Assembly (NCBI GenBank): GCA_016776905.1
Contig: JADHSM010000008.1
Coordinates: forward strand, 62,001 to 126,000
Length of the DNA: 64,000 nucleotides
From: Planctomycetota bacterium
GTDB taxonomy: Bacteria; Planctomycetota; UBA8108; UBA1146
Direction: 5' to 3'
Shown here: positions 1-64,000 of the stretch, piece after piece
Layout: the number at the start of each line of letters is the position of its first letter
Position numbering within the stretch: position 1 is the first letter of the stretch
Program-made: the position numbers and the translations under genes
Notes under the pieces: model-generated
The model's database searches: none
Told to the model about the DNA's origin: nothing
Seen by the model: only the letters and a program-made list of their open reading frames with translations

Positions 1-2
1 GC

Positions 3-692
3 CGCAAGTATGCAGCCATGGTCGCGGCACTGGACGAAGGTGTCGGAAAGATTCGATCCGCTCTTTCACGAAAAAAGATTGAAAAAGATACTTTGATCGT
101 CTTCCTCTCCGACAATGGAGGAGCCACAAACAATGCTTCTGACAATGGGACATGGCGAGGAATGAAAGGAAGTAAATGGGAAGGGGGCCATAGAGTTCCT
201 TTTGTTTTCCATTGGCCGGGACGATTCGATTCCGGAGAGAATTCTTCCCTGATATCCAGTCTGGATCTCACTCCCACATTTCTTGCTGCCGCAGGCTCTC
301 CGACTCCGACCCCATCCCCTGAGCTCGACGGTCTCAATCTTCTTCCTCTCCTCGAAGACAGCACTCATGTGATCTCACGTGAAACTCTATATTGGAGGCG
401 TACAGTCGCAGCAGCAGTTCGACAGGGGGATTGGAAGCTGATACGTATCGAGGAAGAGAACTCGGATTACAAGAAACCGATACTCGTCCAACTCTCTCTT
501 GATCCCGGTGAAACCACCAATCGTGCTACGGAAGAACCCGAACGGGTGAAACACCTTTTGGGTCTTTTAAAAGAATGGGAGTTAGAGTTGACTCCCCCAC
601 GTTGGGAAACGGGAGACATCTGGCGTCGATACCAAAGGCAGAAGCACGAAATCGACCTTCTAGGGAGAGAAGAGGAACGGAAGTTACCTTGA
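3..692 (+). CDS. Sulfatase (arylsulfatase family), C-terminal part; 5' end lies outside the window
   Basis: Frame is open to the left edge (RKYAAMVAALDEGVGKI); motifs VFLSDNGG, RGMKGSKWEGGHRVPF and LDLTPTFLAAAG are typical of sulfatase C-terminal halves. Confidence 0.9.
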   Translation, partial: RKYAAMVAALDEGVGKIRSALSRKKIEKDTLIVFLSDNGGATNNASDNGTWRGMKGSKWEGGHRVPFVFHWPGRFDSGENSSLISSLDLTPTFLAAAGSPTPTPSPELDGLNLLPLLEDSTHVISRETLYWRRTVAAAVRQGDWKLIRIEEENSDYKKPILVQLSLDPGETTNRATEEPERVKHLLGLLKEWELELTPPRWETGDIWRRYQRQKHEIDLLGREEERKLP

Positions 693-727
693 TTTCACTC
701 TTCTAAATCAATGATGACGGAAGTCTT

Positions 728-1810
728 TTAACTGATGGTGAATGGACTCCCACAGTTCCCAATATTCTCTATCAAATCAGCCCAAGCGATCCGCTCTTTC
801 TCTAAGTCATGATTCGAAGAGAGTCGCTCGGAAGCGGCTTTCAATTCCTGACGATATTCCTCGTCGGAGATAAATTCTTGAAGGCGTCGAGCCAACCCTG
901 TCGCAGATCCCACACTAAATAAACCGGGATGTTTCACTCCCAAGAGTCCCGTATTGCCAGGTATACGACTGGCGATGATCGGGATCCTCCCCATGACGGC
1001 TTCTCCAACAATGTTGGCTCCTCCCTCGTGGAGAGATGGCTGAATCAGAAGGTGACTTGAGCCTAACCACCTCCGAAGTCCTCCTTGGGTAACCACTCCC
1101 TTCCAGCGCCATGAAAGCCCACATGCAGAAATTCGATGTTCTGAATTTTCAACAGCACGCTTATACTTCTGCCCCGAGACCGATCCGAAGTGGAGGACCT
1201 CCAACCGAGGGCTCACTTCTTCTGTTTTGATTCTTTCAGCCAATAGTTTTTCGAGAGCCCTGACTGGAAGAAGCGGGTCCTTCACACTTCGAAAATTAGC
1301 CACCACAACTGCCCGTATTCCCGAACTTGCAGGCTTTATAGATGACGGGAGTGGCTTTGCGCCTTGTGCTATAAATTTAGTCTTTTTGGCCCACTGCCGG
1401 CGGTCAGCTTTGGGATATAAGCGAGAGAAGCCAGCGGCGAGCGTCACAATGGCATCCGCATTTGAGCACACAAACTGGAAGTCTTTTGAAATGCTCCCAC
1501 TCTTCAGTAATGGCTGAAACAGATCGGTCCCACTGACGATGAAAATTAATGGGGGCCGTTGAGCCATGGATTGCCATACTCTGAGAGCACGCATCGAGTG
1601 CAGTGAATGAAGAGCGATGATCATGTCCTGATCAGAAATCAGCTGACGAATCTGTGGGACCGAAAAGGTACTTCCCTTATCAGTCCCACGTGTGGACAGA
1701 GTGACCACCTTGTGACCTGATTGCCTCCAATGCCGGAGCAACCTTTGAGAAGTGCTCACGTTTCCAGAAGGTGCCCCCCCCGGTGACGGGTCCAAGTATC
1801 CAATTTTCAT
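728..1810 (-). CDS. Glycosyltransferase, group 1/GT4-like
   Basis: HEGGANIVGEAVMGRIPIIASRIPGNTGLLG C-terminal GT-B motif; next to lpxA. Confidence 0.75.
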   Translation of the reverse strand: MKIGYLDPSPGGAPSGNVSTSQRLLRHWRQSGHKVVTLSTRGTDKGSTFSVPQIRQLISDQDMIIALHSLHSMRALRVWQSMAQRPPLIFIVSGTDLFQPLLKSGSISKDFQFVCSNADAIVTLAAGFSRLYPKADRRQWAKKTKFIAQGAKPLPSSIKPASSGIRAVVVANFRSVKDPLLPVRALEKLLAERIKTEEVSPRLEVLHFGSVSGQKYKRAVENSEHRISACGLSWRWKGVVTQGGLRRWLGSSHLLIQPSLHEGGANIVGEAVMGRIPIIASRIPGNTGLLGVKHPGLFSVGSATGLARRLQEFISDEEYRQELKAASERLSSNHDLEKERIAWADLIENIGNCGSPFTIS

Positions 1811-1885
1811 ATCGACTTCACTGTGTTCATATCGACTTCACTGTTTTCATATCGAATTCACTGTTTTCATATCAAATTCACTGTG
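1806..1885. repeat. Tandem repeat, 4 x 20 bp (ttcatatcgacttcactgtg), at the lpxA stop/GT start junction
   Basis: Four consecutive 20-bp units read directly; on the minus strand each unit carries CAGTGA...GATATGAA. Confidence 0.95.
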
Positions 1886-2690
1886 GTAAGTCTTGATCTT
1901 GCGACGTGAAACTGGCCATAGAAACTCCGGTAGCGACTCCCCTTGCAGAATCAGCGATGAAATTTGCGAGTTCTAAAATCTCAGGAACCTTGCTTTGGAG
2001 TAAGAGTTCGGTCGCTTCTGGAATCGTCTTTTTCCCACGGAAAAGCAAACGATGAGCATCCTGAATGGCTCTTCTGATATCTGCTGAAAATCCCGCTCTT
2101 CGAAGGCCGATGACGTTCACGCCTCTGATGACAGCACGATCTCCCGTCGACAACATAAAGGAAGGTATATCCTGAACGGCGACAGCAGCCCCACCGAGCA
2201 TGACAAAGCGACCCACTCTGCAAAACTGATGGACCAATGAGTTGGCAGACAGAAATGCTCCATCTCCCACTTTGACATGTCCTGCCAAAGAACAATGGTT
2301 CGCAAGAATCACTCCATCGCCCACTTCACAATCATGAGCCACATGAGAACCCACCATCAGTAAACAACGCTGTCCAATTTGAGTCTTCCCCCCGGGGCGA
2401 GAAGCCCGGTGAACCGTAGAAAATTCTCTGAGTACCGTGTGGGCTCCGATTTCACATGAGCTGGGCTCTCGTGCCCAAGTCAGATCTTGTGGTTCGTGGC
2501 CCACCACCACTTGCATATGCACCTCAACGGATTCCCCCAGAACAGTTCTCTCGCCAATGTATGCATGCGAAAAGATCTTGCAGCCATCGCCGATCGTCAC
2601 GTCTTTTCCGATTTGACAAAATGGGCCTACTTCGACTCCCTTGCCAATTTTTGCACTCTCATGAATCACTGCTGTCGGATGAATACTCAA
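1878..2690 (-). CDS. lpxA: Acyl-[ACP]-UDP-N-acetylglucosamine O-acyltransferase (LpxA-like)
   Basis: Left-handed beta-helix hexapeptide repeats; IHPTAVIHESAKIGKGVEVGPFCQIG, HRASRPGGKTQIG, VAHDCEVGDGVILANHCSLAGHV. Confidence 0.9.
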   Translation of the reverse strand: MSIHPTAVIHESAKIGKGVEVGPFCQIGKDVTIGDGCKIFSHAYIGERTVLGESVEVHMQVVVGHEPQDLTWAREPSSCEIGAHTVLREFSTVHRASRPGGKTQIGQRCLLMVGSHVAHDCEVGDGVILANHCSLAGHVKVGDGAFLSANSLVHQFCRVGRFVMLGGAAVAVQDIPSFMLSTGDRAVIRGVNVIGLRRAGFSADIRRAIQDAHRLLFRGKKTIPEATELLLQSKVPEILELANFIADSARGVATGVSMASFTSQDQDLPQ

Positions 2691-2726
2691 CTTGTTACTC
2701 GTCTTTCAGTGAGAAATGGTACGGGG

Positions 2727-3716
2727 TTATCCCTTGGTAGCAGGGACAGTATTCTGACGTTTCTCAGGAACGATTCGTAAGTGACCCGGAATCCTCTGGC
2801 GGTCTTCCCATTCCCACTGCCATGCTATTCTCGTTCGATGCAGATAATCGTCAGCAGACCCAGGATCCAAAAAACTATCACGATTAAGAATGTCCCGCAG
2901 AGCCAGATCAGCAACGTGATAAATCTTAAGTTCGTCTTTTTCTAAATCCTCGAAACCCGGATAAATCCCCGCCAGTTGCACCGGTCGCTCATCGCGCAGA
3001 GCATCTAAAAGGTAAGGGACTGCCGGAGCACCAATCACGACCAACTCGCCAACGACTTCATTGTAGGTTCGTGAATCCAGAGTATCTGTCATGGCATCCA
3101 AAAGACCGAGGACTTCCGTATTCCCCAATATCTGCCCTGACAACACGTTGCTTGCGATCAAGGTTGAAGCCCGCCTCCTGATATCTCGTTGAGCCAGTAC
3201 ATTATCCGTACGTCCATTCATCAGTGGCTCCGGAAAGGATAGGTCTTGCAGGAGTTTTCCTGAACTGTCTTCGAGAACTCCTGTGAATTTTCCGTGGTAC
3301 TGATGCTCAAGGTGCTGAGAAGACTCCCCGAAATCAAAGGTCAATGCTTGGTAATATTCACAGGAAAGAGATCCCTGTAACAAGTAATCGTAGTCCTGAT
3401 CCACAATCACAAATCCATGCTGACTCATTGAACGTTTCAAAATCAGATCGATGATATTAATTTCAGTTTCATCCCCATCGATGGATTCGGTGAGTACGAC
3501 TTTGACTTTGCCACGGCTCAATGCGTTTTCTACAGGAACTTCCTCATGTGACTTATTCGGGAGAGCCGTGTAGATCAATATCGGGGTCAGGCCCAAAATG
3601 ATCAATAATCCCAAACTTCTCAATGATCCCCGATTTTCGCGGCTCACGGACACTTCAGAATCAGGCCTAGGAGCCTTTTCCTCATTTTGGTCAGAAGAAC
3701 TTTTCGAATCGTCCAT
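2727..3716 (-). CDS. Hypothetical membrane-anchored protein
   Basis: Long ORF with one N-terminal TM segment (LGLLIILGLTPILIYTAL); no family recognised. Confidence 0.6.
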   Translation of the reverse strand: MDDSKSSSDQNEEKAPRPDSEVSVSRENRGSLRSLGLLIILGLTPILIYTALPNKSHEEVPVENALSRGKVKVVLTESIDGDETEINIIDLILKRSMSQHGFVIVDQDYDYLLQGSLSCEYYQALTFDFGESSQHLEHQYHGKFTGVLEDSSGKLLQDLSFPEPLMNGRTDNVLAQRDIRRRASTLIASNVLSGQILGNTEVLGLLDAMTDTLDSRTYNEVVGELVVIGAPAVPYLLDALRDERPVQLAGIYPGFEDLEKDELKIYHVADLALRDILNRDSFLDPGSADDYLHRTRIAWQWEWEDRQRIPGHLRIVPEKRQNTVPATKG

Positions 3717-3845
3717 GGAACAATCATCCTCTCGATCCAGTCACCCATTTCACTTATCATTCGAGTCTGAAGAGACGTCCGATGCAACACTCCTCCAGCG
3801 AAGTCGATCTCACTCGAGGACCTGATCAATAGGCCTTCTTTTCTG

Positions 3846-3909
3846 GAGAACTCTTGTTTTCTTGAGAACTCTTGTTTTCTTGAGAACTCTTGTTTTCTTG
3901 AGAACTCTT
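3846..3909. repeat. Tandem repeat, about 3.5 x 18 bp (gagaactcttgttttctt), in the dapF upstream region
   Basis: Direct reading. Confidence 0.95.
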
Positions 3910-3925
3910 GCCGAAATGACGAAAA

Positions 3926-4795
3926 TTGATGAGTAGGGGAAATTTGAGCCACGTTCCTTTGAAATTTCTAAAAGCACACGGAGCCGGTAACGACTTTATC
4001 GTTCTCGACGAAATAAACGGACACCTGGCGGAAGATCTGGGTCCACTTGCCCGACGTCTCACCTGTCGCAGAACAGGTATCGGAGCGGATGGATTACTCG
4101 TCATCAGGAGAAATGAAGGCATTCCCGCCATGGAATGCTGGAATGCAGACGGCAGCCGAGCAGAAGCGTGCGGGAATGGCCTCCGCGTCGTATCTCGGAT
4201 CCTGTTTGAAAAAGAGGGCGCCCATCAAATCCTGACCGACTCCGGGATGGTTCCTGTCGAAATCTATCTTTCAGACTCCGGAGAATTCCTGTCGCGAGCA
4301 GTTCTAGGTCCAGTGGTCTGTTCCGCTCCCTTAGACTTTGAGATTCAAGGCCAGCACTTCTCAGGGATACCTGTCAATGTTGGAAATCCTCATTTGGTCG
4401 TCTCGCAAGAAGCATTAACTGGATTCGATCCCGTCAGAGAACTGGGTCCTACTCTGGAAGCGTCCGCCCCTGAGAGAGTCAATGTCGGGTTTTATGTGAT
4501 TGAAGAGAAGAACAAACTTCAGCTACGAGTCTGGGAACGCGGATGCGGCGAGACTCTCGCCTGTGGGACAGGGGCCGTAGCCGCTGTCGTGGCATTACAA
4601 CAGAAGAACTTGCTCGAAGATGAAGTGACGGTATCCATGCCGGGGGGTGAATTATTCATCCGCAAAGTGAACTCCAGCGGAGCAACTCATATGGCGATCA
4701 CAGGTCCGGCCGAAATCACCTTCACCGGTGAAGTCGACCTATCTGCCAAGGGATTGTTACCCACTGTGAAAAAGTTGGACTCTCTCCAGACTTAG
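3926..4795 (+). CDS. dapF: Diaminopimelate epimerase
   Basis: FLKAHGAGNDFIVLD, ECWNADGSRAEACGNGLR, NVGNPHLVV, RVWERGCGETLACGTGAVA. Confidence 0.96.
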   Translation: MMSRGNLSHVPLKFLKAHGAGNDFIVLDEINGHLAEDLGPLARRLTCRRTGIGADGLLVIRRNEGIPAMECWNADGSRAEACGNGLRVVSRILFEKEGAHQILTDSGMVPVEIYLSDSGEFLSRAVLGPVVCSAPLDFEIQGQHFSGIPVNVGNPHLVVSQEALTGFDPVRELGPTLEASAPERVNVGFYVIEEKNKLQLRVWERGCGETLACGTGAVAAVVALQQKNLLEDEVTVSMPGGELFIRKVNSSGATHMAITGPAEITFTGEVDLSAKGLLPTVKKLDSLQT

Positions 4796-4814
4796 AAATC
4801 TCATCGACTCGATT

Positions 4815-5909
4815 TCAGGGATGGATTTGAACTCCATCACCCTCACACACGGAGCCGATGATCCACGCTTTTTCACCCAATTCACGGAACCGCTCTGTCA
4901 GTCTCTCCGCTTCATCAGCAGCCACGATCACAGCCATGCCAATGCCCTGATTGAAAACTCGATCCATCTCAGACTCTTCGACAGGACCTCTCTCTTCAAT
5001 CAGTTGAAAAATGGGCGGACGTTCCCATGAAGATCTCTGGAGGGTAATCGATAAATCCTCAGGAAGAACACGAGGTAGGTTTTCGAGCAAACCTCCTCCA
5101 GTGATATGGGCCAGTGCATGAATAGCACTTCGATCCTGATCCAAAACCTCGAGCAAAGACTTCACATAGATACGGGTGGGTTTCAAAAGTTCTTCACCCA
5201 AAGTACAACCCCAACCAGCGGGATCTTGGTCGAGAGGTAAAGCTCCAGAGCCTTCCATCAGGACACGTCTCACGAGAGAAAACCCGTTGGAATGCACGCC
5301 GCTGGATCCCAGTCCAATGACTTTGTCACCCGATCGAACAGTCGAGCCGTCTAGGATTTCATCTTTCTCGACAACTCCTACTGAGAATCCGGCGAGGTCG
5401 AGTTCACCCGGCTTATAGAAGCCTGGCATTTCCGCAGTTTCTCCGCCCAGCAAGGCGCAACCACTCTGACGACACCCCTCGGCTATTCCTTCAACCACCG
5501 TAGCGATCGCATCGGCAGAGATTTTCCCTGTCGCGACATAGTCCAAGAAAAACAGAGGACGTGCTCCGCCCACGATCAAATCGTTGACACACATTGCGAC
5601 CAGATCGATTCCTACCGAATCTAATACCCCACAACTGAAAGCAACTTTCAGTTTGGTACCGACGCCATCCGTCGCTCCCACAAGAATAGGGTTTTTCATC
5701 GGTTTACCGAAGAGCCCGCCATCGTTGTCTAACAGTCGGAAGAATCCTCCGAATGCTCCATGCGAACCTGCCAGCACTCGATCATCCTGAGTAGACTGCA
5801 CAGCTTCACGGATCCGGTCGACCACTTCATTTCCGGCATCGATATCGACACCCGAATCTCTGTATGTGACTTTTTTTGATCGAGCATCCACGGGTGTATC
5901 ATCGGCCAC
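4815..5909 (-). CDS. purM: Phosphoribosylformylglycinamidine cyclo-ligase (AIR synthetase)
   Basis: TYRDSGVDIDAGNEVV, GATDGVGTKLKVA, DLVAMCVNDLIVGGARPLFFLDY, GLGSSGVHSNGFSLVR, HITGGGLLENLPR. Confidence 0.97.
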   Translation of the reverse strand: MADDTPVDARSKKVTYRDSGVDIDAGNEVVDRIREAVQSTQDDRVLAGSHGAFGGFFRLLDNDGGLFGKPMKNPILVGATDGVGTKLKVAFSCGVLDSVGIDLVAMCVNDLIVGGARPLFFLDYVATGKISADAIATVVEGIAEGCRQSGCALLGGETAEMPGFYKPGELDLAGFSVGVVEKDEILDGSTVRSGDKVIGLGSSGVHSNGFSLVRRVLMEGSGALPLDQDPAGWGCTLGEELLKPTRIYVKSLLEVLDQDRSAIHALAHITGGGLLENLPRVLPEDLSITLQRSSWERPPIFQLIEERGPVEESEMDRVFNQGIGMAVIVAADEAERLTERFRELGEKAWIIGSVCEGDGVQIHP

Positions 5910-6630
5910 GAACGAGCTCCTCTCTCTGGACTTCCCAGAGCCATTTCTCTTCTAGGTCATACTTTCTGAGCATTCTACGACTTCTTCGAGCACGAGGATC
6001 ATCCCCCATGCGACGCGCGACTTGCCAATCAAGAAAGAGCAAATCGATATCTCTAGAATCGTGCTTCAATCCCTGATCGAGAGAAGTCCTGGCTTGATCC
6101 AAACGACCCCGAAGATAAGACCTTTGTGCTTCGTCGAGAGCCGCTTCTACCCTTTGCTTCGTCTGCTCAATGCGCTCATTCGAAGTCCAGTGGTACGTCC
6201 ATATCAATGTCGCGAGAGAACAGCTGATCCCTGCCAGTAGACTGATCACGAGAAACAATTGTCGATCCCCGCCCACTCTCAAATGAGAAGCGGCATGAAG
6301 GGTCCAACTCGCTGTACCAAAGAGGAACAGCAATAATCCTGGGGAATATCGCCCATGAAGGAGCAACGGTAATCCCGGAATTATAGCGGACAACATATAC
6401 AAGATTCTCACAGGATGACCTCCCTTCGGCATGCAGTGTAAGGGTGTATTGGCCCCGAGGGGAGCGTAATGGTATGGCTTGATGAAGAGCCTTTCTCCGA
6501 CCACTCTGGGGGCATGAATATACAGCCATCTCCTGACTCCCTCGATCCCGGCTTCCAGAGAACTCTGGATGCGGCCCTTCACCGCCTGACCGAAGGATTG
6601 AGGACGCTGGAGGACCCCTGCCGCTTCCAC
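5899..6630 (-). CDS. Hypothetical membrane protein with TPR-like C-terminus
   Basis: TM segments ILYMLSAIIPGLPLLLHG and LFLVISLLAGISCSLATLIW, then a helical repeat. The true start is probably internal (MPKGGHPV..., about 6430), because the upstream part overlaps the ThiE ORF. Confidence 0.55.
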   Translation of the reverse strand: MEAAGVLQRPQSFGQAVKGRIQSSLEAGIEGVRRWLYIHAPRVVGERLFIKPYHYAPLGANTPLHCMPKGGHPVRILYMLSAIIPGLPLLLHGRYSPGLLLFLFGTASWTLHAASHLRVGGDRQLFLVISLLAGISCSLATLIWTYHWTSNERIEQTKQRVEAALDEAQRSYLRGRLDQARTSLDQGLKHDSRDIDLLFLDWQVARRMGDDPRARRSRRMLRKYDLEEKWLWEVQREELVRGR

Positions 6631-7602
6631 CTGCAGAATTCGCCATTAGCGGCGGGCTGGCAAGACCTCCGCAGGAGAGCTTCCGGAATACGGGTTCAGT
6701 TAGAAAAACGATGGGGCCCACTCGGCGCGATCCGGGATCTCTCAGGAGATCCTCTGAGTGCCGTCGATGGGACCGGGCCCCACGCCCATCTCCAAGGTCT
6801 GCTCGCAGCCAATACCTCAAGAGTTCGGGAAGCGTCCCGCTCCATCGAGGAACAACTTCGATTGGTCGATTCAGACTTGGCTCAACAGATGCAGGAAATC
6901 CGTTACTCGATATATTCACTCGACAGTATCTGCACCGGAATTTTGACTCGGGGTAAATCACTCGAGGACAGACGACTATATCTGCTCGTCACAGAATCCC
7001 TGTGCCGAGGAGATATTTACGAGACCACCGAAGCCGCTATCGCCGGTGGCGCCGACATTGTCCAACTTCGAGAGAAGGACTGCCCGACGGGTCAACTCCT
7101 CGAAATGGCACGGCGATTACGAGCCATCACAGAGAAAACAGACACTCTTCTGATGATTAATGACCATATCGCAGTGGCTCAATTATCTGGAGCGGATGGA
7201 GTCCACCTCGGCCAAGAAGATGTCCCTCCCCACGAAGCACGAAAAATATTGGGGCCCGATGCCATCATAGGCTTATCGACCCACTGTAAAGAACAAGCTG
7301 AAAAAGCGGCCGGCTTGGGAGCGGACTACATAGGAGTGGGACCGATTCACGAAACCCAGACAAAAGTCCACCGCTCGTCAGTCGGTACCGGATACATCAC
7401 AGAAGCTCAAAGTTGTTGCCCACTCCCCGGCTTCGCCATAGGCCGAATCGATGACACGACAATAGATGCTGTTCTCTCCGCGGGTGCTGATCGCATTGCT
7501 ATTTGCACTGGAATCATTGGAAAAGAAGACCCCGAAGCCGCCACCCGTCTCTTGGCTGAGAAACTTGAAGCTGCCCAATCCGAAAGGAATGTCGGTGCCT
7601 GA
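6469..7602 (+). CDS. thiE: Thiamine-phosphate synthase with N-terminal ThiD2-type domain
   Basis: C-terminal ThiE motifs QLREKDC, MINDHIAVAQLSGADGVHLGQEDVP, GLSTHCKEQAEKA, YIGVGPIHETQTK; N-terminal ALHRLTEGLRTLEDPCRF...ANTSRVREASRSIEE is ThiD2-like. The start may be 6516. Confidence 0.9.
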   Translation: MVWLDEEPFSDHSGGMNIQPSPDSLDPGFQRTLDAALHRLTEGLRTLEDPCRFHLQNSPLAAGWQDLRRRASGIRVQLEKRWGPLGAIRDLSGDPLSAVDGTGPHAHLQGLLAANTSRVREASRSIEEQLRLVDSDLAQQMQEIRYSIYSLDSICTGILTRGKSLEDRRLYLLVTESLCRGDIYETTEAAIAGGADIVQLREKDCPTGQLLEMARRLRAITEKTDTLLMINDHIAVAQLSGADGVHLGQEDVPPHEARKILGPDAIIGLSTHCKEQAEKAAGLGADYIGVGPIHETQTKVHRSSVGTGYITEAQSCCPLPGFAIGRIDDTTIDAVLSAGADRIAICTGIIGKEDPEAATRLLAEKLEAAQSERNVGA

Positions 7603-8230
7603 CGATTCTCGCCCATCCGAAGATCAAGAAACCGTTTCTCAGGACTCTTTTCTCAAGCGTCTCTACCATCGAATTTTAGCCGAGTCTGAGACTCGAAGAG
7701 GCCCTGCTGTTTTAGCGACCATCTCTTTTGCAGAATCGAGTTTTTTCCCGATTCCCCCAGACCCGTTACTGATTGCATTAGGTATTGGAAATCCAAAGAG
7801 AGCCATCCCCCTCGCCGTCTTGACGACACTCGCCTCCGTTGCGGGAGGCTGGTTGGGATATGCGATAGGTGCATGGGCGTTCGATTCGGTCGGGGTCGCG
7901 ATTCTCGACTTTTTTCAAGCACACGAAATATTTGAAGAAGTACGAGAAGGATTCATCGATGTGGGATTCATCGCAGTGCTCGCAGCAGCACTGACTCCCC
8001 TCCCCTACAAGGTCTTCACCATCGCTTCAGGAGCAGCGGGAATGCCATTGGGAATATTCACTCTGGCCAGTCTCGCAGGACGCGGCATACGATTCATGGC
8101 TGAGGGAATTCTGATTCGTATTTACGGTGAGAAGATTAAAGGTTTCCTCGAACGCTGGTTCGGCTGGATCTCAATCGGAGCTTTGGTGATGGGCGTATTG
8201 GGATTTGTCGCTCTGAAGTTTTTCGTCTGA
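7589..8230 (+). CDS. YqaA/DedA-like SNARE-associated membrane protein
   Basis: ATISFAESSFFPIPPDPLLIALG, GGWLGYAIGAWAFD, LTPLPYKVFTIASGA; the start is reassigned from 7466 to MSVPDDSR because the longer ORF overlaps thiE. Confidence 0.8.
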   Translation: MSVPDDSRPSEDQETVSQDSFLKRLYHRILAESETRRGPAVLATISFAESSFFPIPPDPLLIALGIGNPKRAIPLAVLTTLASVAGGWLGYAIGAWAFDSVGVAILDFFQAHEIFEEVREGFIDVGFIAVLAAALTPLPYKVFTIASGAAGMPLGIFTLASLAGRGIRFMAEGILIRIYGEKIKGFLERWFGWISIGALVMGVLGFVALKFFV

Positions 8231-9849
8231 GGCCCCAAGTCCAATTCATTGCCCAGCAGATTGTGCATTCTGGATTCGACTTGGTCTTCCACCGCTTCGA
8301 CCCGAACTTCCATGGGAGTCCCCACCTGCGCACGTGATTTAAGTTCCATCTCCCACCGAGATCGATGCTCTTCTGTGGTCACGACACGAATTCCAGGTCC
8401 AGAGTGTGGCTCATCGGGAGGATCTGATAATCCCTCCATACCAAACCAACCAGGCCCAGATTCAGGGGCGATCCAAACGCGTGGCCAGTCAGGATCTCCT
8501 GCGGATATCGAAACCACCACCTCAGCACCTTGTGCCGCACCCGCAAGAACCCAATGATCCGCCTGAATGTTCCTTTGAAGGAGCAATTGGTCCCTCAGTT
8601 GGCCCAATCCGAAACCGAGGGTCCAAAGGTCTTCTATCCTGTGATCTTCAGCAAGCCACTCTCCACCTTTCCCAGCAGAGTATGTCTGTTCGACGACAAC
8701 GATAATGGGAGAAGGACCATGAATTTCTCTGAGCCGCTTTAACTCTTGGTCCGGATCACTTTCTGAAGATCCCAGCCAGATCAAGGCGGGCAATGACTGG
8801 CCCTGCTGGGGTATCGGGGCATCGATGAGATACCTCAAGGGTCGTGGTGAATAGATCGCCAGACGACCAGAATGATCTCCACGAGCGGTCGCAGCAGTCC
8901 AAACGATCCAGTCCGCCACCGGTTCCGTTTCTTCGTCCACCACGGCAGCAAGATCAAAGGTGGGGACGATATGAACAGTCCCTACTTCTATTTCAGGGTC
9001 ACGCAACAGCAACTGATGAACTGTTCCATCCCTCTCCATCGAATGAAAACCTCCATTGACATGGATGACGACACTACCCTCAGAAGATTGCAGAGCTTCG
9101 AAGACACTCTCCGCCATGGTGTTATCCCAAAGGCTCTGAACTTTTTCGACTCTCTCTTCAGGGGAACCTGCACTCGGCGCATGACCATGCCCTCGCACGG
9201 TACGATCATACCTTTGCCAATATCTCACAGTACTCGGTAGAAGATCTTTTGCGATCATCGACCGCTCTTCATCGCTCAGTGCTGAGAGTCCTCCGCCAAA
9301 TGCAACTTTTCGCCATACCTCAGAAGGAACATTGGCAGCGATGACCTTGACCTGATTTTCCTTCGCCCACTCCACGATGGGTCGATATCCGGTCTTGTAG
9401 TTATTCCACGGTTTTGCCGTACTCATAAATTCAGTCTCGGAAATCTCACCCGCTAAATAGGAGTCGAGAATCCCCTGCACATTCCGACCGAACATCTCCA
9501 ATGAAACGATGACGCTACGGCCTTTTTCCTGGTGAATCTCGTGAAGTCTTTGAATGACATCCAGCTCCAAGAGGTGAGTTTGATGATCGAGATGAGTCTC
9601 GCCCAGAAAAACCACGTCATCGTTTGCGAGATCGTCAGCCATCTCGGCGAGAGAAACTGTACGGGAAGAGCCTCCCTCAACAATCGTCCAACGATTGTTC
9701 GTCGAATCCTGATCGGACTCGAAGCTCATCGTCACTTTGCAGCCACTCAAACACGGACTGAGAAGAAAAATAATCCATGCCGCAGAGATCATGAAAGAAG
9801 ATCGAGATGTCACTGATTTTTTTTGTTTTGAATCCATGATTCTATCCAT
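8122..9849 (-). CDS. ChaN-family (Tiki-like haem-binding) lipoprotein
   Basis: VFLGETHLDHQTHLLELDVIQRL, VSLEMFGRNVQGILDSYLAGEISETEF, VIHVNGGFHSMERDGTVHQL; N-terminal lipobox LSGC. Confidence 0.75.
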   Translation of the reverse strand: MDRIMDSKQKKSVTSRSSFMISAAWIIFLLSPCLSGCKVTMSFESDQDSTNNRWTIVEGGSSRTVSLAEMADDLANDDVVFLGETHLDHQTHLLELDVIQRLHEIHQEKGRSVIVSLEMFGRNVQGILDSYLAGEISETEFMSTAKPWNNYKTGYRPIVEWAKENQVKVIAANVPSEVWRKVAFGGGLSALSDEERSMIAKDLLPSTVRYWQRYDRTVRGHGHAPSAGSPEERVEKVQSLWDNTMAESVFEALQSSEGSVVIHVNGGFHSMERDGTVHQLLLRDPEIEVGTVHIVPTFDLAAVVDEETEPVADWIVWTAATARGDHSGRLAIYSPRPLRYLIDAPIPQQGQSLPALIWLGSSESDPDQELKRLREIHGPSPIIVVVEQTYSAGKGGEWLAEDHRIEDLWTLGFGLGQLRDQLLLQRNIQADHWVLAGAAQGAEVVVSISAGDPDWPRVWIAPESGPGWFGMEGLSDPPDEPHSGPGIRVVTTEEHRSRWEMELKSRAQVGTPMEVRVEAVEDQVESRMHNLLGNELDLGPQTKNFRATNPNTPITKAPIEIQPNQRSRKPLIFSP

Positions 9850-10370
9850 TCAACAGCTTCAAGAAGGTTATCTACATGACCATCGATTTCGAGGCCGGCC
9901 GGCAAAGGAGAAAGACCTCTTCCAGTCTTTACCCTGAGTCGTTTCAATCCAAGGGTCGCAGCAGCCTGCATATCCACAATCGAATCTCCCACCATCACGG
10001 ATTCTGAGAGATCGATGCCATGCTCTACTGCCGCATCTTCAAACATACCTGTCCCCGGCTTCCTGCAATCACATCCATCCGTGGGATGGTGGGGACAATA
10101 TCGAACGGAAGAGATCTCCAGACCCCATTCCTTACAACTTTGTATCAGATTTTCATGAATGCGATTTACAACCTCGTGAGTGGTCCAGCCCCTCCCGATC
10201 GCCGATTGGTTCGTCACCACGATGACAGGGAGATTCAACCGCCCTAGCCGAGCCATGGCTTCTGAAGTGAAATCGTAATACAGGAACTGGTCCGGATCTC
10301 TCACAGCTTCGAGAACAAACTCGTTGATGACACCATCTCGATCGAGAAATACAGCCTCACCAGAGCTCAA
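9810..10370 (-). CDS. gmhB: D-glycero-beta-D-manno-heptose-1,7-bisphosphate 7-phosphatase (HAD)
   Basis: VFLDRDGVINE, VVTNQSAIGRGW, YCPHHPTDGCDCRKPGTGM, VMVGDSIVDMQAAATLG. Confidence 0.9.
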   Translation of the reverse strand: MSSGEAVFLDRDGVINEFVLEAVRDPDQFLYYDFTSEAMARLGRLNLPVIVVTNQSAIGRGWTTHEVVNRIHENLIQSCKEWGLEISSVRYCPHHPTDGCDCRKPGTGMFEDAAVEHGIDLSESVMVGDSIVDMQAAATLGLKRLRVKTGRGLSPLPAGLEIDGHVDNLLEAVEWIESWIQNKKNQ

Positions 10371-11023
10371 CTATCAGCCCTTCCCGAAACATTCATTCCC
10401 AATTGCGAACGAACCAACGATCGAAACCCATCGATTATCATATGCGTCATGATCATATGTGCATCTTGTGCTGGCTGCATTTCATGGATTTCAACATGGA
10501 GAGGATGATCCACCATTTTCCGAAGAGCTCCTCCCGCGAATCCCGTCATCGCTGCAGTCTGACATCCCAGACTTGAAGCCAACTTCATCGCAGCAACGAG
10601 ATTAGCCGAATTTCCAGATCCACTCATCGTCAGTACGAGATCATTCGGTCGCGCCCATTGTTGAACTTGTTCTGAAAATACCGCGTCAAAACCGATATCA
10701 TTTCCCAGAGCGGTAATCGTCGAAGGACTGTCGTTAAGGGAGAGAACTTTGAGTCGACGCGGATGTTCGAAGGGAATCGCAAAGGTAGCAAGGTCTTCAG
10801 CCAAGTGTGAAGCCGTCGCCGCGCTCCCCCCGTTTCCAAAAACGAGTAACTGACGATCTTCTTGCCAGGCCTTGAAGATTTCCAGTGTCCAACGGGTCAC
10901 GCTTTCCACGTCAATCACAGAAATTGCGTTCTGGCTGCGCTGTCGGTATTCCTCCAGCGAGCTTCTCAGATCTGCAAATCCGGACTCAGAATCGTCTCCA
11001 GTACCATGATTCTTCGATGTCAT
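10367..11023 (-). CDS. gmhA: Phosphoheptose isomerase (SIS domain)
   Basis: FGNGGSAATASHLAEDL, LTMSGSGNSANLVAAMKLA, DAHMIMTHMIIDG; overlaps gmhB by 4 nt. Confidence 0.88.
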   Translation of the reverse strand: MTSKNHGTGDDSESGFADLRSSLEEYRQRSQNAISVIDVESVTRWTLEIFKAWQEDRQLLVFGNGGSAATASHLAEDLATFAIPFEHPRRLKVLSLNDSPSTITALGNDIGFDAVFSEQVQQWARPNDLVLTMSGSGNSANLVAAMKLASSLGCQTAAMTGFAGGALRKMVDHPLHVEIHEMQPAQDAHMIMTHMIIDGFRSLVRSQLGMNVSGRADS

Positions 11024-11235
11024 TCTTACCTCCTGACAGCATCAGGATACATCTCCACGCCCTCGGGGGTAGGATCTTGCCCGTGGATCACGTTATCCTG
11101 TTTCAGTCGTGATACGATTCCACCCCCGATAAGATCCCTACTCCGGGATCTAGGAATCTCGGAGGCCGAGGAGCTCAAAAGCCGAGTATCTCAAAAGCTC
11201 AATGTTACAGAGAGCCCAGTGAGGGAGACGATACG

Positions 11236-12276
11236 ATGCTATGCCTGACAACCCGAATGGCCCCGGCTGCACCCTCTACCCCAGAGGAACGGTTGAAATC
11301 TGTCCTCGAAGTGGAAATACCCGGCATCATTCTGGGCCCTGAAGTGCCCCGAAGTGATTGGGCAGCGATGATTCAGGAGATTCGTGGGGCTCAATATTTT
11401 GTTCCTGCGATTTTCGCCCCCTCCCTCGAAAATTCAGGGAAAAATGGCGCGAAGAGGTCCTCCCCTTCACTGGATGCCGAGGATTCAACAGAGGCTCAAT
11501 TTGCCAGAGATCAGGTCCTCGACTCTTTGCTGCGGGCAGAGGATTTATCGATTCCCTCCATGATCCTCACGCCTCCCCGATTGGCTCCTCAGGGGCCCCT
11601 ATCCAAATTGCACCAACGACACATGGAATGGGCCCATCAGCGAAATCAGCTCCACGCAGACCTCTCGTCATTCCCCTCTAGGGAGGACCCTCAAAGACTC
11701 CCTTTCGAAAGAGAACTCATTCGTCTTCAAGCCGAATACGTGAGATTCGTTGAAAACTGGCGCAAGCAAATCCCGCCCGTCTCAAGGAGGAGAAATGCCC
11801 TCCTCAGAAACTTAGACAAAATCCTAGATGAAGCAGATCGGAGACAGGTCTCCATTTCGCTCAGAGAAGGAATGGATCCCGAGACTCCTTGCGAGCGTCA
11901 TCGACTGGAAGAAATATTCTCTATTTTTGATGGAGCACCCCTTTCGATGATTCTTGACCCGGTTGCCGCCTGGCTCAATATGGACATGCAAGGGTTCAAC
12001 GAAGTTCCTGCATTCACTCTTGCGCAAGAGTGCCATGGGATTGTTTTGTCGGACCTGGACGAATTACACCGAGAAATCTTGATCGGCGAAAAGGGTCTCC
12101 ACCTCTGGGAGCAATATCACTCTGAGGAAGCCCCACTGTCTCTTCCTCTCCACATCTTAGACCCACACGAAGGGACGCTGACCGCAGAGTTGCGTCATTG
12201 CAGAGAGAGGTGCAGAGAATTGGGCTTGGACGGATTACCGCCTCCGAAACCCGGAGAGCCGTTTAAGATATTTTGA
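11236..12276 (+). CDS. Hypothetical protein
   Basis: Long ORF with coding-like composition; no family recognised. Confidence 0.55.
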   Translation: MLCLTTRMAPAAPSTPEERLKSVLEVEIPGIILGPEVPRSDWAAMIQEIRGAQYFVPAIFAPSLENSGKNGAKRSSPSLDAEDSTEAQFARDQVLDSLLRAEDLSIPSMILTPPRLAPQGPLSKLHQRHMEWAHQRNQLHADLSSFPSREDPQRLPFERELIRLQAEYVRFVENWRKQIPPVSRRRNALLRNLDKILDEADRRQVSISLREGMDPETPCERHRLEEIFSIFDGAPLSMILDPVAAWLNMDMQGFNEVPAFTLAQECHGIVLSDLDELHREILIGEKGLHLWEQYHSEEAPLSLPLHILDPHEGTLTAELRHCRERCRELGLDGLPPPKPGEPFKIF

Positions 12277-12351
12277 GAAGAGCGTTTGGAGATCTCAACT
12301 CTCACAAATCAGGACCTCCCCGTGAAGACGGAGGAGGGTTGTATTTGTAAG

Positions 12352-12413
12352 AGAAGAAAAAAAGAGACCCAACCCAGAAGGGGGAAATTAGGGGAATGTT
12401 CCGGGCCGGGTCT
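12352..12413 (-). terminator. Candidate Rho-independent terminator for the ORF 12414..12836
   Basis: Minus strand: AGACCCGGCCCGG...CTGGGTTGGGTCT followed by CTTTTTTTCTTCTC, immediately after the stop codon. Confidence 0.7.
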
Positions 12414-12836
12414 TCAGGAACGAGTTATAGGTCGTGTCTGATCGATCCCAGCACCCACGCGGTGCAAAGAGGAAGAAGATAATGAATCTTCGGAAAGGCT
12501 CATGTCACCATGAATCACTTTCACCGAATCACCTTCATCGTCAGACGCGAAGTCAGGTTTGGAGTGTTTCTCGGGAAACAGGAACTTGACCCATCCGTTA
12601 ACCCGTGATTTGGCTCCGTGCCAACCTCTCGACTCCCTGCGATTGTCTACAGGTTCTCCACTATATTCCAGTGAAATTTTTGACTTTCTGTCAACACCGA
12701 TGATACGTTGCTCCTTCGCTCCCGGGACCCTATCCTGCCTTATAGTGTCATTCTGGGCAGTTTCGTGCAGAAATAGGCCGTCAACCTCGATCACCTTGTC
12801 TGGAGTCTTCTTTTGCTCATATCCATGGAAATCCAA
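12414..12836 (-). CDS. Small hypothetical protein
   Basis: 140-aa ORF followed directly by a terminator-like hairpin; no family recognised. Its 5' end overlaps the divergent aminotransferase. Confidence 0.4.
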   Translation of the reverse strand: MDFHGYEQKKTPDKVIEVDGLFLHETAQNDTIRQDRVPGAKEQRIIGVDRKSKISLEYSGEPVDNRRESRGWHGAKSRVNGWVKFLFPEKHSKPDFASDDEGDSVKVIHGDMSLSEDSLSSSSLHRVGAGIDQTRPITRS

Positions 12837-14009
12837 GAATCGCTGAAAAAGTCCTCCTGGATTCGACAGATGTTCGAGGAAGGAAACAGACTCAAAGCCG
12901 AGTTCGGCACAGAGGCTGTCTTTGATTTTTCCTTAGGAAACCCGCATCTCCCACCTCCCCAGGGTTTCACCGATCGTTTGCGAGAGATCGCGAACGGATC
13001 ACAGGATTCGATCCATCAATACATGCCCAATGCCGGCTGGCCGGAAGTTCGTGAAAAAATAGCTCATGATCTTCATCGCAGGGATGGACTCCCCTGGAGC
13101 GGCTCGGACGTCATCATGACTGTGGGTGCTGGCGGAGCACTCAACATCTTTCTCAAAGCGGTTCTCAACCCCGGTGACGAAGTCGTCGTTCTCAGCCCCT
13201 ACTTCGTCGAATACTTGTTCTACATCAAAAATCACGGCGGCAACCTTGTTGATTGCCCGACTCGTGAGGATTTTTCACCGGACCCAGAGGCTCTGCTCGC
13301 CTGTATCACTGAAAAAACAAAAGCGGTCATCATCAATAGTCCCAATAATCCAACGGGACGCGTCTATACCGCAGAGGAACTGTCGATTTTCACAGATGCT
13401 CTGGAAGAGGCTTCCCGAAAAGTGGGACATCCCATATTCCTTGTGACCGACGAACCTTACAAAAAAGTGACGTACGATGGAGTGATATGCCCTGAGGTTC
13501 AGTCCCACTACTCTCATACCGTCGTCATCACCTCACATTCAAAAGATTTGGGCCTAGCTGGGGATCGTATCGGTTACATGGCAGTCTCTCCAAATATCGA
13601 GGACCGATTGGAATTGGTCGCAGGAGCAACCTTTGCCAACAGAACTCTCGGATTTGTGAATGCGCCCAGCCTTCTTCAACTGGCTGTGGCAGATTGCCAA
13701 GAACTCACCGTCGACTGTTCAGAGTATCAAGAGAACCGTCGACTCCTCATGGCTCAGTTCGATGAAATAGGACTCGAATACGTCAGACCAGATGGGGCTT
13801 TCTTTCTCTTTCCAAAAACTCCAGAAGCGGATGACGTCGCATTTGTAAAAGAAGCCCAGAAAGAAAAGATACTCGTCGTACCCGGAAGTGGTTTTGGCCG
13901 CAGCGGACACTTCCGTCTTTCCTATGCTGTTCCAGAAAAGCAGGTCAGAAATTCTCTCCCCGCTTGGGAACGCCTGATGGACCGAGTCAATTCCAACAGT
14001 TCTAACTGA
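12825..14009 (+). CDS. Pyridoxal-phosphate aminotransferase, class I/II
   Basis: DFSLGNPHLPPP, VGAGGALNIFLKAVLNPGDEVVVLSPYFVEY, NSPNNPTGRVY, TSHSKDLGLAGDRIGY. Confidence 0.9.
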   Translation: MEIQESLKKSSWIRQMFEEGNRLKAEFGTEAVFDFSLGNPHLPPPQGFTDRLREIANGSQDSIHQYMPNAGWPEVREKIAHDLHRRDGLPWSGSDVIMTVGAGGALNIFLKAVLNPGDEVVVLSPYFVEYLFYIKNHGGNLVDCPTREDFSPDPEALLACITEKTKAVIINSPNNPTGRVYTAEELSIFTDALEEASRKVGHPIFLVTDEPYKKVTYDGVICPEVQSHYSHTVVITSHSKDLGLAGDRIGYMAVSPNIEDRLELVAGATFANRTLGFVNAPSLLQLAVADCQELTVDCSEYQENRRLLMAQFDEIGLEYVRPDGAFFLFPKTPEADDVAFVKEAQKEKILVVPGSGFGRSGHFRLSYAVPEKQVRNSLPAWERLMDRVNSNSSN

Positions 14010-14023
14010 GAGAGATCGACACG

Positions 14024-15340
14024 ATGAGTATCCACTGGACACCCGATCGGGACCAAGGAAGCGAAAGTACACTCCAAGCCATCTCAAGATTTTTGTCGAC
14101 TCCTCCGGGATTCGTCAATTTTTTGCCCGGAGATCAAGAACTGGCCCAAATTGAAGACGTCGCCAATTCGATACCCTCCGATCACGAGATTCTTCTTCTT
14201 GGAATCGGAGGATCCGCGCTAGGTTCTCTCGCACTCGTCGATGCCCTGTGCCCAGAAGCGGGACACAGACTGACGGTCATCGACAACATAGACCCCGACT
14301 CTCTTTCACGATTGCTCGAATCTGTAGATCTGACAGCGACCACGATTTTGGTCATCTCCAAATCGGGAGGAACCGCAGAGACTTCATCTCAACTTCTCTG
14401 GATCATCGAAAAATTGCGTCAAAGAGGCATCGATCCCGACGCTTCGATAGTTGCCATCACCGATCCAGAGAAAGGGACTCTCCGATCGATCGCCCAACAA
14501 CGAGGCTGGCGATCTCTCCCTGTTCCGCCCGAGGTAGGAGGACGCTTCTCCGTATTGACGGCAGTGGGGCTTCTACCCGCAGCTCTCACCGGCATCGATA
14601 TTCATGCTCTCGTTGCAGGAGCACGTTCCGCTCTCTCAGATCTCTCATCAGCGACGGCAGATCATGCCTTAGTACGCTGGATCAGTAGTTGGGAAGAGCA
14701 CCATGAACTGCGGACGATGGTCGTCCATTTCGCATACAGAGATCGCCTCGTCACTCTGGGAGACTGGTTTGCACAACTCTGGGCAGAAAGCCTCGGGAAA
14801 AAGCATGATCTTTCGGGCCGAGAAGTCTATCGCGGCTCCACGCCCCTCGTCGCTCGCGGAGTCACAGATCAACACTCCTTGGTGCAACTTTTTGTCGAAG
14901 GCCCTGATGACAAACAATTTTTATTCCTCGATGCCCATCTCAATGAATCGGATTTGGAAATATCGAAGGAAACTGCGCAATTGCATCCCGATTTGGAATA
15001 CTTGGGTAATAAGTCCCTTGGAGAATTGAGGCGAGCCGAACTGGAAGGAACCATCGCGGCGCTGCAATCCGCAGGGAGACCCGTTTCCCGTGTCCTTCTC
15101 GATACCATCGATGAATCTCATATCGGTGCATGGATGATGCTGATGGAGATCGCTACAGTTCTCGCCGCAGAAATTCTAAACGTCGACCCCTTTGATCAAC
15201 CCGGAGTTGAGGGAGGCAAGGCTGTTGCATTTGCACGTATGGGGAAACCAGGCTGGTCAGAAAAAGGGCGACGGATCGAAGCGGGGGCTCAGGAGTTAAA
15301 ACCTTCTCCCCCTATCCCTGTTTCAAAAAATAACGATTAG
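14024..15340 (+). CDS. pgi: Glucose-6-phosphate isomerase
   Basis: LLGIGGSALGSLALVDAL, ISKSGGTAETSSQLLW, GGRFSVLTAVGLLPAALTGID, QLWAESLGKK, QPGVEGGKAVAFA. Confidence 0.93.
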   Translation: MSIHWTPDRDQGSESTLQAISRFLSTPPGFVNFLPGDQELAQIEDVANSIPSDHEILLLGIGGSALGSLALVDALCPEAGHRLTVIDNIDPDSLSRLLESVDLTATTILVISKSGGTAETSSQLLWIIEKLRQRGIDPDASIVAITDPEKGTLRSIAQQRGWRSLPVPPEVGGRFSVLTAVGLLPAALTGIDIHALVAGARSALSDLSSATADHALVRWISSWEEHHELRTMVVHFAYRDRLVTLGDWFAQLWAESLGKKHDLSGREVYRGSTPLVARGVTDQHSLVQLFVEGPDDKQFLFLDAHLNESDLEISKETAQLHPDLEYLGNKSLGELRRAELEGTIAALQSAGRPVSRVLLDTIDESHIGAWMMLMEIATVLAAEILNVDPFDQPGVEGGKAVAFARMGKPGWSEKGRRIEAGAQELKPSPPIPVSKNND

Positions 15341-15825
15341 TTTTTTGTGGCACGTACACTTCTCAAGCGTGCCTGCCACTCGCTGGAGCTGATCAATCCC
15401 TTGTCCTGCAATAATGAGACTAATGCCTTCTGTGCAAGAATCAGTTCTTCCAGAGTCGCATCATGACTCTGCGAGTGGACTGTCGACGGAGTTTCCACAC
15501 GTTGAGCACGGGTTGTAGGAGAAGAAACAGAAGCCTTTTTACTTCGGGGAGAGACCTCTCCCTCCTTGGCCACATCTCCGGAAAAAAACTCGAGCGGCAA
15601 GGAGAAACGATCTGCGATCCTTCTCACGAGGGCATGACTCGCATGGCATTGACCATCAAGAACATCCTGAATCGTCCCAGGTAGGACCCCGATACCTCTA
15701 GCGAGACCTGGAACAGTCTCATGATGTGTATCGATCAGAAATCTGATTTTGCGAACCGCAGAGTCCTGATCGACTGAGAGATCTCTGTCGCCAGTGTCCT
15801 GCTGAGTTCCGGTCTTATTCTTCAA
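15337..15825 (-). CDS. Hypothetical protein with possible XRE-like HTH
   Basis: HHETVPGLARGIGVLPGTIQDVLDGQCHASHALVRRIADRFSLPLEFF resembles a Cro/C1 HTH. Confidence 0.5.
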   Translation of the reverse strand: MKNKTGTQQDTGDRDLSVDQDSAVRKIRFLIDTHHETVPGLARGIGVLPGTIQDVLDGQCHASHALVRRIADRFSLPLEFFSGDVAKEGEVSPRSKKASVSSPTTRAQRVETPSTVHSQSHDATLEELILAQKALVSLLQDKGLISSSEWQARLRSVRATKN

Positions 15826-15906
15826 GGAGTCTCCGATCTTGAGTGGGTTTTTCCCTTTCCCAACTATCGGCAGACTCCGGAGAACTCTTCAGTCAATTTC
15901 CAGAAT

Positions 15907-18531
15907 TTATCGCGCAAACAGTAAAAGAGCATTTAAGAACACTTCTGAGGTCTGTCTCCAAAAGGATCGAAAGAGAGGATCCCCAGCGAATAGAATCACC
16001 TGGCCCCTCCCGCTCGATTCAGCCACCAACCAGACTCCACCGCTCAATTGGGTCTGATTTTCATCTGAGATAAAACCACTCACGACCGGAGATGTGCCGG
16101 GAAGAACTCCCACATCGGATCCGTCTCCCTCCAGTTTGAAAATTCTTGTACTGGAGATCATGCCGTGAATCTTCTCAGGCATTCCGAAGGAGAGCGGGTG
16201 CTCTGTATCCAAATCAATACTGACGATGTTTCCCGGGACTTGTTGCTGACGACGCTCTTCACGAATTTCAGATCGACTTCTACGCTTCGGTTCTTTTTCT
16301 TTGGGATTCCGCTGAGTTTCTTTGGTCGCACGCGAAATCAAACCGTCTTTGCCGCCGATGCGAAATGCACTACTTCCCAATGCAATACACACCCCACCAC
16401 TTCGTACCCAACTTTTGACACTCGAGAGAGTCTCCTCACCCATCGCGGAAGAGCCCATGCCTCCCGGAATAACGAGAACATCAAAATCGTCGAGGCTTCT
16501 TCTCAATCCAGAAGCGGATATGGCGGTGAAAGGAATCCCCATCTCCTGCTCAAGAAAGCTCCAAACTGCGCCATAGGAGCCACTCGATACCGCATCGGGT
16601 CCCAACACTGCGATCTTTGCGTGGGCGAGCTCAGGGAACTGATCAGAGCCCAAATCAGGGCCTATATCCGTCCAACCACTAGAAGTCCCACGAAAGAGGG
16701 TTCCCGTTGCCTGAGCGGTCTTCAAAACGGCTTCGTGAGTCTCTTCGCCATCGACTCTGACGATCAAGGTTCCAGCAGGATATGACTCCCCCTGAATTTC
16801 GATGGGTTGGGTGACGAGGTCTACAGATTCGCCCGCCTCCTGTAGAGCCCTCAATGCTTTGGCTGAAGGTAATCCTGTCCAACGGTGAAGGTAAGCAAGG
16901 CGACCTCTTTCTTCGACACGTCCTGCTTCAGGATTCCCCCCTGAGAAAGGAATGAGAATGGTATTTACAGGATTGGGAGCGACCAAAGTCTCGACTCCAT
17001 AAGTCAATGGCAAAGACCATGCTGCCACATCATAAAAATACGCGTCAGCGGCTTCGGCATGATTCTCCAGCAGTGTTTTCGCAAGACGCCCCTGTGCTTG
17101 ATCCAGAGGAACAAAAACGGTTCCAGGAGGCAGTTTTCTGACAGGGAGCATTTCTCCAGAGTGCGACTTCAATCCTTCGGCGACAGTTTCGTCCATGTTC
17201 TGTAACAATTCGATGCCCTGTCGCTGAAGAAGATCAATCAGGGCTAGGCGTCTATGATCGTCTTCGCTTGGAGGCAGAACGTACTGACTCACATCTCCGT
17301 TGCGACCTGCGAAAATTGTTTGCTCTCGGAATAAGAAGAACTCTTCTTGAAGTTTCTTTCGATGGTCTGCGGCGCATTCTACGGTCGCTAATCCTGCGAC
17401 GTGATGGTGGTGCAATCTATCGCCCAGAGTCAGGAGGTCGCCGTCGCTTCGTCGATAAACAAGCCCTGCTCTGCCGCCTCCTGCTTGCTCATAGGTCATA
17501 CCGATGGAGCCGTTCAGTGAAGGCCAAGAGTCACCGTATGCCGGATAGAACAAATCGAATTGCTCACCCGTATAGTATTTCCAGCCAAATCTATCAAAGG
17601 CCTCTGCATTACTTTTTCCAAATGTCGTCGACCAGTCCACTCTCTCCCTGGGAATGTTTCCATTGATCGGTTCTTCTGGCGGGAAGAAAAAGTAGGAAGA
17701 GCTCGGGGACATCTCATGGAAATCCACATGAACCAGTGGCTGCCAACGCAGGTACTCTCGGATGCGCTGACGTGTTTCAATCTGGCTCTGCCATGCCCAA
17801 TCTCTATTCAAATCAAAATAGTAATGGTTTGTTCTTCCAGAGGGCGAGGGAGGTGAATGCTCACGAGCAGCGGGGTCAGGATTTGGAGGATTCGACTGTA
17901 CCGAGTGGTACCACTGCAAATACCTCTCTCTTCCATCGGGATTCAGCAATGGATCAAGAATGACCAAAGTGTTTTCACGAATCCCCTCCATACGTTCTCC
18001 GCTGCCATCGGCTAATTGATGCAAGGTGGCCAATGCCGCTTCTGTGGGCGAAGACTCGTCTCCATGAACATTATATGAGAGCCAAACGATCGCGGGCAAT
18101 TCCTTCAAGACACCCTCAAGATTTTGATCCACTGACCTCTCCATTTTGATGGGGTCAGCCAATAACATTTGAGACTCTCGAATTTCTTCCAAGCGGGAAA
18201 TATTGTCCGCGGAAGAAATCATCAGGAGAATCAGCTCCCTACCTTCAGAGGATACTCCGTATTTTTGGACTGAAACCCGAGGGGATTTCTCGGCAATCGC
18301 TTTGCAGTAATCGATCACATCCCGATGTGAAGTAAATCTATCCCCGAGAGGAATACCAAAGAACTCTCCAGCAGTCGGTAACTTTCCTTCATAGGAATCA
18401 TCAGACTGGTAAGAAAAATAACCTTTGGTCGTCGGCGATTTATCCTGGGCCTCTGCGAGAGAGAACCCTGAAAAAAGCGGCAATATGCCGACTATCATGA
18501 GTAGAAGATTCACATTTTTTTTGATTTTCAT
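15907..18531 (-). CDS. Peptidase M14-family zinc carboxypeptidase, secreted
   Basis: YNVHGDESSPTEAALATLHQLADG, ILDPLLNPDGRERYLQW, FDLNRDWAWQSQIETRQRI, LVHVDFHEMSP. Start chosen at MKIKKNVNLLLMIVGILPLFSGFSLAEAQ (signal peptide) rather than 18612. Confidence 0.88.
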   Translation of the reverse strand: MKIKKNVNLLLMIVGILPLFSGFSLAEAQDKSPTTKGYFSYQSDDSYEGKLPTAGEFFGIPLGDRFTSHRDVIDYCKAIAEKSPRVSVQKYGVSSEGRELILLMISSADNISRLEEIRESQMLLADPIKMERSVDQNLEGVLKELPAIVWLSYNVHGDESSPTEAALATLHQLADGSGERMEGIRENTLVILDPLLNPDGRERYLQWYHSVQSNPPNPDPAAREHSPPSPSGRTNHYYFDLNRDWAWQSQIETRQRIREYLRWQPLVHVDFHEMSPSSSYFFFPPEEPINGNIPRERVDWSTTFGKSNAEAFDRFGWKYYTGEQFDLFYPAYGDSWPSLNGSIGMTYEQAGGGRAGLVYRRSDGDLLTLGDRLHHHHVAGLATVECAADHRKKLQEEFFLFREQTIFAGRNGDVSQYVLPPSEDDHRRLALIDLLQRQGIELLQNMDETVAEGLKSHSGEMLPVRKLPPGTVFVPLDQAQGRLAKTLLENHAEAADAYFYDVAAWSLPLTYGVETLVAPNPVNTILIPFSGGNPEAGRVEERGRLAYLHRWTGLPSAKALRALQEAGESVDLVTQPIEIQGESYPAGTLIVRVDGEETHEAVLKTAQATGTLFRGTSSGWTDIGPDLGSDQFPELAHAKIAVLGPDAVSSGSYGAVWSFLEQEMGIPFTAISASGLRRSLDDFDVLVIPGGMGSSAMGEETLSSVKSWVRSGGVCIALGSSAFRIGGKDGLISRATKETQRNPKEKEPKRRSRSEIREERRQQQVPGNIVSIDLDTEHPLSFGMPEKIHGMISSTRIFKLEGDGSDVGVLPGTSPVVSGFISDENQTQLSGGVWLVAESSGRGQVILFAGDPLFRSFWRQTSEVFLNALLLFAR

Positions 18532-18620
18532 CTCGACAACTCCCCCATCTTGCAGGAAACATTCGTGTAGATCATCATTCTGCACGGGGATCAGTGATCT
18601 GACCAGTGGCATGAAAAAAA

Positions 18621-19988
18621 ATGAAATGGGCTCTCATTACTCACCTCAATTCGGAGATCAGACCATTAGTCCATCTGGCACTCCCCATCGTCATCACTCA
18701 AGTTGGGCAAATGATGATGGGCATGGTGGATATCTGGATGGTCAGTCGCCTAGGGACCCAATCCCTCGCAGAAGTCGCACTCGGAGACACATGGGCCTTC
18801 GGAACCCTCATTCTCGTCATAGGGCTGATCCAGGGGGTGGACCCTCTCTTCACGCAAGCCCATGGCGCTCAGGATTCGGTCTCACTCGGCAGAACCTTTC
18901 AGCGAGGCATTCTGCTGTGCATTCTTCTCTGCCCTCTCTTGGGGATCGCCTGGGGATACACGGCTGATGCTCTTCGATTTCTGGGACAAAGCGAAGATCT
19001 ACTTTCTGGTGCCTCCTCCTATGTCTCCGCTCAGGTCTTCAGCATTCCCCCTCTTCTCGGGTTTTTCATCCTGAGACAGTACCTTCAATGCCGAGGAGTT
19101 CTGGCTCCTGTGGTATGGACAATCCTGATTTCAAATTTGTTCAACGTAGTCTTCAACGAACTGTTCATTTTTGGTGGGCTAGGGTTTCCCGCTATGGGAA
19201 TAGAGGGCGCAGCACGAGCCACAGGTGCGAGTCGTATCATCATGTTCCTGCTCTTGGTAGCCATCGTGATTTACGGCAAGCATATGAAGAATGGATGGAC
19301 CCCTTGGACACTCCGATCCTTCTCCCCTGTGGCAATGCTGCGACTGATTCGATATGGCCTCCCCGTCATGATTCATTTCGGAGTTGAAGTTTGGACCTTT
19401 CAAGCCGCCACATTGATGGCGGGACGACTGGGTTCGGAATCATTGGGCGCTCATATTCTTGTCTTAAAAATAATCAGTTTCACATTCATGTTTCCTTGGG
19501 GACTCAGTGGAGCCGCCACGACTCGGGTCGGAAATCTGCTCGGCGCCGGAAAGATTCCCGCAGCGATCAACTCCGCGAAGATGTCTCTAGTCCTGGCTTT
19601 TCTAACGATGCTCGTCATGGGGATATTGTTGAAACTGTTTGGAGCTGAAGTCACACGCTTGTTTTCGAAGGACACTGCAGTATTAGCGCTGGCCACGGGA
19701 CTTCTCCCCATCGCGGCAGGCTTCCAAGTATTTGACGGTATTCAGGCGGTGTCTGCTGGGATACTGAGGGGGGCTGGATTAACGGTGCCGGCAGCCCTCA
19801 TGAGCCTGATCGGATTCCCCATGGTGACGATTCCATTGGCCTATTATTTGGCCTTTGAAATGGAATGGGGTCTGAAAGGAATCTGGTGGGCGTTCCTGAT
19901 AGGTCTGTTCATCATGGCGACCCTACTCACTCTTTGGGTCAGATTTTCAGCAAGAAGTTGGAAACCTATAGAACGACAAATCGGATAG
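18621..19988 (+). CDS. MATE-family multidrug efflux transporter
   Basis: About 12 hydrophobic segments; LALPIVITQVGQMMMGMVDIWMVSRLGTQSLAEVALG, GLIQGVDPLFTQAHGA. Confidence 0.93.
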   Translation: MKWALITHLNSEIRPLVHLALPIVITQVGQMMMGMVDIWMVSRLGTQSLAEVALGDTWAFGTLILVIGLIQGVDPLFTQAHGAQDSVSLGRTFQRGILLCILLCPLLGIAWGYTADALRFLGQSEDLLSGASSYVSAQVFSIPPLLGFFILRQYLQCRGVLAPVVWTILISNLFNVVFNELFIFGGLGFPAMGIEGAARATGASRIIMFLLLVAIVIYGKHMKNGWTPWTLRSFSPVAMLRLIRYGLPVMIHFGVEVWTFQAATLMAGRLGSESLGAHILVLKIISFTFMFPWGLSGAATTRVGNLLGAGKIPAAINSAKMSLVLAFLTMLVMGILLKLFGAEVTRLFSKDTAVLALATGLLPIAAGFQVFDGIQAVSAGILRGAGLTVPAALMSLIGFPMVTIPLAYYLAFEMEWGLKGIWWAFLIGLFIMATLLTLWVRFSARSWKPIERQIG

Positions 19989-20005
19989 CAAACGTCTCAT
20001 CGAGA

Positions 20006-21106
20006 TTATAGAGAATCGGATATGAGAAACCTGAATCGGCCCTCCTTGCAGACCACTTCAAGGATGGCCCCTTCTTCTCCGATTTCCAAACCACAGGACA
20101 GCCCCGACTTCCCCGGCCCCACAGAACCTAATAACGGAGCGGGACTATCGAGGGATTCTCTTTCCAAATTTTCAAGAACTCTGTCGAGTGCAACGACCAT
20201 CTGTTCCGACTTTTCAATCTCTCGCACAAGTTGAGTTCGTTCCTGACTTTCTTCCTGATCCGTCATCCGTCTCAGTTTACGGCGTTGCTTTTGAAGAATA
20301 TCCCAAGACTCTTGACGCTTCGCAGCTCTTCGATCTCGGGAAGGATCCATGAGAACCAACTGCCTTTTCCCAGAGGAAGTCTTGATAAACAGACACCGCT
20401 TTACTTGTGGAGAGACTCTGGGATCTTCAAAAGTTCCGAGATATTGCCGATCTGAAAGACGAGTCTCTATCGGAAAAGAATGAGTCTCTAACTTCCAACG
20501 ACCTTGCTCCAAAAGAAATGAAGAAACGGGTCGCCCTTCACTTGTCATTTGTAATATTCCCCAACGAAGATCAAGTTGAAGAATGGCTTCTTCCGGAGGT
20601 GCATTTTTCTCGCCAGTGATCGCTGCGATAGAGAATCTCAGTTCACGGGCAGGCCTGTCGAGAACTCCTCGAACCGCAGGCACTTTGATGCCTTCTCCAC
20701 CGCCATAGGGAACAAACACAAGAACTGGATCCTTGTCGGTAAAACTCTCCAGTTCAACACGATGCCATCCCGGTGGAATGAACACTCCACTCCAAGAGAC
20801 AGGTAGAGCCAATCGCACACTCGCGGTCCCGGGTATCCCGACCCGACGGGGCTGAGACAAATCCGGCAATACGGGAAGACCCTCTGGAGCATCCGTCAGC
20901 ATTGCGGAAAATTGAAGAGCCCCAATTTCCACTTTTGAATTGTGGGTTCTCAAATCCTTCGTTCCTGGAACTGAAGAAGCCAAGACTTCTTCAAGGATCA
21001 TAGTTCCCGAAAGTAACAGGAATAACATCGCCAAAATGCCGACGAGCCTTCGACAAGAGTGGCGAATAAGACGGGACCCCATCAGGTTCGGCACGTGGAC
21101 CACCAT
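20006..21106 (-). CDS. Hypothetical secreted protein
   Basis: Long ORF with a hydrophobic N-terminus; no family recognised. Confidence 0.55.
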   Translation of the reverse strand: MVVHVPNLMGSRLIRHSCRRLVGILAMLFLLLSGTMILEEVLASSVPGTKDLRTHNSKVEIGALQFSAMLTDAPEGLPVLPDLSQPRRVGIPGTASVRLALPVSWSGVFIPPGWHRVELESFTDKDPVLVFVPYGGGEGIKVPAVRGVLDRPARELRFSIAAITGEKNAPPEEAILQLDLRWGILQMTSEGRPVSSFLLEQGRWKLETHSFPIETRLSDRQYLGTFEDPRVSPQVKRCLFIKTSSGKRQLVLMDPSRDRRAAKRQESWDILQKQRRKLRRMTDQEESQERTQLVREIEKSEQMVVALDRVLENLERESLDSPAPLLGSVGPGKSGLSCGLEIGEEGAILEVVCKEGRFRFLISDSL

Positions 21107-21115
21107 TCATGAGAA

Positions 21116-21159
21116 AGGGTCGGCCACGCTCTCCCACTGAGGAGAATGTGCCCGACCCT
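21116..21159. terminator. Hairpin AGGGTCGG...CCGACCCT between two minus-strand genes, terminator-like
   Basis: Stem AGGGTCGG/CCGACCCT plus inner CTCC/GGAG; short T-run on the minus strand. Confidence 0.45.
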
Positions 21160-21189
21160 TGTTCGCTTTAAAGAAACTTGCAGAATCGA

Positions 21190-21921
21190 CTAGAAACTAT
21201 AATCAAGTCCTACGTAGACCCCAAGTCCACCGTAATCCAGTGTATCCGCGTTATCTCCGTCGGAATCCACATCGATCACCAATGGATGGCTGGCAATGTC
21301 ATACTGAGCTTCGGCAACAAAGCCGAGAGCTCCGTCAAACATATCCCAGCGTAACGAAGCCGCCGGACGGAACAGGAACATCAACTGGTCAGTGACTTCA
21401 ACAACAGCCCCCGGAGAACCGGCTTGAACTGCGGCAAGGTAACCACTGCTCAGAGACAAGTCTGTGTAGAGTCCACCCACACCGAAACCGTAACGGAGGT
21501 AGGGCATTCCTGTATTTTCAGAGAGAGGAACATCCCAATCAAAGTTGATCGTGAAGGAACGACGATCTGCTCCTGAGAGAGCTCCTTCAGCGACGTCTCT
21601 AATGGCGAACGGATTCGTAAGGCTTGCAGGTCCTGTATATGCAGCGCCATCTACATCTGTGACGACTCCATACTCAAAACCAAAGTGCATCCCGTACTCG
21701 TACTCGTAACCCATTCGCAGTGCGACTCCGGTGCCGCTTGTAAAGTGACTGCTCGTGGGGGAAAAAGAACCCATCTTTATCTCACTGTGCATCTTGTCCT
21801 CAAAGAGCATCGCTTCGCGGGCATTATAACCTGGAGCAAGACAACCCGAGAGGCTCATAGCCACCATGCAGAAGACTGCAAGGAACAACGGGGAGCGGCA
21901 AGACTGACTCAACTTCTTCAT
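21190..21921 (-). CDS. Outer-membrane beta-barrel-like lipoprotein
   Basis: Lipobox LSGC; alternating aromatic strands (VALRMGYEYEYGMHFGFEYGV) and a terminal aromatic (VYVGLDYSF). Confidence 0.6.
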   Translation of the reverse strand: MKKLSQSCRSPLFLAVFCMVAMSLSGCLAPGYNAREAMLFEDKMHSEIKMGSFSPTSSHFTSGTGVALRMGYEYEYGMHFGFEYGVVTDVDGAAYTGPASLTNPFAIRDVAEGALSGADRRSFTINFDWDVPLSENTGMPYLRYGFGVGGLYTDLSLSSGYLAAVQAGSPGAVVEVTDQLMFLFRPAASLRWDMFDGALGFVAEAQYDIASHPLVIDVDSDGDNADTLDYGGLGVYVGLDYSF

Positions 21922-22339
21922 TCTTCATCTCTCCTTACAAAATTCGTAACCGGTACTCATTGGTGTTACCCGCCCTGAGATCTGCTGGAGTTCTGACTTC
22001 TGCAGGTATTTTCGTTTCGCAGGCCCCCAGCCCACAGAAACTTTCACACCCTGCTCACTATCAGCACACACCAGACCGACATCACGGGTGATTGCGGTGG
22101 CTCTTTGGGTCACCACCCCGGCAGGCCACGACAACATTTCGTGGAACTGGACCGGTTTCCGGGTTCGGCAAAACGAGAAGGTACCCTCTCAGGGTGAGGG
22201 GATGCAACCTATGGTCTCAATGCCATTTCGCCAGAAGGGCCGGGAACACGAAAAATTCCCGAAAATTGGGCCTCTAGAGGGAGCACATCACGGAGTTCAG
22301 ATCGATCCTTAACCTTTTGAAGGGTCTGCTCCACGGGGC

Positions 22340-23866
22340 CTACGACGGCGGCGACGTCCTTTTTCTTGGCGAAGATTTCTCGATTTCTGTCGTTTCCGCC
22401 GACGAAGCCCCCTCTGCGGAAGGAGAAGATGCCACCCCGAGTCTCTTCCTTTTTCTGGGGGGTCTTCTTTTTCGTCCAGAATCAGGGGGTAAATCGAGTT
22501 CCATTTTCCGGACTTTGACCAACCACGACTGGATCCGATCACTGTCCCCTTTGAGAAGGTATAAGACCTGAATCGCGTCCAGGAGCCAATGTTTGCTCCG
22601 GATACCCTCAGGAATCTCATCCCACGAATCCAGTTCCTCGACCTTGTGGAGTCCCCCCATTGCGGACCAAAGCCGGTCTTCATCTCGCTTGTAAACCTTG
22701 AGCTGACTAAGAACAGGTTGAGTCTGCTCTCTAAAAGCGGACCTCCTGTCCCTAAATGCTTTCATCGATCTCACATCATCCTGATCGAGAACTTCCGTGA
22801 CAAAAGGTCCGACCAAAGCGGCAAGAGCCTGCGCAGGCTGAACGGGGGCACCATTTGCCACTTCTTCATCGACCCGAGTCAGCATGGCCAACCAGGAGCG
22901 GTGCTCCTCATCGTCTTCGAGACGATCGTGGAGGTCAGGAATCAAAAGTTCCAAAAATCCGAGGCGATGAAGTCCTGAGAAATATTCTGTAGCCTTACCT
23001 GAGACCAAATCCTTAAGGAACTCTTCAAGGAGTCGCGCTCTGTTCGCTTTGAGTATCTCTGCTCGATTCTCCACCAAGGCTTCAAGGGTTTGAGGCTCGA
23101 TCTCGAAACCCAAGCGAGTGGAGTGACGGATCGCCCTCAAAAGACGTACAGGATCCTCTTTGAAGGAATACGAAGGATCCCCCACCATCCTGACTTTGCC
23201 CGAACGCAGGTCATCTACGCCACCGACATAATCAAAAATCGAAAAGGATCCGATGTCATAGAACAACCCATTGATGGTGAGATCCCTGCGACAGGCATCC
23301 TCTTCCGGAGATCCGTAAACGTTATCGCGACGAATCAATTCACCTTCACGCACAATTTCATCGGCGCCACCGGAAGAGCGAAAAGTGGCGACTTCCAGAA
23401 TTTTGTTTTGCGCATAATAGAGATGAGCTAGACGAAAACGTCGACCAATAATGCGACAATTCCGAAACAGCTTCTTCACTTGTTGAGGTGTCGCACTCGT
23501 CGCAATATCAAAATCTTTAGGTTTCTTCCCCAGCATAATGTCGCGAACAGCACCACCGACGAGATACCCTTTGTATCCATTGTCATGAAGTCGATAGAGC
23601 GCTTTGACCGCATCCTTATCGATGTACTTACGAGAGACATTGTGATCGTCTCTCGTGTATATTCGCAGTTCCCCTGAGAACGGTTCAAAGGTGTCGGAAG
23701 AATCTTCTGAAGAAGTCGAATCCGAAGGTGTCAATGCCGAAAAATCTTCTGAAGGGAATGAGTCCGCAGATTCAGCGCCTTGCCCATCTGACAAGAAACC
23801 ATCCTCAGAGGAGAGATTCCCCGGGTGATCGGAATTTGGGTTTCTGTCCTTGGCCGGCATTCTCAC
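22340..23866 (-). CDS. Poly(A) polymerase / CCA tRNA nucleotidyltransferase family protein
   Basis: LHDNGYKGYLVGGAVRDIMLGKKPKDFDIATSATP, CRRDLTINGLFYD, DYVGGVDDLRSGKVRMVGDPSYSFKEDPVRLLRAIR. Confidence 0.93.
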   Translation of the reverse strand: MRMPAKDRNPNSDHPGNLSSEDGFLSDGQGAESADSFPSEDFSALTPSDSTSSEDSSDTFEPFSGELRIYTRDDHNVSRKYIDKDAVKALYRLHDNGYKGYLVGGAVRDIMLGKKPKDFDIATSATPQQVKKLFRNCRIIGRRFRLAHLYYAQNKILEVATFRSSGGADEIVREGELIRRDNVYGSPEEDACRRDLTINGLFYDIGSFSIFDYVGGVDDLRSGKVRMVGDPSYSFKEDPVRLLRAIRHSTRLGFEIEPQTLEALVENRAEILKANRARLLEEFLKDLVSGKATEYFSGLHRLGFLELLIPDLHDRLEDDEEHRSWLAMLTRVDEEVANGAPVQPAQALAALVGPFVTEVLDQDDVRSMKAFRDRRSAFREQTQPVLSQLKVYKRDEDRLWSAMGGLHKVEELDSWDEIPEGIRSKHWLLDAIQVLYLLKGDSDRIQSWLVKVRKMELDLPPDSGRKRRPPRKRKRLGVASSPSAEGASSAETTEIEKSSPRKRTSPPS

Positions 23867-24309
23867 CTCGTGACTGAAGAAATCGTGAAGATCTCAGAAT
23901 CCTGCCTGATGACTTCGCCAAAGTGACGAAGTGCAAGATCCTCAAATACCCTGATGAATCAGGATACTCTTTAGACGAGATCAATCCATGCGATCCATGT
24001 GATCCCCTCAATTCACCAAAGCTCACCGATCGTTATGGCGTCAAAACATCTTGCTCAAACCCATGTTATCGAGCGTCAGTGGGGCCTTGAGCGACTATCC
24101 CTGTATCCCTCTGCATGACGACAAAGAATCACCTTGAATCGTTGCCGATCGCTATCAAAGCACGATCACGTCGCAGGAAGAGCAGGATCGAAGGGAACAC
24201 AGGAACTTTGAGGAAACACGGAATTCCTTGGGAAACACAAGCCACCGGAGGGAATACACCTGATTTGAATAAAAAATCGTCCCCACAAAAATCGAGAGAA
24301 ATCGGGGCA

Positions 24310-24342
24310 AGTCGAGAGGAAGTCGGGAGGAAGTCGGGAGGA
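24310..24342. repeat. Tandem repeat, 3 x 11 bp (agtcgggagga)
   Basis: Direct reading, intergenic. Confidence 0.85.
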
Positions 24343-24468
24343 GCCGTACCGAAAAATTCGGTGGCATGGCTCCTCCCGATCAGGGGCACATCAGGATTGA
24401 AACTGTCGATCAGTTTTCGGAGGAAACTGGGGGGATTCCCCCACGATAGCTTTCAATTTCATGAACAC

Positions 24469-25140
24469 TCAATTTTTCGGACTCCCGGGCCAACCGGGGT
24501 AGCGGCGAACCACTCCAACAACCACACCCCGAACTTCGACTTCACGAGCGAAGATCGGATCCATTTCTGGATTGGAAGGTTGAAGACGAACGATGGGTTC
24601 TCCATCTCTCGATTCGAAATAAATCTTTTTCAGCGTCGCTTCTTCCATGTCCGCACCATGAACGATCGCGACGACCATTTCGCCATCGACGGCCTGATCT
24701 CGATGTTCGACGATCACGAGATCTCCATCATGAATCCCATCACCGATCATCGAAGTTCCCCGCACCCGCAGTGCATAATGATCTTTTCCCATCGGGAGGA
24801 GATCAGCGAGATCCACATGCTCCGGTGATTCCACCGCTTCGATGGGTTCTCCTGCAGCGATTCGTCCCAAAACTTGAACCGGCAATTCCGCCGGAGCAGG
24901 CTCATGTGAGGCCGTTGAATTTTCTTGATATTCAGGATCCAAGATCTCGATGGCGCGGGAGATATGGGGAGTTCTAAAGATCGCCCCTCTCTCTTCAAGG
25001 CCTTTCAGGTGACCATGAATAGTGACCTTCGTCACTCCAAAGGCCTGGGCGACTTCTTCTAAGGTCGGGGAGGTTTTACGTTCTTTCAGGAACTGCTGTA
25101 AAAACTCCATGATTTCCATCTGACGATCGGTGTAGTACAA
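24469..25140 (-). CDS. lexA: SOS repressor LexA
   Basis: TDRQMEIMEFLQQFLKERKTSPTLEEVAQAFGVTKVTIHGHLKGLEERGAI; cleavage site RIAAGEP; catalytic S in GTSMIGDGIHDGDLV and K in ATLKKIYF. Confidence 0.95.
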   Translation of the reverse strand: MYYTDRQMEIMEFLQQFLKERKTSPTLEEVAQAFGVTKVTIHGHLKGLEERGAIFRTPHISRAIEILDPEYQENSTASHEPAPAELPVQVLGRIAAGEPIEAVESPEHVDLADLLPMGKDHYALRVRGTSMIGDGIHDGDLVIVEHRDQAVDGEMVVAIVHGADMEEATLKKIYFESRDGEPIVRLQPSNPEMDPIFAREVEVRGVVVGVVRRYPGWPGSPKN

Positions 25141-25159
25141 GTCCCCCCCTGTCTCTTCT

Positions 25160-25777
25160 CTAAAGGCCCAAAATGAAAATAGTCATCATTGAGAGTGCAC
25201 CCAAACCCAAGAAGACCCCGTCCATGGCAGTGCATTCACTGACATCGTAGTCCTGACTCAAATCGAGGTTTTCTCCCTGCATAGAGACCGCGCCTGATTC
25301 GGGAATCACTCGGGCGATGCCTGAAGTTCGAGCGGTTTGCACCCGATCCCAAGCTCCACGAGCCCCTTTCCAAAACCGTCTACGGGTCGTCGATCGAGCC
25401 ACGGAACGAGATGTCGACACAGATGATTCGTGCTGACGACTCACTTTAGACTTCGGAGAAGTCGCAGAAGCTGTGGAATCAACAGTTGAGCCAACAGTTG
25501 AGCCAACAGTGAATAAATCAACCGTGCCACTCTCACTCTTCATGGACACCGGGAAAATCTCTAATTGAACCTGCTGAGCTGTCAGGCTATTTGGATTCAG
25601 GCTATTTGGATTCAGGCTATGAAAACCGGACATTGAAGCTTCCCCCTGTAGAGGAATCGTGGCCTCTGACTCGTGCTGTAAAAGTGACTCGTGCTGTAAA
25701 AGTGACTCGTGCTTTAAAAGTGACTCGTGCTTTAAAAGTGTCGTCTGCATCGTTTCTCCTCTTCTTTCTCCACACAA
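25160..25777 (-). CDS. Hypothetical repeat-containing protein with one C-terminal TM, upstream of lexA
   Basis: ORF ends 19 nt before lexA, same strand; hexapeptide repeats LLKHES/LLQHES; C-terminal VFLGLGALSMMTIFILGL. Likely start is MQTTLLKHES (about 25750). Confidence 0.65.
   Translation of the reverse strand: MCGERRGETMQTTLLKHESLLKHESLLQHESLLQHESEATIPLQGEASMSGFHSLNPNSLNPNSLTAQQVQLEIFPVSMKSESGTVDLFTVGSTVGSTVDSTASATSPKSKVSRQHESSVSTSRSVARSTTRRRFWKGARGAWDRVQTARTSGIARVIPESGAVSMQGENLDLSQDYDVSECTAMDGVFLGLGALSMMTIFILGL
25481..25510. repeat. Tandem repeat, 2.5 x 12 bp (aacagttgagcc), in-frame
   Basis: Direct reading; encodes TVGSTVGSTV. Confidence 0.9.
25582..25620. repeat. Tandem repeat, 2.6 x 15 bp (tcaggctatttggat), in-frame
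   Basis: Direct reading; encodes SLNPNSLNPNSL. Confidence 0.9.
25667..25738. repeat. Tandem repeat, 4 x 18 bp (tgactcgtgctgtaaaag), in-frame
   Basis: Direct reading; encodes (LL[KQ]HES)4 next to the start codon. Confidence 0.95.
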
Positions 25778-25875
25778 CTGAGCTAGGGACAGTTCTGAGT
25801 TCGACTTTCAGCGATTCCCTGATTTCACTCATGTTGGGTCGATTTTAGCCAAACAAAGACCGAACATCAAGGAAA

Positions 25876-25895
25876 TGTTAGGGGCCTACCTAACA
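25876..25895. promoter_or_regulatory. Palindromic operator candidate TGTTAGG-N6-CCTAACA upstream of the lexA operon
   Basis: Perfect 7-bp inverted repeat with 6-bp spacer, about 100 bp upstream of the first ORF of the putative lexA operon. Confidence 0.5.
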
Positions 25896-26133
25896 CTCAT
25901 AAATCCTTGTTTCAAAGAGGCTTAGGTCATATTTTGCTTCATATCTCTCAGATTTGTTCGGGATGTCACAGATTCTTTGACGTGCCCTCAACTCTGATTT
26001 CGAAAGGAACTCTCAGACGTTTACTCCTATAGAAATGACGTTTTTCGGGAAAGGAAACCCGAGAATGCGTGAATTCAAGTTCAGATGAGCCGACACTGAT
26101 CAAGTTGAATCTCTTGTCAGAAAGGGAAGCCGA

Positions 26134-27282
26134 ATGACTGCTTCGTCCTCCAGTAAACTCTCCGATTTCAAAACCCACCAGGGAATGTCAATCGTAGACA
26201 TGAAGATCTTCCTCACGGGTCTTGTGATCTTTTTGTTGCTGTCCCCCACGATTGAAACTCTGGGACAAACGGAGACACTGCTCTCCACTTTGACGCCATC
26301 TTCGGCAACGGGGCAAAAGTCTTCCGAGCAAAAGTCTTCCGAGCAACAGTCTTCCGAGCAACAGTCTTCCGAGCAACAGTCTTTCGAAAGTCCATCCGCT
26401 TTCGAAAGTGCAGCAGAGAAAGACGACCCTGTTCAGGACTTCATCAGTTTCAATAAACTCGATGGACCTCGGGCTCAGTTGCGAACATCGGTCACCACCT
26501 ATAGAAACCCTGATACGGATCAACTGCTCAGTCTCGTAGGCGTCATCCACATCGGAGACCCCGGGTACTTCCGAAGAATTCAGCAAGAACTCGATGCCCA
26601 CGATCTCGTGCTCTACGAGTTGGTCGGCGGACCCGCTCCGGGGTCACCTGAAGACAAAGGTGACGATCCCGACCTCGAAGAAGATGAAGCTCCTTCAGGG
26701 TTAGGTTTCATCGGAGCGATGCAAAAAGGCATGACGGACATGCTCGCCCTCTCTCATCAGATGAACTGCATCGACTACACCCGTCAAAACCTTCGTCATG
26801 CTGACCTCAACATGAAAGAGTTCTCCAAAGGACTCAGTGAGTTGGGTTTCATCAATATCGACCTCACTACCGTCCTTCAGGGATTGGGAAGTAGCACCTT
26901 CGATGGACTTGCCATTCAAGCGGCCATGGCGACACAAGATGACCAAAGGACCAACAGGATCCGCTGGGCGATGGGTAAGACAATGGTCCAATCTGTCGGG
27001 CAAATGGCTTTCCTTGGAGTGGACGACATTGAAAATCCGCAAGATTTGATTCTGGGAATGCGGAACGATCAAGCCTGGAAAATTTTTGAGAACTCCCTCT
27101 CTGAGGGCTGGAGAAGAACTGCCATATTTTATGGAGCCGCCCACATGCCGGACCTTCGTCGGAGAGTCCTTGAGGCTGGCTGGATCCCAGAAAACCAAGT
27201 TTGGTTACCCGCATGGGAGATTCCTGTTCCTACTGAAGAAACCCCGAAAGAACCCGAGCCTGCACCCAGTGTGCGTCTTTGA
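26134..27282 (+). CDS. TraB/GumN-like protein
   Basis: LLSLVGVIHIGDPGYFRRIQQELDAHDLVLYELVGG; C-terminal AIFYGAAHMPDLRRRVLEAGW. Confidence 0.7.
   Translation: MTASSSSKLSDFKTHQGMSIVDMKIFLTGLVIFLLLSPTIETLGQTETLLSTLTPSSATGQKSSEQKSSEQQSSEQQSSEQQSFESPSAFESAAEKDDPVQDFISFNKLDGPRAQLRTSVTTYRNPDTDQLLSLVGVIHIGDPGYFRRIQQELDAHDLVLYELVGGPAPGSPEDKGDDPDLEEDEAPSGLGFIGAMQKGMTDMLALSHQMNCIDYTRQNLRHADLNMKEFSKGLSELGFINIDLTTVLQGLGSSTFDGLAIQAAMATQDDQRTNRIRWAMGKTMVQSVGQMAFLGVDDIENPQDLILGMRNDQAWKIFENSLSEGWRRTAIFYGAAHMPDLRRRVLEAGWIPENQVWLPAWEIPVPTEETPKEPEPAPSVRL
26314..26388. repeat. Tandem repeat, 5 x 15 bp (caacagtcttccgag), in-frame
   Basis: Direct reading; encodes QKSSEQKSSEQQSSEQQSSEQQSFE. Confidence 0.95.
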
Positions 27283-27294
27283 TTGGGAGAGAAA

Positions 27295-28554
27295 ATGAAC
27301 CTTTCACGTCGAGTCACCATCGCCGGAGGCGCAATAACACCCTTCATTGGCAAATTCCATCCCGATTTCATCTGGAAGAAGCACCCTGACTTTGGAACTC
27401 GAGAAAACCCCACTCTCGAACAATACATTCATGAGGTCGCCCTAGGTGCCTGTCAGAATGTAGGCATCGACCCTGCGTTAGTGGATCGAGGATATGTCGG
27501 TAACTTCGTCGGTGAATTGTTTTCCAATCAGGGCCATTTAGGTTCGATGGCGGCAGCGGCTCATGAGGGTCTTAACTACACCCCATTCACACGTGTCGAA
27601 GGAGCTTGTGCTTCAGGAGGACTGGGAATCGCTGCTGGAGTGGATGCCATTCAGGCAGGAGCAGATATTGTCTTGGTGATCGGTGCCGAAGTTCAAACGA
27701 CAAGAAATGCTAAGGAAGGTGCAGACTTCCTAGCCCGAGCTTCTCACTATGAAACAGAACGCGGATTAGACCCGTTCACTTTCCCGGCAATGTTTGCAAG
27801 AAGAACAAAAGCCTACTGTGATAAATTTGGCGTCACACCCGAAGCCCTTGCCCCCATCGTGGCCAAGGCCTACGACAACGCCAATCGCAATCCAAATGCC
27901 CATATGCGAGAAGTCCAAATGACTGCTGAACAGGCAGGTTCTGCGTCAGACAAAAATCCGTGCTTCCTCGAAAATGAAGAACTGAACCCATGGCTCAGAG
28001 TCGGAGATTGCTCACAGGTATCCGACGGAGGCTGCGCCATCATTCTTTGTTCTGACAAAGGATTAGAGAAATTGGGCGAGTGTCAGGGCGATCCTGTCGA
28101 CATCGTTGCCTGTGAGGTGGCATGTGGCCCTCTTGGCCAGGTGGCTGATCTGACAAAAATGGACGTCACAGCCGCTGCCGCCAGCAAAGCCTATGCGCAA
28201 GCGGGCTGGAACGCGACAGACATCGAAGTCGCTGAGGTTCACGACTGCTTTAGTATCACTGAAGCTTTGATTTGTGAGGCATTAGGATTCTGTGGCGACG
28301 GTGAAGGCACTCAGTTGGCAGCAGAAGGTGCGACCTCCCTGAATGGGCGTATTCCCGTGAATACAGGAGGAGGATTGATGGCCTTTGGTCACCCCGTTGG
28401 AGCCACAGGAATCAAGCAGGCCTTCGAAATCTTCAGGCAAATGAACGGACTCTGCGGCGACTATCAACTGGAGAGCTCTCCAGCTCGAGGTCTCTGCGCA
28501 AACATGGGCGGCGATGATCGAACCTCGGTCGTCACCCTTCTACAAAAGAATTAA
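27295..28554 (+). CDS. Thiolase-family acetyl-CoA acetyltransferase
   Basis: VEGACASGGLGIAAGVDAIQAGADIVLVIGAE (active-site Cys), EVAEVHDCFSITE, NTGGGLMAFGHPVGATG, LCANMGGDD. Confidence 0.9.
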   Translation: MNLSRRVTIAGGAITPFIGKFHPDFIWKKHPDFGTRENPTLEQYIHEVALGACQNVGIDPALVDRGYVGNFVGELFSNQGHLGSMAAAAHEGLNYTPFTRVEGACASGGLGIAAGVDAIQAGADIVLVIGAEVQTTRNAKEGADFLARASHYETERGLDPFTFPAMFARRTKAYCDKFGVTPEALAPIVAKAYDNANRNPNAHMREVQMTAEQAGSASDKNPCFLENEELNPWLRVGDCSQVSDGGCAIILCSDKGLEKLGECQGDPVDIVACEVACGPLGQVADLTKMDVTAAAASKAYAQAGWNATDIEVAEVHDCFSITEALICEALGFCGDGEGTQLAAEGATSLNGRIPVNTGGGLMAFGHPVGATGIKQAFEIFRQMNGLCGDYQLESSPARGLCANMGGDDRTSVVTLLQKN

Positions 28555-28562
28555 ATTCACTC

Positions 28563-29210
28563 ATGATTCAAAAACCTCTTTCGGTTCCCGAGGCCATCGA
28601 TAAAAGGCGATCGACGAAGGATTTCTCCTCCACTCCAGTTTCGCAGGAGTCACTAGAGGAAATTCTACGTCTCACCGTCTCCGCTCCTTCATCCTGGAAT
28701 CTACAGCCATGGCGAATAGTGATCATCGATGACGAAAACGACCGTGAAAAATTGCATAAGGCTTGCTTCCATCAACGACAAATTTTGGAAGCCCCTCTCA
28801 CTCTAGTCTTCGCAGTCGATCACAAATCTTGGGAATCAGACATGGAGCCGATTATTGCTCAAGCACACAAAGAGGGTGCATGGCCGGAGGAGTATTGTGA
28901 AATCGCACGGCAAGCGATTCCCGGTGGGCAAAACGCACTGGAGAACGCAGGTCTATTGCGAGAATACGCGATCAAGGATGCCATGATCGCAGCCACTCAA
29001 TGTGTCCTAGCAGCCACATCCATTGGCTTGAAGACCACCTTCATGAATGGCTGGATGGAACCGGCGGTCAAGGCAGTCATCGGTGCCGCTGATCAGGAGA
29101 ACATTTCTATTGCGGTACTCGTACCTCTCGGGCATGCAGCAGAAACGCTGACCAACCCGGGGCGCCTACCAAGAGAGAGAACTGTTTTTCACAGTCGTCT
29201 GACCTCATAA
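28563..29210 (+). CDS. Nitroreductase-family protein
   Basis: IDKRRSTKDFSSTPVSQESLEEILRLTVSAPSSWNLQPWRIVII. Confidence 0.9.
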   Translation: MIQKPLSVPEAIDKRRSTKDFSSTPVSQESLEEILRLTVSAPSSWNLQPWRIVIIDDENDREKLHKACFHQRQILEAPLTLVFAVDHKSWESDMEPIIAQAHKEGAWPEEYCEIARQAIPGGQNALENAGLLREYAIKDAMIAATQCVLAATSIGLKTTFMNGWMEPAVKAVIGAADQENISIAVLVPLGHAAETLTNPGRLPRERTVFHSRLTS

Positions 29211-29247
29211 GAAACTCACGTAAAAAAACACTGAAGAGATACGATTC

Positions 29248-30324
29248 TTATCCCGCAGAGTGGTCTGTGCCTAACTCCGGCTGTTGAAATGAAACGGCTG
29301 AAGCAGGTGGGACTTCTTCTGCACGGCGAGAATAGACAAACGCAGCGATGCCATCCTTGACCGCTGCGGAGAGTCCAATGAAACGGATTCCGTAGATCGA
29401 GTTTTCATTCTCTTCAGGATCAGAAACATCTACGACTCTGGCCGTGATATCTACGTTTTCCTGCCCTGGGAAATCTCTGATCATCAATAAATCGCCGTCT
29501 TGCAATGGAGCTTCGGACCAAATGGCAGCGCCACCTGTTCCGACATCGACGAGGCCTCCAAATTGAACACCCGTCTCTCTCTCTTCCAGACTGACATCTC
29601 TATTCATCGGTAAACGAAGATAACTGATACGTCCCTTGATAGGGGTTCTCAGATATTGACGACGTTGGCTAATTCTAATTTTCTTTGGACACTCCATGAA
29701 AAGAAACAAGTCACCCAAATCACGAATTTCTTGTAATCGGGCCTCAAAAGAAAGGCAACCATTCTCAGGCTGGAAGTAGTTCACTTCTAAATCAGTTCCC
29801 ATCTTCCACGCGACCGCTTCTTCGTGATGGCCAAAACTGTCGATGATTCTTAAGGCAATCGTTTGATCATCTCTGTGAATGACGACAGCTCTCATGGCGA
29901 CCCCACCGGGACCCTCGACATGAAGTTCGTCTTCTTCTATCGGCAGTTGTCCCCTTTGGGAGATCTCTCCCGAAACTTCCCAGCCACGCTTCATTCTTAA
30001 TCGGTCGAGGGCACGTCTCATGGAAAGATCCTGAAACAGTTGGGGCTCCACCTGCAACGATCTTTCCAAGGCGTTCTCAAAGGCAATCCTTGAGTTCAAA
30101 AGACGTCTCGTATCTCGATCTTCAATATGTTGGGACAATCGATCGACAAGGTGTATCTCTTGGGAATCCAACCCCAATTCCAAGCAACGGGCTCGCCATT
30201 CACTGCCAACATTTCCATGAGACTGACTCACGGAATTCGGCTTCTGTGAAAGAGATCGTCTCCACAGGGCCCAAAAGATCAACGGAGTCGCTAGCAGGGC
30301 TAAGATCCACCAAATGTCGGTCAT
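29248..30324 (-). CDS. PilZ-domain protein with N-terminal TM
   Basis: RISQRRQYLRTPIKGRISYLRLP and GLVDVGTGGAAIWSEAPLQDGDLLMI (PilZ motif); N-terminal IWWILALLATPLIFWALWRR. Confidence 0.8.
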   Translation of the reverse strand: MTDIWWILALLATPLIFWALWRRSLSQKPNSVSQSHGNVGSEWRARCLELGLDSQEIHLVDRLSQHIEDRDTRRLLNSRIAFENALERSLQVEPQLFQDLSMRRALDRLRMKRGWEVSGEISQRGQLPIEEDELHVEGPGGVAMRAVVIHRDDQTIALRIIDSFGHHEEAVAWKMGTDLEVNYFQPENGCLSFEARLQEIRDLGDLFLFMECPKKIRISQRRQYLRTPIKGRISYLRLPMNRDVSLEERETGVQFGGLVDVGTGGAAIWSEAPLQDGDLLMIRDFPGQENVDITARVVDVSDPEENENSIYGIRFIGLSAAVKDGIAAFVYSRRAEEVPPASAVSFQQPELGTDHSAG

Positions 30325-30480
30325 TTACTTTCTCCAGCCTTTTCCGTCGTATTGACTCACGGCATACGATCCTGAAATACAGATCTACCCGGAACATTCC
30401 TCTGAATAGATCGACACTATTCAGGGGATGACTTGAGAGAATTCAGGGAAACCGAAGCGAATAATGAAAAGAAGAGAGAA

Positions 30481-33138
30481 CTACTGCCCAGCAACGATGT
30501 AATTGCCACGATTCTGCTCTGCGAGAGATTCCATGAATGCGGAGGTGAATCCCAGCGCAATCGTATGAATCGTGACCTGACTCTCTTCATTGAGGAGCAA
30601 TATTTCCTCAAGAATTCGAGAAGGATCCACAAAAGTTCCCGCACTGGGGGCACCATCGGAGAGGAAGAAAATGGTGTCCACGTCCCCGGCACTGAGGACT
30701 TGTTCTAACGAATCGTAGATGTTGGTGCCGCCTCCGGGTCTCAACCCATCAATAAAGCGACGACCTTCCTTCACCGATTTCTTCGACAGTCTAACCGGCT
30801 TGTCTTTGTACAAATGTGTCGCAGTATCGAAACGAATCAAATTGAAAAATGTTCCTGGGCGCAACTTTTCAATGGCAATGCGAAGTTCACTCTTGGCGAG
30901 CTCAAGCCGATTCATCGTCTCGACCCCACCCCCCTCTTTTGCTACAGAAACTTCTTGCGACATACTGCCGGAACAATCGACAACAAACGCGATCCGCTTA
31001 CTGACGATTTCAACTCCGAAATAGGAGGGTGTTCGAGCCTTGCCAGGATCAGCCTTACGGACATATGTAGATCCAGAATGCGAAGATCCATCTCGTTCCG
31101 CGATCGCGACAGGATCATACCTATCCCGTTCCCTATTCCAATATTTATCCCAGTTCTCCACATCCGGCCCCAAATCTTGGCCAGTGGAAGCGATCAAGAG
31201 CTCAACCACCTGAGGTAAGAGTGCCCCCGATTCTCGTCGCATGGCCGCCAATAATGCATCGACTAACCGCACATCCTTGACGCCCTTAAAACTTCTCAGA
31301 GCCGCAGATCTCACCTGCCACGCTGGGTCTTCTAAAGCCTCTATCCTGCGATTGAAACTATTGTTTGAATCGATGCGCCCGAGTGCAGTGATCACAAGAG
31401 TTCTCAGAGAACTGTCCTTGTGATTCCCAAGAGAGAGAAGCATCTCTTCAGCATCTGTAGGGTCAAGACGGCAAAGTGCACGCACAGCCTCTATTTGAAA
31501 GGCGGTATCTCTAGATTTTTTCCTGGATGCCAATGCGATGTCGTCAACACAGCTATCATCTCCCAGAAGGGCGAGAGATTTCATGGCAGCGATGCGAAGT
31601 TCTGCTTTCGGATGCATGATCAATCCGACAAGGGTATCCGTGGCACGAGTATGCCCTGCACGACCCAGTGCTTCTGCGACAGCCACCCGAACCAACAGAG
31701 GCCTTTTTTCTTTTTCGAGCACCTTTTCGAGTAACCAGTCGAGAGCAGCATCATCTCTGACAGAACGAAGAGCTCTCAGAATTCTTTCAAAAGAAGATCT
31801 TCTGCTCCCCTTAAGTTCATCCAGTGAGTCTCCTTCAGGCAAGAGCGACACGAGCATCTTTGTCGCTTCTAAATCGCCGATACGACCTAACAATTCGGTA
31901 GCAGCCGTGGCAACCCCTACGTAGTTGGACCGAGCGAACTCCTCAATCGGCGAGGTAGAACTCTTCTCCAAGTGCCGAGGACGCAGAGCCTCAAGGACCT
32001 TTTGCCGACCGAGATTGGGAAAGTTTTTAAGAGCTTTCAGTACTGTTCTTGTCACATCGCTTCCCCCTACGGTCAAAAGCGGGACAGCTGAGGCCACCTG
32101 TATTTCCTTGTCCGAACCCTTCAAGAGCCGAGTGAGAAATTTGACCGACTCGGGGCAACGACAGTCACCCGCATCGTTCAGGATACTTTCAAGTGGTTTG
32201 ATACCTTTGGCACGTTCTGCATATGGAAGTTTCCCGAAGGTCTTCTTTGCTCTTTCCCACTTGATCAATATCTCTCTCAGGCGTTCCTTTGGAGGTCTCA
32301 AGGTCTCCATCTTATTATTCGCCTTCAGTGCAGCAGGCTCCCTCGAGTACTGAGAAGTCAACTTCATCCAGTGAGTCCGTGCGGCTTCAAATTCTCCAAG
32401 CTCTCTCAAGCAATATCCTGCGTCATAGAGACATTCAGGAAGGAGATCGTGCTCCTTGTAGCGACGTGTGACCGCGACAAATTGCTCATAAGCTTTGGCC
32501 CACTCCAGATTCTCCTGAAGACAGTGGCCATATCCGTGAAGTGCGACAGGAGTCGCTTCCCCCGCGGTATCCAAAGCCAAATATTCTTGAAATCCTGCTA
32601 TCGCCAGACGAGTTCTTCCTTGGCGACGCTGGCATTCTGAACGATAGGCGATCGCTTCCGAGGAAGCAGGCTTGCCCACATGATCGATCTGAATCGCATC
32701 GAATTTATCTTCGAGTTCGAGAAGCCTTTCTTGGCGAGCCTTCTTCGCTCTCGGCAGACGGGACAACCCATCGATAGCCTTTTCGAGATCGACCTCGGAG
32801 GGGTCTGCTGGAACGTCGTCCTCATCCTCATCCTCGTCCTCATCCTCGTCGTCATCTTCAATGACAAACGGAACGAGAGGATTTGGGCCGGCAGCACGAG
32901 ATCCAACAACCTTAGATCCAACAACCTTAGATCCAACGCCCTCAGATCCAACAACCTCAGATCCAACAACCTCAGATCCAACGCCTCCTGCTGCCCATGC
33001 ATTATTTCCACATGCAGCAAAGAGTGCCCCTGCAAAGACCAAAAACAAAACAAGCAACCCAAACCTTCGGGCAATGCTTTGACCGAAGGTCTTTAAAAAT
33101 AGGTCAACAGGCCGAAGCCGCTCAGGGATATCGTTCAT
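30481..33138 (-). CDS. TPR/HEAT-repeat protein with C-terminal vWA domain
   Basis: MIDAS FVVDCSGSMSQ; TPR-like N-terminal half, HEAT repeats (VRVAVAEALGRAGH, ELRIAAMKSLALLGD); acidic DDDEDEDEDEDEDD tract. Confidence 0.85.
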   Translation of the reverse strand: MNDIPERLRPVDLFLKTFGQSIARRFGLLVLFLVFAGALFAACGNNAWAAGGVGSEVVGSEVVGSEGVGSKVVGSKVVGSRAAGPNPLVPFVIEDDDEDEDEDEDEDDVPADPSEVDLEKAIDGLSRLPRAKKARQERLLELEDKFDAIQIDHVGKPASSEAIAYRSECQRRQGRTRLAIAGFQEYLALDTAGEATPVALHGYGHCLQENLEWAKAYEQFVAVTRRYKEHDLLPECLYDAGYCLRELGEFEAARTHWMKLTSQYSREPAALKANNKMETLRPPKERLREILIKWERAKKTFGKLPYAERAKGIKPLESILNDAGDCRCPESVKFLTRLLKGSDKEIQVASAVPLLTVGGSDVTRTVLKALKNFPNLGRQKVLEALRPRHLEKSSTSPIEEFARSNYVGVATAATELLGRIGDLEATKMLVSLLPEGDSLDELKGSRRSSFERILRALRSVRDDAALDWLLEKVLEKEKRPLLVRVAVAEALGRAGHTRATDTLVGLIMHPKAELRIAAMKSLALLGDDSCVDDIALASRKKSRDTAFQIEAVRALCRLDPTDAEEMLLSLGNHKDSSLRTLVITALGRIDSNNSFNRRIEALEDPAWQVRSAALRSFKGVKDVRLVDALLAAMRRESGALLPQVVELLIASTGQDLGPDVENWDKYWNRERDRYDPVAIAERDGSSHSGSTYVRKADPGKARTPSYFGVEIVSKRIAFVVDCSGSMSQEVSVAKEGGGVETMNRLELAKSELRIAIEKLRPGTFFNLIRFDTATHLYKDKPVRLSKKSVKEGRRFIDGLRPGGGTNIYDSLEQVLSAGDVDTIFFLSDGAPSAGTFVDPSRILEEILLLNEESQVTIHTIALGFTSAFMESLAEQNRGNYIVAGQ
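32899..32988. repeat. Tandem repeat, 6 x 15 bp (agatccaacaacctt), in-frame
   Basis: Direct reading; encodes (GVGSE/VVGSE/VVGSK) pentapeptides. Confidence 0.95.
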
Positions 33139-33183
33139 TGAGGCAGATCCATGTTGAATGGTAAAAAATTGTGCACCCCGATT

Positions 33184-33726
33184 TTACACCGGGTCGGGGA
33201 GCCCTGCGAGCAGACGGGAAATGACGATGACGACGATCACCAATATCACTGCCAACCCCAACCAGGTTCCACCGTTACGACGAATTCCTGCGAGCCCCTC
33301 GCTCCGCCCTACCATGGCTGAAGCGATGAAGAGCGCGCCCATGGCCAACAAGAACTTGATCCCGAACAGCATATGATAGGGCATTCCCCCATCTTCGAGT
33401 GTTTTTTGGAAATTGGCAGTCGCTAACCCGTGAACCATCAATTGATAGAGCCCGGTGACAATCATCAATAATGACCCGGCATGAACAAAGGGTGCCCATC
33501 GTTTACGGATACCCTCTCTCACCTGATCGCCACCCTCTTCCGAGGTAACAGCAGGATGAACCGCTCTCCACTGGATAAATACTGACCCTGCGATCAACAC
33601 CGCAACGAGCAGGTGAACGAGAGTACTGATTTCGAAACTAGACATAGCGACTTGAAGCATATCGATTTGAAACATATCGACTTGAAACATATCGACTTGA
33701 AACATTGTGTTCTCCCATCGGGGCAT
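33184..33726 (-). CDS. Conserved small membrane protein (CopD-like)
   Basis: Four hydrophobic segments; STLVHLLVAVLIAGSVFIQWRAVHPAV. Confidence 0.6.
   Translation of the reverse strand: MPRWENTMFQVDMFQVDMFQIDMLQVAMSSFEISTLVHLLVAVLIAGSVFIQWRAVHPAVTSEEGGDQVREGIRKRWAPFVHAGSLLMIVTGLYQLMVHGLATANFQKTLEDGGMPYHMLFGIKFLLAMGALFIASAMVGRSEGLAGIRRNGGTWLGLAVILVIVVIVISRLLAGLPDPV
33643..33702. repeat. Tandem repeat, 4 x 15 bp (catatcgacttgaaa); each copy carries an in-frame ATG
   Basis: Minus strand: ATG TTT CAA GTC GAT x4 = MFQVDMFQVDMFQIDMLQVA. Confidence 0.95.
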
Positions 33727-33765
33727 GGTTGCCCTTAGTCTGATGCATCCTCATCATGGCCTCTG

Positions 33766-34476
33766 TTGAAGGCGAGGTCCATCTCGATTTCCGAGACTCG
33801 TCGATTCGAAAGAGAGATTGAGATGATGCCCGAAAACTCTGATCCTGCTGAGTTTGTCCGATTTCTGGGGACCGAAAAAGCCAGTGCCATTCTCAGGACA
33901 CCGCACGGCGATCTAGCGCTACCGGCGATGGAGTCCGCATTGAGAGCCGGCTTCAGAATCTGTGAGTACACCTTGACGATTCCAGGGGCCTACGAGCTCA
34001 TCCGGGAAACGGCTTCCCTGTATCCGGAGGTAGTTATCGGTGCAGGAACCGTCCTGAATAAAGAACAGGCTCAAAAATCGATTTCAGCAGGGGCTCGATT
34101 CCTTGTGTCACCGGTCGTGGATATAGACTTGATCCGCTTTGCTCAAGAGAGCAACGTGGCCATCATTCCCGGCTGCTCCACTCCCACTGAAATGATCACC
34201 GCCCATCGTGCAGGAGCACCATTAGTGAAGTTGTTTCCAGCTCCCGCAGGAGGACCATCTTGGGTTCAGGCCGTTCTGGGCCCGCTTCCTGAATTAAAAA
34301 TTGTTCCAACCAGCGGAGTTACCCAAGAAAATGCCCGTGATTTTCTAAAGGCAGGAGCTCATGCCATCGGTTTTGTCGCCCCCCTCTTTCAGCCTCAGGA
34401 TATCGAGGAACAAAACTGGGATAAGATCGAAGCCCGTGGCAAAGAACTACTTTACACATGCCAACAGGTCACCTAA
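33766..34476 (+). CDS. eda: Bifunctional 4-hydroxy-2-oxoglutarate / KDPG aldolase family
   Basis: VVIGAGTVLNKEQAQKSISAGARFLVSPVVD, IIPGCSTPTEMITAHRAGAPLVKLFPA, IVPTSGVTQENARDFLKAGAHAIG; probable start at MMPENSDPAEF (about 33823). Confidence 0.88.
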   Translation: MKARSISISETRRFEREIEMMPENSDPAEFVRFLGTEKASAILRTPHGDLALPAMESALRAGFRICEYTLTIPGAYELIRETASLYPEVVIGAGTVLNKEQAQKSISAGARFLVSPVVDIDLIRFAQESNVAIIPGCSTPTEMITAHRAGAPLVKLFPAPAGGPSWVQAVLGPLPELKIVPTSGVTQENARDFLKAGAHAIGFVAPLFQPQDIEEQNWDKIEARGKELLYTCQQVT

Positions 34477-34524
34477 TTCAAAACGAGCAGCACGATTTCA
34501 TGCATCGTCAGAGAGGAACTCCAA

Positions 34525-35241
34525 ATGAACTACCTCGGTAAAGAAACCACTTTTCAATGGCTGGGCCATGCCACTTTTCTCGTAGGAACCCCCTCCGGAA
34601 GAAAAGTCCTTTTTGATCCGTGGCTTGGGAATCCAAGTTGCCCCGAACAATATCAAGACCCGGAAGACGTGGACCTGATATTGCTGACTCACGGCCACTC
34701 GGACCATATTCAGGACGTGATTCCCCAAGCAAAAAAGCATGGATGCAGAGTCGTTTGCAATGTGGAGTTGGCCTTCTGGCTCAAAAAATTAGGCCTCCCC
34801 GAAGATCAAGTCGTAGAAATGAATAAGGGGGGATCCATCGAGATCTGCGGACTCTTCATCACTATGACGGATGCCAAACACTCCAGCAGCATCGAGGTCG
34901 ATGGAGTCCTTCAATACGGCGGAGAACCGGCGGGTTTCGTCGTCGAAACTGAGAATGAATTCCGGTTTTATTACGCCGGCGATACTTGTGTATTCTCGGA
35001 CATGGCTCTCATTGGAGAGTTGCACGCCCCCACGCTCGCCATTCTTCCGATGGGAGATCACTACACCATGGGTCCCCGAGAAGCGGCCAAGGCCGCCCAT
35101 CTTCTGGGAGTCCAAATGGTCTTACCGATGCACTACGGCACTTTCCCTCTACTCTCGGGGACTCCGCAGGCATTAAGAGAGTCGATAGGCTCGCTTCCTA
35201 TCCAGGTGATCGACCTCGAACCTGGTCAGATTCTCGAATAA
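34525..35241 (+). CDS. UPF0173-type metallo-beta-lactamase-fold hydrolase
   Basis: FQWLGHATFLVGTPSGRKVLFDPWL, LLTHGHSDHIQDV, FYYAGDTCVFSDM, LPMGDHYTMGPREAAKAA, LPMHYGTFPLLSG. Confidence 0.93.
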   Translation: MNYLGKETTFQWLGHATFLVGTPSGRKVLFDPWLGNPSCPEQYQDPEDVDLILLTHGHSDHIQDVIPQAKKHGCRVVCNVELAFWLKKLGLPEDQVVEMNKGGSIEICGLFITMTDAKHSSSIEVDGVLQYGGEPAGFVVETENEFRFYYAGDTCVFSDMALIGELHAPTLAILPMGDHYTMGPREAAKAAHLLGVQMVLPMHYGTFPLLSGTPQALRESIGSLPIQVIDLEPGQILE

Positions 35242-35260
35242 TCACAACCATAGGAAAAAT

Positions 35261-36196
35261 ATGGCGATACAGACATCCCGGCCCACCTCGATTCTCATCC
35301 TTCACAATCCTGGCTCACGCCGGGGAGTCGAAGCTCGTCGGTTCCTCGAAGAAAAACTCTCTCAAAAACACCCGCACCTCAACCTTCAGTGGTGTCAGGT
35401 TCTCGACACCCCAGGAACACCGGAGTGTCCGGATAGAGTCATCGTCATGGGTGGGGACGGAACGATACGCCTCGCTATGAACTGGCTATCCACACACGAC
35501 ATCAAAGTCCCCGTCGGACTGATTCCTGCCGGGACAGGCAACAATCTGGCCCAGGGCCTTGGAATCCCCCTCGATTTCGAATCCAGTTCGAACTTGGCCA
35601 TCGAAGGCCTCGGGGTCCAGTCCATCGATACTCTTCAAGTCTCATTCGATGGTCGATCGATGGGCAAAATGCTTCAAATTTTTTCAACTGGATTACCCGC
35701 CATCATCACTCACCGATTCGAGAAATGGAGAAAGACCCCTCTCGTTTCTATCCCTGTTCGCTATAGCGGAGATTATTTTTATCGATTTCTCGCAATACAG
35801 GCTCTCTTGACCGACAGAAAGCGTCGCTTTCCGTCCACCATAGAAATCGAAAATGAACGATTCTCGTCAACCGGCCCTGCTATCTTTGTCGGAAATGAAG
35901 CGACGATCGGAGGAGGCTTCAAACCTTGTCCACAAGCTCTTCTCGATGACGGGCTCCTCGACATTTGTATTCTTCCAGAAATCTCCTACTTCGACGCCTT
36001 TCACCTTTTCAATAAAGTCTCTACCGGCGAGCATCTGGATACTCATTCGAACGTCGTTTACCGTCAGGCACGCAAGATAAAGCTGACTCAAGAACCACTT
36101 CCCGTTCTTATCGACGGAGATATTGCGGGATCTCCAGAAATAGTGGACATCGAAGTGATTCCTGGAGATCTATCGCTGATCAGTTCGAAATTTTGA
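35261..36196 (+). CDS. Diacylglycerol/lipid kinase family protein
   Basis: ILHNPGSRRG, VIVMGGDGTIRLAMNWL, VPVGLIPAGTGNNLAQGLGIP, DDGLLDICILPE. Confidence 0.9.
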   Translation: MAIQTSRPTSILILHNPGSRRGVEARRFLEEKLSQKHPHLNLQWCQVLDTPGTPECPDRVIVMGGDGTIRLAMNWLSTHDIKVPVGLIPAGTGNNLAQGLGIPLDFESSSNLAIEGLGVQSIDTLQVSFDGRSMGKMLQIFSTGLPAIITHRFEKWRKTPLVSIPVRYSGDYFYRFLAIQALLTDRKRRFPSTIEIENERFSSTGPAIFVGNEATIGGGFKPCPQALLDDGLLDICILPEISYFDAFHLFNKVSTGEHLDTHSNVVYRQARKIKLTQEPLPVLIDGDIAGSPEIVDIEVIPGDLSLISSKF

Positions 36197-36233
36197 GTTC
36201 ATTCATGACCGCCTCGCTCCCGGAAGGACGCAT

Positions 36234-37466
36234 ATGTCAGTAAATCTTCTGACCCCAGCCAGCTCTGAAGAACGGTGCGGCTCTCATTCAGTCGCTCAGG
36301 TTCGTCGAAATCATCTCGGCATGGGCCATCATGTCCGTCTCTGTATCCTTCTTCTTTCCGGGCTCTCCTGCCTCGCTGGAATCACCGGTTGTCGACAGGC
36401 CCCGAGTGTTCCCATCAAAAAAGCGATCTGGGTGACGCGTTGGGATTACTCCACAGAGCAAGACATCGTCGACATCATGCGCAACATTCACTATTCCGGA
36501 TTTGACACGGTCCTTTTTCAGGTACGAGGCAACGGGACCGTCTTCTACCCTTCCCGATACGAACCTTGGGCTGAGGAATTCAATCATCAGGACCCCGGCT
36601 TTGATCCCGTCGAAGCCGTTTGCCGAGAAGCCCGTGTCAGGGGGCTAAAGGTTCATGCCTGGGTCAATGCGGTCCCAGGCTGGCGAGGTGACTCTCCTCC
36701 CCCGGCAACGACTCCTCCACAGCACTGGATCGAGCATCCTGACTGGTTTCTTCATTCCGAAGCAGGTGAGCGACAACCCCTGCAGCCTTCCTACTATGTC
36801 GCCCTCAATCCTTGCCTCCCTGAGGTGAGAAATCATGTGGCAGACATCTGTCAAGAATTGCTGGAAAACTATCCCGATCTCGCAGGGATCCATCTGGACT
36901 ACATCCGCTTTCTCGAATCGGGTGTCACCGTGGATTATCCGAGAGATCCCGTCAGCCTCAAATATTTCAGCGAATCCACAGGGCAGAGCACACCGGATGA
37001 AAATACGGTCGTCTGGGATCGCTGGCGACGAGATCAAGTGACAGAAATGGTGCGCACCATTTCCGATCGTTGTCGACAAACTAAAAGAGAAGCCCTCGTG
37101 ACTGCAGCGGTCTACAGAACCCCTCAAATTGCCCACGATAGAGTCATGCAAGATTGGCCACGCTGGTTGCGCCTCGGGCTCATCGATGCGGTCTTTCCCA
37201 TGCAATATGACCGGGAAGTACCCCGCTTCGAAGAGCGGGTTGGGGAATGCATGCAGCATGCTCGAGGATTTCCCGTAATTATGGGCCTAGGTACGTACCT
37301 GCATGAAAATCCAAAAATCACGCTCGCACAGGAGAAGTCCGCTCTCATTCAGGGTTGTCAGGGAGTGAGCCATTTCGCCTATTCGTCCTTCTGGAGCTCC
37401 TCAGCGGACAATAATAATTCCCGATTGAAATCCCAGAGGAGGAAAGAAATCCTCAATTCCCCTTAA
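36234..37466 (+). CDS. Glycosyl hydrolase-like GHL10 (DUF187) lipoprotein
   Basis: KKAIWVTRWDYSTEQDIVDIMRNIHYSGFDTVLFQVRGNGTVFYPSRYEPW, GLKVHAWVNAVPGW, GIHLDYIRF; lipobox ITGC. Confidence 0.88.
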   Translation: MSVNLLTPASSEERCGSHSVAQVRRNHLGMGHHVRLCILLLSGLSCLAGITGCRQAPSVPIKKAIWVTRWDYSTEQDIVDIMRNIHYSGFDTVLFQVRGNGTVFYPSRYEPWAEEFNHQDPGFDPVEAVCREARVRGLKVHAWVNAVPGWRGDSPPPATTPPQHWIEHPDWFLHSEAGERQPLQPSYYVALNPCLPEVRNHVADICQELLENYPDLAGIHLDYIRFLESGVTVDYPRDPVSLKYFSESTGQSTPDENTVVWDRWRRDQVTEMVRTISDRCRQTKREALVTAAVYRTPQIAHDRVMQDWPRWLRLGLIDAVFPMQYDREVPRFEERVGECMQHARGFPVIMGLGTYLHENPKITLAQEKSALIQGCQGVSHFAYSSFWSSSADNNNSRLKSQRRKEILNSP

Positions 37467-37630
37467 ATCGGTAACGAAGAATGGCCCAAATCTGTAAAAA
37501 CTTTGGATTTTCGCTGATGTGAGGAACTTGGGGGGAGAATTCCCCGTCTCTTCGAAGTAGAATCCATAAGGATACGTCAAAAAACCATTTTTAATAAGTG
37601 TCGCCTCCGGCGACAAGAAAGGTCATTCAC

Positions 37631-37804
37631 ATGAAGAAGTTTCTTCTTGCTCTTGTAGTCGTCGGTGGACTTGGTGCCGCTGGTTGTAACTTTGCGCCCA
37701 TGGCTGGCGAAGAAAAATCAGAATGCGCCACTGCATGTGCCACTGCGTGTGCCACTGAGTGCGATTCCGCCAAAAAAGAGAGCTGCTGCGGTTCCTGCAA
37801 GTAG
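37631..37804 (+). CDS. Small Cys-rich lipoprotein
   Basis: MKKFLLALVVVGGLGAAGC lipobox signal; mature part has ECATACATACATEC and CCGSCK; followed by a strong terminator. Confidence 0.7.
   Translation: MKKFLLALVVVGGLGAAGCNFAPMAGEEKSECATACATACATECDSAKKESCCGSCK
37724..37759. repeat. Tandem repeat, 3 x 12 bp (tgcgccactgca), encoding CATA
   Basis: Direct reading. Confidence 0.9.
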
Positions 37805-37820
37805 TTCCCGTAATAGTGAC

Positions 37821-37862
37821 AAAAAAGGGTACGGAGAATTACTCTCCGTACCCCTTTTTTTT
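37821..37862 (+). terminator. Rho-independent terminator
   Basis: AAAAAA-GGGTACGGAG-AATTACT-CTCCGTACCC-CTTTTTTTT: perfect 10-bp stem, A-run and T-run. Confidence 0.95.
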
Positions 37863-37894
37863 GATCCACTTTTATTTTTTTGATCCACTTTTAT
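37855..37894. repeat. Duplicated T-tract plus gatccactttta segment (2 x about 20 bp)
   Basis: Direct reading, immediately after the terminator. Confidence 0.85.
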
Positions 37895-37955
37895 TCATCA
37901 ATAACGTTTCATGAACCTTCTCGCTCTTTCGAACTCCAACCTACGTTGAGATCTC

Positions 37956-39209
37956 TCAACGTAACTTTTTAGGAGTCACCTCAGAAGCAGATTCTTCCCC
38001 CGATTGTGAAGGAACCATTTCTAAGACTTTGGTCTCTATGGCGCCCTTATCCGCGAGTGCCTTGGCCAAGATCGAAGCAGACCACGCCGTGCCATAAATC
38101 CGGTGATACGAGAAAAAGGCGTAGTCCCACATCGAGCCATCTTCTTCTTGGGTTTCCAGAATCTTTTCGGTCAGTTGGGGCCACCACGCCTGACGCAGTT
38201 CCGGATTCAACTCTTCGATCACGTCGGCAGCATAGTAATGGCCATAATAGAAAAAGTATCCGCTGTTGGCGTAATACGCTTCATGGGGATAGATGCGTCC
38301 ACGTGACAATGAAATAAATTTGTGATGACGGATCAGTTGCTCCAAACCCGTGACCATATTTCCCTCTGTCACCTCTCCGGCACTGCCACATCTTCTCAGA
38401 GCAAGATTGCCCACCTGAATGCGGCACAACGATCCCTTGATCTGGTTGATCGACAGGAGATTCCGAGTGCTTTGAATAGGCGCGATATTGTAATCGTAGG
38501 CCCCATTCGGCAATCGAGTCCTTCGTAGAGCGCGCAATCCACGCTCTTGCATTTTGTCGGGAACTTCTAACCCAACACTCTCGCATTGTTCAAAAATCAA
38601 CAGGAGCGAAGCGGTCACAAAGGACGTTCCCCAGGTAGGTCTCCGCGTGTAGGGACGGTTATCATAATAAGCCCAGCCCCCATCCGGGCTTTGATAGTTG
38701 CCCAGAGTGACGATCAGATCTTCGCCCAAATGACGAAGACGTGCCCTTCGTTCGCTGCCAAAGCGAGATTCGGGCTCGGCCAGAGCTCTCGCCACCGCTT
38801 CCAGAACATAGACGTAACCCCAAAGGTTGTCCGTATCCCAGTTGTCGATTCTTTTCCGACGGCCCTTTTCGCATATATTGTCGAGAGCGCGTTCCAGAGC
38901 TTCTTCCCCACCCTCGGGAAGACCTGCACCCAAATCCATCAGGGTGACACAACTGATTCCCGTGATCGCCACTTGGAATGCCAGATGCTGCTCGGGAACC
39001 ATCCAATTTTTGTCATCGGGAGAAAGAGGGTTACGCCAATGACCAAAGGCCCCGTCCTCTTCCTGGTGAGCCATCAAGTACTCTACAGCTTTATCGAGCC
39101 CCGCCCTGGCCTCCACTTGCCAATCATCGACACGATCCAATGCCGGTGCCGGCAAAGAAACTAACTGAGACAAAAGGATCAGGGAACCAACGATCAAAAG
39201 AGACCCCAA
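37956..39209 (-). CDS. Prenyltransferase/squalene-cyclase-like repeat protein, secreted
   Basis: LDKAVEYLMAHQEEDGAFGHW, LGNYQSPDGGWAYYDNRPYTRRPTWGTSFVTASLLL, EDGSMWDYAFFSYHRIYGTAWSASIL. Confidence 0.75.
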   Translation of the reverse strand: MGSLLIVGSLILLSQLVSLPAPALDRVDDWQVEARAGLDKAVEYLMAHQEEDGAFGHWRNPLSPDDKNWMVPEQHLAFQVAITGISCVTLMDLGAGLPEGGEEALERALDNICEKGRRKRIDNWDTDNLWGYVYVLEAVARALAEPESRFGSERRARLRHLGEDLIVTLGNYQSPDGGWAYYDNRPYTRRPTWGTSFVTASLLLIFEQCESVGLEVPDKMQERGLRALRRTRLPNGAYDYNIAPIQSTRNLLSINQIKGSLCRIQVGNLALRRCGSAGEVTEGNMVTGLEQLIRHHKFISLSRGRIYPHEAYYANSGYFFYYGHYYAADVIEELNPELRQAWWPQLTEKILETQEEDGSMWDYAFFSYHRIYGTAWSASILAKALADKGAIETKVLEMVPSQSGEESASEVTPKKLR

Positions 39210-40033
39210 GCAACGGATTGCTCACGGTCATCTAAGCCGGTCATGTTTCGTAACTCGTGGCGGGCCTTTTCCAAAGCTTCTAACTGCTCTTCCAGTTCAC
39301 GCTGCATTTTTTCTTCTTTGCGATCTTCCTGGATTCTTGCAATTTCTGCTTCGGTCTCAGCGCGAGACTGATCACGATTCGCACTTTCGATGGCCCGTTG
39401 AAGACGTTCTTCCGCTCGGGGAATACGAACTTCCATTTCAACTTGGTGCTCTCTGCGAGTTTGCCCGAGAGACTCTTCCGCTCGAGCCAAACTCATTCGA
39501 CCCCTCTGAAGGACCAGTTCTGCAGTTCCGTCTTCCAACTCTGCTCCTGCGTAGAGCAATTCCAACTGCTCCAGTTCGGTACGCGAATCTTTGAGACGGG
39601 TCTCTGCGAAAATGACAGATCTGCGACTTTCGAACTCCCGTGTGGGACGATCGAACTCATGGAACATACGCATTTCGTGTTCCGCTTCCATGACGGCTCG
39701 CTCTAGCTCTTGATGTCGATGTTCAGTCGACTCACGAGAGAGATCACGCTCCATTTCGGCGATATGAAAATCGATCTCCAAATCGGCGACTTTCATCTCC
39801 AATTCTTCGACCTTTTCTTCTTGGGCTTTGATCTTCTTTGGATCGACCACTTCCTCCACGACAGGAGCGGAGGCCGCCGGAGAATCGGAAGTGAAATCGA
39901 TGGTCAGCGCCCCGCTGTCAGGGTCCAATTTAGCGGCATCGGAATTGACCACGAGACAACCGGTTAAAGACAATATGGATACAATGACGAAACTATTCGT
40001 CAGAACTCTGCAAAGCATGAAGGCCTCCCTCAT
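39194..40033 (-). CDS. Coiled-coil lipoprotein, hypothetical
   Basis: Lipobox LTGC, long Glu/Arg-rich heptad region. Confidence 0.65.
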   Translation of the reverse strand: MREAFMLCRVLTNSFVIVSILSLTGCLVVNSDAAKLDPDSGALTIDFTSDSPAASAPVVEEVVDPKKIKAQEEKVEELEMKVADLEIDFHIAEMERDLSRESTEHRHQELERAVMEAEHEMRMFHEFDRPTREFESRRSVIFAETRLKDSRTELEQLELLYAGAELEDGTAELVLQRGRMSLARAEESLGQTRREHQVEMEVRIPRAEERLQRAIESANRDQSRAETEAEIARIQEDRKEEKMQRELEEQLEALEKARHELRNMTGLDDREQSVAWGLF

Positions 40034-40092
40034 GGAAGTAAGTCATTAGACGACCTCAGTTTGACAGGACTCTGACGAGTGAACAAGAGCCT

Positions 40093-40431
40093 TTACTCTT
40101 TGGGAGGGCTCAAACAGACAAAAACCCGGTCCCCATCCACGCGAGCGGAATGACGCTCCAGATTTTGGTTCGTCGGGCCATCTGAAACCTCGCCGGAGAG
40201 AGCGTCGAAGCAAGCGCCATGAAGCGGACATTCGATGTGACCATCTTCGACGGTCGCTCCGACCATGGAAGCTCCAATGTGAGGGCAACTATCGGTGAAC
40301 ACGGAGACATCGTCCCCGGCTTTGACCACCATCAGTTCCTTACCGGCGACATGAGCAAAGAAGGGTTCTTCTTCTTCGACCTCTGCGAGAGGACACAGAT
40401 CGTGCCACTCTCCTTCAGACTCAGTTGGCAT
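40093..40431 (-). CDS. Rieske [2Fe-2S] ferredoxin-like protein
   Basis: CPHIGASMVGATVEDGHIECPLHGACFDALSGEV (CxH...CxxH); start chosen at MPTESEGEW. Confidence 0.93.
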   Translation of the reverse strand: MPTESEGEWHDLCPLAEVEEEEPFFAHVAGKELMVVKAGDDVSVFTDSCPHIGASMVGATVEDGHIECPLHGACFDALSGEVSDGPTNQNLERHSARVDGDRVFVCLSPPKE

Positions 40432-41035
40432 AGTAAGGATTCTCTCCCGCTTTGTGATCCGTCGAGTCATGGATATGACGGATTGCTGGCACCTTCTGGC
40501 GTATCAAAGTTTCAACACCTTGGCGCAGAGTGACCGCGGCCATACCACAGCCCTGACAACCTCCACCCATGTGAATGAACAAATCCTGATCCTTCACATC
40601 GACCACTTCGATAAAACCACCGTGAGCGGCCACCATAGGATTGAGATCAGAGTTGAGGAGATTTTGAATCTCAATGAAAAGTCCTTTTTCATCTTCATTC
40701 ATTTCTCGGCTGCGCTCAGAAACGATGCGATCGAACTCTTCGAAGTGCTTTTGCACAAGTTCAGTCGCACGATCGACGAGCGGCTGCCAATCAGAACCAT
40801 CCAATGGTTTCAGCAAAGTAATCACGCGATCTTGCATCAATACCGCTTCAAGTCCCTCGATGGCGACAAGCTTACGACCCAAGGGACTCTCTTCGGCCTC
40901 CTCGGCAGTCGAGTAATACTCTGGAGATTGGGCAACGACCCTATTGAGTCGCATGACGCATGTGTCGGAGTCTGACTCCCACGGTTCAATCTGAATATTC
41001 AATTCTTCATTCATGACAACGAGTGCCCTTTCCAA
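40421..41035 (-). CDS. NifU/Nfu-like iron-sulfur scaffold with N-terminal Nfu_N domain
   Basis: LNPMVAAHGGFIEVVDVKDQDLFIHMGGGCQGCGMAAVTLRQGVETLIRQKVP. Confidence 0.9.
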   Translation of the reverse strand: MERALVVMNEELNIQIEPWESDSDTCVMRLNRVVAQSPEYYSTAEEAEESPLGRKLVAIEGLEAVLMQDRVITLLKPLDGSDWQPLVDRATELVQKHFEEFDRIVSERSREMNEDEKGLFIEIQNLLNSDLNPMVAAHGGFIEVVDVKDQDLFIHMGGGCQGCGMAAVTLRQGVETLIRQKVPAIRHIHDSTDHKAGENPYYAN

Positions 41036-41176
41036 ATCTCTTCGGCATTTCTCTGGAAACCACAGTCAAATCTTTCTGTGGCCGAATTGCCATCGGCTAT
41101 GCTCAGGATATAGATCAAATCATATCATGAGATGACAAAATAGAGAGCCTATCATATTTAGGAATGGTGAATATTC

Positions 41177-41204
41177 GACTTAGTTTTGAAGACTTAGTTT
41201 TGAA
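41177..41204. repeat. Tandem duplication, 2 x 14 bp (gacttagttttgaa), across the vWA-gene stop codon
   Basis: Direct reading. Confidence 0.9.
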
Positions 41205-43479
41205 GAGGGGTGCTTTCTTTAGAAATCACAAGCTCCAGAAGATCCATGGCTGCATCGCTGACGCTACCGCCCTGCTCCTTATCGAAGATCAACTCGATCA
41301 CAACCTTGTGGCTTGCGTGAGGAACCGAACCCTCGCTCTGGCGTTTACGCATGCCGTTTTTGCTGTCCCGGTCCGCCGCTGTCACCGGTCCTAGGGTATC
41401 TTCTCCCAGTTCATTTCCATCTTCGTCAAAAAATACGATTCGAACTTGGGCTTCATCTTTCTGCTTCTTCCACCCGCCAATCCAGGCTGAAAAATGATAT
41501 GTCGCCCCCTTCCGGATAGTGCTTCTTAATTTCTTGAGATCGATGTGTTGTCGAAGAGTGGTACGCATCGCCACATCGCCGATGGTTCCATGGAGGAAGT
41601 GATTCGCTCCAGCTCCATCTGGTACGGGCAAATGATCCCCTTCATCCAAGGCAAATCCGTTCCACGGTTGAACCTGGACGGGAGTATTTGTCCCGATGGA
41701 TTCCCATGCGCTGACGACACCAGCTTTGGCCTGCTGACCACTCGCAACCTCAACCTGCTGATCTTCTGCGCCAGGATTTACGATGATGTTCTCCCCCAAC
41801 TTACGAGCCGTGAAGATTTGAGGAGCGCGACTTTCCCTCGACATCGTTTCGCTGGCATTTCCGATCTTGCGCAGACGACCGCTATGGCGTTGTGAAATCT
41901 CTTCGCAGTACTCTTCCGCTTTTTCAGCCCCCCCGATGACCACATTGTGAATCGCGACCGGATGAAAACGGGTGACCCGTTCCAGCTCCTTCAGCAATCG
42001 ATCGAGATCGTTGCACCGACCACCCCAAGGTTCTCCGTCGGAAAGGAAGTAGATGAAACGACACTCCGGATCCTCGATGGCCGCCTCAATACTCTCCTGA
42101 TAGGCAAAGCGACAGGTCCCCTGTGCTGAAAACCATTGCGCTGCAGTTTGGGCATTCTTGGGCGACAGCTGCGCCAGCCTCGGAAACACTCGATCGATAC
42201 GAGCATTCCAGGGATCGTCGTAGGGTTCACGAAACAAAACCAGATTAAATCGCGGCTGCTCAGTCCGGGGGAGAGAAAGCCACTTTTCCAACATCGTATG
42301 AACCTCGATGCGGGCCGCTTCCATGCGAGTGCGGCCACCAAAATCGCCATTCATCGATCCTGAAAGATCAAACAAAAACACGGCATCCGCAGCAAGAACT
42401 GGTAGATCGAAAAAGACCACGGTAGGCCCATCTTTGACCCGAGCATTGCCGACTCCTTCGGCTGGCGCTCGAAGCCAGCCACCGACAGGTCGCTCTTTCC
42501 GATCGGCAACCTTACGAGGGGAAGGATGCATCTCGTCATATACGCGCCAGCCCCTCGCATCGACCGGTTTGCTTTCACCGGTCAAATCGGAAAGTGCGTG
42601 ATGCCAGTCAAAGAGATCTGGATCTCCTGGCTTTTCCGGCAGAGTTTCCAGTAATAAGTCGATGGATATCGGCGACCAGACTTCGACCAGAGCCTCAACT
42701 GTCCTTCGACGAACTCGCCAGTCACTATTCTCAAGAGCATCGGCCAGCAACTCCCGGCTGCCTTCAGTCCATTCTTCAACGGGAATCGCCCCCAAAGCCT
42801 GAACGATGGCGATCCGTGCCGAATGCCCCGACGATTTAGGAATTTTTTTCCAGGCGCGTTGAAGGTCTTTCTGATGGGGCCCTGCGCCATGAGCTCTCAG
42901 GAAATCTGCCCCAGCCACGACATCTACCGGATTCTTGCTGCGTAGTTTTCTCATCGCCGAAGGTCGTATTTCATCGGAGGTGTTAGGCCGCACCAGAGCC
43001 GCCATTGCACGAGGGCTTCCCCGTTTTGCCACACACCACTTGAGCAGTTGATCGATGCTTTCCGAATCAGGGTAGCGTGCAGCAATCTCTACCAGCGCGC
43101 GGATCGCTGCAGAAGTCAGCTCTTCATCATCTGTACTGAGCCAACCTCTCAATAAATCGAGATCTTCTTCGCCACCCACATGTCCAAACAAATCGCAGAC
43201 AATGGCAGGCAGTTGTGGATTTTTCCCCTCTTCGAGGATCATTCGCCGGGCCCTGCTCCGCACCGTGTCCGCATCCATCTTGGAAAGCGCCACCACGCCC
43301 TCCTCGACCACGATGGGGTCACGAGAGAGGAGCTTCTCTAGCGGTTCATCGAGTTCATCAAGGCCCACTCCATGAAGTGGTACCAATAGGCTGAAAATGA
43401 TTGAGAAGGTCAGTAACCCGCTATTCAAAGAACACCTCCAGCCGCATGATAACCCGATGAAATCGGTGAGCGAAGACAT
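41194..43479 (-). CDS. HEAT-repeat/vWA-domain protein (second paralog)
   Basis: MIDAS FLFDLSGSMNGDFGG; N-terminal HEAT-like repeats; C-terminal carbohydrate-binding-like region. Confidence 0.8.
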   Translation of the reverse strand: MSSLTDFIGLSCGWRCSLNSGLLTFSIIFSLLVPLHGVGLDELDEPLEKLLSRDPIVVEEGVVALSKMDADTVRSRARRMILEEGKNPQLPAIVCDLFGHVGGEEDLDLLRGWLSTDDEELTSAAIRALVEIAARYPDSESIDQLLKWCVAKRGSPRAMAALVRPNTSDEIRPSAMRKLRSKNPVDVVAGADFLRAHGAGPHQKDLQRAWKKIPKSSGHSARIAIVQALGAIPVEEWTEGSRELLADALENSDWRVRRRTVEALVEVWSPISIDLLLETLPEKPGDPDLFDWHHALSDLTGESKPVDARGWRVYDEMHPSPRKVADRKERPVGGWLRAPAEGVGNARVKDGPTVVFFDLPVLAADAVFLFDLSGSMNGDFGGRTRMEAARIEVHTMLEKWLSLPRTEQPRFNLVLFREPYDDPWNARIDRVFPRLAQLSPKNAQTAAQWFSAQGTCRFAYQESIEAAIEDPECRFIYFLSDGEPWGGRCNDLDRLLKELERVTRFHPVAIHNVVIGGAEKAEEYCEEISQRHSGRLRKIGNASETMSRESRAPQIFTARKLGENIIVNPGAEDQQVEVASGQQAKAGVVSAWESIGTNTPVQVQPWNGFALDEGDHLPVPDGAGANHFLHGTIGDVAMRTTLRQHIDLKKLRSTIRKGATYHFSAWIGGWKKQKDEAQVRIVFFDEDGNELGEDTLGPVTAADRDSKNGMRKRQSEGSVPHASHKVVIELIFDKEQGGSVSDAAMDLLELVISKESTPLQN

Positions 43480-43547
43480 GACTCCCCCCCCTCAGCAATA
43501 CGAGAGGTTCCTGAACTCCGATCGTCACCATCGAGAGGCTTCGATCA

Positions 43548-43594
43548 TTCGTAGACCACTGACCTTCGTAGACCACTGACCTTCGTAGATCACT
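43548..43594. repeat. Tandem repeat, 3 x 17 bp (ttcgtagaccactgacc), intergenic
   Basis: Direct reading. Confidence 0.93.
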
Positions 43595-43715
43595 GGGACC
43601 AAACCTGACCGAGCTTCAAGGTGGGTCGTACTTCGAGCAGCAACTCTCATCTACTTCTGGGATTCCTCTACCCCCACAAGTAGAATGGACCCTGCTCAAG
43701 TGGATTCTTTTCGAA

Positions 43716-44486
43716 ATGGGTGCCATGACAGATCAATCTTCCCAAGACATGTTCGATGACACTTCCAAAAGTTGGGCCCGGGATGAACCTCGCCTTCTCT
43801 CCGATTGGACCGCCCGGCCATTTCTCTTACAGTGGTCCACACCCGTTGCCGAGAAAAGGATCCTCGATCTGGGTTGTGGCGAAGGCTACTTCACCCGCCA
43901 GTTGGCGAGATCTTCCTCTGAGAAAGCCCGACATTTGGAGGGCATCGATATCAGTGCAGGGATGATTGAGTTGGCTCAAGCCAACGAACAGCAGAACTCA
44001 CTCGAAATCACATACTCGGTGGGATGCGCCACTGATTTCACTCCCCGCCTGGATTCCTACGATCTGATCACCGCCGTCTTCGTCTACAACTACACGACCG
44101 TCGAGCAGATGCATCAGTCGATGAAACGGGTCTATGACCATTTGGCACCCGACGGCCACTTCATCTTTTCACTCCCCCACCCTGTGAACCCGTTCATGGA
44201 TACGGGGACGGACAGTTTTCACTTCGAGAAATCGGGGGGTTGGTTCAGCGGTCGCGACCAGACCTTCGAAGGGCGGATGGCTCAACGAGATGGCTCGGAA
44301 GTCTCGGTACGCTGCCTCCACAAAACTTTTCAAGATGTACTCGACGGTTTACGCACAGCAGGATTTACCCATTTCCCCGACTTCCGGGAACTCGCCGTCA
44401 CCGAGAAGATGATCGCTGAAGATGAAGATTTCTTCGGTCCACTTGCGGACCTTCCCCTACATATGGCCTTTAAGGTCGGGAAGTAG
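43716..44486 (+). CDS. Class I SAM-dependent methyltransferase
   Basis: KRILDLGCGEGYFTRQLARSSSEKARHLEGIDISAGMIELAQ. Confidence 0.92.
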   Translation: MGAMTDQSSQDMFDDTSKSWARDEPRLLSDWTARPFLLQWSTPVAEKRILDLGCGEGYFTRQLARSSSEKARHLEGIDISAGMIELAQANEQQNSLEITYSVGCATDFTPRLDSYDLITAVFVYNYTTVEQMHQSMKRVYDHLAPDGHFIFSLPHPVNPFMDTGTDSFHFEKSGGWFSGRDQTFEGRMAQRDGSEVSVRCLHKTFQDVLDGLRTAGFTHFPDFRELAVTEKMIAEDEDFFGPLADLPLHMAFKVGK

Positions 44487-44491
44487 ACGTC

Positions 44492-45406
44492 ATGACCCGA
44501 GCACCGTGGACAAATACCGATCTTTCCCAAAGACCTCAACATTGCCTGACCTTCGATGAAGGTATCGTGCAGGAGCTTCAACACTGGCAAGAAACCTGCC
44601 CGACGATTGTCGATGACGAAGTCACTCTTGAGCATGTATCAGGGATGACCCGACTCGCCGAGCTCGCTCAAAAAACTCGAGCGGAGGTTTACCACGGGAG
44701 TGGCGTGGTCAGAGTTTCAGCTCCTCCGGAAAGCGCTATGAGTGATGACTTACTACGAAGGTACTACCTCGCCTTTGGGGTGCATCTCGGAGAACCACTC
44801 GGTAATTATGGTCGGCTCTACGAAGTCAAAGATCGGGGAGGAGACTACACTAAGAAAGCCATCCCGGTCAGCCAGACCAAAGCGGCCACGGGTCTACACA
44901 CCGATTCGAGTGCCGTCAATGTTCTTCCCGATCTTGTCGGATTGATTTGTATTCGGCCCGCTCCCGTCGGAGGCGCTTCTCGCATTGCATGTGCACTCCT
45001 GGCTCACGAAAAACTCTCTCGTGATTTCCCAGAGTTGTGCAGGATTCTTGAGGAACCGCACTATCGAGATATCGTCACACCCGGTGCTGATCAGAGTCAA
45101 CGATTACGAAATCGCTTCCCCGTGTTTGAGGTGACCGACACCACCAAAGGTCCCGTTTGCCGATATATGCGATTTTGGATCGAGAAGGGTTATGAGAAAG
45201 CAGAAATAGAACCACACTCGCAATTGCAAAATGCCCTCGACCAATTGGATAGCACATTGGAAGAACCCGATTCGGTCGCCACCTTTACCTTGCAACGAGG
45301 TGAAATGCTCTGGGTTCACAATACGACCACGCTCCACGACAGAACCGCTTACGAAGACGATCCGAATGCTCCTCGACTCCTGTTACGACAATGGGTCTGC
45401 GGCTGA
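44492..45406 (+). CDS. TauD/TfdA-like Fe(II)/2-oxoglutarate dioxygenase
   Basis: TGLHTDSSAVNVLPDLVGLICIRPAPVGGASRIAC (HxD), LWVHNTTTLHDRTAYEDDPNAPRLLLRQWV (distal H, R). Confidence 0.85.
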   Translation: MTRAPWTNTDLSQRPQHCLTFDEGIVQELQHWQETCPTIVDDEVTLEHVSGMTRLAELAQKTRAEVYHGSGVVRVSAPPESAMSDDLLRRYYLAFGVHLGEPLGNYGRLYEVKDRGGDYTKKAIPVSQTKAATGLHTDSSAVNVLPDLVGLICIRPAPVGGASRIACALLAHEKLSRDFPELCRILEEPHYRDIVTPGADQSQRLRNRFPVFEVTDTTKGPVCRYMRFWIEKGYEKAEIEPHSQLQNALDQLDSTLEEPDSVATFTLQRGEMLWVHNTTTLHDRTAYEDDPNAPRLLLRQWVCG

Positions 45407-45409
45407 TCA

Positions 45410-45489
45410 ACACAGAACATCAGAAACACAGAACATCAGAAACACAGAACATCAGAAACACAGCGCGTCAGAAACACAGCGCGCTAGAA
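45410..45489. repeat. Tandem repeat, 5 x 16 bp (acacagaacatcagaa), between convergent genes and reaching the minus-strand stop codon
   Basis: Direct reading. Confidence 0.95.
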
Positions 45490-46665
45490 AAGCTGAGTCG
45501 CTCCCTCGTCCGACTGGCCTTTCGTCAGGGCCCGAGCATGTAACCAATCCCAGAAGCCCGCACGAAGAGACAATGCTTTCCGCATCCCTTTGAGCAGATT
45601 CCTCCGCCCCTCCGACGTCGCAGCATAATGCTTTGAGATCTCCATCAGAGTTTCCTGATGGTGATCATCCACCGCAGCATGCAAGGGGAAGAATACTGTC
45701 TCAGAAGGTGGCGCGTCCAAAACTTCCAAAGCAGGAAGGAAATGCTGGTACATGGTACTGACAACATTTTCAGTACCCAAGCCCAGTGCACCCAGGGCTT
45801 CTGCTGTAGATCCTCCCGATAGAACGCTGAGGAACATCTCTCTCCAGCAGACCACTTCCACCGCATCCTCGGTCAATGACTCTTGATCGACTCCTGCGGC
45901 TAAACAAAATCTTCGAAACAAGACCGGATGAGGAATCCCATCGATCCACTCCTTCTCGACTCCAATTTCTACGAGCTCTTCCATTTCTTCGCTCTCATAA
46001 ATACCTGATTCCTCCGTCAGGTTTTCCATCAAAGCCGATCGATGCTCGGGAACCTCTAACCTGCCGATGACCGTGGTGAGGTAACGGGGGAAATGTGACG
46101 AATATCCCAGATATTGACGAGCAAAATCAGCGAGAGCCCACTTCATATCTGGAAGGGATCTATTTCTGAGAGCAAGTAGATAAGGATGATGAACAGCTCT
46201 ATGCGAGGTGGCTTCCTCAGCGACCTGCTTGAGAAAAGAGTCTACCTCTTGGTCATCATGGGATTCCATATGCGCATTTCTGCGCTCCTCAATGGCATGG
46301 ACAAAATTAAAGAGTGCTTCAGAGTCTTCTGCAAGAGACCGGAGCAAATCCTGACGTTGCACCGCAACGAAGGAACATGGCTCCATAGCCCTGACACTCG
46401 CAGTGCGGGGACGCTTCTCAACAAAGGCCACCTCACCAAAAACATCTCCTGAGGAGATGGTGTCGACCACTGACCCACCGCGAAGAATCTCCACTTTCCC
46501 CGACTCAAGGAAGTATAGAGTTTCGTCAAAAACGCCTTCCTCGATCAGGAGGTCTCCTGCAGAAGCTTGGCCCGGAGTCCCAACCTTTTGAATGGCTTGG
46601 ATCGCTGATTCTGGAAAACTCAATTTGTGTCTCCTCAACTCTTTAGTTCTGTAGATGCCTACCAA
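45484..46665 (-). CDS. Cyclic-nucleotide-binding domain fused to a haem-oxygenase-like (iron-containing redox enzyme) domain
   Basis: N-terminal cNMP fold (GDLLIEEGVFDETLYFLESGKVEILRGG..FGEVAFVEKRPRTASVRA); C-terminal HRAVHHPYLLAL...LTEESGIYESEEMEELVEIG...HLFR helical region. Confidence 0.75.
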   Translation of the reverse strand: MVGIYRTKELRRHKLSFPESAIQAIQKVGTPGQASAGDLLIEEGVFDETLYFLESGKVEILRGGSVVDTISSGDVFGEVAFVEKRPRTASVRAMEPCSFVAVQRQDLLRSLAEDSEALFNFVHAIEERRNAHMESHDDQEVDSFLKQVAEEATSHRAVHHPYLLALRNRSLPDMKWALADFARQYLGYSSHFPRYLTTVIGRLEVPEHRSALMENLTEESGIYESEEMEELVEIGVEKEWIDGIPHPVLFRRFCLAAGVDQESLTEDAVEVVCWREMFLSVLSGGSTAEALGALGLGTENVVSTMYQHFLPALEVLDAPPSETVFFPLHAAVDDHHQETLMEISKHYAATSEGRRNLLKGMRKALSLRAGFWDWLHARALTKGQSDEGATQLF

Positions 46666-46759
46666 GACAGTTTTTCGCGAGGCTGTTTCATTGCAAGAAT
46701 CTTACCCTGCATGCCCTTATCAGATTTACATCAGAAAACCCCGAAGGATCGGACTCGGG

Positions 46760-47503
46760 TCAATTGTTGTTTTTTGATTTCACTCGACGGAAAGGATGAA
46801 TCCAGCTGGCAAAAGCCTGCGGACTGCGGCTCTGAACCCACACACGACCCTCGCCGGAAAACCTGAGCATGATCTGGTCACCAAAGAGGAATGAACGAAT
46901 CTTCCTCCCCGTGGTCAGGCGGTAATCGAGGCTCGGGTCCCACGCAACGGCGTAACCGTTATCCACTGTATAATCGCCGTCAACCTGAACAGCTTCTTCC
47001 CAGTCGTCAGCAAAATTATCATCCGCATTATTGCCGACATTTTTCCCTGAGAGAGAGACCTGCTGAATATCTCCAAAGGCATTAAAGAAAAGAGTCCCGG
47101 TTCCAGAGCACTTCAGAATAAATAAGCCCTCATTAAAAAACCCTCGAAGTCCATCAAACTTAGTATCGATCTTGATGTCACCAATGGATGCGAGATATGC
47201 ACCCTTCTGCAGGAAGACTTCTTCCCCATTGAGCTCAAGAGCCACGATAGCTCCGGAAGGACCTGGGGCCAAAGCCAAACGAGATCCCTGCTCTTCACTG
47301 GTATATGTGTTTTGAAAGAAAGATTCACCACTGAGAAAAGAACGTTTCAATCCTGCGAAAACGCCCCCTCGGGTCGAAGTTTCCATCTCGACTCCAGGAT
47401 CCATCCACGCCATCGATCCCGATTCGGATGCGATACTATCACCCGGATTGAGTTCTACTTCGAGATAGGAGTACCCCGGTTGGCATTCGATACGATATTT
47501 CAT
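46760..47503 (-). CDS. AIM24/TIGR00266-family protein
   Basis: YSYLEVELNPGDSIASESGSMAWMDPGVEMETSTRGGVFAGLKRSFLSGESFFQNTY. Confidence 0.88.
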   Translation of the reverse strand: MKYRIECQPGYSYLEVELNPGDSIASESGSMAWMDPGVEMETSTRGGVFAGLKRSFLSGESFFQNTYTSEEQGSRLALAPGPSGAIVALELNGEEVFLQKGAYLASIGDIKIDTKFDGLRGFFNEGLFILKCSGTGTLFFNAFGDIQQVSLSGKNVGNNADDNFADDWEEAVQVDGDYTVDNGYAVAWDPSLDYRLTTGRKIRSFLFGDQIMLRFSGEGRVWVQSRSPQAFASWIHPFRRVKSKNNN

Positions 47504-47506
47504 GGG

Positions 47507-48196
47507 TTACTCCCTCTCCGGTAACAACGGTCCGAGTCTTTTTCCAAACCCAGTCACATCGTGAGTCTGCACGATCAATTTTCCATGCCCCTCAAATTTC
47601 ATGACAAAGCCTTCTCCTGAAAGAAAACTCTGAGTCAGAGAACTTGCAGCCTTGGAGATCTTGTATTCCAGAGTTTTTTCGTAAGCGATGAGGTGCCCTG
47701 TATCGAGAGTGAACTCTCCAGAGACCTCGATTTCATGCAAGGCTCCGAATCCACCGACCAGAGCGTCCCCGACCCCCGACAATTCAAGGAAGAAGAGTCC
47801 TTCTCCACTGAACACATTGCCGAAACCCTGAAATCGAGTCTCCATTTCCACATCGTCGCCGCCGGCAGCAATAAATGAGCCTCCGGAACAAACCCATGTG
47901 GTCGAACCATCTAGCGAGATGGTCTTCATCTCTCCGGGAAGAACGGGTGCAAGACCCACCTCACCTTTCTCGCCCGGTCCTACCTTGTAGGTGCTCACGA
48001 AAAAAGACTCACCACTGATCATTCGTTTGAGGCCACCCATGATGCCACTCTTACCGCGGCTGCGGGTACTCACATCCATCTCGACATTTCCGGACGCACG
48101 AACCATCGCTCCGGATTCGCTGAACAGTTCTTCGCCATGTTCAAATTCGACCAGAGCAGATTGAAAAGCGCCCGTTTCGAGGATATTGAATTTCAT
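47507..48196 (-). CDS. AIM24-family protein (paralog 2)
   Basis: FQSALVEFEHGEELFSESGAMVRASGNVEMDVSTRSRGKSGIMGGLKRMISGESFFVSTY. Confidence 0.88.
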   Translation of the reverse strand: MKFNILETGAFQSALVEFEHGEELFSESGAMVRASGNVEMDVSTRSRGKSGIMGGLKRMISGESFFVSTYKVGPGEKGEVGLAPVLPGEMKTISLDGSTTWVCSGGSFIAAGGDDVEMETRFQGFGNVFSGEGLFFLELSGVGDALVGGFGALHEIEVSGEFTLDTGHLIAYEKTLEYKISKAASSLTQSFLSGEGFVMKFEGHGKLIVQTHDVTGFGKRLGPLLPERE

Positions 48197-48204
48197 CGAT
48201 CCTC

Positions 48205-48873
48205 CTATGATCTGAGGAAGGGCGTAATCCAGCCCGCCGTGCCTGTCAAATGTCGGGTCTGAACCCAGATTCTCCCCCGACCGCTAAATCGCATCACTAA
48301 ACCCTCTCCTGAAAAGAGAGTGCTCTTCAGCCCCCCTGCGCCTTCAAGACTCCAGTCGAGAGTATTTTCCCAGGCGAGGACATGGCCATTATCGACAATC
48401 AATTCACCGTCCAACTCTTTTTCAACGACAGCACCGTATGCACCGAAGAAAACATCTCCAGAACCGGACGCCTCGATGAAAAAAGCACCTTTGCCACTGA
48501 AGAAGGCTTTGAAGCCGCCAAACTGTGTTCTCATGTCGACACCGGGCGTGCACGCTGTAAAGGATCCTCCAGAGATGAGCAGCCCTTCAGAAGTCACAGG
48601 AATCTTTACCAAAGTTCCGGCAACGCAGTGAGAAAAAGCAACTTCCGATGGCCCAGTTGCCTGATATTCATTGATAAACATCGAGGTCCCACCCAGGATC
48701 TTGCGGAACAGAGAGCGGAAAAAACCGCCCATTAATTTCGCTCGAAATGAAACCGGGCCACGATGCCAATTCATGGCGCCAGAGGCGGCATGAAAAGAAT
48801 CGCCCGCTCCGAGTTTGGCACGGGCTTCTCCAAAGTCGGGATTCCCCAATATCTCGAATTCCATCGATCCCAA
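48205..48873 (-). CDS. AIM24-family protein (paralog 3)
   Basis: ARAKLGAGDSFHAASGAMNWHRGPVSFRAKLMGGFFRSLFRKILGGTSMFINEY. Confidence 0.85.
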   Translation of the reverse strand: MGSMEFEILGNPDFGEARAKLGAGDSFHAASGAMNWHRGPVSFRAKLMGGFFRSLFRKILGGTSMFINEYQATGPSEVAFSHCVAGTLVKIPVTSEGLLISGGSFTACTPGVDMRTQFGGFKAFFSGKGAFFIEASGSGDVFFGAYGAVVEKELDGELIVDNGHVLAWENTLDWSLEGAGGLKSTLFSGEGLVMRFSGRGRIWVQTRHLTGTAGWITPFLRS

Positions 48874-49001
48874 CCCTTCTCTTGATACGTATTATCGTGC
48901 CCCATCAGTCGATCATGCGAATAGATACAAATCAAGCCCCGGATGTCTGTTGAACCCGGGGCTTGATTTGTGCGCTGAACCATCGAGAGTGCTCGGAATG
49001 A

Positions 49002-50666
49002 TTATTGAGAGCCGATTTCACCGCAATAACATGCCGAGGTCGGGAAAACGTCAGCATGCTTCCATGCCGTTTGAAATGCTCTGCGAGTCAAATCCGCTTC
49101 GTCACTGCGCCCCTGACCTTCCAAAGCATTGGTCAAACCCAACAAAGCCCAACCATTGGCTGGATAATGTTCCAGGTCCTTAAGGAACACCTTTTCCGCT
49201 TCAGCAAACTGACCTGCGGTGTTCAACAGTGCTCCATAGGGGTGCCTCGCAGGAACCGGCCATGAGGGAGGCTCGGCATATACCAGTTGATCTTCCAACT
49301 CGACGGCTTGCTGAAGTTTCACGAGGGCTTCTTCATGACTTCCCTCTTTGAAGAGAATCTCGCCTTCGAGAACTCCTCGACCGACGGCAAGCACTTCGTC
49401 ACATGGATTATCTCCCATGGTGAAATCTTCGGGGATCGCTTTCGTCGCTTCATTAAATTTCTTCAACTCCGCACGCGCTTCTTCAAAACGTTTAGTGTTG
49501 GCATAGGCCACTCCTCGGGCATAGTGCAGAACCGCTCTCGAAACATATCGCCACTCTTCCGGCATAGGTTTCTTTAATATCGCCTCCCACTTTCCGAAGC
49601 GAACCAACACGTGGTACTCGGAAGCGGCCCAGTTGTCACTAAAGGAAGCGAACTGTTGGAAGAGCTGTGGAGGTGCTTTTTTCGCGATGGTAGAAGTGAC
49701 TTCAATACACTCGTGACTGCGTCCCAACATCAAAGTTGAGTAACCGAGAAAATGACGATTATGCATGCTATAGAAATAGTAATCGGTAGGACCACCATTC
49801 CTTTCAAACCAAGCATCGTCGAGGGCAACAGCATTTCGATTACAATCGGCTGATTCCGCATAACGCCCTGTGGACATCCAGATATGGGACGGCATGTGGA
49901 CCATGTGCCCAGCACCGGGAATCAGATTCAAGAGGCGATCAGCTGCTTTCTCAGCCAACCCCGGGCTTTGAGAGGATTCCATAATATGGATATAGAGGTG
50001 ACACGCCGCCGGATGGTTCGGCTCCCTATTCAGGACTTGCTCAATGATGCCCTTGAACTGAAGAGTTTTTCCCTGCGGTTTCCCATCGGCACTCCAGTAT
50101 TTCCAAGGCTGCATCAACATCATCGATTCCACTGACAATGTAGCGATATCCGAATCCATAGGAAACTTCTCGTGAACGGTCAGTATGGCATCCCGATAAG
50201 CCCCGTTCAGTTCGGTCAGATCTTCGGGCATGGGCCAGTCATAACGCTTTTGTAAGGCGGCGATAATGGCCTGATTGGGCAGCGATTCCTGATCTGCAAA
50301 CTCTGCCGCTTTCTTACTTGCGGAGTAACACCAATCTGCAAAGGGTCCAGGCATGATCATAGGTACATTGATGTTGGGACCGGATGAATAAGCGATTCCC
50401 CACCAAGCCATGGCAAACTCAGGATCATGAATCGTGGCCTGATAAAAAGAGCGAATAGCGCCGTTAAAATTAAAGGACAGCATCAGGTTGTATCCCTGAT
50501 CAAACCAAATACGCGCTTCTTCCGAATCGGTGACGACTTCTCTTTGGTATTCGCCCAAGGAATCAAGAATCATCGGAGGCGCAGGAAGATCCTTTGGAAG
50601 TTGTGCTTCTTCAAGGAGTGGACTTGGGATCATCACAAGAGAAAAAATTATTGCAGGCCAAATCAT
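49002..50666 (-). CDS. Tetratricopeptide-repeat protein, secreted
   Basis: Signal-like N-terminus; repeats such as FNGAIRSFYQATIHDPEFAMAWWGIAYS and HYPANGWALLGLTNALEGQGRSDEA. Confidence 0.8.
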   Translation of the reverse strand: MIWPAIIFSLVMIPSPLLEEAQLPKDLPAPPMILDSLGEYQREVVTDSEEARIWFDQGYNLMLSFNFNGAIRSFYQATIHDPEFAMAWWGIAYSSGPNINVPMIMPGPFADWCYSASKKAAEFADQESLPNQAIIAALQKRYDWPMPEDLTELNGAYRDAILTVHEKFPMDSDIATLSVESMMLMQPWKYWSADGKPQGKTLQFKGIIEQVLNREPNHPAACHLYIHIMESSQSPGLAEKAADRLLNLIPGAGHMVHMPSHIWMSTGRYAESADCNRNAVALDDAWFERNGGPTDYYFYSMHNRHFLGYSTLMLGRSHECIEVTSTIAKKAPPQLFQQFASFSDNWAASEYHVLVRFGKWEAILKKPMPEEWRYVSRAVLHYARGVAYANTKRFEEARAELKKFNEATKAIPEDFTMGDNPCDEVLAVGRGVLEGEILFKEGSHEEALVKLQQAVELEDQLVYAEPPSWPVPARHPYGALLNTAGQFAEAEKVFLKDLEHYPANGWALLGLTNALEGQGRSDEADLTRRAFQTAWKHADVFPTSACYCGEIGSQ

Positions 50667-51064
50667 TGGATAGTCTTTCAGGAAGATATTGAAAAACGAA
50701 TCCCGGAAACCCCGGAGATCTCAGAATGTGAGTAGATCCCTCTAGATAAGATTTGTCGAGGGTCAATTTCTAAACGATCTATTCCAGCCATCAGACTGAC
50801 GACTGAGACGAAATCTGCTGAAAAATCTCGAAGAAACGATCCCCTTCGAGTGCAAGAAAACACCCTCCCGTGAAAAAATTTCCTCGATTCCTAAATAGGC
50901 AGATATGACGATAAATCGATGGCTGAAGCCGATTTACAGGAGTGTACGCGACCCCGATGAACGAATTCCTTCGAAAGGTTTGACCGGCCCCCCCCAAATT
51001 CGTTGTAATCTGTGTCTGTAACGATCTTACCAGAAGACTACCAGCCAAATGGAACGGAAGATTC

Positions 51065-52222
51065 ATGAGTTCAACCGACCTCCAAGAAACTCCGACTACG
51101 GATCCTTCTCAAAAAGACGGACCCATCATCTGGTCCAACACTCTGTTTCTGAGTTTGAGCCCCATCATCACTCTGTTCCTGCTCCCGACTTACATTTACT
51201 ACCAGGGACATCATTGGGCCCTGACTGTAACTGCTGTCCTGATGTGGTTCTTTGCTGGACTCGGCATCACGGTGGGTTACCACCGGCTCTTTGCACACCG
51301 ATCTTATGAAGCCCATCCTATCTGGAAATTCTTGGCACTCGTTGCCGGAGCTTCAGCACTGCAAAACAGTGCTCTAGTCTGGTCTGCTTCCCATAGGCGT
51401 CACCACAAGCACACTGATCATGGTGAAGACCCCTATGATGCCACTCGCGGTTTCTGGTGGTCTCACATGAGATGGATTTTTCATGCCAACGAACGTGCTG
51501 AAGATTTCAGTAATGTTCCAGACCTCAAAGCCGACCCTCTGGTCATGTGGCAAAAAAAATACTATTGGGCTATCGCTTTCACTGTCGACGTCCTGATTCC
51601 CCTCGGGCTAGGCTTCCTCATTGGACGTCCCATCGGCATGCTTCTCTTTGCCGGACTAGCACGTGTCGTGTTTACCCACCAAGCTACTTTCTGCATCAAC
51701 AGCCTTTGCCACATCATCGGCACACAGCCCTGGTCGAAAAAGGACACTTCTAAGGATTCTTGGATCTGTGCCTTGATCACTTTTGGCGAGGGATATCACA
51801 ACTTCCATCACACCTTCCCCGCCGACTACCGAAACGGATTGAAGTGGTATCACTTCGATCCTGCCAAGTGGTTGATCTGGGGTGGAAACAAGTTGGGACT
51901 GACGACAAACTTAAAACGTACAGAGGCTCCTGTTCGGTGGAAGAAAAGACTCGAAAGACAAATGGACAAGTACCAGGAGTCCATCGTGCAAACGATTCCG
52001 GAGGCCCATTCGGAATGGAGTATCCGTGTCGAATCTGCATGCCTGCGAGTGGAAGAAACGCTCAACATTTGGTCTGACAAGCTTCGTGAATACCGTCGAG
52101 CCGTGAAACAGGGCGAGGTCACAGAAAGTCTCCTTCTCTCCGTCAAAGAGTCGCGCAAGGCATGGAAACATTCATGGAGAGAGTTCATGGATCTTCGCAA
52201 AACGATGCCGATTCCGGCTTAG
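51065..52222 (+). CDS. Acyl-CoA/fatty-acid desaturase (delta-9 type)
   Basis: Histidine boxes HRLFAHRSYE, HRRHHKHTD, EGYHNFHHTFPADYRNG. Confidence 0.94.
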   Translation: MSSTDLQETPTTDPSQKDGPIIWSNTLFLSLSPIITLFLLPTYIYYQGHHWALTVTAVLMWFFAGLGITVGYHRLFAHRSYEAHPIWKFLALVAGASALQNSALVWSASHRRHHKHTDHGEDPYDATRGFWWSHMRWIFHANERAEDFSNVPDLKADPLVMWQKKYYWAIAFTVDVLIPLGLGFLIGRPIGMLLFAGLARVVFTHQATFCINSLCHIIGTQPWSKKDTSKDSWICALITFGEGYHNFHHTFPADYRNGLKWYHFDPAKWLIWGGNKLGLTTNLKRTEAPVRWKKRLERQMDKYQESIVQTIPEAHSEWSIRVESACLRVEETLNIWSDKLREYRRAVKQGEVTESLLLSVKESRKAWKHSWREFMDLRKTMPIPA

Positions 52223-52281
52223 GCTGTTCAGAGCGACAGAATTCAGTGGAGTCTATGATTTTCATCTTCTAGCCTACAGAA

Positions 52282-53055
52282 ATGAACATCAAAAAGACTC
52301 CCCTGAATCTGTTGTGGATCATTCCCTTCATCACCTTCCCTCTGGCCTGTGACTCCCTACCTTCAAGGGAATCCACGGCTTCCTCCACAGTTTCAGCAAC
52401 AGTGCCATCGATAACGCCATCGACGACGCCATCGACAACACCTTCAAAGATATCGCTCTTCAATGGACAAAATCTAAAGGGCTGGCACACCGATATTCCA
52501 GCAGCGGACGAAGGGAATCCCGTCACGCCCTCTTTCATCGTCCGAGACGGAATGCTGATCAGTCAGGGTTCTCCAGGCGGACACCTGATCACCGACAGCG
52601 ATTACTCCAACTACACTCTGACCATCGAATACCGTTGGGCGGGTGAGCCCGGGAATTGTGGGATCCTCGTCCACGCTTCGACCCCCCGCCGTCTCTACGG
52701 CATGTTTCCCCAATCCATCGAATGCCAGATGTATCACGGCAATGCCGGAGATTTCTGGTGTATCGGTGAAGACATTACCGTCGACAACATGGAACAGCGC
52801 CGCGGCCCCAAGGAACGCTGGGGAGTGGAAGAAGGTCAGAGCCGTCGCGTTCTGAATATGACCGACGATTCAGAGAACCCGGTCGGCGAATGGAACACGA
52901 TGGTGATCCGTTGCGAAGGCGATCGCGTCACCGTCGACGTCAACGGCGACCGCGTCAATGAAGGCTATGACTGTACCGCAGATAGTGGCATGATCGCAGT
53001 GCAAGCAGAGGGGGCTATGGTCGAGTTTCGACGATTGGAGTTATCCCCTCTCTAA
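52282..53055 (+). CDS. DUF1080 (3-keto-disaccharide hydrolase-type) lipoprotein
   Basis: ISLFNGQNLKGWHT, LTIEYRWAGEPGNCGILVHAS, NTMVIRCEGDRVTVDVNGDRVNEG. Confidence 0.85.
   Translation: MNIKKTPLNLLWIIPFITFPLACDSLPSRESTASSTVSATVPSITPSTTPSTTPSKISLFNGQNLKGWHTDIPAADEGNPVTPSFIVRDGMLISQGSPGGHLITDSDYSNYTLTIEYRWAGEPGNCGILVHASTPRRLYGMFPQSIECQMYHGNAGDFWCIGEDITVDNMEQRRGPKERWGVEEGQSRRVLNMTDDSENPVGEWNTMVIRCEGDRVTVDVNGDRVNEGYDCTADSGMIAVQAEGAMVEFRRLELSPL
52404..52439. repeat. Tandem repeat, 3 x 12 bp (gccatcgacaac), in-frame
   Basis: Direct reading; encodes PSITPSTTPSTT after the lipobox. Confidence 0.9.
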
Positions 53056-53072
53056 CGAAATGGATCTGATCG

Positions 53073-54908
53073 ATGACTCGATTATTTTTCTCCGTCTTGC
53101 TCTTCTCCTTACTCTTTCACTCTTCGCCACTCGAAGCACAAAAGTACCCCCAAAAAGCATCTCCTTTTGATGAGATCCGCTGGAAGGGCGATCAGCCAGA
53201 AGTACGCATCGACGACACTTGGTACTCCCCCCTCTCCGTCGACGGTGTCGAAGTCGGCAAAATCATCGAGACTTGTGAAAAGCGTTGGCGTGGACAAGTG
53301 GAGAAGCGTTTCACTGAGGATTTGATGGAAGCTCTGAGTCTGATGAATCATCGTTGCGGCGATAAGATCACACTGCGTCTCAAAAATCTCGAAAATGGAA
53401 AGGTGGGCGTCCTCAAGGATGTTCCCAATACCAGTGACAAAAGACGCAAACTACGCAATGATCGAAATCAGGGATCGGGCTCACCGAGCCCTCTGCGCAA
53501 GGCTCCCGCTGAGCTCACCCGAGATCAGGTCCTTTCAGAGATCGAGTTCTTTAAGGCCGCCCTGCGCGACCAATTCGCATATCTACACCTGAAGGGCATC
53601 GATCTCGACCCAACGATCGATGCTGAGATCCGATCGAGATTCTCCACAGGATTACCTGAAAAACTGCCGACCTTCGAACTCGCCACCATCCTCCATAAGG
53701 TGTTGATGTGCTTCGGAGATGGTCATGCTGGGGCCAGATCTGACCTGTATCAACCAGACCGTGTAGCGCCCTATACTCCCTTTCTGCTCGGCGAGAGTGA
53801 AGCAGGCGTCGTCGCATTCCTGCCGAACAGACGCGGCTTTCTGGATCCAAAGTACCCCATCATCCTCGAGATCGATGGGACTCCCATCGACGCCGTCGTC
53901 AAAAAGTTGGCTCCGCTCATCGCCGACGGCAGCCCCCAGTTGAAAAAAAATCGAGCACTTCGTTCGATGCGGTCGATCGCTCTTTGGCGCGTCGTTGAAG
54001 AGAACCCGCAAAGTCAGCGTGGATTCGATATCGAGGCCATGAAGAGACCTTTTGCGGTAAAACTGAGCTCGCTCGATGGAAAGAATACGAAAGACCTATC
54101 CGTGACCCCCACCCAACAAAGACCGACCTACGGTGAATGGCCTGCCAACAACAGCCGTATCCTGAGCGAAAATGTGGGATACCTCAGAATCCCACAAATG
54201 AATGGCGCAGCCGTGAGTGAAATCCGTCGCTGGATGGATCGCTTTAAAAAGACCCGCGGCCTTATCGTCGACGTTCGTGGAAATGGGGGTGGCAGTCGTG
54301 AAGCCTTGATCACTCTTGCCGGTTATCTGGTGACTGACGATTCAGAACCTTGGGTAGGGAACTTTGCTGCTTATCGAACCTCGAAGAAATTCTCCGAATC
54401 TCATCTTGCTCGTCGCTTCATGCTTCCCGTCGACAGTCCTCGCTGGACCCAAGATCAACGCAAAGTCATCAAGCGCTCCATGAAGAACTTCAATCCGGAG
54501 TGGGAACTCCCCAAGGGCTTCAGCTCTTGGCACGCCCTCGTCCTCGGAAAAACCGGTCATGAGGATGAATACACTTACAAGTCTCCCGTGGTGCTGCTCT
54601 CGGATGCGGGCTGCTTCAGCGCCACCGATATCTTTCTGGGCGCCCTCGAAATTCTGCCGCAGGTCACACTGATAGGCAGCGCCTCTTCAGGAGGTAGCGC
54701 TCGATCCCAGGGCTTCTCGCTGCCGGTTTCGTTGATTGAGGTTCGCTGTGCATCCATGGCCAGCTTCCGTCCCAACGGAAAACTCTATGACGGCAACGGG
54801 ATCGAGGTCGACGAACAAATCCTACCTGCTGCCGAGTTTTATACCCGGGACGGCGAAGACCGCGTTCTGAAAAACGCTATCCAGCACTTCAAGGAAAGCA
54901 AAAGATAA
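53073..54908 (+). CDS. S41-family (C-terminal processing-like) peptidase
   Basis: ENVGYLRIPQMNG, GLIVDVRGNGGGSREALITLAGYLV, VVLLSDAGCFSATDIFLGALEILPQVTLIGSASSGGSARS. Confidence 0.88.
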   Translation: MTRLFFSVLLFSLLFHSSPLEAQKYPQKASPFDEIRWKGDQPEVRIDDTWYSPLSVDGVEVGKIIETCEKRWRGQVEKRFTEDLMEALSLMNHRCGDKITLRLKNLENGKVGVLKDVPNTSDKRRKLRNDRNQGSGSPSPLRKAPAELTRDQVLSEIEFFKAALRDQFAYLHLKGIDLDPTIDAEIRSRFSTGLPEKLPTFELATILHKVLMCFGDGHAGARSDLYQPDRVAPYTPFLLGESEAGVVAFLPNRRGFLDPKYPIILEIDGTPIDAVVKKLAPLIADGSPQLKKNRALRSMRSIALWRVVEENPQSQRGFDIEAMKRPFAVKLSSLDGKNTKDLSVTPTQQRPTYGEWPANNSRILSENVGYLRIPQMNGAAVSEIRRWMDRFKKTRGLIVDVRGNGGGSREALITLAGYLVTDDSEPWVGNFAAYRTSKKFSESHLARRFMLPVDSPRWTQDQRKVIKRSMKNFNPEWELPKGFSSWHALVLGKTGHEDEYTYKSPVVLLSDAGCFSATDIFLGALEILPQVTLIGSASSGGSARSQGFSLPVSLIEVRCASMASFRPNGKLYDGNGIEVDEQILPAAEFYTRDGEDRVLKNAIQHFKESKR

Positions 54909-54926
54909 CGACAACCCCAACTTAAC

Positions 54927-55064
54927 CGTGGTGAGGAGCGAGTCGCTCCACCGGTAAGCCTGCGACTTCCCGAAGGACAGCCTCGACGTACTTCTCGATC
55001 ATCTTGCCGCGCCACTGGGGAGCGAAGTAAACGGGAAATTCTGACTTCAACTGGAATACGAGGC
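54927..55064 (-). pseudogene. Possible 3' remnant of a disrupted gene at the boundary of the AT-rich region
   Basis: Frame without a start, GC-richer than its neighbour: QLKSEFPVYFAPQWRGKMIEKYVEAVLREVAGLPVERLAPHHG*; family not recognised. Confidence 0.3.
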
Positions 55065-58000
55065 CTATCTGGACTCCAACAAGAAACTGCGGAAACTCTG
55101 CAATTCCTCATTCATTTGTTGAAGATTAATGAAACGATCGTTGAGATCGGGGTTTAATCCTGATCTGAAAAATTTCAAAATTCTTGGGAGCACTTCGTTC
55201 AAACGACTTTGACCCACATTGCAGACCTCGACAAGAGACCGGGTCAATTCACCTTCGAGATTACGCCATACTTCATCAACATCTGCACGATGACCATTGG
55301 AATAAACAAGATCATGCGTATCCAGTGATCCGAATTCGGAATAACAGGTAATGGCGAACTGATACCAATCGTCAAGCACGGATCGGTTGGCTGACCCCAT
55401 TAACAGAACTTCACCAGCAAGTACTTTTGAAAAACTGTACATCATTCCGTTAAGCGGTTTGGTATTTACACCACCACTAAAATCTTCCTCAGGCGGCGAC
55501 CAAAAAGGATGATACCCAGGTCCCAGATCAATATGAATACATCTGGGCCCCCTGGTGCTCCCGTCATCAACAACAATAATGTTATCTGGACAGATATCTG
55601 TAGCAAAGATGTCATGGTTTTTTGCGAGTTTATGAAGAGAAGACAAATAATCCTTAAAACTGGAAACCAGAGATACAAAATCAGAAAAAGTGACACCGCT
55701 TTCGAATCGACTTTTTAATGTTTCTCCAGGGTCACACCGAAAATACATGAATCCACGTTCTTCATTAATGAACTGAGTTAACCCAGGAAGGGAGTAACCT
55801 CGCACCCTTTCATGAAGGGCCACTTCACGATTCCATTTTTCTTCTTCAATACCGCCGGGGTTACCCTCAACACTTTTTGAAGTATTGGCTATTTTCAGAA
55901 CAAGGCCATCGGGCAGAGTACGATAGACAGTGCCAGAGGCCCCCGCACCCAACTTCGCCTCGTCAGGGTATGCATACATATCATGAGTACGAAACGGACC
56001 AGCCTGTTTCTCCATGCAATATGTCAGATAACCCTGAACTTCTTCCCATGGAAGCTCATCCAGAACTACACGCCATTCATCCCCCCTATCCTCAAGATCA
56101 TTAAGAAATCTCACATGATCTTTGAGTTGTGAAAGCGTGTCGAAGGTCCAGTCAGAAACCTCTTCAGGTAAGGAACTAACCTTCCTGAGCATATCAAGAC
56201 ATTGATCTCCCAAAACGGAGACGGGAGTATGAATACCGATCTTTGACAATAGGGCGCTTGGAACGATCCGAAAATCACTCTCAACAAACATAAGAATATA
56301 ACTATCCGAGTGCGCCAAATCTCCAATATCCTCCAGGAAGGAAATACAATTCCCAATCGTCACATTGGTGAATTCATCTGAGTCAATAGCCGCTTGCAAA
56401 TCTTCGGGGTAGGAAGAAAGTGATATCGTTGATTCGAGTAAACCCATGCCATAATCAGAGTCATTATTTTCAGAAACAGTGAAAAGTCGGTATCTATAAT
56501 TCACCGTTTTAAGCTGGGCCAATAAGGAAGAGTATAATTCACCCCCAGAATCCCAACCACATGACAACAAGATGACTTGTTTCCCGCTAACATCATCGCT
56601 ACCAAAAACAACTTCAAAAGCACTGGGAAAGAAATGTCCGTCAGGCAATACGAGTTGCCCGAATTTCTCCGTGGGAAAAGCACTGGGATTCAATAGAGCG
56701 TCACGCAACTCCACCAAAGCTTCGCGATATGACAATGAATCAGGATAATCGTCAGCATTGAGCGAGTATTCTGCAAAACAGGAAAGTTGATCGTGAAGTT
56801 GAAGATAGGGTGGCAAAGAAGAGCCAAGAAGACCGATCATTTTCAGTATCTTATTAGGCAATACCCAAAAACGATCCTCACTCCAATAAATGCTCAAATC
56901 TGTTCCAGAAACTTTATCGAGCAGGCTGATCGCACTACGTGCTGCATCTGAAAAAAGAGACGAAGAGGCCTCAAATGGACTTAGAAAATTGCCTTCAGAC
57001 AAATCCTGAGAGTTGAGTATCAACAACGCCAAGCAAGATTCATCTCTTGAAGTATCCCGAATAATATCGAACGACTGATGATCCCTGTGAATTTCAAGAC
57101 AGTCTTGAACGACCGACTCAAACAATTCATAGAACGAATCCTTGGCACAGGAAAGCAGATACCCGATTCGGTCGTCAATCTCATTGACACCAGGCGTCAA
57201 AGCCAAATCTTGCGGATCAACGGGCTCGTCGAAAATGAACCCTTGAAGATTTTCGATGGGACCAGCAACAATATCTAAATTTCGTGAGTCCAGTTCTTCG
57301 ACAACTTCTCGGATAGACGAAAGAAGTTTAATGTCGCCAATATATTGATATTGATCATAAGAAGGCCTTCCGATGGAAGACTCAAAAAAATCTTTGATTA
57401 ACTTCTCTTCTGTTTCCCCAAGATCAGAAAGATTGTTAGACCAATCGATCTGAATATCATCTGGCTTCTCAACTTTATAGGAGGATTCCCAAGGCCTTTG
57501 CCCAAAAAACCACCTGAAACAAGTCAGGAGGGTTGCATAACAATCTCTTTTTTTTCTGTGCTTGTCTTTTTCAAAAGTTGATCTTTCACCTCTGGGCAAA
57601 AGCGGAAGGAAGTCTTCTTTACCATTAAATGCTCGATCAGGATCGTCAATTCGGCAAACACTTCCAAGATCAAGAATCACTAGGTTTCCATTTTTGTCCC
57701 AACGAACGTTTGAATTACAAATATCACGAATACAGAAATTGTTTTGGTGCAATGAACAAACAAACCGCACAAGTTTCTCAAGATTCTTGAAAATATCCAA
57801 TGACGAAGCAGAAACTTTTTCCGCAGGCTGAACATCAAAGTATTTACGCACATAATATTTCAACCCGTAATCATTAGATAAATCTATTGAAGCGAGAATT
57901 TCAGGCAGTTCTACACCAGCAATTTCCCCCTTAAACTTACTTAAATCCCGGATTTTACGTATATTTTCGACTTCTACATCAAGCTCAGAATTATGAGATT

Positions 58001-59666
58001 CTGCAGAAGAAAACTTCAATATAACATGCGAGTTATGAGTTAAGTCAATCGCGGATAAAACTTTAAAAACTGAATTCGCTTGCGGTACAAGATCTCGTTC
58101 AATTTCGTATCGATCATCAATAACATCGCCGGGTTTAATCTCGGAAATTGATTTGTTACCGATTTCTGGTTGGCCACTCAATAACCTTTGAAAACCATCC
58201 TTGAAGCTTTCAATATCAAGACGCTTTTCAGCATCTGAATCTAGAGCTTTTTCAAGGAGTCTAATCAAACCTGGATAGCTCTCAGAAACTGAACCAGAAA
58301 TCGAACTCTTCAACACCAATTCACGATCAGACCGACTTCCTACACCAATATCAGAAAGTATTGAACTAGGGTTATCGCAAAGAACCGCAGATATTAGTAA
58401 TGCAGCACTATAGACATCCCCCTTGAAATGATCAGCATGATTAAACTGAACGAGAGAATCATATTCAACGGGATTCCAAATAGAGGACCTTAACTTAGCA
58501 GTAAGTCCGGTTATTGTTCGATCACTAAACTCAAGAGTACTAAATTTCACACATTCAAAACCAAAAAGACTAAGCTGCTTACTATTCTCATTAATCCACA
58601 ATGAATCGGGAGAAAGCAATCTATGAGAAAAATTTGCCCCGTGAAGCGCTTCGAAATATTCAAGCAACTGAAGACAAATCTTCATTTTTATTTCAACAGG
58701 GCATTCATTGTTTTTGAGATACGAAAAAAGCTTTTTTCTAAAATAGAGTTCCCCCGAAGACTTATCCAACGATCTCAGTGAATATATAAACCAAACACAA
58801 AGATTAGCATCATCATGAACAATTTCTGGCAGACGCAAACCAGACAAGTTCCCAAGATCTAAATCATCTTTGTATACCTTTATACGCTCGCCTAATTCTG
58901 CTAGTTGCTCCAAAAGACCAGGATCAAGCAACTCAGTATGAAAGCGAACAAAATAGTATTGAGGAGTCTTGGTATCCCGATGCTTTTCTGATAACAACCC
59001 TCGGGCATAGTGATCTGAACTTGACGTTTCCTCAATCTCAACTTTCAAATCGGGATAACGTGGACAAAACCCTCGAATTGGTCTGTTATAACCCGCATAT
59101 TTCGAAACAAAGTTAGCAAATGATTCAGAGTAATCATCAGTTTTATTAGAAGTTTTTCCCGCATATTCATTAACAATATTGATCAATTTACTAATACGAA
59201 ATACTTGATCTTTCAGCCTTTGATCTGGTTCATAATCAATATTTGCGCTGTCATTAAAAACAACATACCCGAGAACTTTGCCTCTAAAGTTCCTCAACGC
59301 ACCTTTTATTTCTTTTGCATTATTAAGTATTTTTGTTAAAGGATTATCATGCCATTCTATACTAGATCGACGATCGACTTCCCATTGATCACTTTTATAA
59401 ACAGTTACAGGGAATTGGTAGTATTTTAGATCAACAATCCAAATCCGATCTTTGCACCTAATAATACAATCGATTTCTCGATCTTTTAATTCTCGATCTT
59501 TGAATAGTCGGCAATCAGCATTTGTGACTATCGTCACATTATCAGCGAGTTGTTCGTCCAAAGTTTCAATTAATGACACTTCGCTGCGCTTAGGTCGTCC
59601 TTTTGGAATTACTCGCTCGCTGTACCCAAATTCACTCCTGATAAGGATTTCATCTTTTACAGACAC
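55065..59666 (-). CDS. NERD-domain protein with three kinase-like domains (PglW-like architecture)
   Basis: N-terminal DREIDCIIRCKDRIWIVDLKYYQ (NERD); degenerate kinase (HRLLSPDSLW); second kinase (HVILKF, IRDICNSNVRW, VILDLGS); third kinase (KLGAGASGTVYR, LVLKIAN, ATDICPDNIIV, IHIDLGPGYHPFW). GTG start at 59666. Confidence 0.85.
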   Translation of the reverse strand: MSVKDEILIRSEFGYSERVIPKGRPKRSEVSLIETLDEQLADNVTIVTNADCRLFKDRELKDREIDCIIRCKDRIWIVDLKYYQFPVTVYKSDQWEVDRRSSIEWHDNPLTKILNNAKEIKGALRNFRGKVLGYVVFNDSANIDYEPDQRLKDQVFRISKLINIVNEYAGKTSNKTDDYSESFANFVSKYAGYNRPIRGFCPRYPDLKVEIEETSSSDHYARGLLSEKHRDTKTPQYYFVRFHTELLDPGLLEQLAELGERIKVYKDDLDLGNLSGLRLPEIVHDDANLCVWFIYSLRSLDKSSGELYFRKKLFSYLKNNECPVEIKMKICLQLLEYFEALHGANFSHRLLSPDSLWINENSKQLSLFGFECVKFSTLEFSDRTITGLTAKLRSSIWNPVEYDSLVQFNHADHFKGDVYSAALLISAVLCDNPSSILSDIGVGSRSDRELVLKSSISGSVSESYPGLIRLLEKALDSDAEKRLDIESFKDGFQRLLSGQPEIGNKSISEIKPGDVIDDRYEIERDLVPQANSVFKVLSAIDLTHNSHVILKFSSAESHNSELDVEVENIRKIRDLSKFKGEIAGVELPEILASIDLSNDYGLKYYVRKYFDVQPAEKVSASSLDIFKNLEKLVRFVCSLHQNNFCIRDICNSNVRWDKNGNLVILDLGSVCRIDDPDRAFNGKEDFLPLLPRGERSTFEKDKHRKKRDCYATLLTCFRWFFGQRPWESSYKVEKPDDIQIDWSNNLSDLGETEEKLIKDFFESSIGRPSYDQYQYIGDIKLLSSIREVVEELDSRNLDIVAGPIENLQGFIFDEPVDPQDLALTPGVNEIDDRIGYLLSCAKDSFYELFESVVQDCLEIHRDHQSFDIIRDTSRDESCLALLILNSQDLSEGNFLSPFEASSSLFSDAARSAISLLDKVSGTDLSIYWSEDRFWVLPNKILKMIGLLGSSLPPYLQLHDQLSCFAEYSLNADDYPDSLSYREALVELRDALLNPSAFPTEKFGQLVLPDGHFFPSAFEVVFGSDDVSGKQVILLSCGWDSGGELYSSLLAQLKTVNYRYRLFTVSENNDSDYGMGLLESTISLSSYPEDLQAAIDSDEFTNVTIGNCISFLEDIGDLAHSDSYILMFVESDFRIVPSALLSKIGIHTPVSVLGDQCLDMLRKVSSLPEEVSDWTFDTLSQLKDHVRFLNDLEDRGDEWRVVLDELPWEEVQGYLTYCMEKQAGPFRTHDMYAYPDEAKLGAGASGTVYRTLPDGLVLKIANTSKSVEGNPGGIEEEKWNREVALHERVRGYSLPGLTQFINEERGFMYFRCDPGETLKSRFESGVTFSDFVSLVSSFKDYLSSLHKLAKNHDIFATDICPDNIIVVDDGSTRGPRCIHIDLGPGYHPFWSPPEEDFSGGVNTKPLNGMMYSFSKVLAGEVLLMGSANRSVLDDWYQFAITCYSEFGSLDTHDLVYSNGHRADVDEVWRNLEGELTRSLVEVCNVGQSRLNEVLPRILKFFRSGLNPDLNDRFINLQQMNEELQSFRSFLLESR
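59475..59504. repeat. Tandem duplication, 2 x 15 bp, inside the NERD region (FKDRELKDRE)
   Basis: Direct reading. Confidence 0.8.
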
Positions 59667-59675
59667 AATGAATCT

Positions 59676-62600
59676 CTATTCAATTATTAATCGTTCTATC
59701 CAACGATTCTCAAGCCGAATCCAGCGGATTTCGTCTTCAGAGACAATCCATAACTTTCCCACAGAATCTTCCAAAAACAAACTACCTTTTGAAGGCCTGT
59801 AAACTTCGACCCCATCAATCAATAGTGAAGACGAATTATTCGTTATTACATTGCCAGCTTCAATACTGTAATCGCCAAACTGTAGATCACTTTTAAGACC
59901 AGGATTCCAGAACAAAGGATCATCAAATCGTTCTAAATCCTTATTCGTAACCCTATATCGATTATTATCGAGTACTTGAGGAAAAGGGTATACAGATTTC
60001 AGATAGTCTTTTTCAAGATCGATGACATGATCCCATGCAAATCCATCTTTAAAAAAGATCTCTTCTTTCAAATCGCTGCTTACGGCTTCAATAACACCCA
60101 ATACAGAATCATGATAAACGAGATCATTCCCGGTACGGCTGATAAAGCCTGAATCCCAATTCGCAAGGACATAAGACTGGGGATTTCCAAGACTCCAATC
60201 AGAGTTAGATTTTTGAAATTGAAAAAACTCACCGGAGTCACTTTTCAGGTACAGACTCACATTTAACTCATCTGTAGATTGAACTTTCAAAAATTCATAA
60301 CCAGCAACCGTTTCTGCTTCAGGCAAGGATGACAAGACGGAATTAGAATTATCTTGACCGACTTCCACGAACCGATCATTCAACAAAAACAACTTGGATT
60401 CATGCACTTCATGGTCACTCACCACATCCCATGGAAAACCGCTTAAATCAGAGGAAATATTTTTTTGATCCGATCGGCTGGATCCTTTAGGTTGATAGGC
60501 TAATTGGATCCCCCGATCTAAAGAGGGACCTCCAATACGCACAACGCTATCTCCCTCAATGCCTTCAAATGACATCGATGTTTGAGATCCACTTAAACCG
60601 AGATTCAGATTGATATTTCTGGTAGCGAAAACTGTTGGTTTTTTCTCAATCAGGCCTGTGACATTAACATGAAATTCCAAATTTTTACTGGTCAGCAAAC
60701 TGGATTCAGTAGAAGCATGGCTGCGTCTTTTTTGGCTGAAATCACCGGACAAACGACTGTTGTAGGGACCCACTATTAGAGTATCTGCAGCATCGTTGAA
60801 CATTTCCCAATAGTTTTCGGTGTATCGCACTACTCGACCAGCTTCTGAAATGACTCCACTGCTTCTATCCCATTTCAAAGGAAAAACGGCTTCATCGTTG
60901 GTGGTTGCTGTACGCAAATTTCCGTTGTCATCAATCCGGTGAACGCGAAATTCAGACACGGTTTCGTCAAATCTCACATAGGGTGTTTCTGCTAATACAA
61001 TCACACCATCTTCAGCACCAACGACAATATCACCATTAGCTGCGTACCAGGCTTTATCGCTAGATTTCCGAAATGTTATCTCCTTGCCATGGGAGTGAAT
61101 TTGTGAAATTGATCTGAACCCCAGATCATGTAATCCATTTACCCACGAAAAATCAGTGGGATTTCTGATGACAACACCACCCTGAGTTGCAAGAGCGACG
61201 AATGACTGCTCTTCAATGTTTTCAAACTGCAAGTCATTAACTATATCGTGAAGGTATGCAATTTTTGGAAGAGGACTTGATGGATCAATGGCAGCCAAGG
61301 TTCCGACCCAACCATCTGGCCACTTGATCTGAGTATTTGCCACATTTTTTTCAACTATGTAGGGATAATCCAAAACAACTTGAGAATCTATGAGATCTTG
61401 ATTTCCAAATTTTACCCAACTGTGATTTCCGGGCTTATCCCCTTCCACCAAAAACATTACTTCATTATTGGATTCCATCCCTAAATACAAACCTTGATTA
61501 TCTCCTGTGAATTGATATCCATTCCGAAGGGTATAAGGGTTATTCATAGTCTCGTGAATCCGGTATGGTAATTTTTCAAATTTCTCATCTACCAACAATA
61601 AATCTTTAGAATTGTCATTACCTGAAATTTCCAGCAGAACACCTGTGGACAATGGTCGTATGGAAACAGGCAAATCAAACTCGAAATGGCCTTCTCTGAA
61701 TGGGATTGGGATGCTGGGTGAATTTTGAATCAGTAATTCAAACGAATATAACTCGCCTCCTCGATTCCAAGAATAATGTTTCAAGCGACCTTCATTGAAC
61801 CTGTAGCTTTCTTCTATTTCCGTATAATTTTCTAATTCGACAGGTTTCCAGACCGAGCCAGAACCAAGTTCAAAATATTCCCCAAGACCTGAAATATTCA
61901 CCACCGTATTGGAATTAGTTCTCGCGAATCCATGTTTGTATGAACTGCTCGTCTGTGAAAGGTCCATCGCTACCGGAAACAATACTGGACGGAGATTTGT
62001 ACTTCCGTTAGTGCTTACTTCTTCACCGGAGAACAACAATCCTGAGTTCGTTGCGACCAAGAGAAGATTGTCACTTTTTGCCAAACTAGTACACATATGG
62101 ATTGAGACCAATCCATCTCTTAGCCCCCCCCTGATCGGCCGAACCTCCTCACCAGAAATCCAACAAACCTCTCGCGATTCATTTGAAAAGTCTTTTACAA
62201 CACCAAGACCTGTCGATGTGGTTGGTAAAATTGGATCTGGCCATTGAGGAATCGAACCAAGTTTCACGACTACTGGTGTCCATTGGTCGCCGGAAACGGA
62301 GACCTCACCGTCCTGACAAAACCACAACGATCTGTTATTTGTCCCAACCATAGATTGTCGATTTGAGTCAGAACTCAAAATAAATCGGCTGAAGTTTCCT
62401 GATTCCGAAAGATATTCGAACTGAGGATCATCGGATAAATCCCTGCCTGTGAATTGAAAATCAATTTCTTCTCCCACGACCACTGATACAAGCGAAGACA
62501 CTCGACTAACATTTTGGCATCGATACTTCTCCCTAGTAAAGGGACCGAGATCTTCCGAGGACACCCAACGATCGGATTTTTTTTCATATCTAAATACTGT

Positions 62601-64000
62601 GTTGCCTTTTGAAAGAACCCACGCGTCAAGGCTGGAATCAGCTTTGAAGTCTTGAACTTCAGAAAGGGCAAAAGGCAATCCTCTGCTATACTCGAAATTT
62701 TCAGGGTTCGAATAGCTTCGATAGAAAACACTCTCTGAATCAAGACCCACAAGATAACCATTATTAAAGTCGTAAAATTTCGGGAACTCATATGAAAAGG
62801 TTCCATTTTTCAAACTCAGCGCACCAGAAAACCCTGATTTTCCTTCGTTCATAAGACAAAAGTACTGGCCGTCTATCAAAGAATAAGAACATAAAGGATC
62901 GTTTCTGCTTTTTACCTTTTGTTCTTTTCGATTAGGGATCTCGCCTTGATATTCCAGAACATCAAACTGGCCACGCCTATCGACTTTCAGTGAAAATCTG
63001 CTACCGCAATGCATATAAATTTCACCATCACGTTCTTCAACAATATCTGGGAACTCGTGCTCAAAACAATCGCCGAGAAATGAAGAAAACGTTAGGCTGC
63101 CATCAGACAGTTCAATATTCGTTGCAACATTAGGATACAGTTCTGCCTTGCTGGAACTGAAGACCAGTTGATCTACTGAAAAATCTGTATTTTCGAAACG
63201 AAATATTTGCTTATCTTGAAATGATGTTGGAACAAGACCAGATCCACGAAGACGATATGATGAATTTCCATTAAAAATACCAGCGAAAACATCGCCGCTT
63301 TCACCTTCAAACCACCCAAACGAGGAATCAGGATCAACGCCGGCTTGGATCAACTGACGACGACCGTTTTCATGAATCCACAAATATTTGCCACACAAGA
63401 CATAGGTTTTTCTATCAATGGAAATCACGTCCCTGGGGTAATCCCAAATTGGCTTGGACCCATTTGAGATAACTTGATCACGAACATTCGCAGACCAACC
63501 CTCGTTTGACACGGAAAATGATTTTCGATTCAGGTTATGAACCCAGGTCCAATTATCGGCTTCGAACTCTTTCGGGTAGATGTAGTTGTAGATATCAACC
63601 GATTGCTGAACTTCCCTAAGATTGCGATCCCACCAACGTCCGTCGGCTGACCTTGCAAAACAAACACCTTCAACTTCACCCAAAGCATTAAAGCGTTCCC
63701 TCTGAAAACGTCCATCTTGCAATGAGAGAACCCAATCCTTATCCCCGTAGACATCCAAATAATTAGGGCGGAAAAACGGCCTCAAAAACGAGGGCGATTC
63801 CAATACATCTGAAAACTCTAATTTTTCAAATTCGTTTATTGAGTTTCCTTGAAGGCCCCATTTTTGATCACCTGTATACATGAAAGTTTTATTTTCGAAG
63901 CCGTAAAGAGTAACAACTACCCCTTGATCAACTACGTAACAACTTTTTATTTCCCCATATTTATTTATTACGGAAAGATCTGCTAGAGCCAAGTTTGTCT
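59676..64000 (-). CDS. Very large beta-propeller-like protein of unknown function; 5' end runs off the window
   Basis: More than 1438 aa in one open frame. Recurring short strand motifs such as LLVATNSGLLFSGEEV, SFVALATQGGVVIRNPTDFSWVNGL, WYAANGDIVVGAEDGVIVLAE; the frame is open past the TTG at 63992. Confidence 0.75.
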   Translation of the reverse strand, partial: TNLALADLSVINKYGEIKSCYVVDQGVVVTLYGFENKTFMYTGDQKWGLQGNSINEFEKLEFSDVLESPSFLRPFFRPNYLDVYGDKDWVLSLQDGRFQRERFNALGEVEGVCFARSADGRWWDRNLREVQQSVDIYNYIYPKEFEADNWTWVHNLNRKSFSVSNEGWSANVRDQVISNGSKPIWDYPRDVISIDRKTYVLCGKYLWIHENGRRQLIQAGVDPDSSFGWFEGESGDVFAGIFNGNSSYRLRGSGLVPTSFQDKQIFRFENTDFSVDQLVFSSSKAELYPNVATNIELSDGSLTFSSFLGDCFEHEFPDIVEERDGEIYMHCGSRFSLKVDRRGQFDVLEYQGEIPNRKEQKVKSRNDPLCSYSLIDGQYFCLMNEGKSGFSGALSLKNGTFSYEFPKFYDFNNGYLVGLDSESVFYRSYSNPENFEYSRGLPFALSEVQDFKADSSLDAWVLSKGNTVFRYEKKSDRWVSSEDLGPFTREKYRCQNVSRVSSLVSVVVGEEIDFQFTGRDLSDDPQFEYLSESGNFSRFILSSDSNRQSMVGTNNRSLWFCQDGEVSVSGDQWTPVVVKLGSIPQWPDPILPTTSTGLGVVKDFSNESREVCWISGEEVRPIRGGLRDGLVSIHMCTSLAKSDNLLLVATNSGLLFSGEEVSTNGSTNLRPVLFPVAMDLSQTSSSYKHGFARTNSNTVVNISGLGEYFELGSGSVWKPVELENYTEIEESYRFNEGRLKHYSWNRGGELYSFELLIQNSPSIPIPFREGHFEFDLPVSIRPLSTGVLLEISGNDNSKDLLLVDEKFEKLPYRIHETMNNPYTLRNGYQFTGDNQGLYLGMESNNEVMFLVEGDKPGNHSWVKFGNQDLIDSQVVLDYPYIVEKNVANTQIKWPDGWVGTLAAIDPSSPLPKIAYLHDIVNDLQFENIEEQSFVALATQGGVVIRNPTDFSWVNGLHDLGFRSISQIHSHGKEITFRKSSDKAWYAANGDIVVGAEDGVIVLAETPYVRFDETVSEFRVHRIDDNGNLRTATTNDEAVFPLKWDRSSGVISEAGRVVRYTENYWEMFNDAADTLIVGPYNSRLSGDFSQKRRSHASTESSLLTSKNLEFHVNVTGLIEKKPTVFATRNINLNLGLSGSQTSMSFEGIEGDSVVRIGGPSLDRGIQLAYQPKGSSRSDQKNISSDLSGFPWDVVSDHEVHESKLFLLNDRFVEVGQDNSNSVLSSLPEAETVAGYEFLKVQSTDELNVSLYLKSDSGEFFQFQKSNSDWSLGNPQSYVLANWDSGFISRTGNDLVYHDSVLGVIEAVSSDLKEEIFFKDGFAWDHVIDLEKDYLKSVYPFPQVLDNNRYRVTNKDLERFDDPLFWNPGLKSDLQFGDYSIEAGNVITNNSSSLLIDGVEVYRPSKGSLFLEDSVGKLWIVSEDEIRWIRLENRWIERLIIE

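Follow-up and report, generated by a model that had tools for sequence, protein, structure and literature searches.

The triple-kinase gene and its island

Within the 64,000-nucleotide stretch of DNA analysed here (the window), positions 55065–59666 of the reverse strand hold a GTG-initiated gene (GC 40.2%) whose 1,533-residue product carries, in order, a NERD domain, a pseudokinase (kinase 1), a second kinase, a linker of ~420 residues, and a third kinase. The reading frame is real, and all motifs quoted by an earlier note on this DNA were located in its translation. On the same strand, the NERD (nuclease-related, PD-(D/E)xK type) domain is encoded at 59070–59666 (residues 1–199), kinase 1 at 58152–59054 (residues ~205–505), kinase 2 at 57267–58136 (residues ~511–800, delimited by alignment, Pfam, and hhalign), the linker, which belongs to no recognisable family, at 56001–57266 (residues 801–1222), and kinase 3 at 55068–56000 (residues 1223–1533). 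Immediately upstream, also on the reverse strand, lies the gene for a giant beta-rich protein, whose C-terminal 1,440 residues are encoded at 59676–63998. This protein comprises at least 3,061 residues in all, its gene continuing to the end of the contig (C22), and the kinase gene starts 9 bases past the giant gene's stop.

The triple-kinase gene is the final gene of a same-strand run on an island of low GC content (40.2–43.0% vs 51.0%, s.d. 0.9%, across the window). A 105-bp direct repeat, of which the genome has only two copies, borders the island on both sides. The left copy (54924–55028) includes a 91-bp exact match and is identical at 103 of 105 bp to the second copy, at 5474–5578 of contig C15, which forms the 3′ end of a xanthine-dehydrogenase-type medium-subunit gene. 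The island is split between two contigs without overlap, the kinase and giant genes lying at the end of C22 and the MoxR genes at the start of C15, and the join is drawn from synteny and the shared repeat. A related genome (G004) has one repeat copy at an uninterrupted site, and the island is absent from relatives. The island looks recently acquired and, with a repeat of att-like appearance, also looks mobile; a linked integrase was found neither among the visible island genes nor, in any obvious linkage, in the rest of the genome.

Three kinase-like regions behind a nuclease domain

The earlier note had proposed three kinase-like domains, and this reading is borne out by two kinds of profile search. 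Pfam Pkinase matches three stretches of the full-length protein (E = 6.4e-13) as well as each region scanned singly (0.0033 for kinase 1, 6.1e-5 for kinase 2, and 8.5e-4 for kinase 3), so the resemblance to kinases goes beyond chance. In profile–profile comparison with hhalign, kinase 1 matches the first kinase domains of MkoA and PglW (97.5%, 8e-12), kinase 2 matches ordinary Ser/Thr kinases (96.5%, 1e-9), and so does kinase 3, both alone (97.8%, 1.3e-12) and together with its one relative (98.8%, 7e-17), while the negative controls (linker, NERD, and all reversed sequences) stayed below 1%. Three regions, rather than a single one, therefore match kinases. AlphaFold models were too poor to be used (pLDDT 34.5 for residues 1–810 from the single sequence, and 37.0 for the linker and kinase 3 with one relative), and the kinase folds accordingly rest on sequence profiles, not structure.

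The catalytic motifs of kinase 1 are degenerate: HRLLSPDSLW (residues 348–357) stands for HRD..N, LSLFGFE (365–371) for DFG, and the VAIK position (YYFVRFHTE) has no Lys. The same domain is degenerate in 12/12 aligned relatives (8 MkoA and 4 PglW proteins), every one of which lacks the DFG Asp. Degeneracy is therefore ancestral rather than a local peculiarity, and the pseudokinase assignment made from the letters alone stands. As had also been noted, kinases 2 and 3 retain the catalytic Lys, Asp, and Asn and the Asp of DLG. In kinase 2 these are Lys551 (HVILKFS, 547–553), Asp648 and Asn653 (IRDICNSNV, 646–654), and Asp666 (VILDLGS, 663–669); kinase 3 has a complete Gly-loop (GAGASGTVY, 1240–1248), Lys1258 (LVLKIAN, 1255–1261), Asp1357 and Asn1362 (ATDICPDN, 1355–1362), and Asp1380 (IHIDLGPG, 1377–1384), and is of the non-RD type, with ATD replacing HRD. 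Judged by these kept residues, both are apparently active protein kinases, and kinase 3 is probably of the Ser/Thr type.

The Gly-loop of kinase 2 reads VPQANSVFK, without a single glycine, and it could be argued that only kinase 3 is active and that kinase 2 is a second pseudokinase, the protein then being a two-pseudokinase scaffold with one kinase. This is unlikely: kinase 2 keeps all four catalytic residues, of which D648, N653, and D666 are invariant and K551 is at least 90% conserved in the alignment with MkoA and PglW, and kinase 2 of MkoA likewise departs from the standard Gly-loop. The proposal concerns mechanism and would be compatible with the explanation preferred below.

The order pseudokinase–kinase–linker–kinase given in the earlier note is correct as far as it goes, but the chain begins with a NERD nuclease domain, which had been overlooked. 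The Pfam match spans residues 49–137 of the full-length protein (E = 2.6e-10; PF08378, 1.7e-11 when the domain is scanned alone), and E29, D66, and K81, the last within the (D/E)xK element D79-L80-K81, are invariant among the same 12 relatives. Internal regulation through the kinase layout, as suggested earlier, is plausible. It is no more than half of the picture, the gene being part of an island of mobile and defence-type appearance that also encodes a MoxR ATPase and a giant beta-rich protein.

A familiar N-terminal half and a novel C-terminal half

The best profile matches are all to defence proteins, namely MkoA (8.7e-26), MAD6 (7.8e-12 in PADLOC and 5.5e-25 in NCBIfam), and PglW (6e-11 and 3e-10), and the segment from NERD through kinase 2 can be aligned over its full length with the MkoA and PglW proteins. 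Kinase 1 of PglW has been described as a pseudokinase within a NERD–pseudokinase–kinase architecture (PMC12839542), and some DndF proteins combine NERD with inactive and active kinases (PMC10853773). A degenerate kinase 1 and an intact kinase 2 recur across MkoA and PglW, and the pair has already been published for PglW and some DndF proteins; the layout is therefore inherited from a known defence module. By sequence, the N-terminal half is the module also found in PglW, MkoA, MAD6-like proteins, and some DndF proteins. The pairing of a dead with a live kinase is thus familiar from phage defence, whereas the third kinase and the gene combination appear to be new.

On sequence comparison the novelty lies in the C-terminal half, with its family-less linker and a third kinase nearer to ordinary Ser/Thr kinases. 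Suspected by eye to be a vWA domain, the linker scored 0.3% in profile comparison, equal to the reversed control; nor did it match the PglW C-terminus or the MkoA helicase. The C-terminus of MkoA is matched by neither the linker nor kinase 3, and the protein has no Walker A motif. The sole relative found for kinase 3 is a fragment at a contig end, which comes from a different genus within the same Planctomycetota family and adjoins the orthologous neighbour gene. A search of genome contigs with the full protein yielded no relative, and one with the kinase 3 alignment returned only this already known contig. Plasmids gave MkoA matches only, viral contigs at best local kinase-motif matches, and phages none; the relative from Acidovorax proved to be a complete MkoA (1,699 bits). 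No full-length triple-kinase relative was detected in the phylum genomes searched, as expected of an accessory gene. Their other NERD–pseudokinase–kinase genes give strong full-length matches that are PglW-sized, and 3/3 of those read fully are PglW, two of them adjoining PglX-like genes; one further gene is MkoA-like and split into two frames.

Ser/Thr kinases are very numerous in Planctomycetota, as the many matches across the phylum reflect, and the nearness of kinase 3 to ordinary members of this class would fit a host signalling kinase that has no role in defence and retains NERD as a structural relic. Such a role is improbable for a gene of low GC content that is missing from every other sampled genome of the host genus, lies at an insertion marked by an att-like repeat, keeps the NERD catalytic residues intact, and has its top matches exclusively among defence families.

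A candidate effector of a MoxR system

The giant protein possibly adopts a propeller-like fold. Its Pfam scores are weak (PQQ_2, 0.021; NHL, 0.21), its mean internal similarity exceeds that of shuffled sequences, and an iterative search for propeller blades found no repeat family. Beyond the contig gap, an island MoxR gene matches bpMoxR at 1.6e-50 and 173 bits, compared with at most ~71 bits for any generic MoxR match listed from the sampled genomes; the curated bpMoxR cut-off (27 bits) has no discriminating power, being surpassed by E. coli and others too. A similar bpMoxR gene in another genome, G096 (L120, 2e-41), has a vWA gene and a gene with a SAVED domain as neighbours, pointing to a defence setting. 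NERD-kinase genes occur in 0/32 other bpMoxR neighbourhoods, and the pairing has therefore been seen once.

On balance, we slightly favour the view that the protein is the nuclease-kinase component of a mobile, defence-type MoxR island gained by horizontal transfer. In the usual model of such modules, NERD is the nuclease effector and the pseudokinase serves as a regulatory scaffold, while phosphorylation of the protein itself, a partner, or a target of the invader falls to kinase 2. Here, a trigger would most likely be sensed or remodelled by the giant protein together with the MoxR ATPase, lifting the inhibition of the kinase protein; kinases 2 and 3 would then, by phosphorylation, license the NERD nuclease, which might kill the infected cell. 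The sequence shows the domain order, the homology of the N-terminal half, the kept catalytic residues, the neighbouring position of the genes, and the limits of the island; the defence role, the partnership, the enzyme activities, and the succession of steps are inferences. It is tempting to go further and envisage, tentatively, a MoxR/beta-propeller-type conflict system with a real effector, moving as a site-specific island, in which NERD is gated by the pseudokinase–kinase pair and a further kinase, forming a two-step switch in one polypeptide driven by MoxR and a giant propeller sensor.

Defence genes of bacteria often cluster in islands, and a stand-alone PglW/MkoA-type defence kinase could have come by chance to neighbour an unrelated giant and MoxR operon in a composite island; kinase 3 would then serve it as sensor or effector, uncoupled from MoxR. 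The single occurrence of the pairing and the contig gap that sets the MoxR genes apart from those for the giant and kinase proteins speak for such an arrangement, which is nevertheless somewhat doubtful given the 9-base spacing of giant and kinase genes on the same strand and the shared strand and similarly low GC of all visible island genes.

If the protein is indeed part of a MoxR island, its NERD nuclease and kinases would make it a candidate effector for the bp-type MoxR systems, described as free of conventional effectors (PMC7159879), and would offer a direct route to testing how a MoxR ATPase controls an effector. The protein connects two defence families, the PglW/MkoA kinases and the MoxR systems. 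Its second, independent-looking kinase is predicted to be active, and the conserved pseudokinase–kinase pair could therefore be studied by mutating the kinases singly.

Among the closest known counterparts is MkoA of type I Mokosh (NERD–pseudokinase–kinase–SF1 helicase), the top profile match, which shares NERD, a degenerate kinase 1 that includes 'xSLW' after the catalytic loop, and kinase 2; the present protein differs in having no helicase, its own linker and third kinase, and other neighbour genes. PglW of BREX type 2 has the same N-terminal modules followed by a DNA-binding and iSTAND C-terminus (PMC12839542), and kinase 2 was aligned as active-looking with PglW of the same phylum. A divergent PglW from an incomplete BREX type 2 system is nonetheless very improbable, with 38 bits against the NCBIfam PglW cut-off of 990, a C-terminal half unrelated to that of PglW (0.3%, positive control 100%), and no BREX genes, PglX and PglZ included, in the visible island. 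The MAD6 kinase of the methylation-associated defence system is the second-best profile match, but the protein reaches 87.9 bits against a curated cut-off of 460, and the 612-position MAD6 model has no space for a third kinase. A subset of DndF proteins carries the N-terminal modules in the same order (PMC10853773), together with a core P-loop (Walker A) motif that is missing here. Finally, the MoxR-vWA-beta-propeller (bp) ternary conflict systems were reported without conventional effector modules (Kaur et al. 2020, PMC7159879). The present locus resembles them in that a single island of a planctomycete host holds bpMoxR and a giant protein that may be a propeller. In contrast to the canonical locus with its bpX0–bpX4 domains, bpX domains are absent from the visible island genes, part of the island lying in the contig gap; vWA is likewise absent from these genes, the gap directly following the ORF after MoxR, and no vWA gene is obviously linked elsewhere in the genome. 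What the visible island does carry, unlike those systems, is a nuclease-kinase.

Domain architecture of the triple-kinase protein

The gene at 55065-59666 on the reverse strand codes for a 1,533-aa protein in which an earlier note had recognized three kinase-like domains, the first degenerate (K1) and the second and third (K2, K3) apparently catalytic. Every motif cited there was located in the product, and the three domains were confirmed by Pfam Pkinase matches over three stretches of the protein (6.4e-13) and by scans of each region alone (K1, 0.0033; K2, 6.1e-5; K3, 8.5e-4). By profile-profile comparison, K1 scored 97.5% against K1 of MkoA (Mokosh type I) and PglW (BREX type 2), K2 scored 96.5% against ordinary Ser/Thr kinases and 91.9% against K2 of MkoA/PglW, and K3 scored 97.8% against ordinary Ser/Thr kinases, rising to 98.8% with its one relative added; the negative controls (linker, NERD domain, reversed sequences) all scored < 1%. 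Because AlphaFold was uninformative, the predicted kinase folds rest on these profiles.

Beyond what had been listed, the protein carries an N-terminal NERD domain (residues 49-137; Pfam, 2.6e-10), and its top-ranked families in PADLOC and NCBIfam are MkoA, MAD6, and PglW. A tblastn search turned up an Acidovorax plasmid protein that is a full-length MkoA. Alignment with 8 MkoA and 4 PglW proteins established that NERD, K1, and K2 are collinear in the query and all 12. In a 10-sequence alignment, E29, D66, and K81 of NERD and D648, N653, and D666 of K2 are invariant, and K551 of K2 is at least 90% conserved. K1 is degenerate throughout the aligned proteins, with SGF/SNF-type or FNW-type residues at the DFG position; PglW proteins carry HRALSP/HRGLCP, and MkoA proteins mostly keep HRD but not the Asn. 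A pseudokinase-kinase pair behind NERD has been published for PglW (PMC12839542) and some DndF proteins (PMC10853773). The pseudokinase-kinase feature is therefore inherited from a defence module. In another planctomycete genome (G250), an MkoA-like NERD-pseudokinase-kinase gene lies in two frames with apparent inserted DNA between them (L188:412-4377).

The linker (residues ~801-1222) matched no Pfam family, Pkinase included; assignments as the C-terminus of PglW or MkoA, or as a vWA domain, were rejected for lack of a match. In K3 the Gly-loop is complete and the catalytic residues are present, with ATD replacing HRD; the domain scores higher against ordinary kinases than against the K1 or K2 families, which suggests that it was recruited separately. 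The sole K3 relative found is a 177-aa fragment at one edge of contig JABHOG010000143.1 (4,388 bp) of Planctomycetota bacterium SI037S4_bin26, a member of the same family but a different genus. This contig also carries an orthologue of the S41 peptidase adjoining the kinase gene in the window, so this neighbourhood is occupied in the two genomes alike. A gene with FG-GAP-like repeats sits between the peptidase and the K3 relative (L058:1379-3559).

A low-GC island and its borders

In three sampled genomes (G004, G009, G008), the S41 peptidase gene is followed by xanthine-dehydrogenase-type enzyme genes, with no kinase there. In the window's own genome, the latter genes reside on another contig, C15, after five same-strand ORFs at the contig start. 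A 105-bp direct repeat (91 bp exact, 98% overall) is present between the S41 peptidase and kinase genes (54924-55028) and at the 3' end of the enzyme's medium-subunit gene (C15:5474-5578), with no third copy in this genome; G004 has a single copy directly after its S41 gene. GC content between the repeats is 40.2-43.0% vs 51.0% (s.d. 0.9%) in the remaining window. The picture is of a site-specific insertion of at least 19 kb in the 3' end of a gene; no recombinase for the insertion was seen. As the two contigs do not overlap, synteny and the repeat are the grounds for their probable adjacency. The K3-relative fragment of SI037S4_bin26 has 51% GC vs 59-63% in adjoining genes, again suggesting foreign origin. 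Elsewhere in the window, three tandem paralogues (46760-48873; 247, 229, and 222 aa) look AIM24-type and lie side by side in a related genome (L087) as well.

The giant gene and the MoxR ATPase

The kinase gene is preceded on the same strand, across a 9-base gap, by a giant gene with 3,061 codons visible before the contig end. Its product is beta-rich by appearance; we infer a propeller rather than assign one, because PQQ_2 and NHL scores are weak and no repeat family could be built, despite a mean internal similarity of 22.08 vs 21.31 in shuffles (s.d. 0.12).

The five one-strand ORFs on C15 (L080:1-5548, outside the window) belong to the same island and encode a 403-aa product truncated at the contig start, a MoxR ATPase (its stop codon overlaps the start of the 403-aa ORF), a 418-aa protein of no known identity, a 273-aa membrane (TM)/coiled-coil protein, and a 332-aa product that is sigma-like by eye. 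Since a long, terminator-like inverted repeat (AAAAATGCTTCGATC...GATCGAAGCATTTTT; L080:3380-3600) separates the coiled-coil and 418-aa genes, the island may comprise two or more transcription units. The ATPase matches Pfam bpMoxR at 1.6e-50 (173 bits), compared with at most ~71 bits for generic MoxR among the matches listed in the sampled genomes. According to Kaur et al. 2020 (PMC7159879), the MoxR-vWA-beta-propeller systems of planctomycetes and others lack conventional effectors. A NERD-kinase was absent from all 32 bpMoxR neighbourhoods sampled. In genome G096, a similar bpMoxR adjoins a vWA gene and a 647-aa SAVED-domain gene downstream of a helicase gene (L120:7454-12830), a possible SAVED-linked MoxR-vWA defence locus.

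Proposed mechanism and relation to known systems

The domain architecture, the conserved nuclease and kinase residues, the operon-like adjacency to the giant gene, and the island nature are established; on balance, we slightly favour a defence-type, MoxR-linked nuclease-kinase. The giant protein and MoxR ATPase would sense or remodel some invader product, relieving inhibition of the kinase protein, with the pseudokinase as scaffold; K2 and K3 might then phosphorylate their own protein, partners, or invader targets, and the NERD nuclease would act on DNA. A specific two-kinase relay driven by MoxR is a doubtful refinement.

The pseudokinase-kinase pair is already known. The combination of a third kinase with the novel linker has no further example in the collections searched, nor does the association of the protein with a giant protein and bpMoxR. 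Identity as MkoA, PglW, MAD6, or DndF was rejected because the protein departs from each in a defining feature, and it is accordingly filed as a variant among the NERD-kinase defence proteins.
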